Positions 1 to 64,000 of a stretch of 64,000 bases of DNA are shown here, piece by piece; within the stretch, counting starts at the first letter, position 1, and each line of letters opens with the position of its first letter. The position numbers and the translations under genes were made by a program. This DNA comes from a virus. The stretch spans positions 62,001 through 126,000 of IMG/VR virus record IMGVR_UViG_3300043788_000114; one strand, written 5' to 3'. The notes beneath the pieces were generated by a model. The model was not told the origin of the DNA. It worked only from the letters and a program-made list of their open reading frames with translations, and made no database searches.

Positions 1-26
1 GAGCAGTACGCAGAACAAGCAAGAGA

Positions 27-404
27 ATGCGTAACTACTGCGACGACTGCTTAAATGTGAAACTCCTTGCGATTACTGGAAAAATATCGAAACGTGCGTT
101 ATTTACACGGAGAAATGGGTACCAATCGGCACGGTCGCAAATCCGAAGACACGCAGAGACGGTGTTCAATCGCTCCGGAAAGAAGAAGGTCTGTGCCATT
201 TGCGGGTATAGCCTGTACGTTGAAATCGCTCATTTGCGAGCGGTGGCCGATTTTTCTGAGGACGCGCTCATTGAAGAGATCAACGCGGTAGGTAACTTAA
301 TAGCCTTTTGCGCCAATCATCATTGGGAATTTGACAACGATAAACTTGTCGAGGATAATGTAACGGCGGAGTGGACTGGAGATGGTTCCAGCTTGGTCTC
401 ATAA
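27..404 (+). CDS. HNH endonuclease, probably homing type
   Basis: A 125-residue protein with a zinc-binding HNH nuclease core: CAIC at residues 56-59, the catalytic-type IAH at 68-70, an Asn near 90 and CANHH at 95-99. The spacing fits the beta-beta-alpha metal finger of HNH nucleases that cut DNA. It is the first of several HNH genes placed among the tRNAs, the usual setting for phage homing endonucleases. Its last codons run into the tRNA-Met at 365-442, so the C-terminus is encoded by tRNA sequence; the core lies before that overlap. The N-terminal half has a further CDDC pair. A start just after the window edge cannot be tested further. Confidence 0.75.
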   Translation: MRNYCDDCLNVKLLAITGKISKRALFTRRNGYQSARSQIRRHAETVFNRSGKKKVCAICGYSLYVEIAHLRAVADFSEDALIEEINAVGNLIAFCANHHWEFDNDKLVEDNVTAEWTGDGSSLVS

Positions 405-442
405 GCCAAATCACGGCGGTTCGATTCCGCTCTCCGCAACCA
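365..442 (+). tRNA. tRNA-Met (CAT), elongator-like
   Basis: Anticodon arm 393-409 has the 7-base loop ctcataa (anticodon CAT). The T-arm ends at 431 with loop TTCGATT, and CCA is encoded at 440-442. The 1-72 pair appears to be a G-A mismatch, and the D-stem (ctgg/ccag) starts two bases later than usual. The three G-C pairs of initiator tRNA are absent, so elongator Met, or Ile2 if C34 is modified to lysidine. Confidence 0.75.
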
Positions 443-454
443 TTTCATTGGAGG

Positions 455-504
455 TTCCCATGACAGATCACTAGCGAAAGGTTGGTGAGAAACTGTCATG
501 GGAA
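455..504 (+). promoter_or_regulatory. Perfect 12-bp inverted repeat spanning a start codon
   Basis: The 12 bases 455-466 are the exact reverse complement of 493-504; TCAC/GTGA at 468-488 extend the stem. The ATG of the next gene (498) lies inside the right arm. A short frame with a good ribosome site (ATG 460, four codons) lies in the left arm. This could be an attenuator or a structure that hides the start codon. A transcription-factor site is the other option. Confidence 0.55.
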
Positions 505-710
505 ACGCCCACGCGTGGCGTCACCGGACTGGACGTGGTACTCCCTGTCCTACCGGTTGTCTCTATTGCAAGATGCGTCCCAAGGAAGGCGAACCGGGAG
601 AGCGGCACAAGAACTACGCCAACAAAAACTCTCGCGGTCGTCGCACTCCACGGGGCAAGCAGAACAACAAGAAGCGCAAGAGTCCAAAGCTCAAACTAGG
701 AGTCCAATGA
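498..710 (+). CDS. Small basic Cys-containing protein, unknown
   Basis: A 70-residue, strongly basic protein not recognised from any family. It has a short cysteine motif (CPTGCLYC near residues 17-24), then a Lys/Arg/Asn-rich tail, suggesting a nucleic-acid-binding zinc knuckle. The start is inferred at the ATG within the inverted repeat at 493-504. The ribosome site upstream (AAGGTTGGTGAG) is weak and lies in the loop of that hairpin. It sits between tRNA-Met and the tmRNA. Confidence 0.45.
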   Translation: MGNAHAWRHRTGRGTPCPTGCLYCKMRPKEGEPGERHKNYANKNSRGRRTPRGKQNNKKRKSPKLKLGVQ

Positions 711-769
711 TCTTCGATCCAGAATTCGGATGGTGGAGGAGTTGGATCAGTATCGATCTTGGCGCGTAA

Positions 770-930
770 GCGCTGAGTGGAGGCCGGGGGCCGCAAGGCA
801 CTGGGTCCGTTCTCGGACGTAAACCGAGTGGTGGAGGCGGCGGCAACGCCGCCCCTAGTTTTCGAGTACGCATGTAGAAGGTGATGGAGTTTGATTTCGG
901 ACGTGGGTTCAACTCCCACCGGCTCCACCA
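770..930 (+). ncRNA. ssrA: tmRNA, 3' (acceptor) piece of a permuted ssrA
   Basis: The end of this segment (about 865-930) matches the conserved 3' part of tmRNA: GCATGTAG (870-877), GTGATG (881-886), then a T-arm GTGGG-TTCAACT-CCCAC and an acceptor strand ending GGCTCCACCA (921-930). CGGCTCC pairs with GGGGCCG at 1049-1055, that is, with a 5' end that lies downstream. GTGATG pairs with CATCAC at 1081-1086 (helix P2). Upstream there are hairpins GTCCG/CGGAC and a 7-bp GGCGGCG/CGCCGCC stem closed by a GCAA tetraloop (about 810-855). The exact 5' end is unknown; 770 is an estimate. Confidence 0.8.
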
Positions 931-1048
931 AGAAGCACTTGAACGAGAAGCGCCGACTTACGATCATGAACACAACGTCTCTGTTTTCGGCTAACTCAAA
1001 AAAGCGAAGCTCGTTGGCTGTCGCTCAATGGTTCGAGTGTTTCTTTGT

Positions 1049-1215
1049 GGGGCCGTCACGGTTTCGACGGAATTAGAGGACATCACGCAGTTCATGCCGG
1101 ATGCTGTGGCCCACGAAACGGGACAACAGAAAACTAGGTGCAGAACCATTTGCACTGCCAATGGCTGCTTAAACACCAGTCATTCGAGGGTGGCCGCAAT
1201 ACTCGTCAAAGAACC
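1049..1215 (+). ncRNA. ssrA: tmRNA, 5' (tag-coding) piece of a permuted ssrA
   Basis: Begins GGGGCCGTCACGGTTTCGACGG, the tmRNA 5' consensus (acceptor 5' strand plus D-loop TTCGACGG), followed by CATGCCGG. After an A-rich stretch the tag reading frame starts at a GCA resume codon (1140) and reads AEPFALPMAA, stop TAA at 1170-1172. The Ala-Ala end is typical of proteolysis tags. The order (CCA end at 930, then 118 bases, then this 5' end) is that of circularly permuted two-piece tmRNA. The tmRNA rescues stalled ribosomes and marks the unfinished protein. The 3' end of the piece is estimated. Confidence 0.82.
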
Positions 1216-1393
1216 ATGCGGCAACAAATTCTATGCCCGAGAATCGGAGAAAAAAGCAGCGGAGAAGGAAAGTCCTGCGACAAATCGAGCGGCGCAGGCA
1301 GTTCCAGCGAGTCAATGAAATCCTGTTGCGCTCCGCTTTCGGGGTAGAATGGAAAAAGTACCGCCAGCGTGGAATCGCGGTGCCGTAAGTTTC

Positions 1394-1469
1394 GGGGTCG
1401 TAGCTTAATTGGAAAAGCGCTTCCTTGTCACGGAAGAAGTCGAGGGTTCAACTCCCTTCGATCCCGCCA
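1394..1469 (+). tRNA. tRNA-Asp (GTC)
   Basis: Acceptor GGGGTCG/CGATCCC, anticodon loop ttgtcac (GTC) on stem CTTCC/GGAAG, G73 and encoded CCA (1467-1469). All are as expected for Asp. Confidence 0.95.
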
Positions 1470-1483
1470 AGTTTGGAGATGAC

Positions 1484-1648
1484 ATGTCCAAGAGATGGAG
1501 AAAGCGCCAAGCGAGGATGGCAGCGACAGCCGCCGCGCAGCCTGCTGTTACGGAGCAACCTGCGGCGCAACAGACAGCACCTCCGCCCGCTGCCCAGCCT
1601 GAACGCGTACAGAAGATTCCTACGTGGCCATGGCGTGCGGTAGGGTAG
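1484..1648 (+). CDS. Small Ala/Pro/Gln-rich protein, unknown
   Basis: A 54-residue protein starting MSKRWRKRQ after a ribosome site GGAG seven bases upstream. A basic head is followed by a low-complexity Ala/Gln/Pro stretch and the end IPTWPWRAVG. It was placed at this ATG because the frame further upstream is tRNA-Asp. No family recognised; it sits between two tRNAs. Confidence 0.5.
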   Translation: MSKRWRKRQARMAATAAAQPAVTEQPAAQQTAPPPAAQPERVQKIPTWPWRAVG

Positions 1649-1660
1649 AGAAAAGTTTTC

Positions 1661-1735
1661 GTCCCTGTCTGCTAGAGGCGAGGCATCCGCGTTCTCATCG
1701 CGGCAACATCGGTTCGAATCCGATCAGGGACGCCA
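1661..1735 (+). tRNA. tRNA-Glu (CTC)
   Basis: Acceptor GTCCCTG/CAGGGAC, anticodon stem CCGCG/CGCGG with loop ttctcat (CTC), T-loop TTCGAAT, G73 and encoded CCA. Confidence 0.93.
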
Positions 1736-1739
1736 AGTT

Positions 1740-1834
1740 GCGCGGCGGCGAGACAGCCGTCAGTATTTGCGTCGAGTACATCTGAGCTACCCGCTATGGA
1801 GGTAGACGCAAGTCGATCATCTGACTAGCCGCGC
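1740..1834 (+). ncRNA. Structured RNA between two tRNAs, unknown
   Basis: Nested pairings fill the gap between two Glu tRNAs: GCGCGGC (1740-1746) with GCCGCGC (1828-1834); GTCAG (1759-1763) with CTGAC (1821-1825); TTTGCGT (1766-1772) with ACGCAAG (1806-1812); CTACC (1787-1791) with GGTAG (1801-1805). A small GGC/GCC hairpin (1747-1758) lies where a tRNA D-arm would be. The outer stem has 7 bp as in a tRNA, but there is no T-arm and no CCA. No RNA family recognised. Confidence 0.6.
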
Positions 1835-1843
1835 TTCGTTTAT

Positions 1844-1917
1844 GGGGTCGTCTTCTAACGGTAGGAAAGCTGATTTTCGCTCAGCTAATGCCGGTTCAAC
1901 TCCGGTCGGCCCTTCCA
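1844..1917 (+). tRNA. tRNA-Glu (TTC)
   Basis: Acceptor GGGGTCG/CGGCCCT (G-U first pair), anticodon stem GCTGA/TCAGC with loop ttttcgc (TTC), T-loop TTCAACT, encoded CCA. Position 73 is T rather than the usual G of Glu. Confidence 0.85.
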
Positions 1918-1938
1918 ATTTTCATCCCGGAGGAACCC

Positions 1939-2178
1939 ATGCACAGCGTCTATGTGGAATACGATGGCGGCATCAACGCCGCGACCGATGAGGCAATCTA
2001 CGCTGCGGTAGGTTATGTGTTCGACGGCCAAATAAAGTGCGACTCGGGTTGCATGATTGGCGGTACGCAAACTCGCGATCTGGTCTTCCGATTTGAGGAT
2101 GGCGAGCAAGCCGCCAAGGCCGCAAGGAAACTGCGGGAACTGTCGGATGTGAGAGTCAACACGGCGATGGTGGCATAG
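1939..2178 (+). CDS. Hypothetical 79-residue protein
   Basis: Start at ATG 1939 after a strong CGGAGG site. The sequence begins MHSVYVEYDGGINAATD and alternates beta-like and helical segments (C-terminal EQAAKAARKLRELSD helix). No family recognised. It is followed by a structured RNA and a terminator. Confidence 0.65.
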   Translation: MHSVYVEYDGGINAATDEAIYAAVGYVFDGQIKCDSGCMIGGTQTRDLVFRFEDGEQAAKAARKLRELSDVRVNTAMVA

Positions 2179-2180
2179 AG

Positions 2181-2274
2181 TTGCGCGGGCCGAGGGATGC
2201 TGCATACTGAGGAGCGAAGGTATGCAGCCCGAGAGGTTTGCAGACTCCCTGCTCTTTTTGACGGCCCGCTGCAA
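2181..2274 (+). ncRNA. Structured small RNA upstream of a terminator
   Basis: TTGC-GCGGGCC (2181-2191) pairs with GGCCCGC-T-GCAA (2263-2274), 11 bp with one bulged base. It encloses a 9-bp hairpin GCTGCATAC/GTATGCAGC (2199-2228). A rho-independent terminator follows seven bases later, as expected for a small RNA. It could alternatively be the 3' UTR of the gene at 1939-2178. No family recognised. Confidence 0.55.
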
Positions 2275-2280
2275 AACGTA

Positions 2281-2310
2281 AGGCCCACAGATGTTCTTGT
2301 GGGCCTTTTC
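2281..2310 (+). terminator. Rho-independent terminator
   Basis: AGGCCCACA (2281-2289) pairs with TGTGGGCCT (2298-2306), followed by TTTTC. It closes the first plus-strand RNA segment before a convergent minus-strand gene. Confidence 0.85.
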
Positions 2311-2346
2311 GTTGAGCAACCTCTCGCAAGGTGAGTTGATTTTACC

Positions 2347-3135
2347 TTACTTCCAGCGCCTACCGCTGGATGGCTTCTTCGGAGAGTGTGGCCGTGCTGG
2401 TACCGGAGGCACAGGAACACTTGGAATCGCCCTCACTGTGGCTGGACCGGTGAACACCCCGACGCCAACAGGATCATCATCCGTCTCAGTCTTCATTCCA
2501 ACCGAACAACGCATCATCGGTGTGGTGTTGTCGTGCAGGAACGATTCGGACTGTGATGCGGAAGATCGTGCCATGTTTGCCGACGCAAACGCCATCGTCG
2601 CATAGGTCGCACGGGCGTTCTGGGCGTTGTAATTCGCCGACGCTCCGACTCCTACTCCCAACGAACTGGCCTCGTTCCACGTTTCCGGTTGCGTGCCAAG
2701 ATAGGTAAACGTCCAGTTGCCACGCTTGATCCGGTCGTCGATTGCCGCGTGAAGCGCCGTCTTTGAATATTCCTTGCTGGAGTTTTCCTCCCCATCCGTC
2801 ACGATCACGACGATAGCCTTGTCGAATGTGATGCTCTTGTCGTCATCGAGTGCTTGGAGAGTTTTTCCAACCGCATCATAGAGCGCGGTTGCTCCGCGCG
2901 GGCCGTATTTGGCAAGTTCGTCGCCGTCTATCTTGGCGATTGGAACCCCGAGGTACGGCGCATCTATTTGCGTGTCAAACGTGGTGAGCGAGAACAGATA
3001 CTCAACCTCGTTGTCCTTCTGTTGATCGGCCTGCATGTCCTTGACATAGGTCTTGAATCCGCTCAAGGTTTCCTGCCAAACGTTGGCCATGCTGCCGCTA
3101 CGATCCTGAATGAAACTGATTAGGACCTTCTTCAT
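2347..3135 (-). CDS. von Willebrand factor A (vWA) domain protein
   Basis: About 262 residues. A vWA domain is shown by the metal-site motifs: DRSGSM near the N-terminus, GATALYDAVG about residue 85, and VTDGEENSS about 115. Metal-dependent vWA domains bind partner proteins. The C-terminal third is Pro/Ser-rich (VPPVPARP) and low in structure. The ATG at 3135 (MKKVL) is preferred over one two codons upstream because an AAGGAG site sits six bases before it. It overlaps the upstream HTH gene by a few bases, so the two are probably translated together. The Ro protein and a DUF2201 protein in this window also carry vWA domains. Its partner is unknown. Confidence 0.85.
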   Translation of the reverse strand: MKKVLISFIQDRSGSMANVWQETLSGFKTYVKDMQADQQKDNEVEYLFSLTTFDTQIDAPYLGVPIAKIDGDELAKYGPRGATALYDAVGKTLQALDDDKSITFDKAIVVIVTDGEENSSKEYSKTALHAAIDDRIKRGNWTFTYLGTQPETWNEASSLGVGVGASANYNAQNARATYATMAFASANMARSSASQSESFLHDNTTPMMRCSVGMKTETDDDPVGVGVFTGPATVRAIPSVPVPPVPARPHSPKKPSSGRRWK

Positions 3136-3362
3136 CTCCATCTCCTTTTTCTGACGTAGATTGTGTGGGGCTTGAGATCGAGATGCGCAACCAAGTCCTT
3201 AGATGGAGGCCGCACGCCGTTGTATACCTGAGAAAGGTAGGAAGCAGAGACGCCAAGCGAACTCGCGTACTCTCGAAGACTGCGTTCGCCTTGGTCCTGC
3301 TTCAATTCACCAACGACCTGATCGGTTTCCAGTGTTTCGTCCATCTCTTCCTTGCGCCACAT
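3132..3362 (-). CDS. Small Xre-type HTH DNA-binding protein
   Basis: Up to 76 residues with the helix-turn-helix signature SLREYASSLGVSASYLSQV in the middle, followed by PPSKDLVAHLDLKP. It would act as a repressor or activator. A start at residue 7 (MDETLE, 3344) is also possible, since AAGGAAG lies just before it. Directly upstream lies a palindrome (3371-3389), a likely binding site. It forms an operon with the vWA gene and is divergent from 3446-3667. Confidence 0.8.
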   Translation of the reverse strand: MWRKEEMDETLETDQVVGELKQDQGERSLREYASSLGVSASYLSQVYNGVRPPSKDLVAHLDLKPHTIYVRKRRWR

Positions 3363-3370
3363 GAGAGCTA

Positions 3371-3389
3371 GTTAAGCATTGTGCTTAAC
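3371..3389. promoter_or_regulatory. Palindromic operator between divergent genes
   Basis: GTTAAGC (3371-3377) and GCTTAAC (3383-3389) form a perfect 7-bp inverted repeat with a 5-base spacer. It lies between the HTH gene (left) and the promoter at 3411 (right). Probably bound by the HTH protein. Confidence 0.6.
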
Positions 3390-3410
3390 GATTGTCAAGA
3401 GAGAAAATCA

Positions 3411-3439
3411 TTGACACCCTCCCTACGCGGCGCTACTCT
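3411..3439 (+). promoter_or_regulatory. Sigma70-type promoter for a leaderless transcript
   Basis: TTGACA (3411-3416), a 17-base spacer, TACTCT (3434-3439). Transcription would start at about 3446, which is the ATG of the next gene, so the mRNA would have no 5' leader. Confidence 0.55.
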
Positions 3440-3445
3440 TCTGGC

Positions 3446-3667
3446 ATGGCAGACTCCGCCGCGCAGCCGATTATCGATCTTGCCAACTCTTGGATGAACA
3501 AGGCCAAGAACATTGAGGACAAAATTGTCGGCACCCCCGGCAGGATCAAAACCAGCACATCGCCCAAGCCTCCCGCAACCACGTGGCACGATGACCGGTA
3601 CAAAACGACCGATCAAAAGGCGGCACCCCGCAAGGCCGCTCCCCGGAAGAGAACGTCGAGCAAGTAG
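3446..3667 (+). CDS. Small basic protein, unknown
   Basis: 73 residues starting MADSAAQPIIDLANSW, with a Lys/Arg/Pro/Ala-rich C-terminus (KAAPRKAAPRKRTSSK), suggesting DNA or RNA binding. The start is chosen because the -10 box of the promoter ends six bases before the ATG and no ribosome site is present (leaderless). No family recognised. Confidence 0.6.
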   Translation: MADSAAQPIIDLANSWMNKAKNIEDKIVGTPGRIKTSTSPKPPATTWHDDRYKTTDQKAAPRKAAPRKRTSSK

Positions 3668-3669
3668 GC

Positions 3670-3897
3670 ATGGCGCTTGAGACGGAACTCGCCTTCTTCG
3701 ACTCCCACCGCACCGAGTGGACAGAGCATCACAACGCCAAGTTTGCCGTCATTCAGGGCAAAAAGCTGCTCGGGTTCTTCGACGAGTGGGAAGATGGATT
3801 CAAGGCTGGGATCAAAGCCTTCGGCGGCAGACGCGAATTCCTCGTGAAGCAAGTGTGGATCGTCGAGCCGGTTTATGTTATCGGGGCGGTTGCCTGA
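3670..3897 (+). CDS. DUF5678-like small protein
   Basis: 75 residues. The pattern FFDSHRTEWTEHHNAKFAVI, GFFDEWEDGFKAGIKAFG and FLVKQVWIVEPV resembles DUF5678 proteins, which share 'keyvai..g.vvg.fdt..eA...a.k.fG...flv..v'. The role of that family is unknown. Two bases separate it from the upstream gene, so they are probably one transcript. Confidence 0.6.
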   Translation: MALETELAFFDSHRTEWTEHHNAKFAVIQGKKLLGFFDEWEDGFKAGIKAFGGRREFLVKQVWIVEPVYVIGAVA

Positions 3898-3917
3898 AAA
3901 AATAGGCAACAATTACC

Positions 3918-3945
3918 TTGACTTACCCAATACCTGTGCTATTCT
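3918..3945 (+). promoter_or_regulatory. Promoter of the transposase gene
   Basis: TTGACT (3918-3923), 16-base spacer, TATTCT (3940-3945); the start would be near 3952, about 23 bases before the ATG at 3975. A small repeat AGGCAAC/GTTGCCT lies just upstream. Confidence 0.5.
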
Positions 3946-3974
3946 TGGGTTAGCTTAAGTAAAGGATTGCCGAT

Positions 3975-4931
3975 ATGTTTGAGCCTAAAACACTTGCCGA
4001 AGCTATTCGCTACTACAGCGATGAGCAGACGTGTATCGACGTGGTTGCAGGTCTCCGCTGGCCAGATGGCAAGCCGGTATGCCCGAAGTGCTGGACGGCT
4101 GAGGGCGAGCGCAAGCACTACTGGCTCAAGACCCAAAAGCGGTGGAAGTGCTATGCCTGCCGCAAGCAATTCTCGGTCAAGGTGAACTCGATTTTCGAGG
4201 ATTCGGCCCTCAAACTGTCGGATTGGCTTATTGGCCTCTGGATGCTTGTGAACTGCAAGAACGGCGTGAGTAGCTATGAGCTATCGCGGGCCACGGGGAT
4301 CGCTCAGAAGTCAGCGTGGTTCGTTCTACAGCGCCTTCGTTACATCCTCAAGGCAGTTGACCATCGGCCCTTGGGAACGCCGGGGCCGGTCGAGGTAGAC
4401 GAATGCTATCTCGGCCCCGACGCACGCACGATGCACGCGGACAGGCGAGCCAAGTTGCAACTGGCGACAAACGGCTACGCGAAGAAAACGGCTGTGATCG
4501 GTCTGCTCGATCGCAACACGCGGCAGGTCCGAGCTGAGGTCTTACCGGAAGTCACACGCGATGTGCTGCAAGCGCGGATTCTCAAGCATTGCGGCAAGGG
4601 AACGACCGTGTACACCGATAGCCACGCCGGATACGACAACATGGATTCGCAGCGTTTCGTCCACGAAACCGTGAATCACATGATGGAGCATGTACGCGGC
4701 GATGTTTCGACGCAAGCGATTGAGAATTTCTGGTCGTGCCTCAAGAGAACACTGACCGGGACGTACATCGCGGTCGAGCCTTATCACTTGGACCTGTACC
4801 TGAATGAGCAGGTCTACCGCTTCAACAATCGCGTGAATAAAGACGATGGTCAGCGTTTCAGAAAGGCACTGAGCATGATCGGGGATCGCAGACTGACTTG
4901 GAACCGGCTTACCGGGAAGGAGGGGGCCTGA
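3975..4931 (+). CDS. IS1595-family (ISXO2-like) transposase
   Basis: 318 residues, full length for the family. An N-terminal zinc ribbon (CPKC ... CYAC, residues about 32-60) is followed by the DDE-type catalytic core: VDECYLG (first acidic residue), VYTDSHAGY (second), and AIENFWSCLKR. The enzyme would cut and paste its element. It has its own promoter. I could not find terminal inverted repeats or a target duplication around it, so it may be a domesticated or stranded copy. It separates the DUF5678-like gene from the toxin-antitoxin locus. Confidence 0.88.
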   Translation: MFEPKTLAEAIRYYSDEQTCIDVVAGLRWPDGKPVCPKCWTAEGERKHYWLKTQKRWKCYACRKQFSVKVNSIFEDSALKLSDWLIGLWMLVNCKNGVSSYELSRATGIAQKSAWFVLQRLRYILKAVDHRPLGTPGPVEVDECYLGPDARTMHADRRAKLQLATNGYAKKTAVIGLLDRNTRQVRAEVLPEVTRDVLQARILKHCGKGTTVYTDSHAGYDNMDSQRFVHETVNHMMEHVRGDVSTQAIENFWSCLKRTLTGTYIAVEPYHLDLYLNEQVYRFNNRVNKDDGQRFRKALSMIGDRRLTWNRLTGKEGA

Positions 4932-4933
4932 TT

Positions 4934-5116
4934 TCAGGAGGGCTTTGCGGGGACGTAACGGAATCTCTTACGAGATGAAAATTTCTCGGCCTTGGCTCTC
5001 TCGCGTGTCTCCTGAATATCCTTCGGCGAAGCTGAGAGGACGCCAGTCAAAACCTTAGTGAAGGTGCCGCTCGGCGGCCTGTCTAATTTATCGGGATTGT
5101 TCGGAGGAGTTTTCAT
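4934..5116 (-). CDS. Small protein downstream of toxin-antitoxin pair
   Basis: 60 residues, Lys/Pro/Arg-rich (AKAEKFSSRKRFRYVPAKPS at the end). Its ATG overlaps the stop codon of the upstream toxin-like gene, so it is translationally coupled. No family recognised. It may belong to the same locus or be a third component. Confidence 0.55.
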   Translation of the reverse strand: MKTPPNNPDKLDRPPSGTFTKVLTGVLSASPKDIQETRERAKAEKFSSRKRFRYVPAKPS

Positions 5117-5397
5117 TTCGCTGCCGGTCTCGCGATCACGGCATGGAGCGTCACTTCGTCATCGGTAAAAGAATAGAGCACGGTCAAATCCGGCTTATGC
5201 CACGCATGATCCCCGCTTTGCGAATACACCCAAAACCGTCCCTTGAAGTGAGTGCCTTTCTCTGGCTTATGCGCTAGCGTCCATTCCAGCGAACGGTAGG
5301 CCATCTCCCCGCGCGCAAATTCTCTTGTCGCACGGTCCATATCGACAGAAAATTCTCTGTCTTGGACCACCTGTCGCAATTTAGGATTCGTTTCCAA
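5113..5397 (-). CDS. Putative toxin of a PanA-type TA pair
   Basis: 94 residues with a compact alpha/beta layout ending VLYSFTDDEVTLHAVIARPAAK, which resembles the C-terminal strands of RelE/ParE toxins. It overlaps the end of the Panacea-domain gene by 17 bases, the gene order seen in PanAT systems, where antitoxins sharing one domain neutralise unrelated toxins. The assignment as toxin rests on position and size; the fold is an inference. It could instead be a small DNA-modification inhibitor. Confidence 0.5.
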   Translation of the reverse strand: METNPKLRQVVQDREFSVDMDRATREFARGEMAYRSLEWTLAHKPEKGTHFKGRFWVYSQSGDHAWHKPDLTVLYSFTDDEVTLHAVIARPAAK

Positions 5398-5917
5398 AGC
5401 GCGAACTTATCACAGAATCGGCCCACGCGCGATCTTCATCTGTGATAGCTCGTGGTGTTGCCATGATAGCAAAGAGAGGAATTGTTTCACCCATTTCAGC
5501 TAGTTTCCACCACTCAGCGTGGGTCGCATCGCTGATAGATGCGGCTGTGTGAGAGCATACCGTGTCAGTCATTTTGTTAATAAACTCCAGATCGTCAGAA
5601 GTGAACAGACTTAGATCTGGCTCTGTTTTAGTTATGTATTCCGTCCGGAAGTAATTGACCACCCTTACGGTTCGAATTTCCAGCGCCCCCTCTTCCACTA
5701 ATTCCTCTAGGAGTGGGAGCATCGCGGCCACAACAGGACCATTCTTTTCCTTAATAAAGCGCGCGCCTGTCAACGCGTGCCCGTTCGTCTTCACGTAGTG
5801 ATTTGTCTCGACGTACCAAATCACCTTGTTAAGTTTCACTGCCCCCAGACGCGCAGGATTCTCCCGGCAACGTGAACACACGTAGTGCACGAGTCTTTTC
5901 AGTTTTGTCCTGTTCAT
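5381..5917 (-). CDS. panA: Panacea-domain (DUF4065) antitoxin
   Basis: 178 residues. The start MNRTKLKRL is chosen because AAAGAG precedes it; a longer frame begins at 5974. Residues about 20-75 (KLNKVIWYVETNHYV ... GARFIKEKNGPVV) match the Panacea/SocA-like (DUF4065) pattern. These domains act as antitoxins or as adaptor proteins in phages. It is first in a three-gene minus-strand operon with the putative toxin next. A 14-bp imperfect inverted repeat lies upstream (6022-6081) and overlaps a TTGACC -35 box, fitting autorepression. A SocA-like adaptor role is the alternative. Confidence 0.75.
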   Translation of the reverse strand: MNRTKLKRLVHYVCSRCRENPARLGAVKLNKVIWYVETNHYVKTNGHALTGARFIKEKNGPVVAAMLPLLEELVEEGALEIRTVRVVNYFRTEYITKTEPDLSLFTSDDLEFINKMTDTVCSHTAASISDATHAEWWKLAEMGETIPLFAIMATPRAITDEDRAWADSVISSRFGNES

Positions 5918-6021
5918 CTCTTTGCCGCCCTTCCGCGTCCTAGCGAACGTGGCTCCATAAAGGGGGTTTCCCAAGTTGTGCCACGTTTGCTGGACGTGAC
6001 TACAACACGTTTTGCTTGCAG

Positions 6022-6081
6022 GTCAATTTAGCAGCAGATTTCCACACTTGCACGCAAAAATCAGCTAGCTGCTAATTTGAC
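6022..6081. promoter_or_regulatory. Long imperfect inverted repeat, likely operator
   Basis: GTCAATTTAGCAGC (6022-6035) and GCTGCTAATTTGAC (6068-6081) match at 13 of 14 positions with a 32-base spacer. Reading left, TTGACC overlaps the left arm and can serve as the -35 box for the PanA-type operon. Reading right, TTTGACG lies in the right arm. It lies in a 303-base gap between the PanA start and 6221 that otherwise holds only a TTATAAT box at about 6170 and two ATTTCAAGGG repeats. Confidence 0.55.
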
Positions 6082-6220
6082 GCGTCGAGTGGGGAAATAG
6101 CTTCGCCGTTCGTTCGCCCACATGGTTCGCTTTTGGGCCGGGGAAACCTGTCCTCAATTCGACTCCTCTTTTATAATACCCTTTTAAGGGGGATTTCAAG
6201 GGTTATTTCAAGGGGGGTTT

Positions 6221-11917: not shown

Positions 11918-12461
11918 CTGACACCTCCACTATTGCGATCTTCTTTGCGTAGTACCTGACCTTCGTTTCCCACTTCTTCCGGAGCGTGGTGGCACGCTTC
12001 TCGCGCGTGAGCGCCGCCTTGAGCATCCGCTGGCAGTGAGCCAGCTTGGCGTCCGGTGCAGGGCGAGTGGTCGTTACCTTCGGCCTTACCTCCAGCGGTA
12101 GCTCATTGGCCCACGCGTAGATTTGCCGGTAGCTGCCGAAGCGTCCGTACCTTGCCGAGTGACGCATCATGTACTCATCGCGCGCTCCACGCGTGTGAGC
12201 AAGTTCGTGCGCGATCACCATTGCGAAGTCCACCTTATCTGGCGTGCGCTTGGAGAGCCGCACCTTCATCCAGTTCCCTCTAATGCTGGCTTCGCCACTA
12301 GAGTACGTGCTGCCGTTTCTCCGGGTGTATACAACCTTCACATGTAGGGATGGCGCTCCGCGCTTGCATAGATCAGGACGTTCCTCCGGCATCTGCCGAG
12401 AGATGAATGCCCGGATATGATCATCGCGCCAGTGAGTTTTGTTGCTGAGTTTGATTCGCAT
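11895..12461 (-). CDS. SprT-like zinc metallopeptidase
   Basis: 188 residues. The zinc motif HELAH at about residue 89, followed by TRGARDEYMMRH, gives an HExxH metallopeptidase of the SprT/DUF45-like type seen in phages. The C-terminus is a basic helix (LTREKRATTLRKKWETK). Family members cut or handle DNA-bound proteins, but for this protein only the zinc site is seen. It is first in a two-gene minus-strand operon that converges on the Ro gene. Confidence 0.7.
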   Translation of the reverse strand: MRIKLSNKTHWRDDHIRAFISRQMPEERPDLCKRGAPSLHVKVVYTRRNGSTYSSGEASIRGNWMKVRLSKRTPDKVDFAMVIAHELAHTRGARDEYMMRHSARYGRFGSYRQIYAWANELPLEVRPKVTTTRPAPDAKLAHCQRMLKAALTREKRATTLRKKWETKVRYYAKKIAIVEVSDEQAIAA

Positions 12462-12553
12462 AGCCGTGTTTCCCCCTGCATCTATTTTCTCATCGACGAT
12501 TTTTGTAAACTGCGAAATCGCCTGTATTCATGCGGTCTCCGACGTGTAAGTAA

Positions 12554-12568
12554 TTGACAGTACAGTGT
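12554..12568 (+). promoter_or_regulatory. Shared promoter/operator box, copy 1
   Basis: TTGACAGTACAGTGT is identical to the box at 58637-58651 (other strand) and related to that at 52704-52734. It lies 43 bases upstream of the DUF3307 gene. TTGACA may be the -35 element and ACAGT part of an operator. Confidence 0.45.
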
Positions 12569-12611
12569 CGAAATAAATCTCTTGACAAGAATTTCCCATT
12601 TTGCGGTTAGA

Positions 12612-12971
12612 ATGTTCTGGGGGAGAAAATTGCTCATCATTCTGGCGCTTGTATGGATTCACTTTGTGTCGGATTTTCTGTTGCAGTCCGACAAGATGGC
12701 GATCAATAAATCGAAGAGTTGGAAGTGGCTCGGCATCCATTGCGTAACGTACTCGACGCCGTTCCTGATCTTCGGCTGGCGCTTCGCGCTGGTCACCCTT
12801 GCTTTCCATTTCGTGACGGATGCGATCACGTCGCGTGGCACAGCGTACCTGTGGAAGCGGGAGATGCGACACTGGTTCTTCTCGCTCATCGGCTTCGATC
12901 AGGCGATCCACCTGAGCACGCTGATTTTGACCTACCATTTTTTGCTTGCAAAGAATCTGGAATGGGTGTAG
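12612..12971 (+). CDS. DUF3307-family membrane protein
   Basis: 119 residues. The pattern HFVSDFLLQSDKMAINKSKSW, HFVTDAITSRGTAYLWK and HWFFSLIGFDQAIHLSTL matches DUF3307, a family of small multi-pass membrane proteins of unknown role found in phages and bacteria. Four hydrophobic segments with conserved His/Asp in or next to them suggest a membrane-embedded metal or catalytic site. No good ribosome site; the start MFWGRK is inferred. It is followed by a structured RNA and a terminator. Confidence 0.75.
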   Translation: MFWGRKLLIILALVWIHFVSDFLLQSDKMAINKSKSWKWLGIHCVTYSTPFLIFGWRFALVTLAFHFVTDAITSRGTAYLWKREMRHWFFSLIGFDQAIHLSTLILTYHFLLAKNLEWV

Positions 12972-12982
12972 GCTGATTTTCG

Positions 12983-13074
12983 TGCAGATAAGGACCAAAT
13001 CCGTGAACACGAGAATGACCGGGAAGCGGGTCATTTGGGGAATCGTGTCCGGGGGTTTGGGAACCTAATCTGCA
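12983..13074 (+). ncRNA. Long-hairpin small RNA before a terminator
   Basis: Nested stems: TGCAGAT (12983-12989)/ATCTGCA (13068-13074); AGG/CCT; CCAAATCC (12995-13002)/GGGTTTGG (13053-13060); ACACGA (13007-13012)/TCGTGT (13043-13048); AATGACC (13014-13020)/GGTCATT (13029-13035). A strong terminator follows at 13097. A GTG-started 21-codon frame (13003-13068, MNTRMTGKRVIWGIVSGG...) with an AAGGA site lies inside, so a membrane microprotein is the alternative reading. Confidence 0.6.
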
Positions 13075-13096
13075 ACAAGATTCGGAACTCAAAGCA

Positions 13097-13122
13097 CCCC
13101 GGCTCAGGCCGGGGATTTTTTT
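13097..13122 (+). terminator. Rho-independent terminator
   Basis: CCCCGGC (13097-13103) and GCCGGGG (13108-13114), loop TCAG, followed by ATTTTTTT. Starts the second tRNA cluster region. Confidence 0.92.
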
Positions 13123-13135
13123 GGTCTTTGAAAAA

Positions 13136-13210
13136 GCGGGTTTAAGCTAGTTGGCAAACTGCCTGCCTCCAAATCAGGACTCAGGGGTTCGATTCCTCTA
13201 ACCCGCGCCA
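13136..13210 (+). tRNA. tRNA-Trp (CCA)
   Basis: Acceptor GCGGGTT/AACCCGC, loop ctccaaa (CCA) with a C31-T39 mismatch, T-loop TTCGATT, G73 as in Trp, CCA encoded. Confidence 0.9.
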
Positions 13211-13211
13211 T

Positions 13212-13287
13212 CGCGACGTAGCTCAGGTGGTGGAGCGCCGATCTCATAAGTCGGAGGGCGAGGCTTCGAGTGCCTCCGTCGCGACCA
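13212..13287 (+). tRNA. tRNA-Met or -Ile2 (CAT)
   Basis: Acceptor CGCGACG/CGTCGCG, D-stem GCTC/GAGC, anticodon stem CCGAT/GTCGG, loop ctcataa (CAT), T-loop TTCGAGT, A73, CCA encoded. The T-stem has C53-G61 instead of G53-C61. It may be lysidinylated Ile2. Confidence 0.85.
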
Positions 13288-13293
13288 AGTTTT

Positions 13294-13388
13294 GCCGGAA
13301 TCCTCGGGCGAGGCGCTGGGATTTATAACCCCGGTTGTTGTCGGTAGATTGCCGATGTGCGAGGGATCATACCCCTCTTCCGGCCCCA
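13294..13388 (+). tRNA. tRNA-like gene with long variable arm, possibly Ile (TAT)
   Basis: Acceptor GCCGGAA/TTCCGGC and encoded CCA with C73. D-arm CCTC-GGGC-GAGG has a 4-base loop. The anticodon arm holds TTTATAA: with an A31-C39 mismatch the loop gives TAT (Ile). If the stem is G-C closed instead, the loop is enlarged to 8 bases. A class-II-like variable arm TCGG-TAGATT-GCCGA follows, which is not expected for Ile. T-arm GAGGG-ATCATAC-CCCTC has a non-canonical loop. A decayed or unusual tRNA. Confidence 0.55.
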
Positions 13389-13390
13389 GT

Positions 13391-13467
13391 GAGCGCGTCG
13401 TATAGCGGCTGATTATACCTGCCTCTTAAGCAGGCTGACGCTGGTTCAAATCCAGCCGCGCTCACCA
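13391..13467 (+). tRNA. tRNA-Lys (CTT)
   Basis: Acceptor GAGCGCG/CGCGCTC, D-stem GTAT/ATAC, anticodon stem CCTGC/GCAGG, loop ctcttaa (CTT), T-loop TTCAAAT, A73, CCA encoded. Confidence 0.93.
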
Positions 13468-13474
13468 AAGTTTT

Positions 13475-13560
13475 GGGATCGTACTCGAATTGGATGCAGA
13501 GACCTGACTTTTAATCAGCGGGGAAACCCAATGGGGGTTCGAGTCCCCCCGGTCCCACCA
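13475..13560 (+). tRNA. tRNA-Lys (TTT) with an extra variable hairpin
   Basis: Acceptor GGGATCG/CGGTCCC, loop cttttaa (TTT), T-loop TTCGAGT, A73, CCA encoded. Between the anticodon arm and T-arm lies GGG-GAAA-CCC, a small extra arm that Lys tRNAs normally lack. Length 86. Confidence 0.85.
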
Positions 13561-13564
13561 AGTT

Positions 13565-13641
13565 GCTCCCGTATCGGCGCTGTCTTCTAAACAGCAGGCC
13601 GTAGACGGATGACGCGGGTTCGACTCCTGCCGGGAGCGCCA
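13565..13641 (+). tRNA. tRNA-Arg (TCT), D-loop relocated
   Basis: Acceptor GCTCCCG/CGGGAGC, anticodon stem GCTGT/ACAGC with loop cttctaa (TCT), T-arm GCGGG-TTCGACT-CCTGC, G73, CCA encoded. Only 7 bases (TATCGGC) lie before the anticodon arm and 17 after it. CGGC pairs with GCCG after the anticodon arm, and the D-loop-like TAGACGGATGA follows. Total length is normal. Confidence 0.88.
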
Positions 13642-13647
13642 TGTTTT

Positions 13648-13725
13648 GCCGCTGTACCTCACCCGCCTCCTAAGCGGGATTCGAGTAACTGGATGATGCC
13701 GGTTCAACTCCGGCCAGCGGCACCA
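13648..13725 (+). tRNA. tRNA-Arg (CCT), D-loop relocated
   Basis: Acceptor GCCGCTG/CAGCGGC, anticodon stem CCCGC/GCGGG, loop ctcctaa (CCT), T-arm GCCGG-TTCAACT-CCGGC, A73, CCA encoded. Seven bases (TACCTCA) precede the anticodon arm. After it come GAGTA, pairing back with TA(C)CTC, and ACTGGATGAT with the GGA element. Confidence 0.88.
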
Positions 13726-13730
13726 GTTTT

Positions 13731-13807
13731 GCTGCCGTACCGGGTCGCCCTCCGAAGGCGAATACCGTAGATGGAGAAGGCAGGTTCGAGTCCTGTCGGC
13801 AGCGCCA
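13731..13807 (+). tRNA. tRNA-Arg (CCG), D-loop relocated
   Basis: Acceptor GCTGCCG/CGGCAGC, anticodon stem TCGCC/GGCGA, loop ctccgaa (CCG), T-arm GCAGG-TTCGAGT-CCTGT, G73, CCA encoded. TACCGGG precedes the anticodon arm. CCGTA after it pairs back, and GATGGAGAAG carries the GGA element. Confidence 0.88.
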
Positions 13808-13811
13808 GTTT

Positions 13812-13889
13812 GCAGGGTTAACTCAGTCCGCTCAGAGTGCCTCTCCTACAAAGAGGAAGCCGCAGGTTGAAATCCTGCACCCTGCACCA
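13812..13889 (+). tRNA. tRNA-Val (TAC), atypical
   Basis: Acceptor GCAGGGT/ACCCTGC, D-stem ACTC/GAGT, anticodon stem CCTCT/AGAGG, loop cctacaa (TAC) with C33 instead of U33, A73, CCA. The T-loop TTGAAAT has G56 and the D-loop AGTCCGCTCA has CC in place of GG, so the 19-56 contact seems swapped to C-G. Confidence 0.82.
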
Positions 13890-13894
13890 AGTTT

Positions 13895-13967
13895 GCCGGT
13901 CAAGCACATGCGGATGTGTACTCCCTTGGTAAGGGAGAGGCAGAGAGTTCGATCCTCTCGACCGGCC
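13895..13967 (+). tRNA. tRNA-Thr (GGT)
   Basis: Acceptor GCCGGTC/GACCGGC, anticodon stem CTCCC/GGGAG, loop ttggtaa (GGT), T-arm GAGAG-TTCGATC-CTCTC. Only CCA, with no separate base 73, follows the acceptor strand, so the encoded end is one base short. Confidence 0.85.
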
Positions 13968-13973
13968 CAGTTT

Positions 13974-14048
13974 GCCGATGTAGCTCAATGGGAGAGCATT
14001 CCCTTGATAAGGGAAAGGTCAGTGGATCGGTACCACTCATCGGCACCA
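13974..14048 (+). tRNA. tRNA-Ile (GAT)
   Basis: Acceptor GCCGATG/CATCGGC, D-stem GCTC/GAGC, anticodon stem TTCCC/GGGAA, loop ttgataa (GAT), A73, CCA encoded. T-loop ATCGGTA has A54. Confidence 0.92.
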
Positions 14049-14065
14049 AGTGTAGAATTGCAGGC

Positions 14066-14392
14066 ATGGCTCAATGGGAAGTGACTATACGCGCAAACAT
14101 TCTCATCACAGACGATGATGATGACGAAAACCAGTTTGCTGAGCAGTACACTTTCATCTGGTCCGCGCCCGACTTCATTTCGGCAGTGATGTCAGTCCAG
14201 CAGAAGCTCGACACTTTGAACGAGCGCACGAAGAAGAAGTGGGAAGAGACTGCTCGCAAAGCACGATTCATGGAAGAATACAACATCGTCGGGTTGATCG
14301 AAACCGATCACGTGCTATTCGGCGACAAGTGGATAGATGAGTTCGTAGAACGAGGCGTAATAGATCGCAATTATGCCGAAGATGAAAGTTGA
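14066..14392 (+). CDS. Hypothetical acidic protein, 108 residues
   Basis: Begins MAQWEVTIRANILITDDDDDENQ and contains a helical middle (SAVMSVQQKLDTLNERTKKKWEETARK). Acidic overall. It is inserted between two tRNAs, its stop codon touching tRNA-Gly. No ribosome site is clear. No family recognised. Confidence 0.6.
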   Translation: MAQWEVTIRANILITDDDDDENQFAEQYTFIWSAPDFISAVMSVQQKLDTLNERTKKKWEETARKARFMEEYNIVGLIETDHVLFGDKWIDEFVERGVIDRNYAEDES

Positions 14393-14467
14393 GCGGGTGT
14401 CGTCCAACGGTAGGGCCACAGCCTTCCAAGCTGTTGACGAGGAGTTCGAATCTCCCCACCCGCTCCA
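14393..14467 (+). tRNA. tRNA-Gly (TCC)
   Basis: Acceptor GCGGGTG/CACCCGC, anticodon stem ACAGC/GCTGT, loop cttccaa (TCC), T-loop TTCGAAT, T73, CCA encoded. Last tRNA of the array. Confidence 0.95.
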
Positions 14468-14538
14468 TCACTCTCCGGAATAAAATCTGGAATAATTTGT
14501 GCTCGGAATTTCGATTTCTCCCGTGCTAAACTGCGCTC

Positions 14539-15177
14539 ATGTCTCTGAGCCTTGTCCCAATGCCGCTTCCGCCGCAGCCGTCTTTCCTGAATCCCAAGCG
14601 CAAACGACTCTGGGAAAAGTACAACGGCAAATGCCACTGGTGCGGATGCGAAACGCGGTTGGTGAATGACACAGCGCCGGATAAGGCAACCATCGATCAC
14701 ATCATCCCGCGCTACAAAGGCGGCACAAACGATCCCGCAAATCTGGTAAATTCCTGCAATCTTTGCAACAACCGGCGAAACTACGAAGATCATTTCGGAC
14801 TTGCCGAAGGCACCTTGTTAGGGAAGTACAAGGGAGGCCAGAGCAACACGGAACGCAGGGCGGCGCGGCGCGCGCAACTGAAGCACATCGCTCTAACCGG
14901 TGACGAAAAACGGGCGATCCTCGAAAGACTCGACGCTGGGAAGACACAACCACAACCACAGCCGCAAGCACCGATTCAGACGCGTCCGCCAGCGGCCCGC
15001 TACAGCACGGAGGAGGTCCTTCGCGAGCAGCGCGATCAGGCGCAGAAACGCATCGTCGAATTGCAGAAGGAATTGGATCGAGTGCAGGCCATCGCGGCGA
15101 CGCAGGAAAAAGAATTGAAGTCGATCACTGTGGTGGGGCTTATCCGGAAGCGGATCGCCGAGTGGCTTTTGTCTTGA
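14539..15177 (+). CDS. HNH endonuclease with coiled-coil tail
   Basis: 212 residues. HNH core at about residues 33-78: CHWCGCET, ATIDHIIPRYKGG, NLVNSCNLCNNRR. A Gln/Pro linker (QPQPQPQAP) leads to a coiled coil (STEEVLREQRDQAQKRIVELQKELDRVQ). The TAAACT box six bases before the ATG suggests a leaderless transcript. It closes the tRNA region and converges with the minus-strand block; a hairpin GCGCGG/CCGCGC at about 15211-15234 lies between them. Confidence 0.87.
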   Translation: MSLSLVPMPLPPQPSFLNPKRKRLWEKYNGKCHWCGCETRLVNDTAPDKATIDHIIPRYKGGTNDPANLVNSCNLCNNRRNYEDHFGLAEGTLLGKYKGGQSNTERRAARRAQLKHIALTGDEKRAILERLDAGKTQPQPQPQAPIQTRPPAARYSTEEVLREQRDQAQKRIVELQKELDRVQAIAATQEKELKSITVVGLIRKRIAEWLLS

Positions 15178-15318
15178 CACGCTGCTAGAAATGCCATACA
15201 ACCATGAGAGCGCGGTTTCCGCCGATCCCGCGCGGGGTGCGAGCACTCCCAAAAGGCTCAGCCCTCCCCCTTGCAGCGGCCTGTCGTTTTCTTCCGGTTG
15301 AGACGGGCCGTTGCTTCC

Positions 15319-15453
15319 TCACTTCTCCTTGTAAATAATGGATTCCTTCATCACGCTGCCGCCGTGAAACGACGGTACGATTTCAGAGAGGCGCACCGAA
15401 AGCGGCGATCTCATCGCCAGTTCAATCTGCGCTTGGCGGATCGTCGCGAGCAT
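15319..15453 (-). CDS. Small hypothetical protein
   Basis: 44 residues (MLATIRQAQIELAMRSPLSV ...) from an ATG preceded by GAAGAAG, overlapping the upstream gene by 32 bases. It is the last gene of the minus-strand block. No family recognised; the start is uncertain. Confidence 0.35.
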   Translation of the reverse strand: MLATIRQAQIELAMRSPLSVRLSEIVPSFHGGSVMKESIIYKEK

Positions 15454-15595
15454 TCTTCTTCGCGTCCTGCGCGCGGCAGGGAATTGCGCGTGCGTACACA
15501 CCCACTCGCACCGAAAGTTGCACCAGTCGCCTCTGCTTTTCATCGAGCGTCACGGCATCGAACAGGACCCACTTTAGCTTATCGACGGCGGTCAT
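15422..15595 (-). CDS. Small hypothetical protein
   Basis: 57 residues starting MTAVDKLKWVLFDAVTLDEK after an AAGGAG site. Its ATG overlaps the stop codon of 15592-15771, so translation is coupled. Family unknown. Confidence 0.6.
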   Translation of the reverse strand: MTAVDKLKWVLFDAVTLDEKQRRLVQLSVRVGVYARAIPCRAQDAKKNARDDPPSAD

Positions 15596-15771
15596 GAATT
15601 CTCCTTCAGCAACTCTTGGTTCCTCCGCTTCGCCGCCCGCTTGAGCCTGTAGCGCGCGTTGGCGCACTTGCGGCACTCCTTGATGATCAGGCCCCCGCGA
15701 CGATGCTCGATCACGTTGGTCCCCATCTTCAGGTGGCCTTGGCGGCAGCGGTCGGATGGTTTGGGCGGCAT
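15592..15771 (-). CDS. Small zinc-finger-like protein
   Basis: 59 residues: CRQGHLKMGTN near the start and KECRKCANARYRLKRAAKRR near the end, a Cys/His pattern typical of phage zinc-binding microproteins, with a basic C-terminus. A TTGACG-17-TAGCGT promoter-like pair ends six bases before the ATG, with repeats of GGAATTACG, so it may be leaderless. Confidence 0.6.
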   Translation of the reverse strand: MPPKPSDRCRQGHLKMGTNVIEHRRGGLIIKECRKCANARYRLKRAAKRRNQELLKENS

Positions 15772-15919
15772 GGAATTACGCTACCCCGAGTATGGAATTA
15801 CGTCAAGACGCGGCGATTCCTCGCCGCCGCTCGCCAGCGATGATCGAGTGGTGCTGAGTCGTGCTGAGAGTTTCCAGAGGCGGTACGTGGAGTGGTGCAG
15901 GTGGCGGGACTGGCGTAGC

Positions 15920-16108
15920 TTAGGCCGCTGCGGTCTCGTAGTCAAACTTCGAGCGGGCCATGAATCCTTCATCGAGAATCAGGGTGTTCAGGCGGTGCTT
16001 TGTATTGCGCGCGAGTTCCGGAAGATCGGGCCAGTGAACCTCGGCCTTTTCGCCACTGATCCCGACCACAACTCCCGGCTCCCCGGCGACAGCATTTGCC
16101 AGATACAC
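15920..16108 (-). CDS. Small beta-barrel-like protein
   Basis: 62 residues from a GTG start (YLANAVAGEPGVVVGISGEKAEVHW). The run of short strands with GEPGVVVGI resembles KOW/SH3-like small barrels. The frame is stopped just upstream, which forces the GTG; GGGGACAGG is the ribosome site. It has its own promoter (16146-16174). Family not identified. Confidence 0.5.
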   Translation of the reverse strand: MYLANAVAGEPGVVVGISGEKAEVHWPDLPELARNTKHRLNTLILDEGFMARSKFDYETAAA

Positions 16109-16145
16109 CCTGTCCCCGACTTAGATGCTTGCACTCATTGCTTGC

Positions 16146-16174
16146 AGTATGCGGCCAATTCCTGCGCCTGTCAA
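16146..16174 (-). promoter_or_regulatory. Minus-strand promoter
   Basis: On the minus strand TTGACA (16174-16169), 17-base spacer, CATACT (16151-16146). Serves the gene at 15920-16108 and those beyond. Confidence 0.6.
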
Positions 16175-16199
16175 GCAAGGATGCTCCGTATTGCTTGCG

Positions 16200-16400
16200 C
16201 TAGATCGGCAGATTCATCGTCTCGGCCACTGGGGTGCCGGTGGGCATTTTGCAATCCCTATGCCTCAATCGGCCATCCACGCCAATAAACCAGCGTTCAC
16301 GCTTCCTGATTCGCTTGCCACAATCGGCGCAGATTCTTCTTCCCGCCTGCTGTAATACTGGCGGGTTGAGTTCGCTGCCGCATTTGTCGCAGATGGTCAT
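16200..16400 (-). CDS. Zinc-ribbon protein
   Basis: 66 residues starting MTICDKCGSELNPP with three cysteine pairs (CDKC, CADC, HRDC), a zinc ribbon probably used in nucleic-acid or protein binding. The ATG overlaps the stop of the HNH-AP2 gene upstream by four bases. Confidence 0.65.
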   Translation of the reverse strand: MTICDKCGSELNPPVLQQAGRRICADCGKRIRKRERWFIGVDGRLRHRDCKMPTGTPVAETMNLPI

Positions 16401-17083
16401 TGCAGCCTCGCAAATTCGCCATGATAAACCGTTGCCGCTGCGCAATAAGCTGCATAAGCAGACTCCCTGTCGACGAAAACACCAAGATTTATTTGCCGAT
16501 TATCGCTGTCAATCCGTGCCCTCCACTTCTTGAGATGCTTTTCCCACGTTACGCCTTTATAGCCAGATTGATTGGACCTGTACCTCCGCTGATTCCGCTT
16601 TTGCTCAAAATCGTTCGCAATCCTGAGATTGATCCTGCCTTCAATAAGCCGTCGATTATCGAGTGTATCGCCGAAGGCGTGGTCGCCCTCCCGCTTGTCG
16701 CCGTAAGGAAGTCCGAGAATTTCGCGGTGCATGAAAATCGAATATGATTTCCCATTTACCCGTGGGCTACAGCGTGCGGCATAATAACTGCGTGTATGCG
16801 GGTTCCAGTGCGCTTGCCACCTAAAAAGAGACAGCCACTTATAGTCTGACTGCCAGACCAACGCGTATTGTCCCTTCGTGAGCGGAATGAGGCGGCACGG
16901 AACGCCGTCAATCTTGAACCCTCCAAGCTCTGTTCGCGGAACTATGCGACCATGGCCAGTCAGGTACCTTCTCGGCTCGCCTTTGCGAACGGCCTCTTTT
17001 GTCCGTGTTTTGTTAGAGATCGTAGTTTTTTCGCCGCAGCCGCATTGGCAATATCCGTAAGGAATGTTGGCTATTGAACTCAT
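16397..17083 (-). CDS. HNH-AP2 homing endonuclease
   Basis: 228 residues. N-terminal CQCGCGEKT zinc knuckle; the HNH core is around residues 125-165 (FMHREILGLPYGDKREGDHAFGDTL then RINLRIAND); the C-terminal AP2-like DNA-binding domain has SGYKGVTWEKHLKKWRARI and LGVFVDRESAYAAYCAAA. This domain order is that of phage HNH-AP2 homing nucleases. The DHxFGDTLDNR stretch carries the metal-finger residues. Confidence 0.85.
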   Translation of the reverse strand: MSSIANIPYGYCQCGCGEKTTISNKTRTKEAVRKGEPRRYLTGHGRIVPRTELGGFKIDGVPCRLIPLTKGQYALVWQSDYKWLSLFRWQAHWNPHTRSYYAARCSPRVNGKSYSIFMHREILGLPYGDKREGDHAFGDTLDNRRLIEGRINLRIANDFEQKRNQRRYRSNQSGYKGVTWEKHLKKWRARIDSDNRQINLGVFVDRESAYAAYCAAATVYHGEFARLQ

Positions 17084-17433
17084 TGTTTATCCTTCGGTGG
17101 ACATGGCTTTCCGCCTGCATTATGGCTTGCCGCGTGGCACCAGAAGCAGCCGCCGACTAAATTATCTAGTCCCCATCCGAATCGTCGTCTAGTGTGAATG
17201 TGGACAAGATGCCAACGTTCAAATAGTTCTCCATCAAATGGCAAAACTCCTGAAAGATGCCTAGCGTCGAGAGGTTTGCCGTATTCATCCCGTAGCTCAC
17301 AGCGCCCTCCAGATCGCTCGTAGACGGCTTTCCTGATCGCGGCCTTCTCTTCCCTCGTCGGCTCGCCACGGCGCGGCGTAGCGCGCTTCCGGCGCACCGG
17401 AGTGTAGCGTCGGATCGGCCCGCTGCGTTTCAA
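17080..17433 (-). CDS. HNH-like endonuclease
   Basis: 117 residues with a very basic head (RRYTPVRRKRATPRR). The core reads YERSGGRCELR, ARHLSG, WHLVHIHTRRRFGWGLDNLVGGCFWCHAASH: a compact HNH finger with Cys pairs and conserved His. It overlaps both neighbours by four bases. Confidence 0.75.
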   Translation of the reverse strand: MKRSGPIRRYTPVRRKRATPRRGEPTREEKAAIRKAVYERSGGRCELRDEYGKPLDARHLSGVLPFDGELFERWHLVHIHTRRRFGWGLDNLVGGCFWCHAASHNAGGKPCPPKDKQ

Positions 17434-17657
17434 AGGAAATCCTCATCGATGCCTGCCGCTGAGAGAACTTTTTCCGGAACGAACAGGTGCCGGTGATTCT
17501 CCCGGACCCACATCCGGACAGTTGCGTTTCCTGCCGCGTCCTTCTCGCTGATTCTCAGTTCCGCCAGCAAAAGATCGAATTTCGATGGCTCCGGAGGCGG
17601 CTCGTGCGCGCCGCGCATCATCCCCAGTTGCCAGCCGGTCAACTTGCTTCGTTTCAT
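17430..17657 (-). CDS. Hypothetical protein
   Basis: 75 residues (MKRSKLTGWQLGMMRGAHEP), helical, no family recognised. Start and stop overlap both neighbours by four bases, typical of this tightly coupled operon. Confidence 0.6.
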   Translation of the reverse strand: MKRSKLTGWQLGMMRGAHEPPPEPSKFDLLLAELRISEKDAAGNATVRMWVRENHRHLFVPEKVLSAAGIDEDFL

Positions 17658-18151
17658 GGAAAATAGGCCCTCTGTTCTGCCGGTGTACCGGTCACGTCCT
17701 CGTACATCGCACGTCTGACGCGCTCTCGCATCTCCGGATCGAGCGTCGCCACGAACTCAAGAATGTTCTCTTCCCAATTCAAATCCCGGTGGTAAAGCGT
17801 CTCCGCCTCTTTGCCTTCAAACGGCGTCAGCGACAGATGACAGCCAAGATCGCTCGTGACCGGTACCCAGCGCGCCTGCTTCAGACGGTCGAACTTTATA
17901 AGCATCCACCACTGGCCCTGAATGCGCTCGGGTGGTTTGGTGCGGACCACTCCCCGGTCATTGCGGTAGCACCAGTAGCAGTAGAAGACGACGGTCCCGG
18001 CAGGAAACATGGACGGATCGAACGGGCGAGGATTCCAGAACTTTGCGCCCAGCTTTTCGAGCAGCCTACGCGCAACTTCTCCTTCATTTGGTGAGCCCGG
18101 TCGCTCCGCGAGACGACGGAGGGATTCAATCGTTTTGCTTTTGTTCCTCAC
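17654..18151 (-). CDS. DUF2786-like N-terminus protein
   Basis: 165 residues. The N-terminal helix pair (TIESLRRLAERPGSPNEGEVARRLLEKLGA) resembles DUF2786. The middle is aromatic with two Cys (VVFYCYWCYRNDRG). Function unknown in that family. Confidence 0.55.
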   Translation of the reverse strand: MRNKSKTIESLRRLAERPGSPNEGEVARRLLEKLGAKFWNPRPFDPSMFPAGTVVFYCYWCYRNDRGVVRTKPPERIQGQWWMLIKFDRLKQARWVPVTSDLGCHLSLTPFEGKEAETLYHRDLNWEENILEFVATLDPEMRERVRRAMYEDVTGTPAEQRAYFP

Positions 18152-18455
18152 AAACCGTCTCCTCGCTGTAATTCACGGTGCGCGTGGCCCAAACGTCGCG
18201 AGAGCGACCAAAGGACAACGTGATTTGGGTTCCACTTTTTCTCGCAGTGAGTCCGCCGCACGACAATGACAGATGATTGTCCCTGAGCGTTTGATGGAAA
18301 AGCCTTATAGCCTCAGCCTTCAGTTCTTCCTTCGAGGGCACGTGAGATTCTCTTCTGTCGCCCCATTTCCAGCGCGGAACTTGGTTCATTCGTTGCTGGA
18401 TTTCCGCAAATGGAAATTCTTCCATCAACGTCTCGAAAGCGTCTGCGAGTGTCAT
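18126..18455 (-). CDS. Hypothetical protein next to SNF2 helicase
   Basis: 109 residues (MTLADAFETLMEEFPF). Alpha/beta mix, ends in a charged tail (EETVCEEQKQND). It starts four bases inside the SNF2 gene and overlaps the next gene by 26 bases. No family recognised. Confidence 0.6.
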   Translation of the reverse strand: MTLADAFETLMEEFPFAEIQQRMNQVPRWKWGDRRESHVPSKEELKAEAIRLFHQTLRDNHLSLSCGGLTARKSGTQITLSFGRSRDVWATRTVNYSEETVCEEQKQND

Positions 18456-20161
18456 ACCGTCACCTCAAACAAAGGCTGGCTCTTCCCGTGCTTCTCCAAA
18501 TAGCGACGCGCCAGATTCTTGATGCGATCAGGATCGAGTTGCAACTTTTCTACCAATTCGGCGTTGGGATCACGGATACCTTTGATCTGCTGCTCCTTCA
18601 CGCCGTTTACTTCGACCATGAACGGATCGGAGCCTTCGTCGCTGACCATGAAGTAGACGTTGACCGGATTCTCCTGCCCGTCCCGCCAGACGCGGCCAAT
18701 GTTCTGCTCGTGGACCCCCGGCGACCAGTCTAATTCACCAAACACAACCATGTTGCAACTGCCTTGCAGGCCGTCGAGCCCAGCCCCGGCGCGCAGCGAC
18801 ATGATCAGAACCTTCGCTTCGCCGGAGATGAACCTCTTTTTTGCTTCTTCTTTCTGGGGGATGGATTCCTGCCCAGTGTACATCGCAAACGGAATGTCTT
18901 TGAATTTGTCCCTCCAGATCGCGTACACCGCGTGGTGCCAGCCGTAGAGAACGACCTTTTCCCCAGACTCGACGAGCAACTTGACGAACTCAGCCACGTA
19001 AGGAGCTTTGGCAACGCCTGTCGCTTGGCGGAGCCGCCAGTCAAACTCCTCGGCTGCGCGCATCTTGTCGAGCCCCGTGCCGCCAGCCTTCAAGAGCATT
19101 TCCGCCAACTCCGCACACGTCTTGCTGACTTGTTCGAGCGCGTAAAGATCGGCGTCCACGTGCTGCACATCGGAATAGCATGGCGGCAGTTCCCGGCCAA
19201 CTTCCTTGCGGGTTCTCCGCAACATCAGACCGGCCTCACGCATATAGGAACCGAATTCTGCCGGAGAGTGGATAGTGGCTTTGTCGCTCGATCCTCCGGA
19301 AGAGCACCATTCGGTAAAGAACTCATCAGCGGAGCCGAGAGCGCCGGGAGAGATCGTCTCCATCACGTTGTATATCTCACCGCCATAGTTGTAAATTGGC
19401 GTTGCGCTCATGCCCATGCGGAACTGAACGCTGTCGGCAATATGCTTGGCCGCTTCATAGCGATTACTTCCCCCATGCCTGAGTTCCTGCACCTCATCCC
19501 AGATCACAGATCGCGACGTCCTTGCGAGGGTGTCGGCCCATCCGGACAACTTGCTGTAGCTCAGGATCGCAACATCAGGATAAGGAATAGTGTGACCTCG
19601 TTTCCTCGTCAGATCGTATGGCTGACCTTTGTTGATCACCTGAACCGCAAGCCACGGAGCAAACTTCTCCAGCATGTTCTTCACTTGGATCGGAAGATGC
19701 GTAAGCGTCACATAGATCGCCGGACGAGTTCTTGGATCGCTCAGCGCCATAAAGGCCACGATGGTCTTTCCCAGCCCCACGTCATCGGCCAAGAGCAGAG
19801 AGCCGGTGGTCAGAAAGAGTGACGCCGCGACCGTTTGGTACTCGCGTTTTTCGCAGTTAATCTCGAACGCCAGAGGAGCCTGTTGCGCGCTCAGGAATTT
19901 GTCAACCAGAGCCATCTTCTCGCGATACTGCTTTGCCATCGTACTGATTTTATCGAGGCTTTTGCTCTCCAGCGGGTAGCGCTCCAAAAACCATTCCACA
20001 TCGCGGCAGTTTTCCGGTGTCATCGAAATGGTGAGCAGCCCGACTCGACTCTTGTTGACTTTTGGGAAGACACGCTTGAATCGCAAAGCGACATGCGGAA
20101 GCAGTTTGACACCGATCATTCTGCCATCCGTCGACACTTCAATTCTCCCGTAAGTCTTCAA
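18452..20161 (-). CDS. SNF2/DEAD-type superfamily 2 helicase
   Basis: 569 residues. Walker A DDVGLGKT (about residue 122), Walker B-like WDEVQEL, motif III MSATP, motif V-like LIMSLRAGAGLDGLQG and motif VI QNIGRVWRDGQ are all visible, giving an SF2 SNF2-type DNA translocase. The DEAH box is altered to DEVQ. The PD-(D/E)XK-like gene directly upstream overlaps it by four bases; such helicase-nuclease pairs occur in phage replication or restriction. It probably remodels DNA or displaces proteins; helicase activity is not proven. Confidence 0.9.
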   Translation of the reverse strand: MKTYGRIEVSTDGRMIGVKLLPHVALRFKRVFPKVNKSRVGLLTISMTPENCRDVEWFLERYPLESKSLDKISTMAKQYREKMALVDKFLSAQQAPLAFEINCEKREYQTVAASLFLTTGSLLLADDVGLGKTIVAFMALSDPRTRPAIYVTLTHLPIQVKNMLEKFAPWLAVQVINKGQPYDLTRKRGHTIPYPDVAILSYSKLSGWADTLARTSRSVIWDEVQELRHGGSNRYEAAKHIADSVQFRMGMSATPIYNYGGEIYNVMETISPGALGSADEFFTEWCSSGGSSDKATIHSPAEFGSYMREAGLMLRRTRKEVGRELPPCYSDVQHVDADLYALEQVSKTCAELAEMLLKAGGTGLDKMRAAEEFDWRLRQATGVAKAPYVAEFVKLLVESGEKVVLYGWHHAVYAIWRDKFKDIPFAMYTGQESIPQKEEAKKRFISGEAKVLIMSLRAGAGLDGLQGSCNMVVFGELDWSPGVHEQNIGRVWRDGQENPVNVYFMVSDEGSDPFMVEVNGVKEQQIKGIRDPNAELVEKLQLDPDRIKNLARRYLEKHGKSQPLFEVTV

Positions 20162-20514
20162 CCAAGCATCCCCCAGCCAAGGAATAGCACTTCCACTTTC
20201 TTACCGTTTATGATTCCGGGAACAATCGAATGGCGGCAGCGGTTAGTAATAATCAGCAAGTCTCCAACTTTTTCAGATTGCATGTAACGATGGACCTGCC
20301 TCATGACCGACGCGAGTGGATGACCAACTTTCACTTCGACCCCCGTGGTGCCTACCATGAAATCTATGCGGTCATGTTTCGTAAGCCTGACTTCGGCCAA
20401 AAACTCGATCTTCTCCTTTTCAAGCGCAACGCGAATGCCATCTTGTAATTCAGCCTCGCGTGTGTAATTGAAGCGATATGTGCCGAGAAGGTTGGAAAGA
20501 TCGCTCGCTGTCAC
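20158..20514 (-). CDS. PD-(D/E)XK-like nuclease
   Basis: 118 residues. RIDFMVGTTGVEVKVG gives the D...ExK catalytic pattern, preceded by a helix-rich start with ELQDGIRVALEKEKIEFLAEVRL. Similar single-domain enzymes accompany SNF2 helicases in phages (VRR-NUC or related). Overlaps its neighbours by four bases. Confidence 0.75.
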   Translation of the reverse strand: MTASDLSNLLGTYRFNYTREAELQDGIRVALEKEKIEFLAEVRLTKHDRIDFMVGTTGVEVKVGHPLASVMRQVHRYMQSEKVGDLLIITNRCRHSIVPGIINGKKVEVLFLGWGMLG

Positions 20515-20939
20515 GCCGTCACCAACTGATTCACCTGATGCTTCGATCCCTTTCTTGGCCCTCTCTTACGCGCTGACATTATCCTGATATGCTCCATAAG
20601 TTGCGCCGTAGCGCAGCGCTTCCACACAAGCAGCGCGTCGGATGTACGAACTGGTTCACATGCCTCAGCGCGGTTGACTAAAACCATAATCGGAACATAT
20701 GGAGTGATCCTTTTTATCTTTACAACTAACTGTTGGGAAGTTACCTGACCTTCCAGATACGGTGACTCGTCTACGATCACTACCAGATCGATTACTCGCT
20801 CAGTGCGGACAATGTTCATACATTCCTGAGTGCTGCTCGCCGCGAGTGGTTTGTAGCCCTTGATGTCGAGCATATACTTCACCACTGAAAGCTCGCTCTC
20901 GTTGCTGTTGACGTAGATAATAATTTTGCGCGGCCTCAC
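20511..20939 (-). CDS. CheY-like receiver domain protein
   Basis: 142 residues. KIIIYVNSNESELSVVKYMLDIKGYKPLA, DLVVIVDESPYLE and a late Lys (LVWKRCAT) follow the receiver fold (beta1 acidic pocket, beta3 Asp, beta5 Lys). The first-strand acidic pair is missing (VNSNES), so phosphorylation is doubtful. The tail is basic (KRGPRKGSKH). A receiver-like protein inside a replication operon is unusual; a degenerate scaffold role is possible. Confidence 0.6.
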   Translation of the reverse strand: MRPRKIIIYVNSNESELSVVKYMLDIKGYKPLAASSTQECMNIVRTERVIDLVVIVDESPYLEGQVTSQQLVVKIKRITPYVPIMVLVNRAEACEPVRTSDALLVWKRCATAQLMEHIRIMSARKRGPRKGSKHQVNQLVTA

Positions 20940-21883
20940 GCGGCACCTCCGGGGAATTGGTGATATACCTTTCCGTAAAGCGTATCTGCGGAACTCCTAC
21001 GGCCTATGCGAACCAGCGTGTGTACGTCGGAGTCCTCGTTTTCCAACGCTGGATCACCTAGCGGCCATTCGGTGCCGTCAGAGCGAAGGAACTTATGTGA
21101 GACGGAAGGATGCCTGCCAAATTCTTCATGGCCAGAATCGACCCATTCACCGTTCTGTTTGAAGAAAAACGGAACCTTCGCGTTCTCACATTGCTCGCGG
21201 ATGTCATCGGCCCAGTGACTCAACATCGGCCTTGCGTTGGCTCCAGACTCTCCACCAACAATCACCCATTCAAGTTTTTCGTGACCCTCACTACTACCGC
21301 CCATGTGACCATGAGACCCTGTAAGGACATCCCAAACAGAAACGAAGTTTCTTTCTGGATGTAGAATGCAACGCAAGTTAATTTCACTCAACAATGGCTC
21401 AGCGCTGATCCCATGGACGACTGCTGGAATGGATAGCAGGATAGGAATACGATGGTTTGCCGCTTCTTGATTCTCCGTCGAAGTGAGTAACCATACATTC
21501 GGATACCCAGCACCCCAGTCTGGCGGCAAACTATCTGCTATTCTCTCAGGCCGCTTCGTGCAAAGCTGGTAGATGAACTGTGGAGTGCGGCGCATGATTT
21601 CCCAAGCATCCGCGCGCCAAGGGTCGGCCTCTTCGATAAAAAAGTCAGACCACGAATCAACAAAGATACGCTTGATGTGTCCGTATTTCGCTGGATTAGC
21701 CGCCCATTTCAGCGGCGCGTTGAAGGTCGTGTCAGAAGATCGCACTACTACGCTTGGATTCTGCCCATAGCGTGATTTCTCTGCAAACATATAACAATTT
21801 TTGCAGCCTTGGCTGACTTTGTGGCAACCCTGCCAGCAGTTCCACGTCGCGTCGGTCCAGCTTATACCTGTTTTTTCGCCCAT
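20936..21883 (-). CDS. DUF5131 (phage Gp37/Gp68-like) protein
   Basis: 315 residues. The start TGISWTDATWNCWQGCHKVSQGCKNCYM has the family's CxxGCxxxxxGCxxCY cluster, which resembles a radical-SAM-type cysteine motif. The end EWVIVGGESGANARPM and FFFKQNGEWVD complete the pattern. It is common in phages; the reaction is unknown. Overlaps the receiver gene by four bases and has the start at the ATG 21883. Confidence 0.85.
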   Translation of the reverse strand: MGEKTGISWTDATWNCWQGCHKVSQGCKNCYMFAEKSRYGQNPSVVVRSSDTTFNAPLKWAANPAKYGHIKRIFVDSWSDFFIEEADPWRADAWEIMRRTPQFIYQLCTKRPERIADSLPPDWGAGYPNVWLLTSTENQEAANHRIPILLSIPAVVHGISAEPLLSEINLRCILHPERNFVSVWDVLTGSHGHMGGSSEGHEKLEWVIVGGESGANARPMLSHWADDIREQCENAKVPFFFKQNGEWVDSGHEEFGRHPSVSHKFLRSDGTEWPLGDPALENEDSDVHTLVRIGRRSSADTLYGKVYHQFPGGAA

Positions 21884-21893
21884 TCGCTCCCCC

Positions 21894-23396
21894 TTAGAAA
21901 GGCGCTTCTTCGTCCGGCTCTTTCGTCTGACTGTAATTCATCTTTGCCTGCTCAGGTCCTTCCTTCTTCTTTTTCTTTCCGTGCCCATATTGCGGTTGCT
22001 GGATCGGAGCATTGTCCACCTGCTGGAGCGACAAGTCATCCTCGCCGCCAACGATCCGATAGTAAATGGGAGGGCAAGCTACCGAACTTTTTGTATGGAA
22101 TTGTACCTTCCTGATCAGGTTCTTCGGCTCAACTTCAGGATTCTCGACCGTCAGGCCCATGCCCCACTCTTTCCACCCGTTGATACCTCCGCCGCGCGCC
22201 CGGTCGAAGATGGTGCCTTTTTCGCTTTTCGAAAGGTGGTGAACGATGCACACCTGACACTTGCCTTCACGCTCGATTCTTTTCGCTGCTGCAAGGACTC
22301 TGGATGTTTCCTGATTGTCGTTCTCGTTGCCTTCCCAAAGACTTCGGAAGACGTCGAAGAACACAAACTCAATCTGCCGTTCTTTGATGTTCTCAATGAT
22401 GTCAACCAGATCGGGATTGCTTTGCAGTGTCCAGCTTTCACGCTGAGAGCGGGTGTTGACGTAGAGATATTCTTCAAGGTCGATCATGCCGATGAACTCT
22501 TTAACGCCGATGTCGGCACCGTTGAGCATTCTCTTCAATCTGCTTTGGGAGAGACCCGGAGCGTCTTCTCTGGCGACTAACCCGACTTTCACGCGCTTGG
22601 GAATGCGATGCTGAAACCACGCTACCCCGGAGACCAAGTGCAAAGCCAGATCGAAAATGAGAACGGACTTTGAAGTGCCTGAGTCGCCAAGGATGAGGCC
22701 GTTGCCTTCTTTCTGAATAATCCCGTCGACCGTCCATTCGATCTGCTCTGGCGCGGAGGCGATGAATGTGCGGGCTCCGATGAAGAACGGCTCTGGATTG
22801 CGAATGAGAGCGCGGCTCGACTCGCGCAGAGACTCAGTTTCTCGCTCAAGAGACTCAAGTGTGCTGATAGCATCTTCACTCTGGTCCGCCGCTCGGGCGA
22901 TGGTGGCCGAGCAGATGCCCATAAGACGGCGTGCAATGCTTTTATCCTTGCAAATCCGGATGTAGGCGTCGATGACTGGGCGGCGGGGAAGACCCTCGGT
23001 GAGTGAAGCCAGATAGGCAACACCGCCGATAGACTCCACTTCCTTGAATTTCGACAACCGCGCGCACAGCGTCACGATGTCGATGGTTTGACCATCTTCT
23101 TCAAGTTCGGCCATGCGCAGGTAAATGCGGCGATGAGAGTCGAGGCTGAAGTCATCCGGCGTGAGAGTCAGAGCGGTTTCTTTAATTGCGCGCTGATCGA
23201 GCAGGATGGCCCCGAGGATCGTCTTCTCCGCGTCGATGTTTGCGGGGAGACCAGCTTCGAGAGTTAAATCAGGAACCGGCTTGCGCGCCTCTCGCTGACG
23301 CTCAGGCGGAGCATTGTAGCTGGGCGCGGGCGCTTCTTCCTGCGGCGGCTCAGGAGTTTTATCGTCTGCGAAGAAATCTGTTGCGTCGACCGTCAT
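21894..23396 (-). CDS. Replicative ATPase: DnaB N-domain fused to RepA-like core
   Basis: 500 residues. Residues about 49-150 (LPANIDAEKTILGAILLD ... DFSLDSHRRIYLRM) are the DnaB N-terminal domain. The core carries Walker A GDSGTSKS (about residue 240) and the RepA/AAA_25-like ALHLVSG, EFVFFDVFRSLWEG, VHHLSKSEKG motifs instead of a DnaB motor. It would unwind DNA at the fork. The gene is followed by DUF5131 and preceded by two replication-like genes. Confidence 0.85.
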   Translation of the reverse strand: MTVDATDFFADDKTPEPPQEEAPAPSYNAPPERQREARKPVPDLTLEAGLPANIDAEKTILGAILLDQRAIKETALTLTPDDFSLDSHRRIYLRMAELEEDGQTIDIVTLCARLSKFKEVESIGGVAYLASLTEGLPRRPVIDAYIRICKDKSIARRLMGICSATIARAADQSEDAISTLESLERETESLRESSRALIRNPEPFFIGARTFIASAPEQIEWTVDGIIQKEGNGLILGDSGTSKSVLIFDLALHLVSGVAWFQHRIPKRVKVGLVAREDAPGLSQSRLKRMLNGADIGVKEFIGMIDLEEYLYVNTRSQRESWTLQSNPDLVDIIENIKERQIEFVFFDVFRSLWEGNENDNQETSRVLAAAKRIEREGKCQVCIVHHLSKSEKGTIFDRARGGGINGWKEWGMGLTVENPEVEPKNLIRKVQFHTKSSVACPPIYYRIVGGEDDLSLQQVDNAPIQQPQYGHGKKKKKEGPEQAKMNYSQTKEPDEEAPF

Positions 23397-23761
23397 GCCT
23401 TCAATCTCCGTACCTGCGTCTCCGCAACCACCGGATCGGTAAGAATCTTCTCGCGTCCAGCCGCAAAATTAGGCCACACTTCGCGCGCTTCATCCATCGC
23501 TGCGAGGATGTCACCAAGGGATGGGAGCGCCGTCTCCCCCTCCTCCCTTTGGCTTTCCGCTAGCACCGCCATCGCCACCTGAAACGCCCTTAGGTCTAGC
23601 TGGCTCAAAATCTCCGTGTATAGTTCGAGGCTCACCTTGTCGAACTTCGCCTGACGGCAGATCGCCATCTTGGTCAGGAGGACTTTGATATTCTGCTCCT
23701 CCGAGAGATTCGGCAAGAACTGCCAAGTTGCTTTCTGCCTTGCTTGTAGGTACACGGGCAT
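23393..23761 (-). CDS. Putative helicase-associated replication protein
   Basis: 122 residues, helical, starting MPVYLQARQKATWQF. An AGGAGG site lies six bases before ATG 23761. Position between a DUF1376-like protein and the replicative ATPase, and the style (ELYTEILSQLDLRAFQVAMAVLAESQREE), suggest a helicase loader or inhibitor (G39P-like). No motif proves it. It overlaps the next upstream gene by 251 bases. Confidence 0.5.
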   Translation of the reverse strand: MPVYLQARQKATWQFLPNLSEEQNIKVLLTKMAICRQAKFDKVSLELYTEILSQLDLRAFQVAMAVLAESQREEGETALPSLGDILAAMDEAREVWPNFAAGREKILTDPVVAETQVRRLKA

Positions 23762-24539
23762 TATTTCCTCCAAGTGTGAGCGGCTTACCGAAACGATCTA
23801 TCGGGCCTCGTGCGTAATCGGTCAGGTTCCTAATCCACTTTGCAGGCCGTTCGCCATGGTTGACGTCGGATCGGGCGCGGTGCCCAAGTAGGTTCTTCAT
23901 CTCGACCCCAGTGATCCTCGGATTTGCCCGAAGAAACATCGCAAGGATTTTCCCCTCGGAGCCATCCCACGGAACTGTCATTCCGGGGTTCTGCGATTCC
24001 CAATAGAAACGGATTACTTCTTTGCAGACTCGGTACCGCTCGTCCGTGCTCTCGGTACGAGAGAGTTTTTGCTTTTGAGGTTTTACTGTCTCTGTCTGTG
24101 TCTTTGTTAGAGGGGGTTCTAGGGGGGGGGCGACACTACTACGCTCTGCGTGCGCTGTCCGTGCGCTGTCCACATCTTCCATACACGCTGAGCGTGCGCT
24201 GTTCGTTCGCTCTGCGCCAATCTTATGCTTTTCATAGACTGCTTTCGCTTCCAGCCAGCGGGCGTACTGCGGTAGGTTTCGAAGCCTGTTTGAGCCGTCT
24301 ATCTGCTCAAATTTACGCAGTATGCGTGGCCCATGGATCGCCCAGAGTTCATCCCCCAAGCCGCTTTTGTCGGCGAGGTCTATTGGGTCCATAGGTATGG
24401 TGCAGTCATCTGTTTGCCATGAATCGAGGAGGAGCCAGACATAGCCAGCGCGGGCGGCGGGGTGCATAGCTTGAACAGCGGGACTCGCTTTGAGCGCGTC
24501 AACCTCCATCGGCATCCACCTTTGCCATTTAGCTGGCAC
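23511..24539 (-). CDS. DUF1376-like replication protein
   Basis: 342 residues from a GTG start. The N-terminus WMPMEVDALKASPAVQAMHPAARAGYVWLLLDSWQ is the DUF1376 (YdaU) pattern of phage replication initiators. The C-terminal 84 residues are low-complexity (GGDGGASGKPKGGGGDG) and overlap the next gene in another frame, an overlap too long for ordinary coupling. Either a real dual-coding region or a frameshifted end. Confidence 0.7.
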   Translation of the reverse strand: MPAKWQRWMPMEVDALKASPAVQAMHPAARAGYVWLLLDSWQTDDCTIPMDPIDLADKSGLGDELWAIHGPRILRKFEQIDGSNRLRNLPQYARWLEAKAVYEKHKIGAERTNSARSACMEDVDSARTAHAERSSVAPPLEPPLTKTQTETVKPQKQKLSRTESTDERYRVCKEVIRFYWESQNPGMTVPWDGSEGKILAMFLRANPRITGVEMKNLLGHRARSDVNHGERPAKWIRNLTDYARGPIDRFGKPLTLGGNNARVPTSKAESNLAVLAESLGGAEYQSPPDQDGDLPSGEVRQGEPRTIHGDFEPARPKGVSGGDGGASGKPKGGGGDGAPIPW

Positions 24540-24915
24540 TGTTGTAAATCCTGTTCGCGCTGAGGTAGTGATTGGGCTTCTTATCTGTGATCCGAGAGTT
24601 TTTGCCCGCGATCAGAGAGTTAAATCTAGGCCGGTACTTGGCAATAAACCAGCCTTCCATCGCGTCTCTGAAGTTCTTGGAAGCGCACGGTTGTATAGAA
24701 AACCTGAGATTACTTGCGGTTTCCGACGATACGATGAAATTGCCGACAAGATGTTGCGTTAAACAGATCGAGAGGTGGTTCTGGAGCCTCGCGCGAAGGT
24801 ATTTTGTCTGGCCGATGTAGACAGGACGATCTGAAAGAAACAGACAATAAATGCCGGGTCCGCGTGGGACCATGGACCATTTTCTGTCAGCTAAGCGCCA
24901 CAGCGAGACAGCCAT
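24529..24915 (-). CDS. GIY-YIG endonuclease
   Basis: 129 residues. GIYCLFLSDRPVYIGQTKYLRARLQNH holds the GIY and YIG motifs with the catalytic Arg that follows. A Glu in AMEGWFIAKYRPRFN completes the active site. ATG 24915 has AGAGGGG upstream. It is first in the minus-strand block and may be a homing enzyme or an intron-encoded remnant. Confidence 0.88.
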   Translation of the reverse strand: MAVSLWRLADRKWSMVPRGPGIYCLFLSDRPVYIGQTKYLRARLQNHLSICLTQHLVGNFIVSSETASNLRFSIQPCASKNFRDAMEGWFIAKYRPRFNSLIAGKNSRITDKKPNHYLSANRIYNSAS

Positions 24916-24977
24916 AACCCCTCTTCGGGGCACACTTTACCCGTAAGCTAAACCAAATGATTTGCTTGGAGAAAAGG

Positions 24978-25094
24978 ATGCCAGCGAATTTGCCACGCCT
25001 AAAGAGTCACGCGGGGCCGGTTTTGAAGACCGACCCCGGAACTTTTCGCTGGCGGGGCATCCCGGTCATGACTCCGGGACATCCGCAACCCTAA
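24978..25094 (+). CDS. Small conserved-looking protein
   Basis: 38 residues (MPANLPRLKSHAGPVLKTDPG...), with a GGAG site six bases upstream. The end DPGTFRWRGIPVMTPGHP looks like a conserved phage motif. A Cys-rich frame CEYCGKSNLC begins just beyond in another frame, so this may be the first part of a broken zinc-ribbon gene. Confidence 0.45.
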   Translation: MPANLPRLKSHAGPVLKTDPGTFRWRGIPVMTPGHPQP

Positions 25095-25270
25095 ACGTTC
25101 GTTTCCCACATGTCAACTGTGAATATTGCGGAAAAAGCAACCTCTGCGCTTTTATATGCAACAAACCATTACTACTTTGGTTCAATAATCAGATGACATG
25201 TGGTGGAACAAATCGAGTAAGTATCTGAATATAAAGGACAACAAAAATCATAATTCCATACAGATACCGC

Positions 25271-25299
25271 TTGACATCCTCTGCGCTCGGGTGTACGGT
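25271..25299 (+). promoter_or_regulatory. Promoter of the plus-strand operon
   Basis: TTGACA (25271-25276), 17-base spacer, TACGGT (25294-25299); the first gene starts at GTG 25364. The 269-base gap before that gene holds no other recognisable feature apart from this promoter. Confidence 0.6.
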
Positions 25300-25363
25300 T
25301 TCATCAATAAACGGGCAATTACCGCAGCGAACCGGCAAAATCAGGCACACCGGGAGTGAGAAC

Positions 25364-25783
25364 GTGAAAGAGCGTACTTTGCAGGATGTGAAAGCGGGCG
25401 ATCTGATCGGCCCGGTGCGAATTCCACTTCGTGGGCAGGAAGAGGAGTGGACCGGAGTTCTCCATCCAGTGACCAGAGTCGCTACCAAGCGATTCATGAT
25501 GGGTGGGCGCTGGTACGACAAAGCAACCGGGCGAGAAATTGGGGCGCGTTTGTCGAGCTACCGATACATCCTAGCAACGCCGGAGATGATCGCCAAACAC
25601 CGCGCCAAGCAGACCGCCGCCCAAGAGGCAGAGGACACGTTGAAGGCTTTCCATGCTAGGCCCGACTACCGCGACGCCTCCGCGATCCACTTCCTGCTCG
25701 ACCAGATGAGCCCCGGCGAGCATCCTCTCGACAAGTTGACGCCAGCGGAGTGGGCTGAGTTCCGCAGAAAGTTGGAAGCGTGA
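25364..25783 (+). CDS. Hypothetical protein, first gene of the plus operon
   Basis: 139 residues from GTG (KERTLQDVKAGDLIGPV) after CGGGAGTGAG. Beta-rich start, then a helical end (MSPGEHPLDKLTPAEWAEFRRKLEA). No family recognised. Its stop overlaps the next GTG. Confidence 0.65.
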   Translation: MKERTLQDVKAGDLIGPVRIPLRGQEEEWTGVLHPVTRVATKRFMMGGRWYDKATGREIGARLSSYRYILATPEMIAKHRAKQTAAQEAEDTLKAFHARPDYRDASAIHFLLDQMSPGEHPLDKLTPAEWAEFRRKLEA

Positions 25784-26064
25784 GCGAGCCTAACTTCACA
25801 CCGGGGCCGTGGACGCTCACTAAGTTCGACCAAGGCTTTATGATCCACGATGCTGACGGCAACCTTGTGGAGACTGTATACACGGGCGAAGCCAACGCTC
25901 GCCTGATAGCCGCCGCGCCGGACCTGTACGCCGCTCTAAAAAGGTCACGCGCATTGCTGAGTTCACTTGCGGGCGCGAGGTTTAGCAACGAAATTGTGCC
26001 TGCGTTAATTAACGAACAGGTTGCGTTGATCGACGCTGCACTCGCAAAGGCATCTAAGCCATGA
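25780..26064 (+). CDS. Phage small protein, paralogue of 44955-45230
   Basis: 94 residues (GTG start). The pattern TPGPWTLTKFDQGFMIHDADGN, ANARLIAAAPDLYAAL is widespread in phages and of unknown role. Its first part is 133 bp identical to the minus-strand copy at 45064-45196; the C-terminal halves differ completely. Only the shared N-terminal module seems mobile. Confidence 0.7.
   Translation: MSEPNFTPGPWTLTKFDQGFMIHDADGNLVETVYTGEANARLIAAAPDLYAALKRSRALLSSLAGARFSNEIVPALINEQVALIDAALAKASKP
25799..25931 (+). repeat. 133-bp perfect inverted repeat, left copy
   Basis: Identical base for base to the reverse complement of 45064-45196, 19 kb away. Covers the conserved N-terminal coding part of both paralogues. 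Confidence 0.97.
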
Positions 26065-26303
26065 AATCACCAACGTTTCACGCGGAACCTTTTATGGCCG
26101 ACCACTACGAAGTGGAAGGAATTGACGCGTACAATCCTGCGGCGACTCAGCCTGTCCATTTGGGCACCGCGATTTTGTACGGAATCGTGGTCGTAGCGGT
26201 CGTGGGCGTGATAGCCGTTGCCGCGACTATCGCCGCCCTTGTTTGTGGAGTTACGCTCCTTTTCGGATGGATATTTGAGGCGCTGGGAGCAACTGCTGGG
26301 TAA
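26061..26303 (+). CDS. Small membrane protein
   Basis: 80 residues with one long or two close hydrophobic segments (AILYGIVVVAVVGVIAVAATIAALVCGVTLLFGW). ATG overlaps the previous stop. Role unknown. Confidence 0.65.
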   Translation: MKSPTFHAEPFMADHYEVEGIDAYNPAATQPVHLGTAILYGIVVVAVVGVIAVAATIAALVCGVTLLFGWIFEALGATAG

Positions 26304-26310
26304 GTGCCAC

Positions 26311-26541
26311 ATGAGCGAGATCGATCTTATTCCAATCCCGGAGGGTGCGGAGTGCCAAGAGGCGAGCACTTTATCTACCAAGCGTTACATCCCTTGCTGC
26401 CGTCCAGCCGTGGCGATTATCTACCACGAGCGTGACAAGCGCGGGTACCTGATGTGCGTCGGATGCGCCCAGCACAATGTCATGAACCGTGGTGGCAAGT
26501 GGGTAACCGGGACTAAGGAAACAGAGTATCTGCGTAAGTGA
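26311..26541 (+). CDS. Cys-containing small protein
   Basis: 76 residues starting MSEIDLIPIPEGAECQ, with CC and CVGCAQH that may bind zinc. No ribosome site stands out; adjacent genes overlap. Confidence 0.55.
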   Translation: MSEIDLIPIPEGAECQEASTLSTKRYIPCCRPAVAIIYHERDKRGYLMCVGCAQHNVMNRGGKWVTGTKETEYLRK

Positions 26542-26558
26542 AAGGAACCGGGGGATCG

Positions 26559-26780
26559 ATGGAGCAGATAAAAGAGAAATTAGCGAAGTTTGAGGACGTT
26601 GAGGTAACTGATTGCCATCCTGAGAGCTTAGACAGGATAGTGCAACAACTTGGACCAGCAGCAGTTATCGAAGGATCGGCGCACGGAAACACCTGCACTG
26701 TGCGGTGCTTTGCCAACTCGGCAGGATTCATCAAGTTCGCAATTAACCATCAAGGTTACGGAAAGGTGGCAGCGGCGTGA
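26559..26780 (+). CDS. Hypothetical protein
   Basis: 73 residues from ATG 26559 (MEQIKEKLAKFEDV) behind GGGGG. A longer start at 26538 (GTG) overlaps the previous stop. Alpha/beta, no family recognised. Confidence 0.55.
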   Translation: MEQIKEKLAKFEDVEVTDCHPESLDRIVQQLGPAAVIEGSAHGNTCTVRCFANSAGFIKFAINHQGYGKVAAA

Positions 26781-26974
26781 CAGAATACTCAGAACGTTTC
26801 AGCCAACCAGAACCTCCGTCTCAATCAGAAAAGATTGATAAGTTGCGTTCGGCGCTAAGGCTGATCTTGGATCAAACCGACTACGAGGTTGGGAACTGCC
26901 GCGTGAATGAAATGGTCGGCGCGGTCCTTCCAAAAGAAGTGTTACGCATCGCGAAGGAAGCCATAAATCTATGA
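26777..26974 (+). CDS. Hypothetical protein
   Basis: 65 residues from GTG, helical (SEKIDKLRSALRLILDQTDYEV). It overlaps both neighbours by four bases. Family unknown. Confidence 0.55.
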   Translation: MTEYSERFSQPEPPSQSEKIDKLRSALRLILDQTDYEVGNCRVNEMVGAVLPKEVLRIAKEAINL

Positions 26975-27225
26975 ACTACGGCCTCTATGTCGCGCGCTCG
27001 CAGGACCCGATCTTTACCGGGACGGCGGGAGAGTGCCGCGCGCAGGTGGACAAGCTGACAGACGAGCAGAAAACCAGCGGGTGGACAATCGGGCCGATTC
27101 AGGATGTTCCTCCGCCGCTGCCCAGCGATCCGAATTTTGCGTTACGTCTCACCTTGACATCCGCTGTCATTATTGGCGTCCCGGCCTTGTTGGCGCTTGG
27201 TCTGTATCTTAGGGGGTGCAGGTAA
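26971..27225 (+). CDS. Small C-terminally anchored membrane protein
   Basis: 84 residues: a soluble N-terminal part and one transmembrane helix (LTLTSAVIIGVPALLALGLYL) followed by RGCR. Confidence 0.6.
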   Translation: MNYGLYVARSQDPIFTGTAGECRAQVDKLTDEQKTSGWTIGPIQDVPPPLPSDPNFALRLTLTSAVIIGVPALLALGLYLRGCR

Positions 27226-27540
27226 ATGGCCGGGGATATTGTCTATAGCTGCGATCTTCCGGGTTGCGACCGCACCTACAGCGCGACGAATAACTGGTTC
27301 GCGGTGCAAGCTGATGGCTTAGGACGAGTCTGCATTTACCGGTGGGAGTATGCGAAGGAAACCAGAATTCTTGAATCGTCGAAGCATTTCTGCGGTGTAG
27401 GTCATACGATCCAGCATGTCAGCAATCTTTTGACGCCAAACACGACCGACCCCAACCGCGAGTCAACACTGGAACTCAAACCGCCGCTAACGCGAGACGG
27501 CGGAGAATTAGGCAGCAATGGAGAGACTCCAGATTCTTGA
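27226..27540 (+). CDS. Hypothetical Cys-containing protein
   Basis: 104 residues. CDLPGCDRTY and a later HFCGVGH pair resemble a small zinc-binding site. The C-terminal 40 residues look disordered. The next gene starts within it. Confidence 0.55.
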   Translation: MAGDIVYSCDLPGCDRTYSATNNWFAVQADGLGRVCIYRWEYAKETRILESSKHFCGVGHTIQHVSNLLTPNTTDPNRESTLELKPPLTRDGGELGSNGETPDS

Positions 27541-27727
27541 AACAACCGACAATGTAAAGATCGTGCGCCTCTATCTCGAAAAGTATGAACTGCTGACGGA
27601 GGAGGACAAGCGGCTTATCCGCTTGGCACTGCACTCACTGATGAACCCGCCGATGATTTTCCGGACACAACCCGACGAAAGCACAACCGACCCGGCGCAC
27701 CGGGCAGAGGACGGCAATGGCAACTGA
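27518..27727 (+). CDS. Hypothetical protein
   Basis: 69 residues with a helical core (KIVRLYLEKYELLTEEDKRLIRLALHSLM). Overlaps its neighbours. Possibly a helper of the next, recombination-like gene; this is inference from position only. Confidence 0.5.
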   Translation: MERLQILETTDNVKIVRLYLEKYELLTEEDKRLIRLALHSLMNPPMIFRTQPDESTTDPAHRAEDGNGN

Positions 27728-28847
27728 AGGCGAATATCTTAGCCCTGAGAGCGAGAACGATCCACCCGATTCAATCGAAGCGGCCCCGTCCACGCTGGCC
27801 GTCATCACTCAGTCCGAGTACGCGGCAATGGTGGCGACGGCGAACCTGAAAGGCAACAAGCGGAGTGTCGACGAGTTCTCGAAAAAGCTGATGCTCTACG
27901 CTACGCATTCGCAGCCGGTCGCGCTGGGAATGTTTTACAGCCTGCCGCGCGCCGGGAAGCAGATTGTCGGCCCCTCGGTGCGGTTTGCGGAAGTGGTGGC
28001 TCCGTGCTGGAAGAACAACTCGACAGGCTCGCGGATCATCGGCGAGACGGAGCAGACGGTTACCGCACAGGGCGTGTTCCTCGACTACGAAGCCAACATG
28101 AGGAACGTGAAGGAGATTCCTCGCCGAATCACCAGCGGCGACGGGCGGAAATTCAACGCGGATATGATTTTGACGACTTCCAAGGCCGCGCTGAGCATCG
28201 CCTACCGCGAAGCGATTTTGAAGGGCGGTGTACCGCAGGCGCTCTGGACCCCGGCATTCGAGGAATCCAAACTGACCGCCGTGGGCAAGGCGATGAGCCA
28301 CAGCGCCCGCGTGGACGCCGCCATGGAGTACCTGACCAAACTGGGCGTGACCGAGTGGCAAATCCTCAATGCGGTGGGACTCGCATCGCCAAAAGAGATG
28401 GAGACCGAGCACCTTGTCACCCTGAAAGTGATGTGCGAAGAGATCAAGCGCGGCGACAGGACCATCGAGGCTGTCTTTGGCTCGCCGCACGACAAGGAAA
28501 TCGATGCCCTGTTCACGCAACTCAAGAAAGGCGAAGCGGAAAAGACTCTGCTGCGCCGCTCGTACATGGGCCGCGCCAAGGACCTGCTGGACTACCTGAA
28601 GGGCCAACTCGCTCCTTCCGGACAAAGCAGATCAGTCGAGACAAAGCCGGAGGCGCAAGCATCGCAAGCAGACACCGGAAGCACGCAAGCATCCAGTAAA
28701 GGAAAGGGCAAGAAGGGCAAGGATGCGGCTCAAGCCGAGCCTACCGGAGCGGCGACCGAGGAAAAGAAGCCGGAGGCCGCGCCAGAGGAGAAGGCGGAGA
28801 CCAAACCGGAAACCAAGAGCGGCGAGAGCCAGTCATTTAACTTTTAA
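27717..28847 (+). CDS. Putative single-strand annealing protein
   Basis: 376 residues. The pattern VALGMFYSLPRAGKQIVGPSVRFAEVVAPCWKN, then TAQGVFLDYEAN and TSKAALSIAYREAILKGGVPQALW resembles the phage annealase-like family that aligns complementary DNA strands (RecT/RedF type). The C-terminal 90 residues are a Lys/Glu/Ala-rich tail. Its place in an operon with a RecB-like nuclease and an SbcC-like ATPase supports a recombination role. A RecT relation is by pattern only. Confidence 0.55.
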   Translation: MATEGEYLSPESENDPPDSIEAAPSTLAVITQSEYAAMVATANLKGNKRSVDEFSKKLMLYATHSQPVALGMFYSLPRAGKQIVGPSVRFAEVVAPCWKNNSTGSRIIGETEQTVTAQGVFLDYEANMRNVKEIPRRITSGDGRKFNADMILTTSKAALSIAYREAILKGGVPQALWTPAFEESKLTAVGKAMSHSARVDAAMEYLTKLGVTEWQILNAVGLASPKEMETEHLVTLKVMCEEIKRGDRTIEAVFGSPHDKEIDALFTQLKKGEAEKTLLRRSYMGRAKDLLDYLKGQLAPSGQSRSVETKPEAQASQADTGSTQASSKGKGKKGKDAAQAEPTGAATEEKKPEAAPEEKAETKPETKSGESQSFNF

Positions 28848-28871
28848 GTAAGTGCAACCGGGAGGAAAGAC

Positions 28872-29204
28872 ATGAAAACATTTGGAGTTGTAGTGGGGGG
28901 CGTCGTCTTGGCGCTCGCTCTAATCGTCGGGATCGACCAGTTTGGTTTCGCTCTCGGCTTGTGGGATACGACGTTCTGGGGTGTAAAGCAGCAGGACGCC
29001 CAACGGAAAGTCTTCGAACAAACACAGAGCTACGTGCAAGGCAAGATTCAGAACATCGAACAGGAATGCTTTGCATACCAAAAGGCCGATGGCGCTCAGA
29101 AGAAGGCGCTCGCTGGCGAAATCCGCAACGAAGCATCCACCATCGACATAAGCAAACTGCCATCTGATGAGCAGTCCTGCGTCGAAGAAGCGAGGGGACA
29201 ATGA
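28872..29204 (+). CDS. Membrane-anchored helical protein
   Basis: 110 residues: an N-terminal transmembrane segment (VVVGGVVLALALIVGI) and a helical outer or inner part (QQDAQRKVFEQTQSYVQGKIQNI). CCGGGAGG site nine bases upstream. Similar small proteins of phages are proposed to act at the membrane. Role unknown. Confidence 0.65.
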   Translation: MKTFGVVVGGVVLALALIVGIDQFGFALGLWDTTFWGVKQQDAQRKVFEQTQSYVQGKIQNIEQECFAYQKADGAQKKALAGEIRNEASTIDISKLPSDEQSCVEEARGQ

Positions 29205-29782
29205 AAATCACTCTGATGGGATTTTTGGCTTTGGTGGTTCTCGGGTGCTGCGCTTTCGATGACAACGGGTGCGGCACTGCGCCCACGTCGGACACCACTC
29301 AGCAGGTACAACAAGAAAAGATGTCTCAAGAATCAAACGCGCAGGTCGGGATGCCGGGGATAACCAACTTCACCGAGAAGAAGGTGATGAAGCGGCTCTA
29401 CGAGATGCGCGACAAGAATGTGGCGACCTACACCTATCTAGTGGACTTACAGGGGCAGTTACACCATGTCTGCGATTCGATGGGTTACGGACTTCCCTAT
29501 GGTGTCCAGTTCAGCAATCCAGAGAAGGTGATGAGTTCCAGCACTTACGCGCTGATGCCGCAGTCAGAGCCGAACGGCTTGTTTATGCCGCCAAGCGCGG
29601 AGGGAACTTGGGTAATCTGCGCATCGACCAGCGGAGAATTCACGCCGATGTATCTGGAGCCGCGTGTCATTGTCAGCCCGTTTCGTCTACGAGCGGTGGA
29701 CGACTACGCGCTCTCTGGCAACACGAACGATGCGCTCACGAAGCAGGAACTCCACTCGAAGTACATACCGGCTGTGAAGTGA
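29201..29782 (+). CDS. Predicted lipoprotein
   Basis: 193 residues. A signal peptide with a lipobox (MGFLALVVLGC, Cys-16 or 17) anchors it in a membrane. The body has beta and helical segments (EKKVMKRLYEMRDKNVATYTYLVDL). It overlaps its neighbours by four bases. Phage lipoproteins often block superinfection; nothing here proves that. Confidence 0.65.
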   Translation: MKITLMGFLALVVLGCCAFDDNGCGTAPTSDTTQQVQQEKMSQESNAQVGMPGITNFTEKKVMKRLYEMRDKNVATYTYLVDLQGQLHHVCDSMGYGLPYGVQFSNPEKVMSSSTYALMPQSEPNGLFMPPSAEGTWVICASTSGEFTPMYLEPRVIVSPFRLRAVDDYALSGNTNDALTKQELHSKYIPAVK

Positions 29783-30057
29783 GCTACGTCATCCATCTCG
29801 AATGGCTGGAAGGAACCAGCGTTAACGGTAGGAACGTCGATGGTCAGTACCTCCGCTCGTATGATCCTGATGCCTTTGACGGACAAGGCGACATGACGGC
29901 GACACATGACCTGAAAGAGGCGAAGCACTTTTCGGACATCAAGGCCGCGATGGAATTCTACCGCCAAGTCAGCACCGTCCGGCCTGTTCGCGGAGACGGG
30001 AAACCAAACCGACCACTCACAGCATTCACGGTGAGTTTTAAGAGTGTAGCGGATTAG
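29779..30057 (+). CDS. Hypothetical protein
   Basis: 92 residues from GTG (SYVIHLEWLEGTSVNGRNV), coupled to the lipoprotein. Short alpha/beta protein with HDLKEAKHFSDIKAAMEFYRQV. Family unknown. Confidence 0.6.
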   Translation: MSYVIHLEWLEGTSVNGRNVDGQYLRSYDPDAFDGQGDMTATHDLKEAKHFSDIKAAMEFYRQVSTVRPVRGDGKPNRPLTAFTVSFKSVAD

Positions 30058-30072
30058 CAACCGGGAGGAATC

Positions 30073-30708
30073 ATGTTCACAAGTGAATTTCGTAAAGTAG
30101 GAGAGTTGACACTCCCGTCATTTTCCGGGACGCGGGTGATGATGCTGCCCATCGTGATCGGTGAGCGCGGGAGTCTCCCTGACTTCGTATCGCACTACAA
30201 ACACACAGCATGGCGATTAGCACAGATGTGCGACGCGGACCACCTTGGCAAGGTTGGCTATCTAACTATCGACGAGAAACTTGTTCCGTCTGGGCGCACA
30301 CATCGCCGCGCCGGGATGCACGTGGACGGCGGAGAAGGCCGTGGATGGGGCGGCGGACGCCCGTGGGCCAGCAAGGCGGGAATGCTCACAGTTTCTTCGC
30401 ACCCCGGATGCCGCGCGTGGGCTCAGGAGTTCGACGGCGAAGTTGGAGACGAGGGAAGCTGCGATCATCTGGCCGATCAACTCAAATCGGATGGGACCGT
30501 GCTCGGAGCCGGGGAAGTGTACTGGCTCGGCGGTCTGTGCGTCCACGAATCTCTTCCACAACCGGAGAACGTGAAGCGTCAATTCATCAGGCTTTCCTTC
30601 CCTTCGACGGCCCCATGGTACGAGGGCTACACCGAAAACCCGTTGGGGATAAAACCGACAGGACCAATCCTGCCGCGACGCAAGTTTATGGATGAGGTAG
30701 CCGCATGA
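30073..30708 (+). CDS. Possible 2OG-Fe(II) oxygenase-like protein
   Basis: 211 residues, Gly/Trp-rich in the middle. The HxD of AGMHVDGGEGR (about residue 82) and the later VCVHESLPQPENVKRQFIRLSF, where a His precedes an Arg, follow the metal and co-substrate pattern of 2-oxoglutarate oxygenases. CCGGGAGGA ribosome site. The fold is inferred; a different jelly-roll protein is possible. Confidence 0.45.
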   Translation: MFTSEFRKVGELTLPSFSGTRVMMLPIVIGERGSLPDFVSHYKHTAWRLAQMCDADHLGKVGYLTIDEKLVPSGRTHRRAGMHVDGGEGRGWGGGRPWASKAGMLTVSSHPGCRAWAQEFDGEVGDEGSCDHLADQLKSDGTVLGAGEVYWLGGLCVHESLPQPENVKRQFIRLSFPSTAPWYEGYTENPLGIKPTGPILPRRKFMDEVAA

Positions 30709-30722
30709 AGCCGGAGGAATCA

Positions 30723-31439
30723 ATGACGGATGTACTCGAACTGGAAGATGCGCTCGCAGGAACTCACATCAAGAGTGCTTGCGAGAAAGCCGCCGCGATG
30801 GCACAGACAGCGAACAAGCCTGTGCATTTTGAATTCAACGGCACTCATGTAACTGCGCAACCGGGGGAGACAGCGGAGACGCTGGTAAACCGCTGGCAGG
30901 ATGATTTTGATGCGGCGGCGAGAGCGTGGCGCGAATCTCCAGAACGGAAGATCGAAGAGGAGAAGCGAGCAGCGGAGGAGAAAGCTGCACGCGAAGCGCA
31001 CATAACGGAAGCGGCTTCCACCGAAGCTGAGATGCGTGAAGCGAAAGTGCCGTGGCCGAAAACCAAGGAACAACTTACGGAGTACATCGAATCGCTCGTG
31101 AGCAAACAGCACGACTATGGAACCTGCGTTTACGCGATGAGCATGGCCGCAGAGGCCGCGTTTAACTACGTCTCTAATTGTCTCGGCGTGACAGGATTCC
31201 AAGCATCCTGCGCCGATCTTGACTTCATCAAGAGGACGCGCGGCATAGATGGTCCATTCATGCTCATCAAAGGCGAGGACATGCTATACCCGCAATACAA
31301 CCTAGTGGACAATCTACTCGAAGCGATGAAAGAGTGGAAGCCTTGGGCAAAAGAGGAAGCGGAGAAAAAGCTGAGCGAGAATACCTCCGCACATCCCGAT
31401 GTAATCGCGCATTGGAAAGCGCTGGCTTCGCAAAAGTAA
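30723..31439 (+). CDS. Conserved phage protein with coiled coil
   Basis: 238 residues; ATG 30723 follows CCGGAGG, so the earlier in-frame ATG (30705) is less likely. A charged coiled coil (residues about 75-110) is followed by a conserved-looking domain: KQHDYGTCVYAMSMAAEAAF, LGVTGFQASCADLDFIKR, DGPFMLIKGEDMLYPQYN. Related proteins occur in many phages without known role. Confidence 0.65.
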   Translation: MTDVLELEDALAGTHIKSACEKAAAMAQTANKPVHFEFNGTHVTAQPGETAETLVNRWQDDFDAAARAWRESPERKIEEEKRAAEEKAAREAHITEAASTEAEMREAKVPWPKTKEQLTEYIESLVSKQHDYGTCVYAMSMAAEAAFNYVSNCLGVTGFQASCADLDFIKRTRGIDGPFMLIKGEDMLYPQYNLVDNLLEAMKEWKPWAKEEAEKKLSENTSAHPDVIAHWKALASQK

Positions 31440-31440
31440 C

Positions 31441-31836
31441 ATGGCAATCACTCTCAACTTCGCCTGCAATAACCCAGACAATGGGAACTTTATTGGTCAC
31501 TTCGACCGCATGGATGTGGATGCTGGCGATCTGCACATGGAGTTCGAAGGATCAGAGGAAACGATCACTTTTGATTTCCCGGCACGCGGCGGATACGGAA
31601 GCGTCACGATTAACGAGGAACATTTTCCTTCGCTTGCCTACAACGAGTGGTACGGAAATTGGTGCTGGAATGCAGCGTCGTTCACGTGGGTAGAAGCGCT
31701 GACCATCATCAATTATTTGGGAGCGAAAGGTTGGAGCATGACTGAGGGACCCTGTGAACTCTTTGACGCCTACAAAGATAGGCATCAGATCACGCCGCTC
31801 GAATGGAAAGCGGAGAACGAAAGAAAGATCGCATGA
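31441..31836 (+). CDS. Hypothetical beta-rich protein
   Basis: 131 residues starting MAITLNFACNNPDNGNFIG; many aromatic and acidic residues (FPSLAYNEWYGNWCWNAAS). No family recognised. The next gene starts within its stop. Confidence 0.6.
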   Translation: MAITLNFACNNPDNGNFIGHFDRMDVDAGDLHMEFEGSEETITFDFPARGGYGSVTINEEHFPSLAYNEWYGNWCWNAASFTWVEALTIINYLGAKGWSMTEGPCELFDAYKDRHQITPLEWKAENERKIA

Positions 31837-32021
31837 GACGCCAGCGCGACATCTTAGTTCTCACCATCCGCAGCCTTCACGTAGGCGAGGAGTTCTGCTG
31901 CACGTCTCGCTCCTATGAAGGGATCGAGGAGAGGCTAGAAGCCTACCGCATATCGAATCCCGGAAGGCGTTTTGCAATTCAAAAAACCAACCGTATCTAT
32001 ACGGTGAGGAGAGTCCGTTGA
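31833..32021 (+). CDS. Hypothetical basic protein
   Basis: 62 residues (MRRQRDILVLTIRSL), basic, alpha/beta with EEFCCTSRSYEGIEERLEAY. Coupled to both neighbours by four-base overlaps. Confidence 0.6.
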   Translation: MRRQRDILVLTIRSLHVGEEFCCTSRSYEGIEERLEAYRISNPGRRFAIQKTNRIYTVRRVR

Positions 32022-33325
32022 CGGCCAAACTAGTCAAAATAGACCCAGCGAAAGTCCCCCCTACCCACCAGAGCACAGAGCTTTTGATGGGGTGCAAGAA
32101 AAACTACGTCACGCAAATCATCGAAGGCCGCAGGAATCCGGGTGGTGTGGAATCGGCTCGCGGCAGGGAGATTCACCACACTATGTCCCTGTACCTTTCC
32201 CACTGTGCGCGCAAAGGCGTTGCAATGGACCTGAGTGCCTTTGATGAATTCGCAAAGGGTGCAGGAGCCGTAGCGTCGAAGATTCTCGTTGGCGTCCGCG
32301 ACAGCTACGAGGTAGACTTCGCCGCCCTTTTTGCCACCGAGCTACGGATGTGCCTAGATGAAAACTTTCGACCGACAGAGCTATCGCCGGAAGTCGAAGG
32401 AATCTGCGAAGACAGCGGCGAGGAAGCGGCCTACGTCGGCACGCTTGATGGGCTGAATCTTTATCGCGAAGAAGGCAGGATCGTCGTGGATGACTTTAAG
32501 AGCCATCCAAGGCCGTACAATCCATTCGACCCAGACAAGAGTATGCAGGGGAAAGAGTATAGCCTTTTCTGCTTTCTGCATTTTCCGTGGGCGAACGAGG
32601 TGAAATTCCGATTGGTATTCGTTCGCTTTCGCAAGTTGGTACGCGAAGTGACTTACGTGCGTGATGATGTTCCAGAACTAGTCGAAGCCGTGAGGTCCAT
32701 GCGGTCGCGCCAGAAGGGGATTCACGAGGAGTACATCGCCGGAAAGGAAATCGAGGCGACAGGTAATGATGGGTGCGTGTACTGTCCGCTCCTCTCAAAT
32801 CGCGAATGCCCGATTCTGCAAGACAATCCAAACGCGCAGGGTGAACCTTCCGAGTGGTTGAGTAGCTCACTCGTCTATAGCGCATACGCCAAAGTGAACA
32901 ACGCTAGGATGCGGGCACATGTGCAGGGAACAGGCAGACCAATCGTTCTGCGCGACTATAACCAGAAGGCTTACAGTTTTGGCCCCGTAGAAAGTGAGAG
33001 TAATATCTACCCTCTTTTCAAAAAGACAGCCGATGGGATCGCCTTGGATGTGCATGGCAATCCAGATATGCCAATCGTGAGCCTTCTGCTCGATTACGCT
33101 CATGCGACTCCAGATGATACGAAATGGATGGGTAATCTTCTCATTTCATCAACAAAACTTAATAGTTACTTGGGTACTAAAGGCCGCGCGATGCTCGATC
33201 AGGCTGTTTCCGACACCGCAGACAAAGTAACTAAAGCCACTTTGAAGGTGAGCAAACCATTGGATTCTATCGACGAAGAGCCCGACGAGGGCGGCGAGGG
33301 TTGGGACGAGGACGAAGACTTTTAA
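32018..33325 (+). CDS. RecB/Cas4-like PD-(D/E)XK nuclease
   Basis: 435 residues from a TTG start. Motifs: RGREIHHTM near residue 50 (His of RecB/Cas4-like enzymes), GTLDGLNLY, IVVDDFKSHP (D..ExK-like core with DDFKS), QGKEYSLFCFL, and CVYCPLLSNRECP, a cysteine group that could hold an iron-sulfur cluster with CKKN near residue 26. Such proteins trim DNA ends in recombination. It follows the annealase candidate in the same operon. Confidence 0.75.
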   Translation: MTAKLVKIDPAKVPPTHQSTELLMGCKKNYVTQIIEGRRNPGGVESARGREIHHTMSLYLSHCARKGVAMDLSAFDEFAKGAGAVASKILVGVRDSYEVDFAALFATELRMCLDENFRPTELSPEVEGICEDSGEEAAYVGTLDGLNLYREEGRIVVDDFKSHPRPYNPFDPDKSMQGKEYSLFCFLHFPWANEVKFRLVFVRFRKLVREVTYVRDDVPELVEAVRSMRSRQKGIHEEYIAGKEIEATGNDGCVYCPLLSNRECPILQDNPNAQGEPSEWLSSSLVYSAYAKVNNARMRAHVQGTGRPIVLRDYNQKAYSFGPVESESNIYPLFKKTADGIALDVHGNPDMPIVSLLLDYAHATPDDTKWMGNLLISSTKLNSYLGTKGRAMLDQAVSDTADKVTKATLKVSKPLDSIDEEPDEGGEGWDEDEDF

Positions 33326-33340
33326 GAAAGGTGTGAGGAA

Positions 33341-33955
33341 ATGGCAAAGCTCATAGTGAACGAGGAAACAACGATGAAATGGCCGGATGGTGTAGACAGA
33401 ACATTCATCCAGCTACGCAAAGAAAACAAAGCGTGGAAGAAACCGTGGAAAGCATTGGTAACTTCGCTGACCAAGGAACTGGAGGGCCTTGGGGCAACTG
33501 GCTCCGTGCTGATTTGCCGGTCGGAAGATGAACGTCAGGACCCCGGTGTTGCCGTGTGGTTCTCGATGAAGAAAGTGGACTTTGGCTGGCAGCAGGGGCT
33601 CGGGCTCCCGACTCCATCTCCGACACTCGATCAGATCGACGCGGCCTTCAAGGTCAAGGCCAAGCGGTTCCATCCTGACAACCGCGAGACTGGCGACCCG
33701 GAGCAGTTCAAGAAACTCTCCGCGTGGAAAGACGCAGCAATCGCGTGGATCACCGGAACCCACGATCACAGCCGCGAATCGGTGATGGCGATTGACCAGT
33801 ACACGGAAGCCAGATTGAACCTGTGCGCCATCCGGCTCGCCTTCGGACACATTCGTGGCCTCGCACGGGTGGGCGCTCCGGGCATCCTGTCGCAGACCCT
33901 CGGAGCATTCAGGGCCAAGCTGGCTGCGACCAGCAGTGAAGGGAAAGTGCTGTGA
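33341..33955 (+). CDS. J-domain (DnaJ-like) protein
   Basis: 204 residues. Residues about 85-130 (LPTPSPTLDQIDAAFKVKAK, then RFHPDNRETGDPEQFKKLSAWKDAAI) carry the HPD motif between two helices, the J-domain mark that recruits Hsp70 (DnaK). The rest is not recognised. It may redirect host DnaK to replication proteins, as in phage lambda. Position in the recombination operon. Confidence 0.7.
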   Translation: MAKLIVNEETTMKWPDGVDRTFIQLRKENKAWKKPWKALVTSLTKELEGLGATGSVLICRSEDERQDPGVAVWFSMKKVDFGWQQGLGLPTPSPTLDQIDAAFKVKAKRFHPDNRETGDPEQFKKLSAWKDAAIAWITGTHDHSRESVMAIDQYTEARLNLCAIRLAFGHIRGLARVGAPGILSQTLGAFRAKLAATSSEGKVL

Positions 33956-34149
33956 CGAGAAAGATCAAAGTCCGCACCCGCGATGACATCAAGCCGGGAT
34001 TTATCCAGATCAGGACGGTGAGCACGGCAAAGATTTGCGTGGACATCATCCTCACCGAGGATCAAATCTACGGGATTGTCGAAGCATTGAAGAACGGTAC
34101 CGTGCCGCGTTACGAAGAGGCTCCGGAACAGAAGTGGAGAGAACTATGA
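33952..34149 (+). CDS. Small basic hypothetical protein
   Basis: 65 residues from GTG (TRKIKVRTRDDIKPGFIQI), short beta then helix (EDQIYGIVEALKNG). Coupled to the J-domain gene. Confidence 0.55.
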   Translation: MTRKIKVRTRDDIKPGFIQIRTVSTAKICVDIILTEDQIYGIVEALKNGTVPRYEEAPEQKWREL

Positions 34150-34652
34150 GCAGCATGTCGATTCTTAGCCCGTTGCCCGATCCGTCAGTGAAGCTCCGCG
34201 AGTTGACGGAAGAGAATGCGCGCCTCGCCGACCGCGTGGATGAACTCGAAACGGAACTACGCAAGGAGCGCCGGAAGAATGAAGGAATCGAGAAAGGTGT
34301 GGCGGAGTTGAGGAAAACGCTCACACCACTTTATCAGGGCCTCCAGATGATGTTCGGCCACATGGAGGCGATGGGAGTGAGTGGGAGCAACCAAGCCACA
34401 GCATCGGCACCGGGCACCGACCCACGCAAAGCGGCTGTCTGGGAGGACTGGGTTGGGAAACTCGGCGGGAGAGAATCGTTTGCTGGCAAGATGATCATCG
34501 CGCTTCTACAGCACGGCGCACTTACATCGAAGCAGATCGCTATTCACATCGGAACCAAGCGTATGCAGACGGTCTACGAGACAACGCTCAAGGTCAATAA
34601 GGCTGGAATTCTGGATAAGAACGGCGACAAATTCTCGCTGAAGGAACTCTGA
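34146..34652 (+). CDS. Coiled-coil plus winged-helix-like protein
   Basis: 168 residues. A coiled coil at about 15-60 (LTEENARLADRVDELETELRKERRK) and a C-terminal winged-helix-like part (GGRESFAGKMIIALLQHGALTSKQIAIHIGTKRMQTVYETTLKV). Suggests a DNA-binding dimer. No family recognised. Confidence 0.6.
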   Translation: MSSMSILSPLPDPSVKLRELTEENARLADRVDELETELRKERRKNEGIEKGVAELRKTLTPLYQGLQMMFGHMEAMGVSGSNQATASAPGTDPRKAAVWEDWVGKLGGRESFAGKMIIALLQHGALTSKQIAIHIGTKRMQTVYETTLKVNKAGILDKNGDKFSLKEL

Positions 34653-34653
34653 C

Positions 34654-35022
34654 ATGCAAATCTCGATCCTGAACAGCTTCCACGGTGACAAAGAAAAGGA
34701 CATCGATACCGCGACCGACGATGGCCGCGCGCAGGCGGCGAAGCTCGTCGATGAGTTGCTTCGCTCAGGATCAGCCGTCTTTCTCGAACGGGAAGTGAAT
34801 GGGGAAACCTACACCTACCGTGTGACCGGATACGACCAGAAGACGAACAAGCTGATGATTCGTCTTGACGCTGAACAGGTTAAGGATGTGGCTGTGGAGA
34901 TGCCGAGAAAGAAGAACGCCGGACGAAAAGGACGCCCTCTTGGCCCGTATCGCAAGCGTCACGCGACGATAGATGCCAACAGCGGAAGAACAGTAGCGGT
35001 AGCTCCCCGGAGCGGCGGATAA
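34654..35022 (+). CDS. Hypothetical basic-tailed protein
   Basis: 122 residues: an N-terminal alpha/beta part and a C-terminal basic tail (PRKKNAGRKGRPLGPYRKRH) that may bind nucleic acid. One base separates it from the previous stop. Confidence 0.6.
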   Translation: MQISILNSFHGDKEKDIDTATDDGRAQAAKLVDELLRSGSAVFLEREVNGETYTYRVTGYDQKTNKLMIRLDAEQVKDVAVEMPRKKNAGRKGRPLGPYRKRHATIDANSGRTVAVAPRSGG

Positions 35023-35023
35023 G

Positions 35024-35779
35024 ATGGCGACGACAGAATTAAGCTGGAATGACGTTCGGCACGGCGTAGCCAAACTCTGCGAGGAGCGTGGCTGGCACCA
35101 CGGCGTAGCGATGATGAGCAGCACCGATCCTACGCGCAGAGTGATTATGGCAAAGGGGAGTCCTTTGTCAGAAAAGCACGGTCACGACGTGCCTGTGGCC
35201 ATCGGAGGCGCACCGGAAGTTCGCGTGTGCTCGGCAAGCGATGTGAACGAATGCCAAGATGAGGATTATGTCGTAAACACGTGGCACACAACGCGCAAGA
35301 TGATTGCAGTGTGCAATAACCGGAAAGGTGCATCAGTCCACAAGTTCGAGGCAACCACAGAGCGTTTCGAGATGTACCTTCGGACTCTCCTGTGCCAAGC
35401 GGGAGCCGTCGATTCCGATGCGGAATTCAAGGCAATGATCGCGCTCAGGAAAAGAATCAACGATAACCAATGGGACTGCTACGTGCTTGGAAATGCTTTT
35501 ACGGAGACGAGCGAGCGATCAAATGTCACGTACATCTTCCGCAAGGGACTTCCGACGATTGCGATGCGATGCAGGCCGCGACCCGAAGGCGGCGAGACGA
35601 GGCATTTTCTAGCAGCGTTATGCTCGCACCCGCTGGCGTGGTTCGAAGGAACGCATGTTGGAGCCTATCCGCCAACAGATGAAGTGTTGGCAAATCTTCT
35701 GGCTGTCCGGGCAGACGAACACATGTACTGGCGGAAAAGCATTCAGCACACGCTCGATGATCCACTGGCGGCAATCTGA
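35024..35779 (+). CDS. Hypothetical protein, 251 residues
   Basis: Starts MATTELSWNDVRHGVAKLCEE. Several Cys and Trp, and an alpha/beta core (SERSNVTYIFRKGLPTIAMRC). No family recognised. The next gene overlaps its stop. Confidence 0.6.
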   Translation: MATTELSWNDVRHGVAKLCEERGWHHGVAMMSSTDPTRRVIMAKGSPLSEKHGHDVPVAIGGAPEVRVCSASDVNECQDEDYVVNTWHTTRKMIAVCNNRKGASVHKFEATTERFEMYLRTLLCQAGAVDSDAEFKAMIALRKRINDNQWDCYVLGNAFTETSERSNVTYIFRKGLPTIAMRCRPRPEGGETRHFLAALCSHPLAWFEGTHVGAYPPTDEVLANLLAVRADEHMYWRKSIQHTLDDPLAAI

Positions 35780-35997
35780 TGAAAGCAATTCTCAAGGAAG
35801 CCGAAGAGTTCCCGGAGGTGATGGACGTGCGGATGTGCGCGCGATACATGCGTATCTCCGCCGACACGCTCTACAAGTATGTTTCGGATGGCTTCATACC
35901 CGCTTTCAAGATGGGAAACCGCTGGCGTTTCAGAAAGACCATGATCGATGAATGGATGGATGAACAGATCAAGAAAAACGGAAAGGGAAAAGAATGA
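35779..35997 (+). CDS. Excisionase-like HTH_17 protein
   Basis: 72 residues. EVMDVRMCARYMRISADTLYKYVSDGFIPAFKMGNRWRFRK is the MerR-like helix-turn-helix of small excisionase-type DNA-binding proteins (HTH_17). Precedes and overlaps the SbcC-like gene. Confidence 0.85.
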   Translation: MKAILKEAEEFPEVMDVRMCARYMRISADTLYKYVSDGFIPAFKMGNRWRFRKTMIDEWMDEQIKKNGKGKE

Positions 35998-37886
35998 GGC
36001 TGAGCAAGATCGAACTGGAGAGCTACAGAAACCACGCACACTCCGTCATCGAGATAGGTGGCGCATCGTTCATTGTTTTTCGGGGTCCGAATCACGCCGG
36101 GAAGAGCAGCATCCGGGAAGCAATTTCGATGGGGCTCGCACTGACGACATCGAGTCTCGATCCACAAGGCCGAAACTTCACGCGCAAAATCAAGCGCGGC
36201 TCGGATAAGGGAGTGGTCAAGCTGGACATTCAGGGAAACCACCTGATCCAGCAGGTAGTGACGCTCAACACGAATACCACCGGTCGCACGGTTCGCTCGA
36301 CATGTATTGACGATCCAGATTGGAGGCCGCTACCATTCGATAACTTTCTTGAGCGATTCAAAGACGCTCTTTTGGTTGCGGCGAACACTGACTACTTCCT
36401 GCTGCGGATGGATGAGAACCGGCAGAAGAGTCTGCTAGCCAAACTGGCTCTGCCGGAGCGCTACGATTTCCCGGAAGAGATTGTGCAGGGCGTTGTAAAA
36501 GCTCTCGGAGAAGGCGCGATCAAATTCGATGGCGAGCCATTCGCCGTGATAGCTCAGGCCTACAAGAAACTCTACGAGGAGCGGGCCGTAGTCAATCGGC
36601 AGGTGAAGGACTTTGTGATCCCGGAGAAACTTCCCATTGTAACGGGAGTGGATTCCGATTCACTGCAAAAGAAACTGGGAGAAGCACGCGCCGAGCGCCA
36701 GAATATCGAAAGCGAGAAAGATGCTGCGGTGAAGGCGGCGGGCGACGTGGAAGTGAAGCGCGCCAAGATGACGACGAAGATGGACGGCCTCAAAGAGAGG
36801 TGCATCCAGCTTTCTACGCGCATAAAGGAGATTGAAAACGCTCTTCTGCCCGACGAGCAGATCGACTCGCTCAAGATTGTGGCGAAACGGAAAGAGGAGC
36901 ACGACAAGATCGTTACACGACTCTCCGAACTCGACACCAAAATCACGGATGCGAGAAAAGAGTGGGAGGCGTGGAAGAGTCTGGGAACTGATTTACTGCG
37001 CTGCCCAAAGTGCGAGCAGCCGATCACCAAGGAATACGTGGAAAGCAATGTGAGCGGATCGCTTGCTGTATTGGAAAACGCGAAAAGTTCACACGCTGAA
37101 TTGTTGACGGAACTCAAAGCACTGGGCGATGTGGACGGTGCGGTTGCCAGCATTGCAAAGCAGGAAACCGATCTGAGGGAGAAGGCCACTCTCCAAAAGA
37201 CGCTGGATGACACGATCAAGGAAGGCAGAGAGTTACGCAAGGATGTAGACGCGCTGGGTCCAGCGGTGAACGCAGCGGCGCAGTATGGCGATCCACTTGA
37301 AGCGGTGGATAAGAAGATCAACTGGATCGTTGAAGAACTGCGCCCGGTGATTGCCGCCGAGGAGAGAGTGAAGGAGATCAAGACCAAGACGGAGGCATTG
37401 GAGGTTCTGCAAAAGCAGGCGTCTCGGCTGGACGAACTTGTCAAGTATTTCGACAAGGATGGGATCAAAGCCAAACTTCTCGCGGAGCACATTGGCGGAT
37501 TCGAGAACAAGCTGAATGAGACGCTAGGCGCGTTCGGATACAAGTGCGCCCTATCCATCGAGCCCTACGAGATGCAAGTCACGAATACGGCTGGCGACAC
37601 GATCCTGACCACGGAACTATCCGACTCGGAGCAGTTGATGTTTTCCGTGGCTCTGCAATGCGCCGTGAGCCGGGTTGCTGGCATCGGCTTCATCGTGGCG
37701 GACCGGATGGATACCTTTCTTCCAGAAGAGCGCAAGAAGGCGAACAGGTGTCTATACATGATGGCCACTGACAAGATTCTGGAGCAGGTGATCATGGTCC
37801 TCTCCGATGAGAGCACGGAAGTGCCGAATCTACCGGGCTCCGCATTCTTCTTTGTGAACAAGGGCACGGTAAAGCGACTGGAGTAA
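35994..37886 (+). CDS. SbcC/Rad50-like SMC ATPase
   Basis: 630 residues. Walker A GPNHAGKSS at 31-39, two long coiled coils flanking a zinc-hook CPKC (about residue 338), an ABC signature-like stretch (TELSDSEQLMFSVALQCAVS) and Walker B GIGFIVADRMD (about 565). These make a Rad50/SbcC or gp46-type end-processing ATPase, short like phage versions. The partner nuclease (SbcD/gp47) is not visible in the window. In T4 this pair resects DNA in recombination-dependent replication. Confidence 0.88.
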   Translation: MRLSKIELESYRNHAHSVIEIGGASFIVFRGPNHAGKSSIREAISMGLALTTSSLDPQGRNFTRKIKRGSDKGVVKLDIQGNHLIQQVVTLNTNTTGRTVRSTCIDDPDWRPLPFDNFLERFKDALLVAANTDYFLLRMDENRQKSLLAKLALPERYDFPEEIVQGVVKALGEGAIKFDGEPFAVIAQAYKKLYEERAVVNRQVKDFVIPEKLPIVTGVDSDSLQKKLGEARAERQNIESEKDAAVKAAGDVEVKRAKMTTKMDGLKERCIQLSTRIKEIENALLPDEQIDSLKIVAKRKEEHDKIVTRLSELDTKITDARKEWEAWKSLGTDLLRCPKCEQPITKEYVESNVSGSLAVLENAKSSHAELLTELKALGDVDGAVASIAKQETDLREKATLQKTLDDTIKEGRELRKDVDALGPAVNAAAQYGDPLEAVDKKINWIVEELRPVIAAEERVKEIKTKTEALEVLQKQASRLDELVKYFDKDGIKAKLLAEHIGGFENKLNETLGAFGYKCALSIEPYEMQVTNTAGDTILTTELSDSEQLMFSVALQCAVSRVAGIGFIVADRMDTFLPEERKKANRCLYMMATDKILEQVIMVLSDESTEVPNLPGSAFFFVNKGTVKRLE

Positions 37887-37888
37887 GC

Positions 37889-38086
37889 ATGAAGACACCG
37901 TTCGGCGAGTTCATTGAAGACGAGAATATCCCAGAAGGTACGTTCTACATCATCAACCAGCGATACAAAACCGTGCAGGTGAATCAGGGAGAGCCGCCGA
38001 TTCTCAAAGAAGTGTTAGACATTGAAGCGACGGCCAACGCTTCTTTGGTCATCAAGAATATCGGAACAGGAAAGGAAAACAAATGA
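37889..38086 (+). CDS. Hypothetical protein
   Basis: 65 residues ([20 protein letters not shown]), two bases after the SbcC-like gene and overlapping the cold-shock gene. No family recognised. Confidence 0.55.
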
Positions 38087-38283
38087 AGGGCACAGTGAAA
38101 TGGTTTAGCAAAGCGAAGGGATTTGGCTTCATCGGGCGCGAAGGCGGCGAGGACGTCTTCGTGCATTTCACAGGCATTGTCGCAGATGGCTACAAGGAAC
38201 TCAAGGAAGGCCAAAAAGTGGAGTTCGACATCGTGCAGGGCCAAAAAGGAAAACAGGCCGAGAATGTAGTTGTGGTGGGATGA
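38083..38283 (+). CDS. Cold-shock domain protein (CspA-like)
   Basis: 66 residues, the normal length. [21 protein letters not shown] and [10 protein letters not shown] hold RNP-1 and RNP-2 (KGFGFI, VFVHF), which bind single-stranded RNA or DNA. Acts as RNA chaperone. Coupled by overlaps with both neighbours. Confidence 0.95.
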
Positions 38284-38849
38284 TGCCCAAGCCAATCGGT
38301 ACCGGCGTGCTATTTCAGAAAGATGTGCACGGAGACTTTATGAGGTTGACCGGCTCGCGCTACAACGCGATGATGGACAGGCTCGCCAAGAAAAAACTGA
38401 TCGACAAGGAACATCCCCCGTTTACGTGCGACCAGTACCGTGCGCAACTATTGACGGCCATGAATGGTAAAGAGGATGGAGCAGCAAAGTGCCGCTACTG
38501 TAATCTTTATTTCGGAATTTCTGATCTAGCGTCTGACCACGCAATACCGCTGCACAGGAAGGGATCGTTCGGCCTCGACAATATCGAATTCCCGTGCCGC
38601 GATTGCAATAATCAGAAAGGGAAGATGACGCCGGATGAGTTCCTAAAACTTCTGGCATTCCTTGAAACGCTTCCCTTTGCGCGGGTGGATATTCTTCATC
38701 GCCTGCAAATGAGCGTGCAGTTGGCGGCGGGGATGCGCAACCAAGCTCCAGTTGTGAAGGAACTCAAGGACAGCGGAGCGTGGGAGCAAGCACAGCGGAT
38801 TCGTAAGCAGCGCAAACGGGACAAGGAAGCGGGTCTGGGAGCGTTCTGA
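38280..38849 (+). CDS. HNH endonuclease
   Basis: 189 residues. CRYCN ... [30 protein letters not shown] contains the HNH zinc finger with catalytic His at about residue 82. The C-terminus is a basic helix ([13 protein letters not shown]). Its ATG overlaps the csp stop; one base later a second ATG is possible. Confidence 0.85.
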
Positions 38850-39208
38850 TGCCGAAGAGAATACAGCGTAAGCGCACCAAAGGCTGGAAGATGCCAGCGA
38901 CGGCTGTTTATGTTGGAAGACCTTCTCTATACGGTAACCCATATCCAGTTTCGGTCTACGGTGTGGACCTGAGCCTCAAGCTATTCAGGAATACCGCAAA
39001 CGGAGTTTGGAATGCGGCGATGTTGCCGGGAGGATATAAATACGAGATCGCCGAGAAGCAACATTGTGCGTGGCTGCGAAGGTTTGGTAATCATCACCCC
39101 CAAGAGTCCATCAGGACGTACCTACGTGGGGTGGACCTTGCCTGCTGGTGCCCGCTGTCGCAACCATGTCACGCAGATATTCTTTTGGAGATCGCAAATG
39201 AAGGCTGA
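38849..39208 (+). CDS. DUF4326 protein
   Basis: 119 residues. PKRIQRKRTKGWKMP, AVYVGRPSLYGNPYPV and the C-terminal VDLACWCPLSQPCHADILLEIAN match DUF4326, common in phages; Cys/His near the end suggest metal binding. The role is unknown. Confidence 0.85.
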   Translation: MPKRIQRKRTKGWKMPATAVYVGRPSLYGNPYPVSVYGVDLSLKLFRNTANGVWNAAMLPGGYKYEIAEKQHCAWLRRFGNHHPQESIRTYLRGVDLACWCPLSQPCHADILLEIANEG

Positions 39209-39383
39209 GACGGTTTTGAAGAGCATCAACGAAGCTATTTCATTGGTGGAGTCAGCGTGTTATTTCAGCCAGCACGATATGCCGGAATCAACACAGGAGA
39301 AGTGCTGCGAGGCTATCGGACATCTGAAAGCTACGAAACTCCACCTTGAAGCTGACGGAGAGGTGCCGCATGAAGGCTCTTAG
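39198..39383 (+). CDS. Small helical protein
   Basis: 61 residues (MKAETVLKSINEAISLVES), helical with two neighbouring Cys. It overlaps the ends of both neighbours. Confidence 0.55.
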   Translation: MKAETVLKSINEAISLVESACYFSQHDMPESTQEKCCEAIGHLKATKLHLEADGEVPHEGS

Positions 39384-39426
39384 CATCCGCGCCCCGTGGT
39401 GGTGGGCGATCCTGCATGGGAATTGA
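39370..39426 (+). pseudogene. Truncated ASCH-domain gene start
   Basis: ATG 39370 reads MKALSIRAPWWWAILHGN and then stops. This is the characteristic N-terminus of ASCH-domain (RNA-binding) proteins, which normally continue for about 100 residues. The rest is missing; a zinc-finger plus endonuclease VII module begins right after, at its own promoter (39423). The remnant probably results from insertion of that module. Confidence 0.65.
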
Positions 39427-39451
39427 CCGTAGTGTTTATTTGTGTCACAAT
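39423..39451 (+). promoter_or_regulatory. Promoter for a leaderless transcript
   Basis: TTGACC (39423-39428), 17-base spacer, CACAAT (39446-39451), ending six bases before ATG 39458. It starts the inserted module. Confidence 0.55.
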
Positions 39452-39457
39452 CTCATC

Positions 39458-39598
39458 ATGAATAAGAAACGCAAACCGGGAGGCGGACGTAAGAAGATTT
39501 TCACTCTCTGTCCATACTGTAAAAAGTCCTTTAGTGCAAGAGAGTTCCGAGCACATCTGCCTAAGTGTAATCATAGGCCAGATCAAAGGGTGCGATAA
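39458..39598 (+). CDS. Zinc-finger microprotein
   Basis: 46 residues. A basic start, then CPYCKKSFSAREFRAHLPKC, a C2HC zinc finger of about 20 residues. It precedes the endonuclease VII gene and may be part of the same mobile module. No ribosome site; leaderless start inferred. Confidence 0.6.
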   Translation: MNKKRKPGGGRKKIFTLCPYCKKSFSAREFRAHLPKCNHRPDQRVR

Positions 39599-40243
39599 AT
39601 GGGGAGAGGATTGGGTGTTAGAGGGCACAAACGAATAGTTGCTCCAGCCGGAGAGAAAATTCGTAAGAATCGTGTATGCCCATTTACATGCGGTTGGAAT
39701 CTTTCCTGTGCGTGCGGATGGTACGGGGGCCATTTTCCTAACAACACTGCGGCTGATATTGCCTATTCCGCTCACATAAAGGCGATCCTTGCCGAACTTT
39801 TCACGTGTGAGACATGTGGTGGTCAGTACGATATTTCTAAGATGAGAAAAGACTATCGCTACATGTGCAAGCGATGCGGCAATAAAAAAGGAAACGCTTG
39901 GCAGAAACAGAACACGGAAGCTAGCCAGCACCACAAGAGGCGGCACTACTACCGAAACACTTATGGGATAACCATTGAGGAATTTGACGCGTTACTAGCT
40001 TCACAGGAGGGAACCTGCGCGATTTGCAGGAGGAAGATCATGGACCCGCGCGGCTACCATCCCCACGTAGACCACGATCACATAACTGGCAAGGTGCGCG
40101 GCGTCCTATGTTTTAGCTGCAACATAGGACTCGGCGGGTTCAAAGACAACGCTGAATTTCTACGCGCTGCGATTGACTATCTGGAACACCACGCCAAGCC
40201 GATCCCCTTTCAAGGGCGCACTAGGATTTTTCAATGTACCTGA
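39599..40243 (+). CDS. Endonuclease VII-family nuclease
   Basis: 214 residues. The C-terminal half has the endonuclease VII signature: YGITIEEFDALLASQEGTCAIC, HVDHDHITGKVRGVLCFSCN, GLGGFKDNAEFLRAAIDYL. The N-terminal half has extra Cys pairs (CPFTCGW, CETCGG, CKRCGN). T4 endonuclease VII cuts Holliday junctions, but single family copies in phages are often mobile HNH genes. The start touches the preceding stop. Confidence 0.85.
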   Translation: MGRGLGVRGHKRIVAPAGEKIRKNRVCPFTCGWNLSCACGWYGGHFPNNTAADIAYSAHIKAILAELFTCETCGGQYDISKMRKDYRYMCKRCGNKKGNAWQKQNTEASQHHKRRHYYRNTYGITIEEFDALLASQEGTCAICRRKIMDPRGYHPHVDHDHITGKVRGVLCFSCNIGLGGFKDNAEFLRAAIDYLEHHAKPIPFQGRTRIFQCT

Positions 40244-40272
40244 CGCAATAAGTCTTTATTGAGAGGAGCACC

Positions 40273-40854
40273 ATGCCAAAACGGCTCGACAAAGAAACCT
40301 TGTATCTGAGACACGATTTTTCAGATGCGGAACGGCTCGAAATGGGCACCAACCTCGCGCAAGCGCACAACCGCCTCGCCCAGATAGACGAGGAAGAGCA
40401 AGTCATCAAGGCACAGATCAAGGACAAGAAAGCGACGGTGGAGCAGACCATTGGGAGCCTCGCCAGAAATCTGAGCACCGGATGGGAAATGCAGAATGTG
40501 ATTTGTTCGGCCAAGTGGGATGATCCTCACGTTGGGGAAGTGACGTACTACGACCCTGACGGGAAGGCAGTCAAGACACGCGCCATGAGCGAGCAGGAGC
40601 GCCAGTTGGACCTACCGCTGGAGGAGCCAGCCACGGAAGCAGCAGTTGAGGCGTCGGTAGCCAAGTCCGCCGAGGCTGTAGACGACTTCTTTGGCAAGCC
40701 AGATGGCGAGGAGCCGGACGGTGAAGCCGATGAGCGACCTCAAGCCGCCCAGCCGAAATCTGGCCCCGCCGAGCTACAGGCCTTTCACGATACTGAAGTG
40801 GCAAAAGAAGAGAAACGTGGACGGGGAAGGCCCAAGAAGACGGCTGATTTTTAG
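40273..40854 (+). CDS. Coiled-coil protein with AT-hook-like end
   Basis: 193 residues. A coiled coil at about 27-65 (AQAHNRLAQIDEEEQVIKAQI), a middle part of unknown fold, an acidic stretch and an end RGRGRPKKTADF like an AT-hook. Suggests DNA binding. GAGAGGAG site before ATG. Confidence 0.6.
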   Translation: MPKRLDKETLYLRHDFSDAERLEMGTNLAQAHNRLAQIDEEEQVIKAQIKDKKATVEQTIGSLARNLSTGWEMQNVICSAKWDDPHVGEVTYYDPDGKAVKTRAMSEQERQLDLPLEEPATEAAVEASVAKSAEAVDDFFGKPDGEEPDGEADERPQAAQPKSGPAELQAFHDTEVAKEEKRGRGRPKKTADF

Positions 40855-40932
40855 GTAGCAAATCCTGACGGGCCGGGGCTACAGTCGAAGAGGACAAGCT
40901 CCGGTACCGCGCGGGATGCGGAGGAGAGAAGA

Positions 40933-41253
40933 ATGGGTCACAGATGGGATTGTCCGACTGACTACGAAGCTGAGCGCGAAGGAGGAAGAGCAGCCGAGCG
41001 TGGGCGCTCCATCTATTCAAACCCCTATTCCGATCACGGATTCCAGCCATGTCACGAAGCGGAAGAAAATTGGGAGCGTGGATTTCGACGTGAGCAGCGT
41101 GCGATAGAAGATCGCCAAGAAGAGGAGCGCATGGAGGCACGTCGCGCGGAGCAACGGCGGGAGGAAGCGCGGTGGGAAGAATATTGGTCTCAGCAACAGT
41201 ATGAAGAGCAGGAATATCCTGAACCTCCAACCGAAGAAGCACCTAGCGCCTGA
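40933..41253 (+). CDS. Charged low-complexity protein
   Basis: 106 residues, mostly Glu/Arg/Tyr/Gln (EERMEARRAEQRREEARWEEYWSQQQYE). Probably helical. No family recognised. Confidence 0.55.
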   Translation: MGHRWDCPTDYEAEREGGRAAERGRSIYSNPYSDHGFQPCHEAEENWERGFRREQRAIEDRQEEERMEARRAEQRREEARWEEYWSQQQYEEQEYPEPPTEEAPSA

Positions 41254-41273
41254 CCCGGCGCAGCGAGGGGAGT

Positions 41274-41759
41274 ATGGACGACGAGGACGGAATTGTGATC
41301 ACTAAAATCGAAGTTAGCTTTGCGCGTCCTGTTGAGTTGACGCAGCGGGAAATGCAGGCGATCCATGAGATCGTTGGAAATGCGGCGAGACGTACAGAAA
41401 CTCCCGAGTTCGTCCATTGGGCCGCTGGGACTGGATCAAAACCAAATTGGTCGAAAACCGATTGCAAGATATTCAGCTATGAACCAACCGCCGACTCGCC
41501 TGAAAGCGGAGAGCCTACTTGGGATGATTCGGTGTACTTCATAGAAACTGCGACGCGGGAACGTTACGACAGTGAGCCGTTCAAGCCCTACCAGAAGCCC
41601 AAGACTCAGGCTGATCGTTTCTGCGAGTTATTGGAAGCCATTGATCAGCGGTGCGCTGCGGCTGATGGACCTGTGACGCCAACACTACTAGAAGCGACTG
41701 CGGATGAGTTGAGGAAGTTGTATGTATTCGCTGACAGGATACGCAAATCGGCAATCTGA
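41274..41759 (+). CDS. Hypothetical protein
   Basis: 161 residues (MDDEDGIVITKIEVSFARPV), C-terminal helix (TPTLLEATADELRKLYVFADRI). No family recognised. Starts after GAGGGGAGT. Confidence 0.6.
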   Translation: MDDEDGIVITKIEVSFARPVELTQREMQAIHEIVGNAARRTETPEFVHWAAGTGSKPNWSKTDCKIFSYEPTADSPESGEPTWDDSVYFIETATRERYDSEPFKPYQKPKTQADRFCELLEAIDQRCAAADGPVTPTLLEATADELRKLYVFADRIRKSAI

Positions 41760-41789
41760 CAACGAGCGCGGACTGAGAGGACTGAAGGC

Positions 41790-42011
41790 ATGATCGACAT
41801 GAAGGCGAATCAGTCGATGCCAAGGGGTTTAGCGATTTGTACATTAGCCGTAGGGGCGTTTGCTGTTTGGTGCGTGTGGGAATCTTTTCACAATGAGGCC
41901 ATCGCTATACGCGTATTGGCCATACTTTTCGGAGTCACTGCGTTGGCTGCGCTTTTAGGATTCTTGCTTATTATGATAAACGCCGTTTTATCACTGTTTG
42001 GGAAAGGTTGA
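41790..42011 (+). CDS. Two-helix membrane protein
   Basis: 73 residues, two transmembrane helices (AICTLAVGAFAVWCVW and VLAILFGVTALAALLGFLLIMIN). Role unknown. Confidence 0.6.
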   Translation: MIDMKANQSMPRGLAICTLAVGAFAVWCVWESFHNEAIAIRVLAILFGVTALAALLGFLLIMINAVLSLFGKG

Positions 42012-42014
42012 GGC

Positions 42015-42683
42015 ATGATCGACAGCGAGAGAGTAGAGGCAGAGTTGAAACCATGTCCGTTCTGCGGGAGCGCAGATGTGGGGGTAACTCAAGGTGGTTG
42101 GTTCTTTTGGACGCGGTGTCGTCAGTGCAAAGCGCAAGGAGCCTCGGAGGGCACGTTTGAAAAAGCGATGACAACATGGAACACCCGCGCCGCCCTCACC
42201 GCCGACGAGCAGCCGGTCGCACCGAAGAACTGGGCTAGCAGCGATCCAGAGGCGCATCGGCAGGCTTATGCTGACGCGCGCGATCAATCTCCCGCCCCCG
42301 AGCCGTTCGTGTACAAGGACGCGGATGCAGCCCAGCAATACGCAAGTGGAAACGGAGAACATGGAGAACCAACTCCCGCGCAGGGACGGTGGATTACACT
42401 GGACGCCCATCAAGCAGAGATTGAGTCCATCGACCGTGAGTGGGAGAAGGCAATCTTGGCGGACGCATTGGTGCTGCACGCGAGCGAGAGTCATCCTATG
42501 CGGAAGGAAAGGTTGGCGTACATTAACCGGCTCCGCGCCCGTCTCACAGCGCGCGAGAGAGTGACAGGCCAGCATACCTATAGCTACGAGACAGTGCGCG
42601 GCTTGGTAAAGTGGCGCGATGAGAGGATTGTCGCATTAGAATTGGAACTCGCCCAGCATAAGGCAGTGAAGGAGGGACAGTGA
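42015..42683 (+). CDS. Lar-like (restriction alleviation) zinc protein
   Basis: 222 residues. The N-terminal ELKPCPFCGSADVGVTQGGWFFWTRCRQCKAQGAS (two Cys pairs) is the Lar/restriction-alleviation motif, which in Rac and lambda relieves type I restriction. Residues after 70 are unrelated to Lar. The zinc ribbon is also used by other phage proteins, so anti-restriction is a guess. Confidence 0.65.
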   Translation: MIDSERVEAELKPCPFCGSADVGVTQGGWFFWTRCRQCKAQGASEGTFEKAMTTWNTRAALTADEQPVAPKNWASSDPEAHRQAYADARDQSPAPEPFVYKDADAAQQYASGNGEHGEPTPAQGRWITLDAHQAEIESIDREWEKAILADALVLHASESHPMRKERLAYINRLRARLTARERVTGQHTYSYETVRGLVKWRDERIVALELELAQHKAVKEGQ

Positions 42684-43189
42684 GCGACGGAATCAATGAC
42701 GGCCACGCATACACGCAGGGAGCACCGATAAGCGTTACGGGCAAGAGTCCGCGCCGCGAGTTGGCTGAAATGAACGAACAAACGAACATGCTCCGTAAGC
42801 AGGAGCAAATGTTTCGGAGCAAACCAGTGACCGATAACCCGAAGGTGCCCATCGCGGAAGATTTGCGCGGGTTGCACACGCAGGCCGTGACAGACAAGTC
42901 GGGTCCATCTACCGTGCGGGGATTTTTGTACGCGAATATCCAGCAACTCATCCTGCGCACCTCCCGCGCCGAGGCCGCGCTGGAAGCCTTGCAGTGGACC
43001 CCGATAAGCGCGAAGGAATTGCCCGAGATAGGGGATGAGGTGCTTTGCTGGAACAACGGTCAGCCCATGGTTGGCAATGTTCTGGAACCGCTGCCCGTCA
43101 AACGTTTCCGGCTCCGAGCAGCAAAGAGAAATGGCTGGACCCACCGCCGCCCGCTCACCCCACCCCGCAGAGAGGAGAAGCAACCATGA
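42680..43189 (+). CDS. Hypothetical protein
   Basis: 169 residues from GTG. A helical head (AEMNEQTNMLRKQEQMFR), then LQWTPISAKELPEIGDEVLCWNNG, a motif seen in many phage proteins with a DUF551-like end. Coupled to the Lar-like gene. Confidence 0.5.
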   Translation: MSDGINDGHAYTQGAPISVTGKSPRRELAEMNEQTNMLRKQEQMFRSKPVTDNPKVPIAEDLRGLHTQAVTDKSGPSTVRGFLYANIQQLILRTSRAEAALEALQWTPISAKELPEIGDEVLCWNNGQPMVGNVLEPLPVKRFRLRAAKRNGWTHRRPLTPPRREEKQP

Positions 43190-43569
43190 AAATGAGAATG
43201 AAAATCCTGATCGTTGTGCTCCTGTCACTAGCAGCGAGCAACGTGACTGTACATTCACAATCATGGCAGTCGTCACAATTCCACCCACCAAAGACAACGG
43301 TGTGGGTCATCATCGGCTATTCGTTGGACCTGAACTGCGATAAGAGCGGCTGTCTCGGGGTCAACGCCTACTGGACCGGCTTAGATAAGCCGTTTCGAGA
43401 TCATTGGCCGAATGGCTGGTCGCCCAACTGGAAAGACGCCAAAAGATATGGCAAAGATGATCCAGACCCTTACTACGACGTTCCTAACGGGATGCACTGT
43501 TGCTACTCGGAATACCCAACGCCCATCAACTCAAAGACAGGCAGAGAAGACTACAAGGGAATTCCTTAG
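43186..43569 (+). CDS. Secreted small protein
   Basis: 127 residues with a signal peptide (MKMRMKILIVVLLSLAASNVTVHSQ), cleaved probably near residue 25. The mature part has Trp-rich and Cys (LNCDKSGC, HCCYSEY) segments, perhaps disulfide-linked. Role unknown. Confidence 0.6.
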   Translation: MKMRMKILIVVLLSLAASNVTVHSQSWQSSQFHPPKTTVWVIIGYSLDLNCDKSGCLGVNAYWTGLDKPFRDHWPNGWSPNWKDAKRYGKDDPDPYYDVPNGMHCCYSEYPTPINSKTGREDYKGIP

Positions 43570-43583
43570 CGAGGAGAAGCCGA

Positions 43584-43877
43584 ATGGCGAACGGAGTTAA
43601 AGCAACCACCTACGGTCATGAATTCACCGGAGCGGATAAGGACATCGATCCTGATGACATCTACGTGAGACGATGTGACTACGCCGCCCTTGGGCAGGAG
43701 AACGCGCAACTGCGGGAGGAGAATACGAAGTTGAAGCAGCCGGTGAGCGATGCGGAGAAGATTCGCAGTATTGCGCTTGCGGCGGCGAGAGAGATTGCTG
43801 AGAGCTTCAATATCTCGACGCCGCGCGGGATGAGCTACAGCAATGGGATTCTGCACACGATCAGGGATCATCATTGA
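43584..43877 (+). CDS. Hypothetical coiled-coil protein
   Basis: 97 residues starting MANGVKATTYGHEFTGAD after GAGGAG, with a short coiled coil (YAALGQENAQLREENTKLKQ). Last gene of the plus operon; 183 bases without a gene follow. Confidence 0.6.
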   Translation: MANGVKATTYGHEFTGADKDIDPDDIYVRRCDYAALGQENAQLREENTKLKQPVSDAEKIRSIALAAAREIAESFNISTPRGMSYSNGILHTIRDHH

Positions 43878-44060
43878 AACGCATCTGCGCGGCGAATCGC
43901 GTGAATCCCTCCTCGCCGCCCGCTCCCAGACTGAGGGTGGCAAGTAGTTTCTGATAGTTAAGCTAGTTTTGTATCAAATAAGACATTTTCATACACACCA
44001 CGTTATTCCATGCAGGTTAGCGCAGAGCAGGCGCAGGAATGAGAAAACTTTTGGTTCCTG

Positions 44061-44771
44061 TCAGGCCGCTTTCTGACGTTCTCTGGCCAGAATCTTGGCA
44101 ACGACCGACGCGCGCCATGACTTGCCTCTGCGGGATGGAATGCCAGCCGAATTGAGGTTTGCCGCGATGGAGCCGCAGGCGACATTGGCCCGGTGCCACG
44201 CGAGGATCATGCGCAATGGCTCGGCCTCTCCGGGTTTCTGACCATACGGTTTTCTTCCCTCAGCGTTCTTATTTAAGGCCGGGTCCGGCGAGTAGTTCTT
44301 CGCCCCCGGCGCGCGGCCTTGCTCCTTTATCCGCTCTCGCGCGGCCTTTAATTTGCTCGTGATCATGGCGCGCTCGTACTGGAAGAAGGCTCCGAGAATC
44401 TGCCGGATCACTGTGCGGGTGGGATCGGCGGAGAACAGATCGGGCTCTGAGACGGAGATGAGGGTAATCCCCTTGCGTTGTAGGTCTTGGACGATGGATT
44501 CCTGAATCATCAGGTCTCTCGCCAGCCGATCTAACTTCTCGATCAGCAGGATGCGTGTCCCATTCGCCAGCAGGGCATCGATGCAGGCCCGGAGCGCGGG
44601 CCGGTTGTCGAGTTCAGACTTTCCCGTGACGCCCCTCTCCGGGTAGGAGACGACGATTTTAAGGTCGTTCTTGGCCGCAAAGTGCTCGCAGGCAGCGAAC
44701 TGGCGCGGGAAACCATCCCCATCGGCCTGAGAGAGACCAGAGACGCGCAGGTAGGCGAAGGCGCTATCCAC
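44061..44771 (-). CDS. Serine recombinase (resolvase/invertase type)
   Basis: 236 residues. YLRVSGLSQ carries the catalytic Ser (position 11), IEKLDRLARDL the conserved Arg motif; a second domain (HRANVACGSIAANLNSAGIP) is the recombinase DNA-binding part. It may resolve dimers or invert a segment. Core sites are not identified; 43878-44060 upstream of its end contains AT-rich direct and inverted short repeats (TTTGTATCAAATAAG). Confidence 0.85.
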   Translation of the reverse strand: MDSAFAYLRVSGLSQADGDGFPRQFAACEHFAAKNDLKIVVSYPERGVTGKSELDNRPALRACIDALLANGTRILLIEKLDRLARDLMIQESIVQDLQRKGITLISVSEPDLFSADPTRTVIRQILGAFFQYERAMITSKLKAARERIKEQGRAPGAKNYSPDPALNKNAEGRKPYGQKPGEAEPLRMILAWHRANVACGSIAANLNSAGIPSRRGKSWRASVVAKILARERQKAA

Positions 44772-44958
44772 GTGTCCTCAGCCTCCTGTAAATGAAGAAT
44801 CCAAGGCACACAGCGAGGCAAATCTGGCTCGTTATCCAGAACGGATCGTCCCATAAACTGCGATACCTAGAGCCAAACAGGTGAATCCCAGCAATCACGT
44901 AGCACACGGTGCTCACTACGAGAAACCCTGCGTTGACGGTCAATGCGATCTTTCTCAC
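44764..44958 (-). CDS. Two-helix membrane protein
   Basis: 64 residues, two transmembrane helices (ALTVNAGFLVVSTVCYVIAG and ITSQICLAVCLGFFIY). Overlaps both neighbours. Confidence 0.6.
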   Translation of the reverse strand: MRKIALTVNAGFLVVSTVCYVIAGIHLFGSRYRSLWDDPFWITSQICLAVCLGFFIYRRLRTRG

Positions 44959-45230
44959 GGCTTCACCGCCTTGGCGAGCGCCGTATTTGCTTTCAGGACT
45001 GCGTACATCAGAGGTGACCCAAACTTCACATCGCCGATTTCGTCACGTAGCTTTTCCAGCGCCGCGTACAGGTCCGGCGCGGCGGCTATCAGGCGAGCGT
45101 TGGCTTCGCCCGTGTATACAGTCTCCACAAGGTTGCCGTCAGCATCGTGGATCATAAAGCCTTGGTCGAACTTAGTGAGCGTCCACGGCCCCGGTGCAAA
45201 CCTGAGCACCTCAGAAGAATTCTGTGTCAT
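44955..45230 (-). CDS. Paralogue of 25780-26064
   Basis: 91 residues. Its N-terminal half is identical in DNA to the plus-strand paralogue for 133 bp (45064-45196); the C-terminal half differs (EKLRDEIGDVKFGSPLMYAVLKA). Role unknown; the pattern is common in phages. Confidence 0.7.
   Translation of the reverse strand: MTQNSSEVLRFAPGPWTLTKFDQGFMIHDADGNLVETVYTGEANARLIAAAPDLYAALEKLRDEIGDVKFGSPLMYAVLKANTALAKAVKP
45064..45196 (-). repeat. 133-bp perfect inverted repeat, right copy
   Basis: Reverse complement is identical to 25799-25931. Confidence 0.97.
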
Positions 45231-45435
45231 CGCTATTCCTCACTTTCAAAGGTTTCGGTAGTTCGATCTTCGGTCGCTTGGCAGGCTTGCGTTTCTTCTT
45301 CACACCGTCCCACTCGCGGCTACGGCAGAATTTGCAGTGCGACGGCGGGCGCTTGGACAGGGTGAGCCATGCTTTCCCACATCCTTGCACTTCACACTGG
45401 CACTCAAGAGCGGATACCTGAACGATCCTCTTCAT
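45211..45435 (-). CDS. Zinc-ribbon protein, paralogue of 46283-46480
   Basis: 74 residues. CQCEVQGCGKAW ... HCKFCRSREWDGVKKKRK: two Cys pairs and a basic end. The same layout occurs in 46283-46480, so the two arose by duplication. Confidence 0.65.
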   Translation of the reverse strand: MKRIVQVSALECQCEVQGCGKAWLTLSKRPPSHCKFCRSREWDGVKKKRKPAKRPKIELPKPLKVRNSDDTEFF

Positions 45436-45800
45436 GCTTGCAACATCCCAGAGCGGAGTTCATCCAACGCCGCCTGCTCGCGGGCCATGACGCGCGACCA
45501 TGTGGCTACCTTTGCTTTAACCCACGGCACTTTCCAATCGAGAGTGCGCGTGGCCTTCAATTCGGTTTCTACCGCGTATATTTCCTGCTCGACATTCGCG
45601 ATCTGCTTCAGGCGCTCACGCGTAAACTTCGCAGCTTCATCCCACAATTCCTTTTGACTGACGCGCGCCAAGATTTTCACGTAGAGATCGTTTGTCGTGA
45701 AGAATGCCCACACAGGTTCATTATTGAGCGTGCTGCCACGGCGGTGAATCTCCACATTCCCCCAGTGCTTCCTCACAAACTCCTCGTTCGCATCCATCAC
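45432..45800 (-). CDS. Hypothetical protein
   Basis: 122 residues starting MMDANEEFVRKHWGNVEIH, helical C-terminal half (KQIANVEQEIYAVETELKA). Coupled to both neighbours. Confidence 0.6.
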   Translation of the reverse strand: MMDANEEFVRKHWGNVEIHRRGSTLNNEPVWAFFTTNDLYVKILARVSQKELWDEAAKFTRERLKQIANVEQEIYAVETELKATRTLDWKVPWVKAKVATWSRVMAREQAALDELRSGMLQA

Positions 45801-45997
45801 ACACCTGCTTTCGGATGGTTGTGGTCCCAGAAGATCGACTTCTCAATCTGGTTACGGGAGACTTCAACGTGTTCCCCATCAAAATCCAGAATGATCGAGT
45901 CCGGGTCAGTGCTGGGGCCGACGACGCGACCGAACTCCTCGCGGCGCTTGTGCCAGACGGTCACGCCCGCAGGCGGATCAGGATATGCTTCGTACAT
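45797..45997 (-). CDS. Hypothetical protein
   Basis: 66 residues (MYEAYPDPPAGVTVWHKRREEFGRVV) preceded by GGAG. Beta-rich (DPDSIILDFDGEHVEV). Overlaps the gene upstream by 20 bases. Confidence 0.6.
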   Translation of the reverse strand: MYEAYPDPPAGVTVWHKRREEFGRVVGPSTDPDSIILDFDGEHVEVSRNQIEKSIFWDHNHPKAGV

Positions 45998-46286
45998 GGG
46001 TATCTCCTTCAATGCGTGGTAGCCAGTGCCGCCGCAGGTTAGAGAACGGCACATCGATCTTCTCTTCCGGTAGTCCCAAGAGGATCGCCTTCTCGGCCAT
46101 CCCGTAGGCTGTTTCCAGATAGCGCCGGTTGATGTCCGCATCGCGGTAAGGAGCAAGACGGAGTGCCCGGTAATACTCGACGATGGCCATCTTGCGGTAC
46201 CAATCCGCCACATAGGGATCAGGCACGACAGCTTGATCGAGCGCGCGCAGGATCGACCGTATCTCCTCCCGGACAGACGGCATCAC
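45978..46286 (-). CDS. Hypothetical helical protein
   Basis: 102 residues (MMPSVREEIRSILRALDQAV), helical, with ADWYRKMAIVEYYRALRLAPY and AYGMAEKAILLGLPEEKI, resembling a TPR-like hairpin. No family recognised. Confidence 0.6.
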   Translation of the reverse strand: MMPSVREEIRSILRALDQAVVPDPYVADWYRKMAIVEYYRALRLAPYRDADINRRYLETAYGMAEKAILLGLPEEKIDVPFSNLRRHWLPRIEGDTHVRSIS

Positions 46287-46480
46287 CGGCCTCGCTTCTT
46301 TGGTTGGCTATCATCATCCTTGCGTCGTTTGTCAACACCGTTCCACGTGTACCGGTGGCACCAGTTACAACGCGTGGGAATGCGTTCGTCCTTCGAGAGC
46401 CACGGCTTACCTTTGCCGATGCAGTCATCTAACTCGCACCGGCATTCATTCACTTTTTTCGTTATGACTTTGACGCTCAT
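46283..46480 (-). CDS. Zinc-ribbon protein
   Basis: 65 residues starting MSVKVITKKVNECRCELDDC; Cys pairs CRC..C and CNWCHRYTWNGVDKRRK. Paralogue of 45211-45435. Confidence 0.65.
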   Translation of the reverse strand: MSVKVITKKVNECRCELDDCIGKGKPWLSKDERIPTRCNWCHRYTWNGVDKRRKDDDSQPKKRGR

Positions 46481-47313
46481 TGCTTCGCCTTTCCGCGCTC
46501 TGCTTCTAGCGCCTCCAGATAGAGTTTCTGTGCCTTGGCCACGTGCTCCTCGGTCTGCGGTACCCCGCCAGTGTTTATCGATAGGAACAGCCATAGGATG
46601 TCAGCCTTCGACACTTTCTCAGAATGCATAGTGGCTATCTGGACCGTCAGGTCCTCGAACACATTCTTGTCATCACGGCTGAACTGGAACCACGTCTTAC
46701 CTTCATAAGGGAAACGTCCCTGAGTGAAGTCTAGGATCGCATTGAGGCGTTGCTTTCCGTCGACTACTTCGTAACGATTCTCCGGATAAGGACGCTCAAG
46801 AAAGACAAACTTCCCTATGTCCATCCTGTTCATAATGCTCTTGACGAGACGCTGTTTGTCTTCGAGCGTCCACACGTAGTCACGCTGGTAGTCTGGCGAG
46901 TCGAGCAACCCTCTCCAATAGGCGTAGTGCAACAGGGCACCCATCGAAGTCTGGGTGTATTGAATGTTGATTCGCGGGCGACCGAAAGCGGTGTCTTCTT
47001 CGAGCGCGATAGGATCAACCGACGTCCACCACACTAACACTGGAATACGGCGGTGGTTGTCCCAGTCCTTCCCGTAAGTAGTTCCACGGTCATGGACGCT
47101 GAGATGGAGCAGGCGACCATCCTTGAGAACTTCTTCCACCCTCGGCTCGTGACGGGCACCGTAGCGAACCGACTCTCCAACCTTGAATGGATAGTTGGAC
47201 GGCGGCACGTTGGCGTCGTAGTCCCCAGAATGAACATGGAAACTTTTCCACTCTCTGGCGAGAAACTCTTCGTAGGTCTGCGGCTCTTTGATTTTCGGTT
47301 CACGCTTTGCCAT
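46477..47313 (-). CDS. DUF262 (GmrSD/ParB-like) protein
   Basis: 278 residues; ATG 47313 follows AAGGAG. Residues about 140-200 (PDYQRDYVWTLEDKQRLVKSI ... YEVVDGKQRLNAILDF) are the DUF262 NTP-binding core: QRDYVW and the DGKQR loop. These domains occur in GmrSD restriction and in phage proteins. A C-terminal DUF1524/HNH nuclease, found in GmrSD, is missing. Role in a phage unknown. Confidence 0.85.
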   Translation of the reverse strand: MAKREPKIKEPQTYEEFLAREWKSFHVHSGDYDANVPPSNYPFKVGESVRYGARHEPRVEEVLKDGRLLHLSVHDRGTTYGKDWDNHRRIPVLVWWTSVDPIALEEDTAFGRPRINIQYTQTSMGALLHYAYWRGLLDSPDYQRDYVWTLEDKQRLVKSIMNRMDIGKFVFLERPYPENRYEVVDGKQRLNAILDFTQGRFPYEGKTWFQFSRDDKNVFEDLTVQIATMHSEKVSKADILWLFLSINTGGVPQTEEHVAKAQKLYLEALEAERGKAKQ

Positions 47314-47531
47314 CACTGCTCTCCTTCTTTCTTCCACATCGTCATCAATCCACGGCCCAGTACGCGGGCCTCGTCCACGGACATGTCAATCGTCAAGCGC
47401 CGGTCGTCATCGCTGTCAAAGTTGATATGGACGCGCTCCGGTCCATCATTACGCTGCGATCCGCTAACATGCGCCTCGCAGAGGACAGGTTTCTTGGATC
47501 GCCGCTTTCCGAATCGTGGCCACGCCATCAT
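47313..47531 (-). CDS. Hypothetical protein
   Basis: 72 residues (MMAWPRFGKRRSKKPVLCEA). Middle part RVHINFDSDDDRRLTIDMSVDEARVLG suggests a small alpha/beta fold. Ends one base inside the DUF262 start. Confidence 0.6.
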   Translation of the reverse strand: MMAWPRFGKRRSKKPVLCEAHVSGSQRNDGPERVHINFDSDDDRRLTIDMSVDEARVLGRGLMTMWKKEGEQ

Positions 47532-47725
47532 CGCTCATTCTCCGCTTGTGCTGCTCGTTCTCTGCCGGTGACGGGCAGAGGTTTGACAGTTCCTTTTCCG
47601 AGGCACCATGGACACACGCGACTTACCCGCACTGTCATGGGCCTGCCATAGATACCGCTCACATCCTTCTGGCCGAAGAGCCAGCGTTCGCCCCCGCATA
47701 CCGTGCAAACCCGTTCAACAGTCAC
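47528..47725 (-). CDS. Zinc-finger protein
   Basis: 65 residues. CTVCGGERWLFG ... CPWCLGKGTVKPLP is a zinc-ribbon with DnaJ-like CxxCxGxG elements. Binds zinc; role unknown. Confidence 0.65.
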   Translation of the reverse strand: MTVERVCTVCGGERWLFGQKDVSGIYGRPMTVRVSRVCPWCLGKGTVKPLPVTGRERAAQAENER

Positions 47726-47954
47726 GCCTGTTCTCCTTGATCGTCACGACGCGAAGATTCGCAGGACGATTGTCGTGAATATCCCCATTGATGTGATCGA
47801 TTGCGAGGCCTTTGTAAATGTGTCCTCCGACAAGTGCGAGCACGGCATCAGCGATGATCTCGCGTGCGTCGTCATCGTACAGGTCGGGATTCTGCAAGTA
47901 ATGCAGGCAGACGCGATTCAAGATCGCCAATCCTCGCTCGACTCGTGTGTTCAT
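47715..47954 (-). CDS. Short HNH-like protein
   Basis: 79 residues from MNTRVERGLAI. LAIDHINGDIHDNRPANLRVVTIKENR is the core of phage HNH_3-type nucleases, but the flanking DNA-binding parts are absent, so it is a truncated or minimal copy. A start four codons earlier (47966) is possible. Confidence 0.65.
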   Translation of the reverse strand: MNTRVERGLAILNRVCLHYLQNPDLYDDDAREIIADAVLALVGGHIYKGLAIDHINGDIHDNRPANLRVVTIKENRRDC

Positions 47955-47967
47955 GGCGACTTCCACG

Positions 47968-48141
47968 CTACCATCCCCCCCGTATCACAGCGGCAGGATG
48001 CACGCTGGCGTTCGTGATGAACCCGTAGGGATTGCCTACTGTCTTCTCCGTGTGGTCCATCTCCACCGTGACCCGCTGTACCTTGAGCGGCTTAGGATTG
48101 GGCATGGGTTCGATGTTCAATTTGGTAAAGTCGATCTTCAC
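47968..48141 (-). CDS. Hypothetical protein
   Basis: 57 residues from a GTG preceded by AAAGGAG (KIDFTKLNIEPMPNPKPLK). Its stop lies just before the HNH-like gene. No family recognised. Confidence 0.55.
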   Translation of the reverse strand: MKIDFTKLNIEPMPNPKPLKVQRVTVEMDHTEKTVGNPYGFITNASVHPAAVIRGGW

Positions 48142-48416
48142 TTCTCTTCTCCTTTTCGATTGGGTGCGTAGGGAATCGGAGCTTCTTGATGCACAATCTG
48201 ATGTATGGTGGCTGAACGCCCAGCAAGTGCGGCAGAGAACTGAGCTTCCAGACTCTCTAGGCTTACCTCCGCATGACAAGCCAAGAGCAATGTCTTCTCT
48301 TTACCCATCACGTAAAAGTGCTCACTCTCCCATTGCCGCAGAAGGTCACGCACGCGAGCGTCTACGTGCGCTTGGTCACCCTCGACTTTGAATATCACAA
48401 ATGCAGTCGTACTCAT
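48138..48416 (-). CDS. Hypothetical protein
   Basis: 92 residues (MSTTAFVIFKVEGDQAHVDARV). Ferredoxin-like alternation of strands and helices. Overlaps both neighbours. Confidence 0.6.
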   Translation of the reverse strand: MSTTAFVIFKVEGDQAHVDARVRDLLRQWESEHFYVMGKEKTLLLACHAEVSLESLEAQFSAALAGRSATIHQIVHQEAPIPYAPNRKGEEK

Positions 48417-49633
48417 TTGGTTGTCCCTTCAAGAGTCGCTTCTGCTTCGTCAAGAGCCTTGCGTAGCTCTTTCTTCGAGACGCGGCCCTCCCACACCTTG
48501 ATATGTTTGCCGCGCGACCACGATTCGCCTTGGCGAATAAGAGTGTGATCCGAGCGGCCATACTGGCTCAACTGCCCGTTCATAAAACGGTGACCGGGAA
48601 TCCGGAAGATGGCGAACTTCTCGCCACGCATCACCAGCTTGGTTATGCGGTGACAGCTAAGGCCGCTCGCGTATGCGTCGATCAATTCTTGGTCGGTAAG
48701 GTTACTCATCGTCTTCGTCCTTTCCCAAGAAGTCACGGCATCCCAGTGATCACTGACTGTTTCCAGTTGCTTCTTCTGGTTATCCTCTTCGTCCTTCCGC
48801 TCCTCATACGCTTCATCGTCGCGGATTTCGGCAACTTTGCCCCGTATCAGGTCGGACAGGACTCGCGGCTCCAGCGCATCAAGCTCCCAGCTATCATCCC
48901 CGTGTTGATCTTGGTACCCCTGAAAGCGGCTGTCTGTGGACTTGGCCGGGTTCGGCGGAGGATTGTACTGCTGAATCTGATCCATGTTGAGAGCGATGCG
49001 GGAGACTTCAAAGTGGGAATCCCCGAAACCCTCATAGTCCATGAACATGCGGATGCGATCCTCAATGTCGCGGCTCATGTCGATGCCTGAAGGATCGTGA
49101 TCCCCAAGGTGGATGATGTGCGTCTTCTGGCCTTTCTGGGCACGCTGAATGAAGCGCTGCGCCGCTTCCCACATTTCAGACTGGGAAACGTAACCGCGAC
49201 AGGAGAAGTATTCGACATCTAACTCATCACAGATACGCTTCACTACTCCGACAAGGGCATCTTTTTCGATCCACACTTCAGGCCGCACATCCTGCGTGTC
49301 CCACTTGTCGATGGCGTACTGATTGGCCACGGCCCGGATGATCTGCTCTGGAGAATCCCAGTGCGAGATAGATTTGACGTTGCGTGTCCGGTCTTCCAAC
49401 ATGCTCCAGTCGATCAACCCGGCAAGACGTCCATCGTTCACGATGGAGCCAAGCCGCTTATACTCGCTTTGCTTGTTGGGAATGATATCCCTAGATACAC
49501 ACTGATAATACAATTGGCGTAGTGTCAGCACGTACCCGGCAGCGGTGTACTCGCGGATGATCTGGTTGCACACGGCAATCAGGTCCAACGACTTCTGTCC
49601 CAGCTTGATGTCTTGATACTTGATCTTCGGCAT
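48413..49633 (-). CDS. Spo11/TopoVI-A-like TOPRIM protein
   Basis: 406 residues. The N-terminal winged-helix LTLRQLYYQCVSRDIIPNKQ resembles the 5Y-CAP of TopoVI-A/Spo11, in which a Tyr of the RQxYYQ motif attacks DNA. The TOPRIM domain has PEVWIEKDALVG (catalytic Glu) and HLGDHDPSGIDMSRD (DxD). The C-terminal 120 residues are charged. A free-standing A subunit without the ATPase B subunit, like 'Mini-A' proteins of mobile elements. It would break or nick DNA. The assignment rests on motifs; the fold was not checked. Confidence 0.7.
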   Translation of the reverse strand: MPKIKYQDIKLGQKSLDLIAVCNQIIREYTAAGYVLTLRQLYYQCVSRDIIPNKQSEYKRLGSIVNDGRLAGLIDWSMLEDRTRNVKSISHWDSPEQIIRAVANQYAIDKWDTQDVRPEVWIEKDALVGVVKRICDELDVEYFSCRGYVSQSEMWEAAQRFIQRAQKGQKTHIIHLGDHDPSGIDMSRDIEDRIRMFMDYEGFGDSHFEVSRIALNMDQIQQYNPPPNPAKSTDSRFQGYQDQHGDDSWELDALEPRVLSDLIRGKVAEIRDDEAYEERKDEEDNQKKQLETVSDHWDAVTSWERTKTMSNLTDQELIDAYASGLSCHRITKLVMRGEKFAIFRIPGHRFMNGQLSQYGRSDHTLIRQGESWSRGKHIKVWEGRVSKKELRKALDEAEATLEGTTK

Positions 49634-49644
49634 TGCTTTCTCCC

Positions 49645-50235
49645 TCAGTAATCCCTATCAGCGCACTCATCGTAGTTCTTGCACTTGCAGCGTTCGTCTG
49701 GTGTTGACCAAGTAGCGGTTTTCGCGCACCACCAAACGTGGTCACAGAGAACATTGTTATCCTGAGTCGGGAATCTCTCGCGGCAAACGGAACAATACTC
49801 CGTGTCGCTTTCGATGGCGTTCTGTTGGAGCCATTCGAGGAGATTCGATACGCCTTCCATGTCGAACGCTTTCGGCAGCTTCAGGAGCCGTCGCGTGCGG
49901 TTCCGCTCACGGATCGCTTTGGTACGCTTCCCACGCCACGGTGGCTTATCACGCGCATCAACCAGAGTGCATGGCGTTTCCTTCACCTTCATGTCGCCCC
50001 AGAGGAAATAGATACCACTCACTGTCGGCGTGTGGAATCCACTGCTCGAATTGTGGAAGATGTAGCCGTAGGTGTCGGACCAGTCCACGTCGTATCCATC
50101 GGCCCCGTAGTAAGTCTTCCCATCATGGCGAGAGATAGCCTCGGTGCGCGTGTAGAGCGAGAACAGTTTGAGCCGTCCGCCTGAGTCTTTGTGAAACTCA
50201 GCCGCAATTCCGATTACCTTTTCATCGCTCGACAT
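49645..50235 (-). CDS. Cys-rich protein of unknown role
   Basis: 196 residues from ATG 50235 (CCGGGAG site). The C-terminus has several Cys/His (YCSVCRERF, CDHVWWCAKT, CKCKNYDEC), a probable zinc domain. The first half is beta-rich (AEFHKDSGGRLKLFSLYTR). Confidence 0.6.
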   Translation of the reverse strand: MSSDEKVIGIAAEFHKDSGGRLKLFSLYTRTEAISRHDGKTYYGADGYDVDWSDTYGYIFHNSSSGFHTPTVSGIYFLWGDMKVKETPCTLVDARDKPPWRGKRTKAIRERNRTRRLLKLPKAFDMEGVSNLLEWLQQNAIESDTEYCSVCRERFPTQDNNVLCDHVWWCAKTATWSTPDERCKCKNYDECADRDY

Positions 50236-50260
50236 TTGCTTTCTCCCGGTTGGTGCGTTA

Positions 50261-50584
50261 TCAATCCTCAATCCCCATCAGTTGCAGGATAGTGACCTGA
50301 ATCTTGTGGTGCTTCGTGAACTCGCCTATATGCGAGAAAACTGTAACGCGATCCGGCGACAGAGAAAGTACAGAATCGTCCCTCGCTACCTTACATTGAT
50401 TCGCCCACATGATCGATCTCCCGGCACATTGCGCCTCTTTCTTCCCACTGGTCATGTGGCAGGGGATTTGAACATCGTTATTCGCAATTATCGCGAACTG
50501 CTTCGGGTCGTTCTTGCCAAGCCAACCGGGAAAACTGCGGCGGCGGAAAGGACACTCTTTGCACGGCTTGGTGTGTTGACGCAT
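50261..50584 (-). CDS. DUF6283-like Cys protein
   Basis: 107 residues from MRQHTKPCKECPFRRRSFPGWLG. KPCKECPFRR..SxPGWLG, IPCHMTSGK and CAGRSIMWANQCK make a family-like cysteine pattern seen in many phages. Metal binding is likely; role unknown. Confidence 0.7.
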   Translation of the reverse strand: MRQHTKPCKECPFRRRSFPGWLGKNDPKQFAIIANNDVQIPCHMTSGKKEAQCAGRSIMWANQCKVARDDSVLSLSPDRVTVFSHIGEFTKHHKIQVTILQLMGIED

Positions 50585-50610
50585 TGCATTCCCTCCCGGT
50601 TGTTCTGTCA

Positions 50611-50709
50611 TCAGAGCAGGATCAACTTCCGCAGTCTCCACGTCACAAAAGCGGCGAGGAGACTAAAGCCGGAAGCGAACCCCACGATGAAACCCTGTAA
50701 CGTTGTCAT
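50611..50709 (-). CDS. Membrane microprotein
   Basis: 32 residues, one transmembrane helix (GFIVGFASGFSLLAAFVTW) and a basic end (RLRKL). GAGGAG lies eight bases before the ATG. Confidence 0.6.
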   Translation of the reverse strand: MTTLQGFIVGFASGFSLLAAFVTWRLRKLILL

Positions 50710-50721
50710 GTCGTTGGCTCC

Positions 50722-51744
50722 TCACGCTGCGATAGGTAACTCGTCTTCATCCTCATCAGGCGGCGGAGTGAGCGCCCGGATATTGGCGCGCGCTTCCCGG
50801 AGCCGCTCTGCCAGTTTCCGCAGGGTGTCAACGTCTTCCGAACGCTCCCACTGCCACGGCACCCTATACGTCTTTCCCTTGGGACGCTTGGCGATGAACG
50901 AGTCAACCCAGTAGCCGCCGTCTTCGAGCGATGCCCACTCATGCCAGCGGGGAGGATAGAGAGCCTTGAATTCAGATTCCAGCTTCCCGATCTGGTAGAC
51001 AGCCGCCGCGTACTGCATGGCGTCTTTCTTGCGCCTGAGCACCGTCGTCTTCCCGATACAAGTCCGGCGACGGCGAGAGTAGATGCTGATACGCGGTTTC
51101 TCTTCATACTCCCGCTTCTCGGTTGTCATCGCTTTGACTTGCTCCCGCAACTTCGCCAGTTTCCAACGGATGACGGATGCCCGCTTGCGATTGAAGCGAT
51201 GGGAACGGAACTCGCTGTACTCCGCAATGACCCGCGCACGCGACTCCTCATCATCCGGAGTAATATCGGGGAAGACGCGAGACCTTGCCTGCGCAAGGAT
51301 TTGAGCTTCTTCCCGCTGGGCCGCTATCAGTTCCGCATTGCGCCGTCTCTCTTCTTTCTCCATTGCCTCTTTTAGCTTGAGAGCTTTGCGCTCGGCAGGA
51401 TTGAGGATGCCCTGAGAGATAACCTTGACGCGTTTTTCCCGTTCCTTATCGGCCCACTTGCTCAATTCCAGCCACACAAGATGGTTCCGCGTGTTAGTCA
51501 CAACGATCTTGCAGGATGTACGCACGCCGCCCTCAGCGATGCCCTTGATCTGAAGCCAGCGCCCGGAGTCACTGGTAGTGGAAGGGTTTGCGGTGATGAT
51601 CTTGACAGAGTGAACTTTCACGCCTTTGAGAGCGCCCTTCAGTAGCGAAGAGCGCACACAGGCCGGAGCGTGACCTTCGACTGGGATAGCGACAAACGGC
51701 GCGGTTCCCCGGAGAGCCGCTTCAACTGACTTGACGTATTGCAT
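50722..51744 (-). CDS. Hypothetical protein, 340 residues
   Basis: Starts MQYVKSVEAALRGTAPFVA. A beta-rich first third, then a highly charged helical middle (EREKRVKVISQGILNPAERKALKLKEAMEKEERRRN) and an acidic tail. No family recognised. Placed between ParB-like and small zinc proteins. Confidence 0.6.
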   Translation of the reverse strand: MQYVKSVEAALRGTAPFVAIPVEGHAPACVRSSLLKGALKGVKVHSVKIITANPSTTSDSGRWLQIKGIAEGGVRTSCKIVVTNTRNHLVWLELSKWADKEREKRVKVISQGILNPAERKALKLKEAMEKEERRRNAELIAAQREEAQILAQARSRVFPDITPDDEESRARVIAEYSEFRSHRFNRKRASVIRWKLAKLREQVKAMTTEKREYEEKPRISIYSRRRRTCIGKTTVLRRKKDAMQYAAAVYQIGKLESEFKALYPPRWHEWASLEDGGYWVDSFIAKRPKGKTYRVPWQWERSEDVDTLRKLAERLREARANIRALTPPPDEDEDELPIAA

Positions 51745-51753
51745 GGCTCTCCC

Positions 51754-52668
51754 TTATGCCGCTTGCGCGACAGGTGTTTCGTTGACAGCGAAGGACGCGA
51801 GTTTAAGAAGCAAGAGGCGGTTGACCGTCACACGATCCTTGCTCCCATCACTCAGGTCAGTCACAGCCACATCCTCAAGCAACTCCTGTACGACTGCAAG
51901 AATGGCCGGTGACGGCGGAGCCGGTTGCGCTTTGATGACTGGACGCCCAGCCGGACCGCGCTTGCCGCGCGCTTTGCGCTCGCTGGCAATAGCCTGAAGG
52001 GACTGCACGGCGGCAGAGCCGTTGACGCGCAAGTGCTCCAAAGCGAGCGATGGAGTCACGGCCTGCGAAGAGAGCATCTGCTTGACTTCGACCGGCGCAT
52101 CGGCAAGCGCCATTGCATCGACAATGAAGGTTGCCCGGTACCCAGTCTTTGTGGCGATTTGCTCATCGCTCCATCCGAAGTTGCGGAGCCGCTGAAAGGC
52201 AGTTCCCAGTTCCCACTTGGAGAGCGGTTTGCCAGTGTTTGCGGTGATTGATTTGAGGAGCCTGTCCGCTTCATTGCCGCCCGACACTTGCACAGTCGGG
52301 ACCGCCAAGATTTCAACACCTTCCGCAATCAACTCAAGGTTAGCTCTCAGGCGGCACTCGCCGTCTACGAGAATCGCGGACTTCGCCGCCACGTCGTAGC
52401 GTACAAGCAACGGCATCAGTGTGCCGTTCTCGCGGATGGAACGTTTCAGTTCATCCAAGTGCGCCCGGTTTTCTGGAAGGCTGTAATCGCGCGGATTATG
52501 ACCGTCTTCCACAACGATGATCCGGGGATCGATCATCGGCATATCGCGGGCTGATTCTTTCAGGTCTCGCAGCCGGTTGACTACGAGAGGTTTCTGCTCC
52601 GCTGATTCGGTAGACCCATTCTGCGCTCTCAGCTTTGCCAGTAAGTCAGCACTGGACTCGTATCGCAT
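51754..52668 (-). CDS. ParB-like nuclease-domain protein
   Basis: 304 residues; ATG 52668 follows CGGGAG. The ParB N-terminal motif appears as GHNPRDYSLPENRAHLDELKRSIRENG, LLVRYDVAAKSAILVDGECRLRANLEL (GExR box) and a helix-turn-helix ELGTAFQRLRNFGWSDEQIATKTGY. It may bind DNA sites or hydrolyse CTP. Promoter with shared box 52704-52734 directly upstream. Confidence 0.85.
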   Translation of the reverse strand: MRYESSADLLAKLRAQNGSTESAEQKPLVVNRLRDLKESARDMPMIDPRIIVVEDGHNPRDYSLPENRAHLDELKRSIRENGTLMPLLVRYDVAAKSAILVDGECRLRANLELIAEGVEILAVPTVQVSGGNEADRLLKSITANTGKPLSKWELGTAFQRLRNFGWSDEQIATKTGYRATFIVDAMALADAPVEVKQMLSSQAVTPSLALEHLRVNGSAAVQSLQAIASERKARGKRGPAGRPVIKAQPAPPSPAILAVVQELLEDVAVTDLSDGSKDRVTVNRLLLLKLASFAVNETPVAQAA

Positions 52669-52703
52669 TGTCTTCACTCCCGCCGATAGATTCGGCATAT
52701 CCG

Positions 52704-52734
52704 ATACTCTGCGCTTCTCACAGTATAATGTCAA
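52704..52734 (-). promoter_or_regulatory. Shared promoter/operator box, copy 2
   Basis: On the minus strand TTGACATTATACTGTGAGAA, then GCGCAGAGTAT. It is the related version of copy 3 (58621-58656); a further ACAGTAT/ATACTGT inverted repeat spans 52720-52755. Confidence 0.55.
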
Positions 52735-52762
52735 GTGTTATTTAACACCATACTGTTAATTA

Positions 52763-52999
52763 CTAGGAAATCTTATCCCAGTTGATGTAGTGGGACTTGT
52801 GATCGAGGGAGCTTGCGGCAAAGATGCCAAACTCCAGAGGAGCCTCGCCGCGCCTCTCGACGGCGATAGGATTCAAACATGCGTAAGCTACTCTCCGGTG
52901 GAAGTTCCTTCCGATCCGCACGATGGGATAGGTTCTCACTTTGCCGGTCAGCTTCACGCGACTGCCAACCTGAAGCGATTCAAACGTGTCGTATGTCAT
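52763..52999 (-). CDS. Hypothetical protein
   Basis: 78 residues (MTYDTFESLQVGSRVKLTG). Beta-rich (VKLTGKVRTYPIVRIGRNFH). First gene upstream of the ParB-like promoter. Confidence 0.6.
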   Translation of the reverse strand: MTYDTFESLQVGSRVKLTGKVRTYPIVRIGRNFHRRVAYACLNPIAVERRGEAPLEFGIFAASSLDHKSHYINWDKIS

Positions 53000-53054
53000 C
53001 GGTCACCTATCAAGGAAAAGATTGAGGCAGGCGGGGAGCCTGCCCCGGTGTGTG

Positions 53055-53276
53055 CTACTTCTTTGCGGCCTTCGCCTTCTTGATTGCCGCCCAGCGTTTG
53101 CGTTGCGCCGCTACGATCCGCTTCTTGCCTGCGGCGCTCAGGTGCCGCTTCTTGGCCTTTGGCTTGGCCTTCGGTTTGGCGTGGTGGGTTGCGAAGATGG
53201 ATTCTACGTCCGCGCGCAGCTTCTTCAGTTTGGCAATCTCCGCGTCGATGAACTGCAAAAGGATATTGACCTTCAT
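53055..53276 (-). CDS. Small basic histone-like protein
   Basis: 73 residues. Helical N-terminus (LLQFIDAEIAKLKKLRADVESIF) and a Lys/Ala/Pro-rich tail (AKPKAKPKAKKRH ... KKAKAAKK) like H1 histone tails. Strong GGGAGG site. Probably binds DNA. Confidence 0.7.
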   Translation of the reverse strand: MKVNILLQFIDAEIAKLKKLRADVESIFATHHAKPKAKPKAKKRHLSAAGKKRIVAAQRKRWAAIKKAKAAKK

Positions 53277-53322
53277 TCATTGCCCCCTCCCGGTGGGCTG
53301 GTTATGCTGCGTTGGTTGCGTA

Positions 53323-55164
53323 TCAACGGTCCAGTGCGACCATTGCGGTGGAAACGCTCGCGCCAGATTCGGCGGTGAGCGCAGGGGAAAACTCTTCGTG
53401 GATCGGGCAATGCTTGACGCCTGTGTGCTCGAAGATCGCGCGGCACAGTTCGCATTCAACCGCTTCCACTTCGTCAATCTCAGGGTCATTGCAATACTGG
53501 CAAACGCCGTTCACAAACCTGTGCCCGCTCCGGCATCGGTAGTCATCGGCTTGCATCCCGTCTGCGCGCTTCTTTGGGCGGTACTGCTGGGTGTCTTCGC
53601 CCAGCCACTTCTTACCGGCTGCGGCGGTCTTGTTGAATGCTTCCCACAAATCATCGCGCTTCCACTTCAGATGAACGGTGCCTTTCTTGAAGAAACGGCC
53701 TTCGAAGTATTCACTCTCAAACGTGAACCCTCCCCCGGAGCGCCCCTTTGCCTGTCTTGCCGCAACTGCCAGCGCGTCGCCAACCCTATAGCACTTATCG
53801 AACGGTTGACCGTCCAGCACGCAAAGGATGCGGTCAAGGTCCGAGTAGAGCCTCATCGCCTCCCAGCTTGAGTAAGTATCAAAGTCGCCCCACTTCGAAT
53901 CGTAGCGAACGCCGTAAGGAAAGATGAGTTTCTGATTGACCTTGTAATTGTCGTTCGTCTTCCATCCCTCGCCGTGGTTCCAGCGATTATTCTTGATGCT
54001 GTCAGGCATGGCAGGCCCGCACCCGTTCTCTACGGCATGGCCGCATAGCTCATCAAACACATTCGCCACGGACTCATCAAAGAGTTTTTTGCGAGACAGG
54101 AACACGTTTTCGAGTGTGGCTTTGATATTCTGCGCCGTAAACGGTATGGTGCTATCCCGTTCCACGTCGCGCATGAATCTCTCTTGCTGTTTCGAGTCCA
54201 GCCAACGGTTGAATTCCATTTGCTGAAAGACGCTCGTCCACGCCAGTCTCCGGTGACGGCGAAGGAATTCCGCACGGCAGGTTTGCACGTTAGACAATGC
54301 GAGCGAAAGGATTGTCTTAAAGTCATCGTCGCGGTTGCCGCCGTAGTCTTTGACTTTGTTTTGATCCATGTACAGCTTGGCTTTCCGGATATGTTCGATC
54401 CCAGCCGCCCAGTGCTGATTCGCCATATTGAACCAGTGCTCCATGTTTCCAAGGTTGTCACGGATGGCGAGCATGTTTGGGTCACCATCATACTCGACAC
54501 CGTAATGCTTCTCTTGGGTTGTTTCTTTCGCCCAGAGGTCCGGCGCATCATCGGCGGCAACTTTCTTGAGATACACCATTGCCACGTTGACAGAGGTCTT
54601 ATGCTCGGCGGATGAGAAACAATCGCCCAGATATTCAACACTGCCAAACTGCGCAATGATCTGAGTGAGCCGGAGCCGGTCCGCCGTGCAAGGATTCTTT
54701 ATCGTCTCCTCATTGAGCAGGCAGACAATCTCCCCGTTATGGAGAAAGTCCCACGCCTTCAGGAGATGCTTTGCGCCTTCACTGAAAGGTGGATTCATCA
54801 GTATGGCATCGTAGTACGACACGCCCTCATAGGTCAGCCAGTCGTAGCCTACAACGTCGTATTCCTTGCCGTGGAGTACCTGTATCAGCGCCGGATAGTT
54901 CTCTATCACGTCGATGTTGACGCGCCGGTCCTCATCAGACCATCGCCATGAGCTACGGTACTCGTGGCGGTCCTCCTTATCCTCTCGCGGGCATTCTTTT
55001 TCGTACTCCTCAAATGTGCATGGACGGCGTATCACATCCGCAATGTCACCCTTGCCCGCGCTCGGCTCAAGAAAATACTTCGCGTCTTTGTTCGTGATCT
55101 TCGCGTACATCTTGCGCGCCACGTGACGTGGAGTAGGATAAAAGTCTGGATTGTCGGCAAACAT
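53323..55164 (-). CDS. Adenine methyltransferase with DUF4942-like part
   Basis: 613 residues. FLEPSAGKGDIADVI (SAM-binding motif I) and ILMNPPFSEGAKHL (motif IV NPPF) mark an N6-adenine DNA methyltransferase. The rest (WFNMANQHWAAG, DELCGHAVENGCGPAMPDSIKNN, EAFNKTAAAGKKWLG) is DUF4942-like, and the C-terminus ends with a zinc-like CRSGHRFVNGVCQYC and CELCRAIFEHTGVKHC. Phage methylases protect phage DNA or regulate it. Target site unknown. Confidence 0.85.
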   Translation of the reverse strand: MFADNPDFYPTPRHVARKMYAKITNKDAKYFLEPSAGKGDIADVIRRPCTFEEYEKECPREDKEDRHEYRSSWRWSDEDRRVNIDVIENYPALIQVLHGKEYDVVGYDWLTYEGVSYYDAILMNPPFSEGAKHLLKAWDFLHNGEIVCLLNEETIKNPCTADRLRLTQIIAQFGSVEYLGDCFSSAEHKTSVNVAMVYLKKVAADDAPDLWAKETTQEKHYGVEYDGDPNMLAIRDNLGNMEHWFNMANQHWAAGIEHIRKAKLYMDQNKVKDYGGNRDDDFKTILSLALSNVQTCRAEFLRRHRRLAWTSVFQQMEFNRWLDSKQQERFMRDVERDSTIPFTAQNIKATLENVFLSRKKLFDESVANVFDELCGHAVENGCGPAMPDSIKNNRWNHGEGWKTNDNYKVNQKLIFPYGVRYDSKWGDFDTYSSWEAMRLYSDLDRILCVLDGQPFDKCYRVGDALAVAARQAKGRSGGGFTFESEYFEGRFFKKGTVHLKWKRDDLWEAFNKTAAAGKKWLGEDTQQYRPKKRADGMQADDYRCRSGHRFVNGVCQYCNDPEIDEVEAVECELCRAIFEHTGVKHCPIHEEFSPALTAESGASVSTAMVALDR

Positions 55165-55193
55165 TTAGTCTCCTATCAGGCACTTTGAACGGT

Positions 55194-55436
55194 TTACCTC
55201 GCCGCCACAGGCATCGTCTTGCAGTAGACGGTAATCACATCCCCGTCACGTTCCGGCATGTGGACGCCCAGTTCGCCCTTGTCGCATGGCTGTGTCTGGA
55301 TGGAGATAGACCACTCCCCGGCCATGACTTGACGGTCCTGAATCTGAAAGTGGCTGTTTGGTGGAAAGACCCATCCAATGACCCCACCGATAATGAAACT
55401 GGCTACTGCTCCGATAGTGCCTATATATGTTTTCAC
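55194..55436 (-). CDS. Membrane-anchored small protein
   Basis: 80 residues, N-terminal transmembrane segment (IGAVASFIIGGVIGWVF), then a beta-rich body. CCGGGAGG site. Confidence 0.6.
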   Translation of the reverse strand: MKTYIGTIGAVASFIIGGVIGWVFPPNSHFQIQDRQVMAGEWSISIQTQPCDKGELGVHMPERDGDVITVYCKTMPVAAR

Positions 55437-55470
55437 GTGCTTTCCTCCCGGTTTGAATTTTTGTTCCGTA

Positions 55471-55938
55471 TCACTGATTAGGTGTGTTGCCTATCCTTGT
55501 GCGCTCCTCGGCCTCGCGTAGAGTAGCGGCGCTGTATTGCCGTGTCTCCTCGGCGTCTGTCATATCGCGGTAGGAGTGAAACTTTCCTCGCGCATCGAAC
55601 CATGCCCGGTAGACGTGAAGCTTGCCATCGGCGCGGGTACGGTGTTTGTTGTGCCGCGCTGCGCAGGTGAGAGCCGCGCGCCACGTCTTATGCTTGTGCC
55701 CGCATCCCTCATGGCGCGTTGCCGCAAAGAAGTGGAGCCGGTAGGAAACAGACGGCGGCACAGTGCGCCGGACTTTCCCCGGAGTGAAGGTCTCTATCAC
55801 CCTCCCGTCCGCCTTGGAGTTCCTATAGTCGCCGTATGCGACGGCGCGGTAGGACTTCCCGTGCTTGGTTACGTACCACTCGCCGCCTTTGTAGAGAGCC
55901 GCGATACGCGCCTCCCGGATTGCTTCATTCTTGGTCAT
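55471..55938 (-). CDS. Hypothetical basic protein
   Basis: 155 residues (MTKNEAIREARIAALYKGGEW). Repeats a His/Arg-rich pattern (THEGCGHKHKTWRAALTCAARHNKHR). Probably binds nucleic acid or metal. No family recognised. Confidence 0.6.
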   Translation of the reverse strand: MTKNEAIREARIAALYKGGEWYVTKHGKSYRAVAYGDYRNSKADGRVIETFTPGKVRRTVPPSVSYRLHFFAATRHEGCGHKHKTWRAALTCAARHNKHRTRADGKLHVYRAWFDARGKFHSYRDMTDAEETRQYSAATLREAEERTRIGNTPNQ

Positions 55939-56116
55939 GGTGCCCTCCCGTTTTCAGATACCCATTGTCGCCAAGGAATCTTAGTTCCACTCCCGGCTTA
56001 CGATTAGCGTGCATCCAATCGACCATCTCCTGCACAGTCTTTTTCTCAGACCGTGCAACAAACTCCCCATGCTCGCCGTTCACCGTGGCCTGTACTGTGA
56101 CTCGTGCGGTCATCAC
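55925..56116 (-). CDS. Hypothetical protein
   Basis: 63 residues (MMTARVTVQATVNGEHGEFV). Beta-rich. Overlaps both neighbours. Confidence 0.6.
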   Translation of the reverse strand: MMTARVTVQATVNGEHGEFVARSEKKTVQEMVDWMHANRKPGVELRFLGDNGYLKTGGHHDQE

Positions 56117-56826
56117 TTGCCAGCCACAGCACGCAAGAATGCCTCTTGTGTCCTTTCCCTGATAGTGATTTCATGCTTAAGGTCGGATAAAGCGGTTGCG
56201 AATTGTCCTCTGGTCTCTCGATCTATTGCGCCTTTGCCCGGTTTGAAATACCAGTCCCATTCCTTGATAAAAGCTGTTGCCATGTTCGCGACGGATGCGC
56301 TTGCGCTGTCAAATTCCCGCAGCGCCTTGGCGACACGGTTAGCCCCTTCCGGCGATGTCATGCCTACCGGGGTTATGTCCACTGTGCCGGTGACAACTTC
56401 TCCGATGTGCTGCTCGTGCGCCGCTGCAACGATAATCGCGTCCATCTTGCGCTCTGTGCGGTCGATGAGTTTCTGAGTAAGATCGATATAGCCGCTGTAC
56501 TTCGCGTCTTCGTCCTCGCCATCCCAACGCGGGTTGATCCTGCGCACTCCGCTCTCAAAAGCATCGAAGCCGAATGTTTTTTTGAATTCCTCGCCACGGT
56601 TGCATAACCCATTGTTGTACAGGTCGTAGTAGCAATTGGACGCCACACGGTACTTCTCCAATGCTGGGTTGCTATCAGCGTTTTCGACTTCGCCGCTGGA
56701 CGGAACGAGTTTCCGGAGTTCCTTATCAAGCGCCTCATGCTTGCCCTTTTGACACCAATAGGTGTTGGCGTAGTCAGGCTTGCCGTCCGGAGGGACTTCA
56801 GTAATAGTGAGATTGGATTGTTCCAC
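56113..56826 (-). CDS. Hypothetical protein, 237 residues
   Basis: From GTG behind GGGGG (EQSNLTITEVPPDGKPDYAN). Helical, with ERKMDAIIVAAAHEQHIGEVV. The C-terminus FIKEWDWYFKPGKGAIDRETRGQFATALSDLKHEI may be a long helix. No family recognised. Confidence 0.6.
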   Translation of the reverse strand: MEQSNLTITEVPPDGKPDYANTYWCQKGKHEALDKELRKLVPSSGEVENADSNPALEKYRVASNCYYDLYNNGLCNRGEEFKKTFGFDAFESGVRRINPRWDGEDEDAKYSGYIDLTQKLIDRTERKMDAIIVAAAHEQHIGEVVTGTVDITPVGMTSPEGANRVAKALREFDSASASVANMATAFIKEWDWYFKPGKGAIDRETRGQFATALSDLKHEITIRERTQEAFLRAVAGK

Positions 56827-56893
56827 GGTGTTACCCCCTATCCGCGTATCAGGCCCACGGACGGGCAAGATTGTAAAAGCAACGTGCCGGTGT

Positions 56894-57424
56894 TTAGTGC
56901 GTGTCCCAGTGCTCCGGACGCGGATAGGTTGGCTTGCCCAGCGCTTCGCGGGCCGCATTCAATGCGTACCACAGAGCATCAGCGCGCATCCGTCCATCGT
57001 TCGGCCCAACAAACTTGGGAACCAATTCCCCGCAACAATCCGGGTCCGGCCACAGTGAAGCTATCTGCTCTAGCGCCGCGTGCATCACTTCTGCCTTGTC
57101 TCTCTTCGCCTTCAAAGCGATGGCCGCTTTGTTCTCTTCCGCCTCGCGGTCTTTCTCCCGTTGCGTTTCCTGTTTGGCTTTCTCCCACAGACCCTCGCGG
57201 TCCGCGATCTTGCGCGCTTCGGCAATCATGCGAGCGTTAGCTTTGGCGGACTGGCTGAGTTTGCGGGTTTGGAAGTACCCCGGACCCTTGTATTTCACAC
57301 TCTCAGGTGGGTTGCAAAACAATACCCGGTCCGGGCTGTTCGTCCAGATGTGGTAGCGCTTCCCTTTGTGCTCCCATGAAAGCGCCATAATCGATCCGTA
57401 CTCTCTGACTGTTACGTTTTCCAT
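56894..57424 (-). CDS. Hypothetical protein with charged coil
   Basis: 176 residues from MENVTVREYGSIMALSW (CCGGGAGG site). Beta-rich first part, charged coil (EKAKQETQREKDREAEENKAAIALKAKRDKA) and an end (CCGELVPKFVGPNDGRMRADALWYALNAAREAL). Confidence 0.6.
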   Translation of the reverse strand: MENVTVREYGSIMALSWEHKGKRYHIWTNSPDRVLFCNPPESVKYKGPGYFQTRKLSQSAKANARMIAEARKIADREGLWEKAKQETQREKDREAEENKAAIALKAKRDKAEVMHAALEQIASLWPDPDCCGELVPKFVGPNDGRMRADALWYALNAAREALGKPTYPRPEHWDTH

Positions 57425-57475
57425 CTTTCCTCCCGGTGTCATTCGATCCCGGCCCATGGACGGGCAAGGATGGTT

Positions 57476-57727
57476 TCAAACTATCCGTACTCCCACGTAG
57501 CCGCCAGCGTCGTACTCCCGGCAGGCCTGCCAGAATTCAGCCATCGCGCTCTCGTAGAAGGGAACGAATTTATTCCCATCGGAGAACACTGCAAAGTAGG
57601 TTTCAGGGTCGATGCCGTCAAACTCACAGGCTTTCACCCAAAGCTGATGCGCAGTCGTGGCAATGCACGCGATGAACTTGCGGCCCTCTTTACGATCTTC
57701 CCTCGCTTTGTAGGGTGCCGTCCTCAT
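57476..57727 (-). CDS. Hypothetical protein
   Basis: 83 residues (MRTAPYKAREDRKEGRKFIACI), alpha/beta. The stop of the next gene overlaps its start. Confidence 0.55.
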   Translation of the reverse strand: MRTAPYKAREDRKEGRKFIACIATTAHQLWVKACEFDGIDPETYFAVFSDGNKFVPFYESAMAEFWQACREYDAGGYVGVRIV

Positions 57728-58173
57728 TCGATCCCCGCCCGTCTCTTGGCATCCGCCAATGACGTTCCGTAGATGGTTCGCTTCTCTTCGTGCATCGTTG
57801 CCAGTCCCAGCGCGATTTCATGGTTTGGCGGAACGACTAGGACGTTGACGGTGTACGCTTTCATCCGCTCACTCAATGGTTTACATGGCGGATCGCTCTT
57901 GCATGACTCACGTTCGTAATGAACGTGGCCGTGCAGTTCGCCCACAGCGTTGGGTTCCATAAGACGTGCCGCTCCTCTTTGCCGTGCAGGAGCGACCACT
58001 CCCACACAGGTGTGTCCGGCGTTCATGTGATAATCGTGGTTCGCTTCGTCGGCAGTCGCGTAGGTTTCTTCTGATACGCGCTGATGGGTCAGGCAATCAA
58101 AGATACTGAATTGCCCTGCGCTGGGTTTGGCGTGCCGTGCCCGGTTGCGTGCGATTGCATCCTGTAGGCTCAT
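57724..58173 (-). CDS. Hypothetical protein
   Basis: 149 residues from MSLQDAIARNRARHAKPSAG after GGCGGGAG. Contains a His/Asp-rich part (ANHDYHMNAGHTCVGVVAPAR). No family recognised. Confidence 0.55.
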   Translation of the reverse strand: MSLQDAIARNRARHAKPSAGQFSIFDCLTHQRVSEETYATADEANHDYHMNAGHTCVGVVAPARQRGAARLMEPNAVGELHGHVHYERESCKSDPPCKPLSERMKAYTVNVLVVPPNHEIALGLATMHEEKRTIYGTSLADAKRRAGIE

Positions 58174-58598
58174 GCTCCCGCCTCCAAGTGAATCGGGCAA
58201 TGATGCCGCCCGGTGACTCCCGCGATGGTACGGCAGTATTCACAAGACGGTGATTCATCGACACGGTAAAAGCGAGAATAGAGCGGTGATCCACCTTGCC
58301 GGATAACGTCTCTGGCAAAGTCGGCTTGCTCGGAGTGTTTCATCCCGTCGATCCCCAGCGCCTTTGCGGTGTAGTCGCCAAGGCCAAACATATAGCGCGT
58401 TCTGCCATCCTCTTGTTTTCCAGCCGTCACAAAGAACGTGCTCCCATTCGTCGGGTCCATTGCCGCAAAAGCAAACGGGATTCGCTCCCTATCAAGGAAC
58501 AGAATCCCGTTCGTCTTCACACGGTAGAATCCGGCGAAAGATTCTTGCTTCGCTTCGCCCTGATTCTTTGCGTATACCTTGCCTGCCAAGGTGAGCAT
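58170..58598 (-). CDS. Hypothetical Cys-tailed protein
   Basis: 142 residues from MLTLAGKVYAKNQGEAKQ (CCGGGAGG). The C-terminus CEYCRTIAGVTGRHHCPIH has two Cys pairs and His, a small zinc site. Directly downstream of shared box copy 3. Confidence 0.6.
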   Translation of the reverse strand: MLTLAGKVYAKNQGEAKQESFAGFYRVKTNGILFLDRERIPFAFAAMDPTNGSTFFVTAGKQEDGRTRYMFGLGDYTAKALGIDGMKHSEQADFARDVIRQGGSPLYSRFYRVDESPSCEYCRTIAGVTGRHHCPIHLEAGA

Positions 58599-58620
58599 TG
58601 GTTTTCCTCCCGGTTGATTC

Positions 58621-58656
58621 ATACTCTGCGCTTTTCACACTGTACTGTCAAGTATA
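58621..58656 (-). promoter_or_regulatory. Shared promoter/operator box, copy 3
   Basis: Minus strand: TTGACAGTACAGTGTGAAAA, then GCGCAGAGTAT. The 15 bases at 58637-58651 are identical to 12554-12568 (other orientation). Flanking TACTGT/ACAGTA halves suggest a repressor site overlapping the promoter. Confidence 0.55.
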
Positions 58657-58681
58657 AAATCACAGTAAAGTGCGAAAAAGT

Positions 58682-59155
58682 TTATTTGGCTATCAGGGAC
58701 AGGATTCGTATAGCCTCTCCTGCCTGTTCCTTGGTTAGCCCGTAATCGGCTTGGGTCCGTATCAGGTGAGGTGACAGCGTGGCGTCGTGGGTCGGCTCCG
58801 GGGCAAGGATGACAAAGGATTCCACCTTGCCGAGTCCGGCCTCATAACTCCCCGGCGAGTCTGCCAATCCAAACCACCTAATAATAGAATTGGCAACGGA
58901 GATAGACGGGGATGGAGTAACGTCGACAACTTTCGCGGTGACTTCCCACTCTTTGAATTGGGCAACTAACCATCCAAGGCCCATGGACCGGAGCCCATCC
59001 GTTACGACTAGGCTCGCATTGGTTTGGGCCGCTATCAGGTTCAACGCGTGGACACACGGCGCAAAGGCTACGTGTTGCTTCTGTAGCAGCCGCGCCGTGT
59101 TCCGCGATACGCGGTTGATGAGCACGCCTTCGATGTCAAGGAATATGACTTTCAC
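58682..59155 (-). CDS. HAD-like phosphatase
   Basis: 157 residues. FLDIEGVL at residues 5-12 is the HAD nucleophile motif (D7), with Glu-9 where most phosphatases have Asp. VVTDGLRSMG carries motif II. This small-HAD type occurs in phages and RNA-repair proteins; activity could be 5'-phosphatase-like. Confidence 0.65.
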   Translation of the reverse strand: MKVIFLDIEGVLINRVSRNTARLLQKQHVAFAPCVHALNLIAAQTNASLVVTDGLRSMGLGWLVAQFKEWEVTAKVVDVTPSPSISVANSIIRWFGLADSPGSYEAGLGKVESFVILAPEPTHDATLSPHLIRTQADYGLTKEQAGEAIRILSLIAK

Positions 59156-59337
59156 GTTGGCTCGCTATCAGGCGCACGAAATTCTTTCCAGAATTCCCGT
59201 TCCATAAACGATTGAACGGCGATAGGGTTCATACGGTCCAGCGTTTCCAATATAACCGCTGCGCGTTTCAGTTGAGGCGTGTATCCCGTTCGGAGCACGG
59301 CATCGCGCCATTCCTTCCAATGTGTGTTTTGTTCCAC
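59152..59337 (-). CDS. Hypothetical protein
   Basis: 61 residues (MEQNTHWKEWRDAVLRTG), helical. Overlaps the HAD gene by four bases. Confidence 0.55.
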   Translation of the reverse strand: MEQNTHWKEWRDAVLRTGYTPQLKRAAVILETLDRMNPIAVQSFMEREFWKEFRAPDSEPT

Positions 59338-59365
59338 AGGTCACCTAACTATCATCGACTCGCTA

Positions 59366-59656
59366 TCAGGAGCGCTCTGCTATCTGCGCATCGATTGACC
59401 ATTCCGCCGCTGCATCTGCATCCTGCGGACTCGAGGCCGGGAATTGCGCACGGTCGATCTGCCGGAGTTCTATGCGCTCCACGTCACATGCAAGATTCTC
59501 GTGGGCAACCGCCGCGTGCTCGTGCTCCGCAATCGTACTTTTCTTTGTGCGTCCGATCCGTGCGGATGCGCGCTCCTGCCATGCACGGTGACGGAGTTCC
59601 GTAACGATCTCCGCGCGGAATTCCTCTAACGTAATTGCAGCATAGGCCATTTTCAT
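59366..59656 (-). CDS. Hypothetical helical protein
   Basis: 96 residues (MKMAYAAITLEEFRAEIVTEL) with a Lys/His/Glu-rich middle. CCGGGAGG site. TGATAG double stop at its end. Confidence 0.55.
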   Translation of the reverse strand: MKMAYAAITLEEFRAEIVTELRHRAWQERASARIGRTKKSTIAEHEHAAVAHENLACDVERIELRQIDRAQFPASSPQDADAAAEWSIDAQIAERS

Positions 59657-59714
59657 AAGTCACCTCCCGGTGTGTGCTGTGAATCCGTCACGGCGCGGGT
59701 TGGTTGGTTCGCTA

Positions 59715-60173
59715 TCAATCGGCTGGGTGCGCAGCTTCGAGTTCCGCCACGTGTATCAGGTGCCGTGCGTATGCTTCGCGCACCTTATCCTGTGCGGGTG
59801 CCGGTAGACGTTGCAGCATGTTTACCGCGCCGTAGGTATAGCAGCCGGGGATTCCTGCGACCATATCCCGGCGCTCTTTCTCGCTAATCATGATCCACCA
59901 TTGATGTATGGCGCGCTCCGCGTCTTGCATCGCTTTCATCTGCTCATAGGTGGGCTCCGGCTCCCTCTCCGGCTCCTCAAGCGACGCCTTGCACGCTGCG
60001 AGCGTGGGGAATGCTTCGCCAGCTTGTGCGACACGCATCGCCCCTTGCGGCCAGTATCGCCAATCTCCGGTATGGGAGCCTTGACGCCGAATCTTGCCGG
60101 TGTATTTTCCGTCTACACGCACAATCACATCTTCCCGTGATGCGCCCGGTATAACTTCATAAGTAATCGCCAT
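59715..60173 (-). CDS. Hypothetical protein
   Basis: 152 residues: a beta-rich half (AITYEVIPGASREDVIVRVDGKY) and a helical half (EQMKAMQDAERAIHQWWIMISEKER). The end (KVREAYARHLIHVAELEAAH) is helical. No family recognised. Confidence 0.6.
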   Translation of the reverse strand: MAITYEVIPGASREDVIVRVDGKYTGKIRRQGSHTGDWRYWPQGAMRVAQAGEAFPTLAACKASLEEPEREPEPTYEQMKAMQDAERAIHQWWIMISEKERRDMVAGIPGCYTYGAVNMLQRLPAPAQDKVREAYARHLIHVAELEAAHPAD

Positions 60174-60243
60174 GTGTCAGCCCCTCCCATGGGCCGGTTG
60201 ATTGTTTTGGTTCGCTATCAGTTGGGCCGGTATCAGTCAGGCA

Positions 60244-60507
60244 CTACGACCTGTCTACATGCGCTTGGAGTTCGTCAATCCTGCGCTGGGTTTCCGCTTG
60301 TTTCTCATCGGCCAATTGTGCAATGCGGTACTGGGCAAAATCCCGCAGTGCCACAGTTGAGTTCCACACGTCAAGGTCGAGTTTGCGGCCAATCTCTGCG
60401 ATAGCATCGAAGCACGCATTTCTCGATTCCGGTTGGTTCTGGACGTCAAGCGCCAGAACATATTGCTCAGACGCCACCTCCGCCTGTGTCTTCGTTTTTC
60501 TCGCCAC
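60244..60507 (-). CDS. Hypothetical helical protein
   Basis: 87 residues from a GTG (ARKTKTQAEVASEQYV), helical end (RIAQLADEKQAETQRRIDELQAHV). GGGGGAA site. Role unknown. Confidence 0.55.
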   Translation of the reverse strand: MARKTKTQAEVASEQYVLALDVQNQPESRNACFDAIAEIGRKLDLDVWNSTVALRDFAQYRIAQLADEKQAETQRRIDELQAHVDRS

Positions 60508-60542
60508 GTTTCCCCCTTGCCGGTGTACGCTCCGGGAACGGT

Positions 60543-60665
60543 TTACCACTCGCGGTTTTTCCGCTCTTGACGGTTAGGCAATACAAAGCAAGCGATGATT
60601 GCCAAACCCGCTAGACTCCCCCAGAAAATGACCCATAGGGTTGCATATAGGTCTGTAAGGTTCAT
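60543..60665 (-). CDS. Membrane microprotein
   Basis: 40 residues, one transmembrane helix (TLWVIFWGSLAGLAIIACFV) and a basic end. GGGGAG site before the ATG. Confidence 0.55.
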   Translation of the reverse strand: MNLTDLYATLWVIFWGSLAGLAIIACFVLPNRQERKNREW

Positions 60666-60716
60666 AACTCCCCGTTTCCCGCGCCTTAGAATGCCTCTAG
60701 GCCGCGCTGCAAGATG

Positions 60717-60742
60717 CCGGGGGATGCCGTAGCATCCCCCGG
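60717..60742. terminator. Strong hairpin between two minus-strand genes
   Basis: 11-bp stem (60717-60727 with 60732-60742) closed by CGTA. A short TTT follows on the plus strand only, so it may be a processing or pausing structure rather than a full terminator for minus-strand transcription. Confidence 0.5.
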
Positions 60743-60748
60743 TTTGAA

Positions 60749-61906
60749 TCATCGATCTACAAAAACCGTCTCCCCAAAGGGAGCCGTCTTTCCTTCAGTA
60801 GTGGACAGCCACAGCGTAGGAATCGCCGGGGGATGCGGCGGGAAGGTTGCATATAGGTCCGTAATGCAAACCACGCATACCGGCTCATACTCGCCCCGTT
60901 CCACACGTTCAAAGAACGTTGTAAAATCCGTGCCCCCTCCCCCTTTTGGTTCCCACGTCAACGGCTCCCCGCGCTCAAGTCGCCGCTCGCCGCATACTTT
61001 CGCGTCGACAAAGTAGAGAGTGACCCCAGTCGGGTTGCATTCATCCAAAACTTGCTCAAGAATGCCGCGCGCGTAGCCTAAGCTAGTTTCGTCAACGGAG
61101 CCGGACGTATCGACCATAACGGCAACCTCCCCCAGCGCTTTAGACTCCAACGCGGGAAGATACAGGCCTTGACTGAGGTACCGTGTGTTAGGACGGCTCC
61201 AAGAATAATCGCCCGTTGACCGCTCGGAGAAAAACCGTAAGAGTAGGGAGCGAACGTCAACGCGCGGGCGCAAAGACTGTTGCACCAATCGATCCAACCC
61301 AGCCGGTAACATGCCCTGTAACTTTGCCTGTTGGGATGCGCTTGCGGCCCGTTGCTTCCATTCCTGTTCCGTTGGTTCCGGGGTTCCGTCCGCATCCGTG
61401 CCCGTGGGAGCGTCCCGGACTTCCCCTAACGGGTCCGGCTTGCTCTGTCCCTCCCCGTCCCCTTGCCCGTCTCCCGGTCCGGCTCCTCCGGGGTTATCGC
61501 CGTCCGAGTCATCCCCCAGCCGCGCCGCAATCCACTCTGCGGACTTGCCCACCTCATCACCCTCCGCAACGTGCGCATCCGGGGGAAGAGTAAACCCGGC
61601 TCCCTGTAACTCAGTGTTGATAGCTTTGTCGCAAGCCACGTTCCAACGCTTCATTGACCTAGCTTCGCGCCGCCACGGGTGCCCTAGTGCGCAATGCATG
61701 ACTTCATGCGCGATTAGCGCGGTCCGTTGCTCATGCGTCAAGGATTCAATGAACGCGGGCTCATAGCCCAGTGTGCGCCCGTCCACCCATGCCGTACCGG
61801 ATCCGGGGTCCGGCTCCATCTTGAGGGACAGAGCCAGACTCCCGAAAAACGGTTGCTCGATCACAAGAGACGTGCGCGCCGCCGTCATCTTACTTTGTGC
61901 GCTCAT
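60749..61906 (-). CDS. DUF2201-type vWA/metallopeptidase-like protein
   Basis: 385 residues. AHEVMHCALGH at about residue 66 is an HExxH-like zinc motif and VMVDTSGSVDE (about 264) begins a vWA-like domain. A Gly/Asp-rich linker separates them. This layout matches DUF2201 proteins that pair with MoxR ATPases. Third gene of the MoxR cluster. Confidence 0.88.
   Translation of the reverse strand: MSAQSKMTAARTSLVIEQPFFGSLALSLKMEPDPGSGTAWVDGRTLGYEPAFIESLTHEQRTALIAHEVMHCALGHPWRREARSMKRWNVACDKAINTELQGAGFTLPPDAHVAEGDEVGKSAEWIAARLGDDSDGDNPGGAGPGDGQGDGEGQSKPDPLGEVRDAPTGTDADGTPEPTEQEWKQRAASASQQAKLQGMLPAGLDRLVQQSLRPRVDVRSLLLRFFSERSTGDYSWSRPNTRYLSQGLYLPALESKALGEVAVMVDTSGSVDETSLGYARGILEQVLDECNPTGVTLYFVDAKVCGERRLERGEPLTWEPKGGGGTDFTTFFERVERGEYEPVCVVCITDLYATFPPHPPAIPTLWLSTTEGKTAPFGETVFVDR

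Positions 61907-64000: not shown

What the first reader, a model, noticed from the sequence alone, without database searches (positions are those of the whole stretch)
13565..13807. Three tRNA-Arg genes with anticodon arm and D-loop in swapped order
In Arg (TCT), (CCT) and (CCG) only 7 bases separate the acceptor from the anticodon arm and 17-19 bases separate the anticodon arm from the T-arm; normal values are about 19 and 5. In each, TA-N-(C/T)(G/T)(G/C) before the anticodon arm pairs with a matching sequence plus TA after it. Then comes a D-loop-like stretch with GGA in the middle (ACGGATGA, CTGGATGA, ATGGAGAA). G18-G19-A20 are thus conserved, and A20 is the main arginine identity base in E. 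coli. Acceptor, T-arm, anticodon and CCA are intact, so these look functional but with a moved D-loop.
Basis: seen in the sequence. Interest (0 to 1): 0.9.

Follow-up and report, generated by a model that had tools for sequence, protein, structure and literature searches.

The report
Phage tRNAs with swapped inner arms
Three arginine tRNA genes in this phage belong to a large phage-linked family of transfer RNAs, missed by gene finders and apparently undescribed, in which the D-loop block and the anticodon-arm block have exchanged places while the contacts that fold a tRNA seem to be kept, which would mean that bacterial protein synthesis accepts a tRNA wired in a different order from the universal cloverleaf.

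Summary
The three genes (13565-13641 TCT, 13648-13725 CCT, 13731-13807 CCG) are tRNAs in which canonical positions 10-21 (D-stem 5' strand plus D-loop) and 22-45 (D-stem 3' strand plus anticodon arm) have changed places: A-B-C-D became A-C-B-D. I found 203 distinct members on about 280 mostly viral loci, including cultured Streptomyces, Rhodococcus, Microbacterium and Bacteroides (crAss-like) phages. An exact pattern for the commonest type hit 3 times in 84,980 prokaryote genomes. Anticodons read only Arg (six kinds) or Ile (three). The moved helix and the 15-48 Levitt pair covary. Base 20 is A in 137/140 Arg and T in 63/63 Ile; A21 is invariant. Swapped Arg genes supply anticodons that ordinary tRNAs of the same locus lack (1 overlap of 90; 26 expected). 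Written in canonical order, 193/203 are called as tRNAs with the right anticodon; in natural order, 2/203. Most likely they are functional tRNAs that keep the L-shape and are charged by host ArgRS/IleRS. Expression, charging and 3D structure are untested; why phages keep this layout is inference. I found no published description in the open-access papers searched.

The parts
13565..13641 (+). Swapped tRNA-Arg(UCU): acceptor 13565-13571, U8A9 13572-13573, N22 13574, D-stem 3' strand CGG (23-25) 13575-13577, N26 13578, anticodon arm 13579-13595 (anticodon 13586-13588), 13596-13598 AGG, D-stem 5' strand CCG (10-12) 13599-13601, U13 13602, A14 13603, G15 13604, GGA (18-20) 13607-13609, A21 13612, C48 13613, T-arm 13614-13630, acceptor 3' 13631-13637, G73CCA 13638-13641
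13648..13725 (+). Swapped tRNA-Arg(CCU): acceptor 13648-13654, U8A9 13655-13656, N22 13657, D-stem 3' strand CTC 13658-13660, N26 13661, anticodon arm 13662-13678 (anticodon 13669-13671), ATTC 13679-13682, D-stem 5' strand GAG 13683-13685, U13 13686, A14 13687, A15 13688, GGA 13691-13693, A21 13696, U48 13697, T-arm 13698-13714, acceptor 3' 13715-13721, A73CCA 13722-13725
13731..13807 (+). Swapped tRNA-Arg(CCG): acceptor 13731-13737, U8A9 13738-13739, N22 13740, D-stem 3' strand CGG 13741-13743, N26 13744, anticodon arm 13745-13761 (anticodon 13752-13754), ATA 13762-13764, D-stem 5' strand CCG 13765-13767, U13 13768, A14 13769, G15 13770, GGA 13773-13775, A21 13778, G48 13779 (G15-G48), T-arm 13780-13796, acceptor 3' 13797-13803, G73CCA 13804-13807
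13136..14048 (+). tRNA array holding the three genes (ordinary Trp, Met, Lys CTT, Lys TTT before; Val, Thr, Ile after); gaps from Lys(CTT) to Ile are 4-7 nt, consistent with one polycistronic precursor
9491..9566 (+). The only ordinary tRNA-Arg called in the window, anticodon ACG; together with the swapped TCT, CCT and CCG genes it covers the arginine codons

Best explanation
These are functional elongator tRNAs with a rearranged chain topology. Relative to a normal tRNA, the block 10-21 (D-stem 5' strand plus D-loop) has exchanged places with the block 22-45 (D-stem 3' strand, anticodon arm, start of variable region), so the chain runs 1-9, 22-45, 10-21, 48-76. Each of the three new joints (9 to 22/23, 45 to 10, 21 to 48) connects residues that are already neighbours in a normal tRNA core (9-12-23 and 10-25-45 triples; 8-14-21 triple next to the 15-48 pair; established tRNA structure, from memory), so the D-stem can still stack on the anticodon stem and G18G19 can still dock into the T-loop. 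Host ArgRS charges the Arg members through A20 and the anticodon, and host IleRS the Ile members. They then read Arg and Ile codons in phage mRNA, replacing ordinary tRNAs in the phage set. Shown: sequence, covariation, isotype-specific bases, distribution and complementarity. Inferred: transcription, L-shape, charging, decoding, and any advantage (possibly escape from host enzymes that recognise the normal D-arm/anticodon-arm order).
For: Covariation on 45 distinct sequences chosen without requiring the helix: moved D-stem pairs 43/45, 45/45 and 31/45 paired, each with two-sided changes; 95.8% of all cells paired versus about 38-47% when partners are slid. With no helix requirement, 204 of 218 distinct hits have at least 2 of 3 pairs. 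Of 203 members: A21 203/203; R15-Y48 is A-U or G-C in 193 (shuffled mean 156, max 168 of 5000); N20 A in 137/140 Arg and T in 63/63 Ile; N73 A in 63/63 Ile. In E. [quoted passage not shown] Anticodon loops are normal (U33, purine 37). In canonical column order ARAGORN/203 with the right anticodon, versus 2/203 in natural order. Swapped Arg anticodons are duplicated by an ordinary tRNA in the same locus 1 time of 90, versus 26 expected on permutation, minimum 14 of 5000. No record examined carries an ArgRS over the family cut-off, 0 of 42, all 14 control genomes positive, so the host enzyme would have to charge them. The window genes lie in a same-strand array with encoded CCA.
Against: No RNA, charging or structure data. 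RNAalifold on the MAFFT alignment does not itself choose the 3-bp helix (some rows are misaligned there), and single-sequence folding gives it only for gene 1. The 10-25 pair is often missing (143/203). ARAGORN also accepts some wrongly re-ordered controls (3 to 135 of 203), so that test supports but does not prove the exact block boundaries. Swapped Ile genes show no complementarity (5/15, expected 6.1). Members are related, so shuffles overstate significance. In part of the sample T20 in Ile is built in by the search pattern.
Confidence: 0.85

Rival explanations
1. They are simply D-armless tRNAs, as in some mitochondria, with an extended anticodon stem and an enlarged variable region; the D-loop was not moved but lost, and the GGA stretch does something else.
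For: Rfam aligns the CCT gene exactly so, with D-arm deleted and an insert in the variable region. D-armless mitochondrial tRNAs are functional (PMC7609411), and an engineered D-armless tRNA-His works in E. coli (PMC11551756).
Against: The inserted stretch has the full D-loop signature with isotype-specific base 20, invariant A21 and a covarying 15-48 pair, and the helix before it pairs with the bases after U8A9. Loss plus unrelated growth does not predict this.
Confidence: 0.1
2. The unusual layout is kept because it lets phage tRNAs escape host enzymes that attack or tag normal tRNAs (anticodon nucleases, other tRNA-cutting defences, modification enzymes), while still being charged and used. 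(An add-on to the best explanation, not exclusive of it.)
For: Nearly phage-only distribution: 45 viral stretches versus 3 hits in 84,980 genomes for the same pattern. Phage tRNAs are known to counter tRNA-cutting defences (PMC10264068, PMC11555353). Isolated hosts span Actinomycetota and Bacteroidota.
Against: Anticodon loops are normal, so nucleases that read only the loop should still cut. No specific host enzyme is identified. Restriction to Arg and Ile is not obviously predicted.
Confidence: 0.35
3. The RNAs are tRNA-like regulators, decoys or ligands (for example of the Ro60-like proteins some of these phages encode), not tRNAs used in translation.
For: A Ro60-family (TROVE) gene lies in the window's tRNA region and in a few related phages: 5 of 36 records over cut-off. 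Ro proteins bind tRNA-like Y RNAs (general knowledge).
Against: Most records with swapped genes show no TROVE hit. Anticodon-level complementarity to the ordinary Arg set and isotype-specific bases 20 and 73 are expected only for charged, decoding tRNAs.
Confidence: 0.04
4. The gene order is scrambled but the RNA is rearranged after transcription into a normal cloverleaf, as for circularly permuted tRNA genes.
For: Permuted tRNA genes exist in algae and one archaeon and mature through a circular intermediate (PMC3978253).
Against: Here the gene starts and ends with the acceptor stem and encoded CCA, the rearranged blocks touch without intervening sequence, and three cuts and ligations would be needed.
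Confidence: 0.01

Closest known systems
Canonical class I tRNA-Arg / tRNA-Ile (Rfam RF00005)
   Same: 7-bp acceptor stem, 5-bp T-stem with TTCRANN loop, 5-bp anticodon stem with U33, CCA (often encoded), A20 in Arg, A73 in Ile, A14, R15-Y48, G18G19, A21
   Different: Order of the D-loop block and the anticodon block is exchanged; 7 nt instead of about 19 before, and about 18-19 instead of about 5 nt after the anticodon arm; missed by standard finders
D-armless mitochondrial tRNAs (e.g. mt-tRNA-Ser AGY) and engineered mini-HisT
   Same: No D-arm between acceptor and anticodon arm
   Different: Those lose the D-loop; here a complete D-loop motif and D-stem strand lie between anticodon arm and T-arm. 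The known ones are mitochondrial or engineered (PMC11551756)
Circularly permuted and split tRNA genes
   Same: Rearranged order of tRNA segments in the gene
   Different: Those exchange 5' and 3' halves and are restored to a normal cloverleaf by processing; here the ends are normal and internal blocks are exchanged in an RNA that needs no rejoining
Non-canonical bacterial tRNAs (tRNA-Sec, tRNA-Pyl, allo-tRNAs 8/4 and 9/3)
   Same: Departures from the standard cloverleaf used on cellular ribosomes
   Different: They change stem and loop lengths, not the order of arms; here stem lengths are 7/5 and the order changes
Phage tRNAs that evade tRNA-targeting defences
   Same: Phage-encoded, in clusters, may replace host tRNAs during infection
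   Different: Known evasion is by anticodon-loop changes (PMC10264068); here the loops are normal and the topology differs

Membership tests
Canonical cloverleaf tRNA | 7-bp acceptor stem closing the molecule, N73-CCA | tested here: met
   7/7 paired in all three window genes, CCA encoded; helix 1 99.0% paired over 45 sequences
Canonical cloverleaf tRNA | T-arm of 5 bp with TTCRA loop next to the acceptor 3' strand | tested here: met
   99.1% paired
Canonical cloverleaf tRNA | 5-bp anticodon stem, 7-nt loop with U33, meaningful anticodon | tested here: met
   93.3% paired; loops CTTCTAA, CTCCTAA, CTTCGAA etc.
Canonical cloverleaf tRNA | D-arm hairpin between acceptor and anticodon arm; 4-5 nt or class II variable region | tested here: not met
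   7 nt before and 18-19 nt after the anticodon arm
Canonical cloverleaf tRNA | Recognised by standard tRNA finders | tested here: not met
   ARAGORN overlaps 8 of 336 gene instances; none of the three; the CCT gene reaches RF00005 only in permissive mode, with the D-arm deleted
Canonical cloverleaf tRNA | Charged and used on the ribosome | not testable with these tools
   Needs RNA and protein experiments; indirect support from identity bases and complementarity
D-armless (mitochondrial-type) tRNA | D-loop/T-loop contact bases absent | tested here: not met
   G18G19, A14, R15, A21 and a covarying 15-48 pair are present, displaced
Circularly permuted tRNA gene | 3' half precedes 5' half, intervening sequence between acceptor ends | tested here: not met
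   Genes begin and end with the acceptor strands
tRNA-Sec | Extended acceptor branch, UCA anticodon, RF01852 above threshold | tested here: not met
   31.1 and 24.6 bits against a cut-off of 47; 7/5 branch; anticodons TCT, CCT, CCG
Phage tRNA evading nucleases by anticodon-loop mutation | Altered anticodon loop | tested here: not met
   Normal loops in nearly all members

The most novel reading that the evidence does not exclude
A different way of building a working tRNA: phages exchanged two internal blocks of tRNA-Arg and tRNA-Ile, keeping the L-shape and synthetase recognition but changing the chain topology, and selection keeps it because host tRNA-targeting enzymes do not recognise the rewired molecule. 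It would be the first non-cloverleaf tRNA class used by cytosolic bacterial ribosomes.
Probability: 0.3. Interest if true: 0.98.

Novelty: new variant of a known kind. Interest (0 to 1): 0.95.

Why it matters
[quoted passage not shown] This family is a natural test case, present in cultured phages of laboratory Streptomyces strains and of Bacteroides. If functional, it shows that the order of arms in tRNA is not required, only the 3D contacts are; it separates synthetase recognition (A20 works from a displaced loop) from chain order. It also means that phage tRNA inventories, and conclusions on codon supply drawn from them, omit hundreds of Arg and Ile genes because the search programs assume the cloverleaf order, and it gives a possible new chassis for orthogonal tRNAs.

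Tried and rejected
Chance or pseudogene: rejected (356 real hits versus 1 reversed and 0 shuffled; strong covariation). Host chromosomal gene family: rejected for most (3 of 84,980 genomes by exact pattern; 1 of 299 Pseudomonadota by covariance model, the known one). Those three hits are a 4-kb MAG contig, a MAG contig with 32 ordinary tRNAs that looks like a phage array, and one Paramesorhizobium isolate where the gene sits beside a tRNA-Gln near a ParB-like gene, perhaps a mobile island (mobility not proven). Phage-encoded cognate ArgRS: none over cut-off in 42 records. Ro60/Y-RNA partner: present in only 5 of 36 records over cut-off. Ile complementarity: not found. RNAalifold and single-sequence folding were uninformative for the 3-bp helix. 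BLAST with one common TCT type found no isolate. Kehishuvirus 'tikkala' was first taken as an Arg case but carries a swapped Ile(GAT) with two acceptor mismatches. The ATG and ATC hits are ordinary tRNAs misread by the descriptor.

Full report
What is there. Between 13565 and 13807 three genes lie on the + strand in a tRNA array. Each has a perfect 7-bp acceptor stem, a 5-bp anticodon stem with a normal loop (CTTCTAA, CTCCTAA, CTCCGAA), a T-arm and an encoded CCA, but only 7 nt before and 18-19 nt after the anticodon arm. The 7 nt read TA-N-[CGG|CTC|CGG]-N, and after the anticodon arm comes [CCG|GAG|CCG]-TA-R-NN-GGA-NN-A-N. ARAGORN and Rfam call some twenty other tRNAs in the window but not these. 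With filters relaxed, RF00005 aligns the CCT gene at 40.3 bits by deleting the D-arm, and the other two match tRNA-Sec below threshold. So the RNAs are visibly tRNA-related, but not as cloverleaves. The window is part of a 138,516-base virus record with phage-type replication genes.

The family. A pattern for the displaced D-loop plus T-arm found 32 viral stretches, many of them with the same 7/18-19 layout. Further patterns and a structure-based scan gave 205 distinct hits; removing two ordinary tRNAs misread by the descriptor (anticodons ATG and ATC) leaves 203 distinct genes. Anticodons are TCG 48, TCT 45, CCT 30, ACG 11, CCG 5, GCG 1 (all Arg) and TAT 44, GAT 14, CAT 5 (Ile, CAT taken as the AUA-reading Ile type). 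A covariance model (R1) scores swapped genes at 46 bits or more and ordinary tRNAs at 42 or less, with one relic-like hit at 41. The scan did not use the anticodon or base 20. Among 2,181 ordinary tRNAs of all isotypes in the same loci, no other amino acid appeared in the swapped layout. The seed patterns did favour GGA and GGT loops, so rarer isotypes may be missed.

Who carries it. Cultured phages: Streptomyces phages such as Gilson, Comrade, Mildred21, Karimac and dozens of others, mostly unannotated at these positions; Rhodococcus phage NiceHouse; Microbacterium phage A3Wally; crAss-like Kehishuvirus 'tikkala'. Uncultured: the 735-kb LR756501, crAss-like cr130_1 and bajarodcaudo virus 1. 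In Mildred21 a swapped Arg(TCG) is annotated as tRNA-Phe(gaa), the swapped TCT as 'tRNA-OTHER', and the swapped Arg(ACG) and Ile(GAT) are not annotated. The TCT-type pattern hits 45 viral stretches but only 3 of 84,980 bacterial and archaeal species, and the model finds only the already known case in 299 Pseudomonadota. It is therefore essentially a virus-borne family.

It is an exchange of two blocks. With canonical numbering the order is 1-9, 22-45, 10-21, 48-76. Evidence: (i) The displaced D-stem covaries: on 45 sequences selected without requiring it, the three pairs are formed in 43, 45 and 31 rows, all with two-sided changes; slid controls fall from 95.8% to about 38-47% of cells paired. 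Without any helix requirement 204 of 218 distinct hits have at least two of three pairs. Many exceptions at the third pair are a one-base bulge type (TGG(C)/G(Y)GCA), my reading of the sequences. (ii) The loop keeps A14, R15, G18, G19 and an invariant A21 (203/203), and the base before the T-stem (48) covaries with R15: A-U or G-C in 193/203, shuffled maximum 168. The CCG group, including the window gene, has G15-G48, as known from E. coli tRNA-Cys (general knowledge). A14, R15 and GG were required by the descriptor; A21 and base 48 were not. (iii) Writing the natural columns in canonical order makes ARAGORN/203 with the right anticodon, against 2/203 in natural order; wrong boundaries or a reversed block give 3-135, so ARAGORN is lenient about the D-arm, and the correct order is simply best. 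(iv) By established tRNA structure (from memory), the new joints 9-22/23, 45-10 and 21-48 link residues already in contact in the core triples 9-12-23, 10-25-45 and the 8-14-21/15-48 layers, so the fold could be kept. This was not modelled here.

Likely function. In bacteria A20 is the main arginine determinant and unique to Arg; Ile uses the discriminator, anticodon and D20/D21 among others (PMC9976931). Swapped Arg genes have A20 in 137/140 (two of the three exceptions can be re-read as GGA shifted by one base), swapped Ile have T20 and A73 in 63/63 (T20 is partly built into the pattern, but Ile genes found by other routes also have it). No ArgRS gene over cut-off occurs in 42 records, so the host synthetase must charge them if they are charged. 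In loci with at least ten ordinary tRNAs, the anticodon of a swapped Arg gene is also present as an ordinary tRNA in 1 of 90 cases, against 26 expected when swapped sets are permuted among loci (minimum 14 of 5000). In the window, ordinary Arg ACG plus swapped TCT, CCT and CCG cover the Arg codons, of which CGG, AGG and AGA make 24%, 9% and 7% of Arg codons in a sample of window ORFs. This is what a decoding role predicts. Ile shows no such pattern (5/15, expected 6.1).

What is not shown. No expression, charging, modification or structural data exist here. The reason for the layout is open: escape from host tRNA-targeting enzymes is plausible because phage tRNAs do counter such defences (PMC10264068, PMC11555353), but anticodon loops are normal and no host enzyme is identified.

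Novelty. Ten full-text searches of the open-access literature and a review of non-canonical tRNAs with no mention of phages or permuted arms (PMC7609411) gave no description of this layout. [quoted passage not shown] Subscription papers and preprints were not searched. I classify it as a new variant of a known kind: it works like a tRNA, but fails the cloverleaf definition on arm order, which was tested.

Noticed in passing
window 13293-13389 (+): A class II tRNA-like gene (7-bp acceptor, long variable arm, anticodon loop TTTATAA, very short D-loop) between tRNA-Met and tRNA-Lys, missed by ARAGORN and Rfam; anticodon may be UAU with a leucine-like body.
   Followed up: no
window 10221-11645 (+): Ro60/TROVE-family protein (phrog_850 RNA-binding; TROVE over cut-off) inside the tRNA region; also in Gilson, Mildred21 and two related records.
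   Followed up: partly
window 838-1263 (+): Permuted two-piece tmRNA, tag AEPFALPMAA; RF04321 at 75.2 bits.
   Followed up: no
window 9491-9566 (+): The ordinary tRNA-Arg(ACG) has a D-loop without the usual GG (CAACTGAAGAG).
   Followed up: no
window 7384-7455 (+): tRNA found by Rfam (46.3 bits) but not by ARAGORN.
   Followed up: no
L009 7323-7396 (-), also in L111: Relic-like gene with swapped D-stem TCCCG/CGGGA, displaced TAATGGT loop and T-arm but a degraded anticodon arm.
   Followed up: no
L251 5521-5849 (-): Bacterial RNase P RNA class A (146.8 bits) on a viral contig that also carries four swapped Arg genes.
   Followed up: no
L066 7644-8058 (-): GOLLD RNA (280.7 bits) on a viral contig with swapped Arg and Ile genes.
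   Followed up: no
L073 16989-17064 and 20479-20555: GenBank record of Streptomyces phage Mildred21 labels a swapped Arg(TCG) gene tRNA-Phe(gaa) and leaves a swapped Arg(ACG) unannotated.
   Followed up: yes
L113 15815-15891 (-): Only isolate bacterial chromosome with a swapped gene (Paramesorhizobium deserti, Arg TCT with CCA), about 200 bases from a tRNA-Gln, near a ParB-like gene: possible mobile island.
   Followed up: partly
L331 607-683 (-): The one swapped Arg(TCT) gene with GGT instead of GGA in the displaced loop.
   Followed up: no
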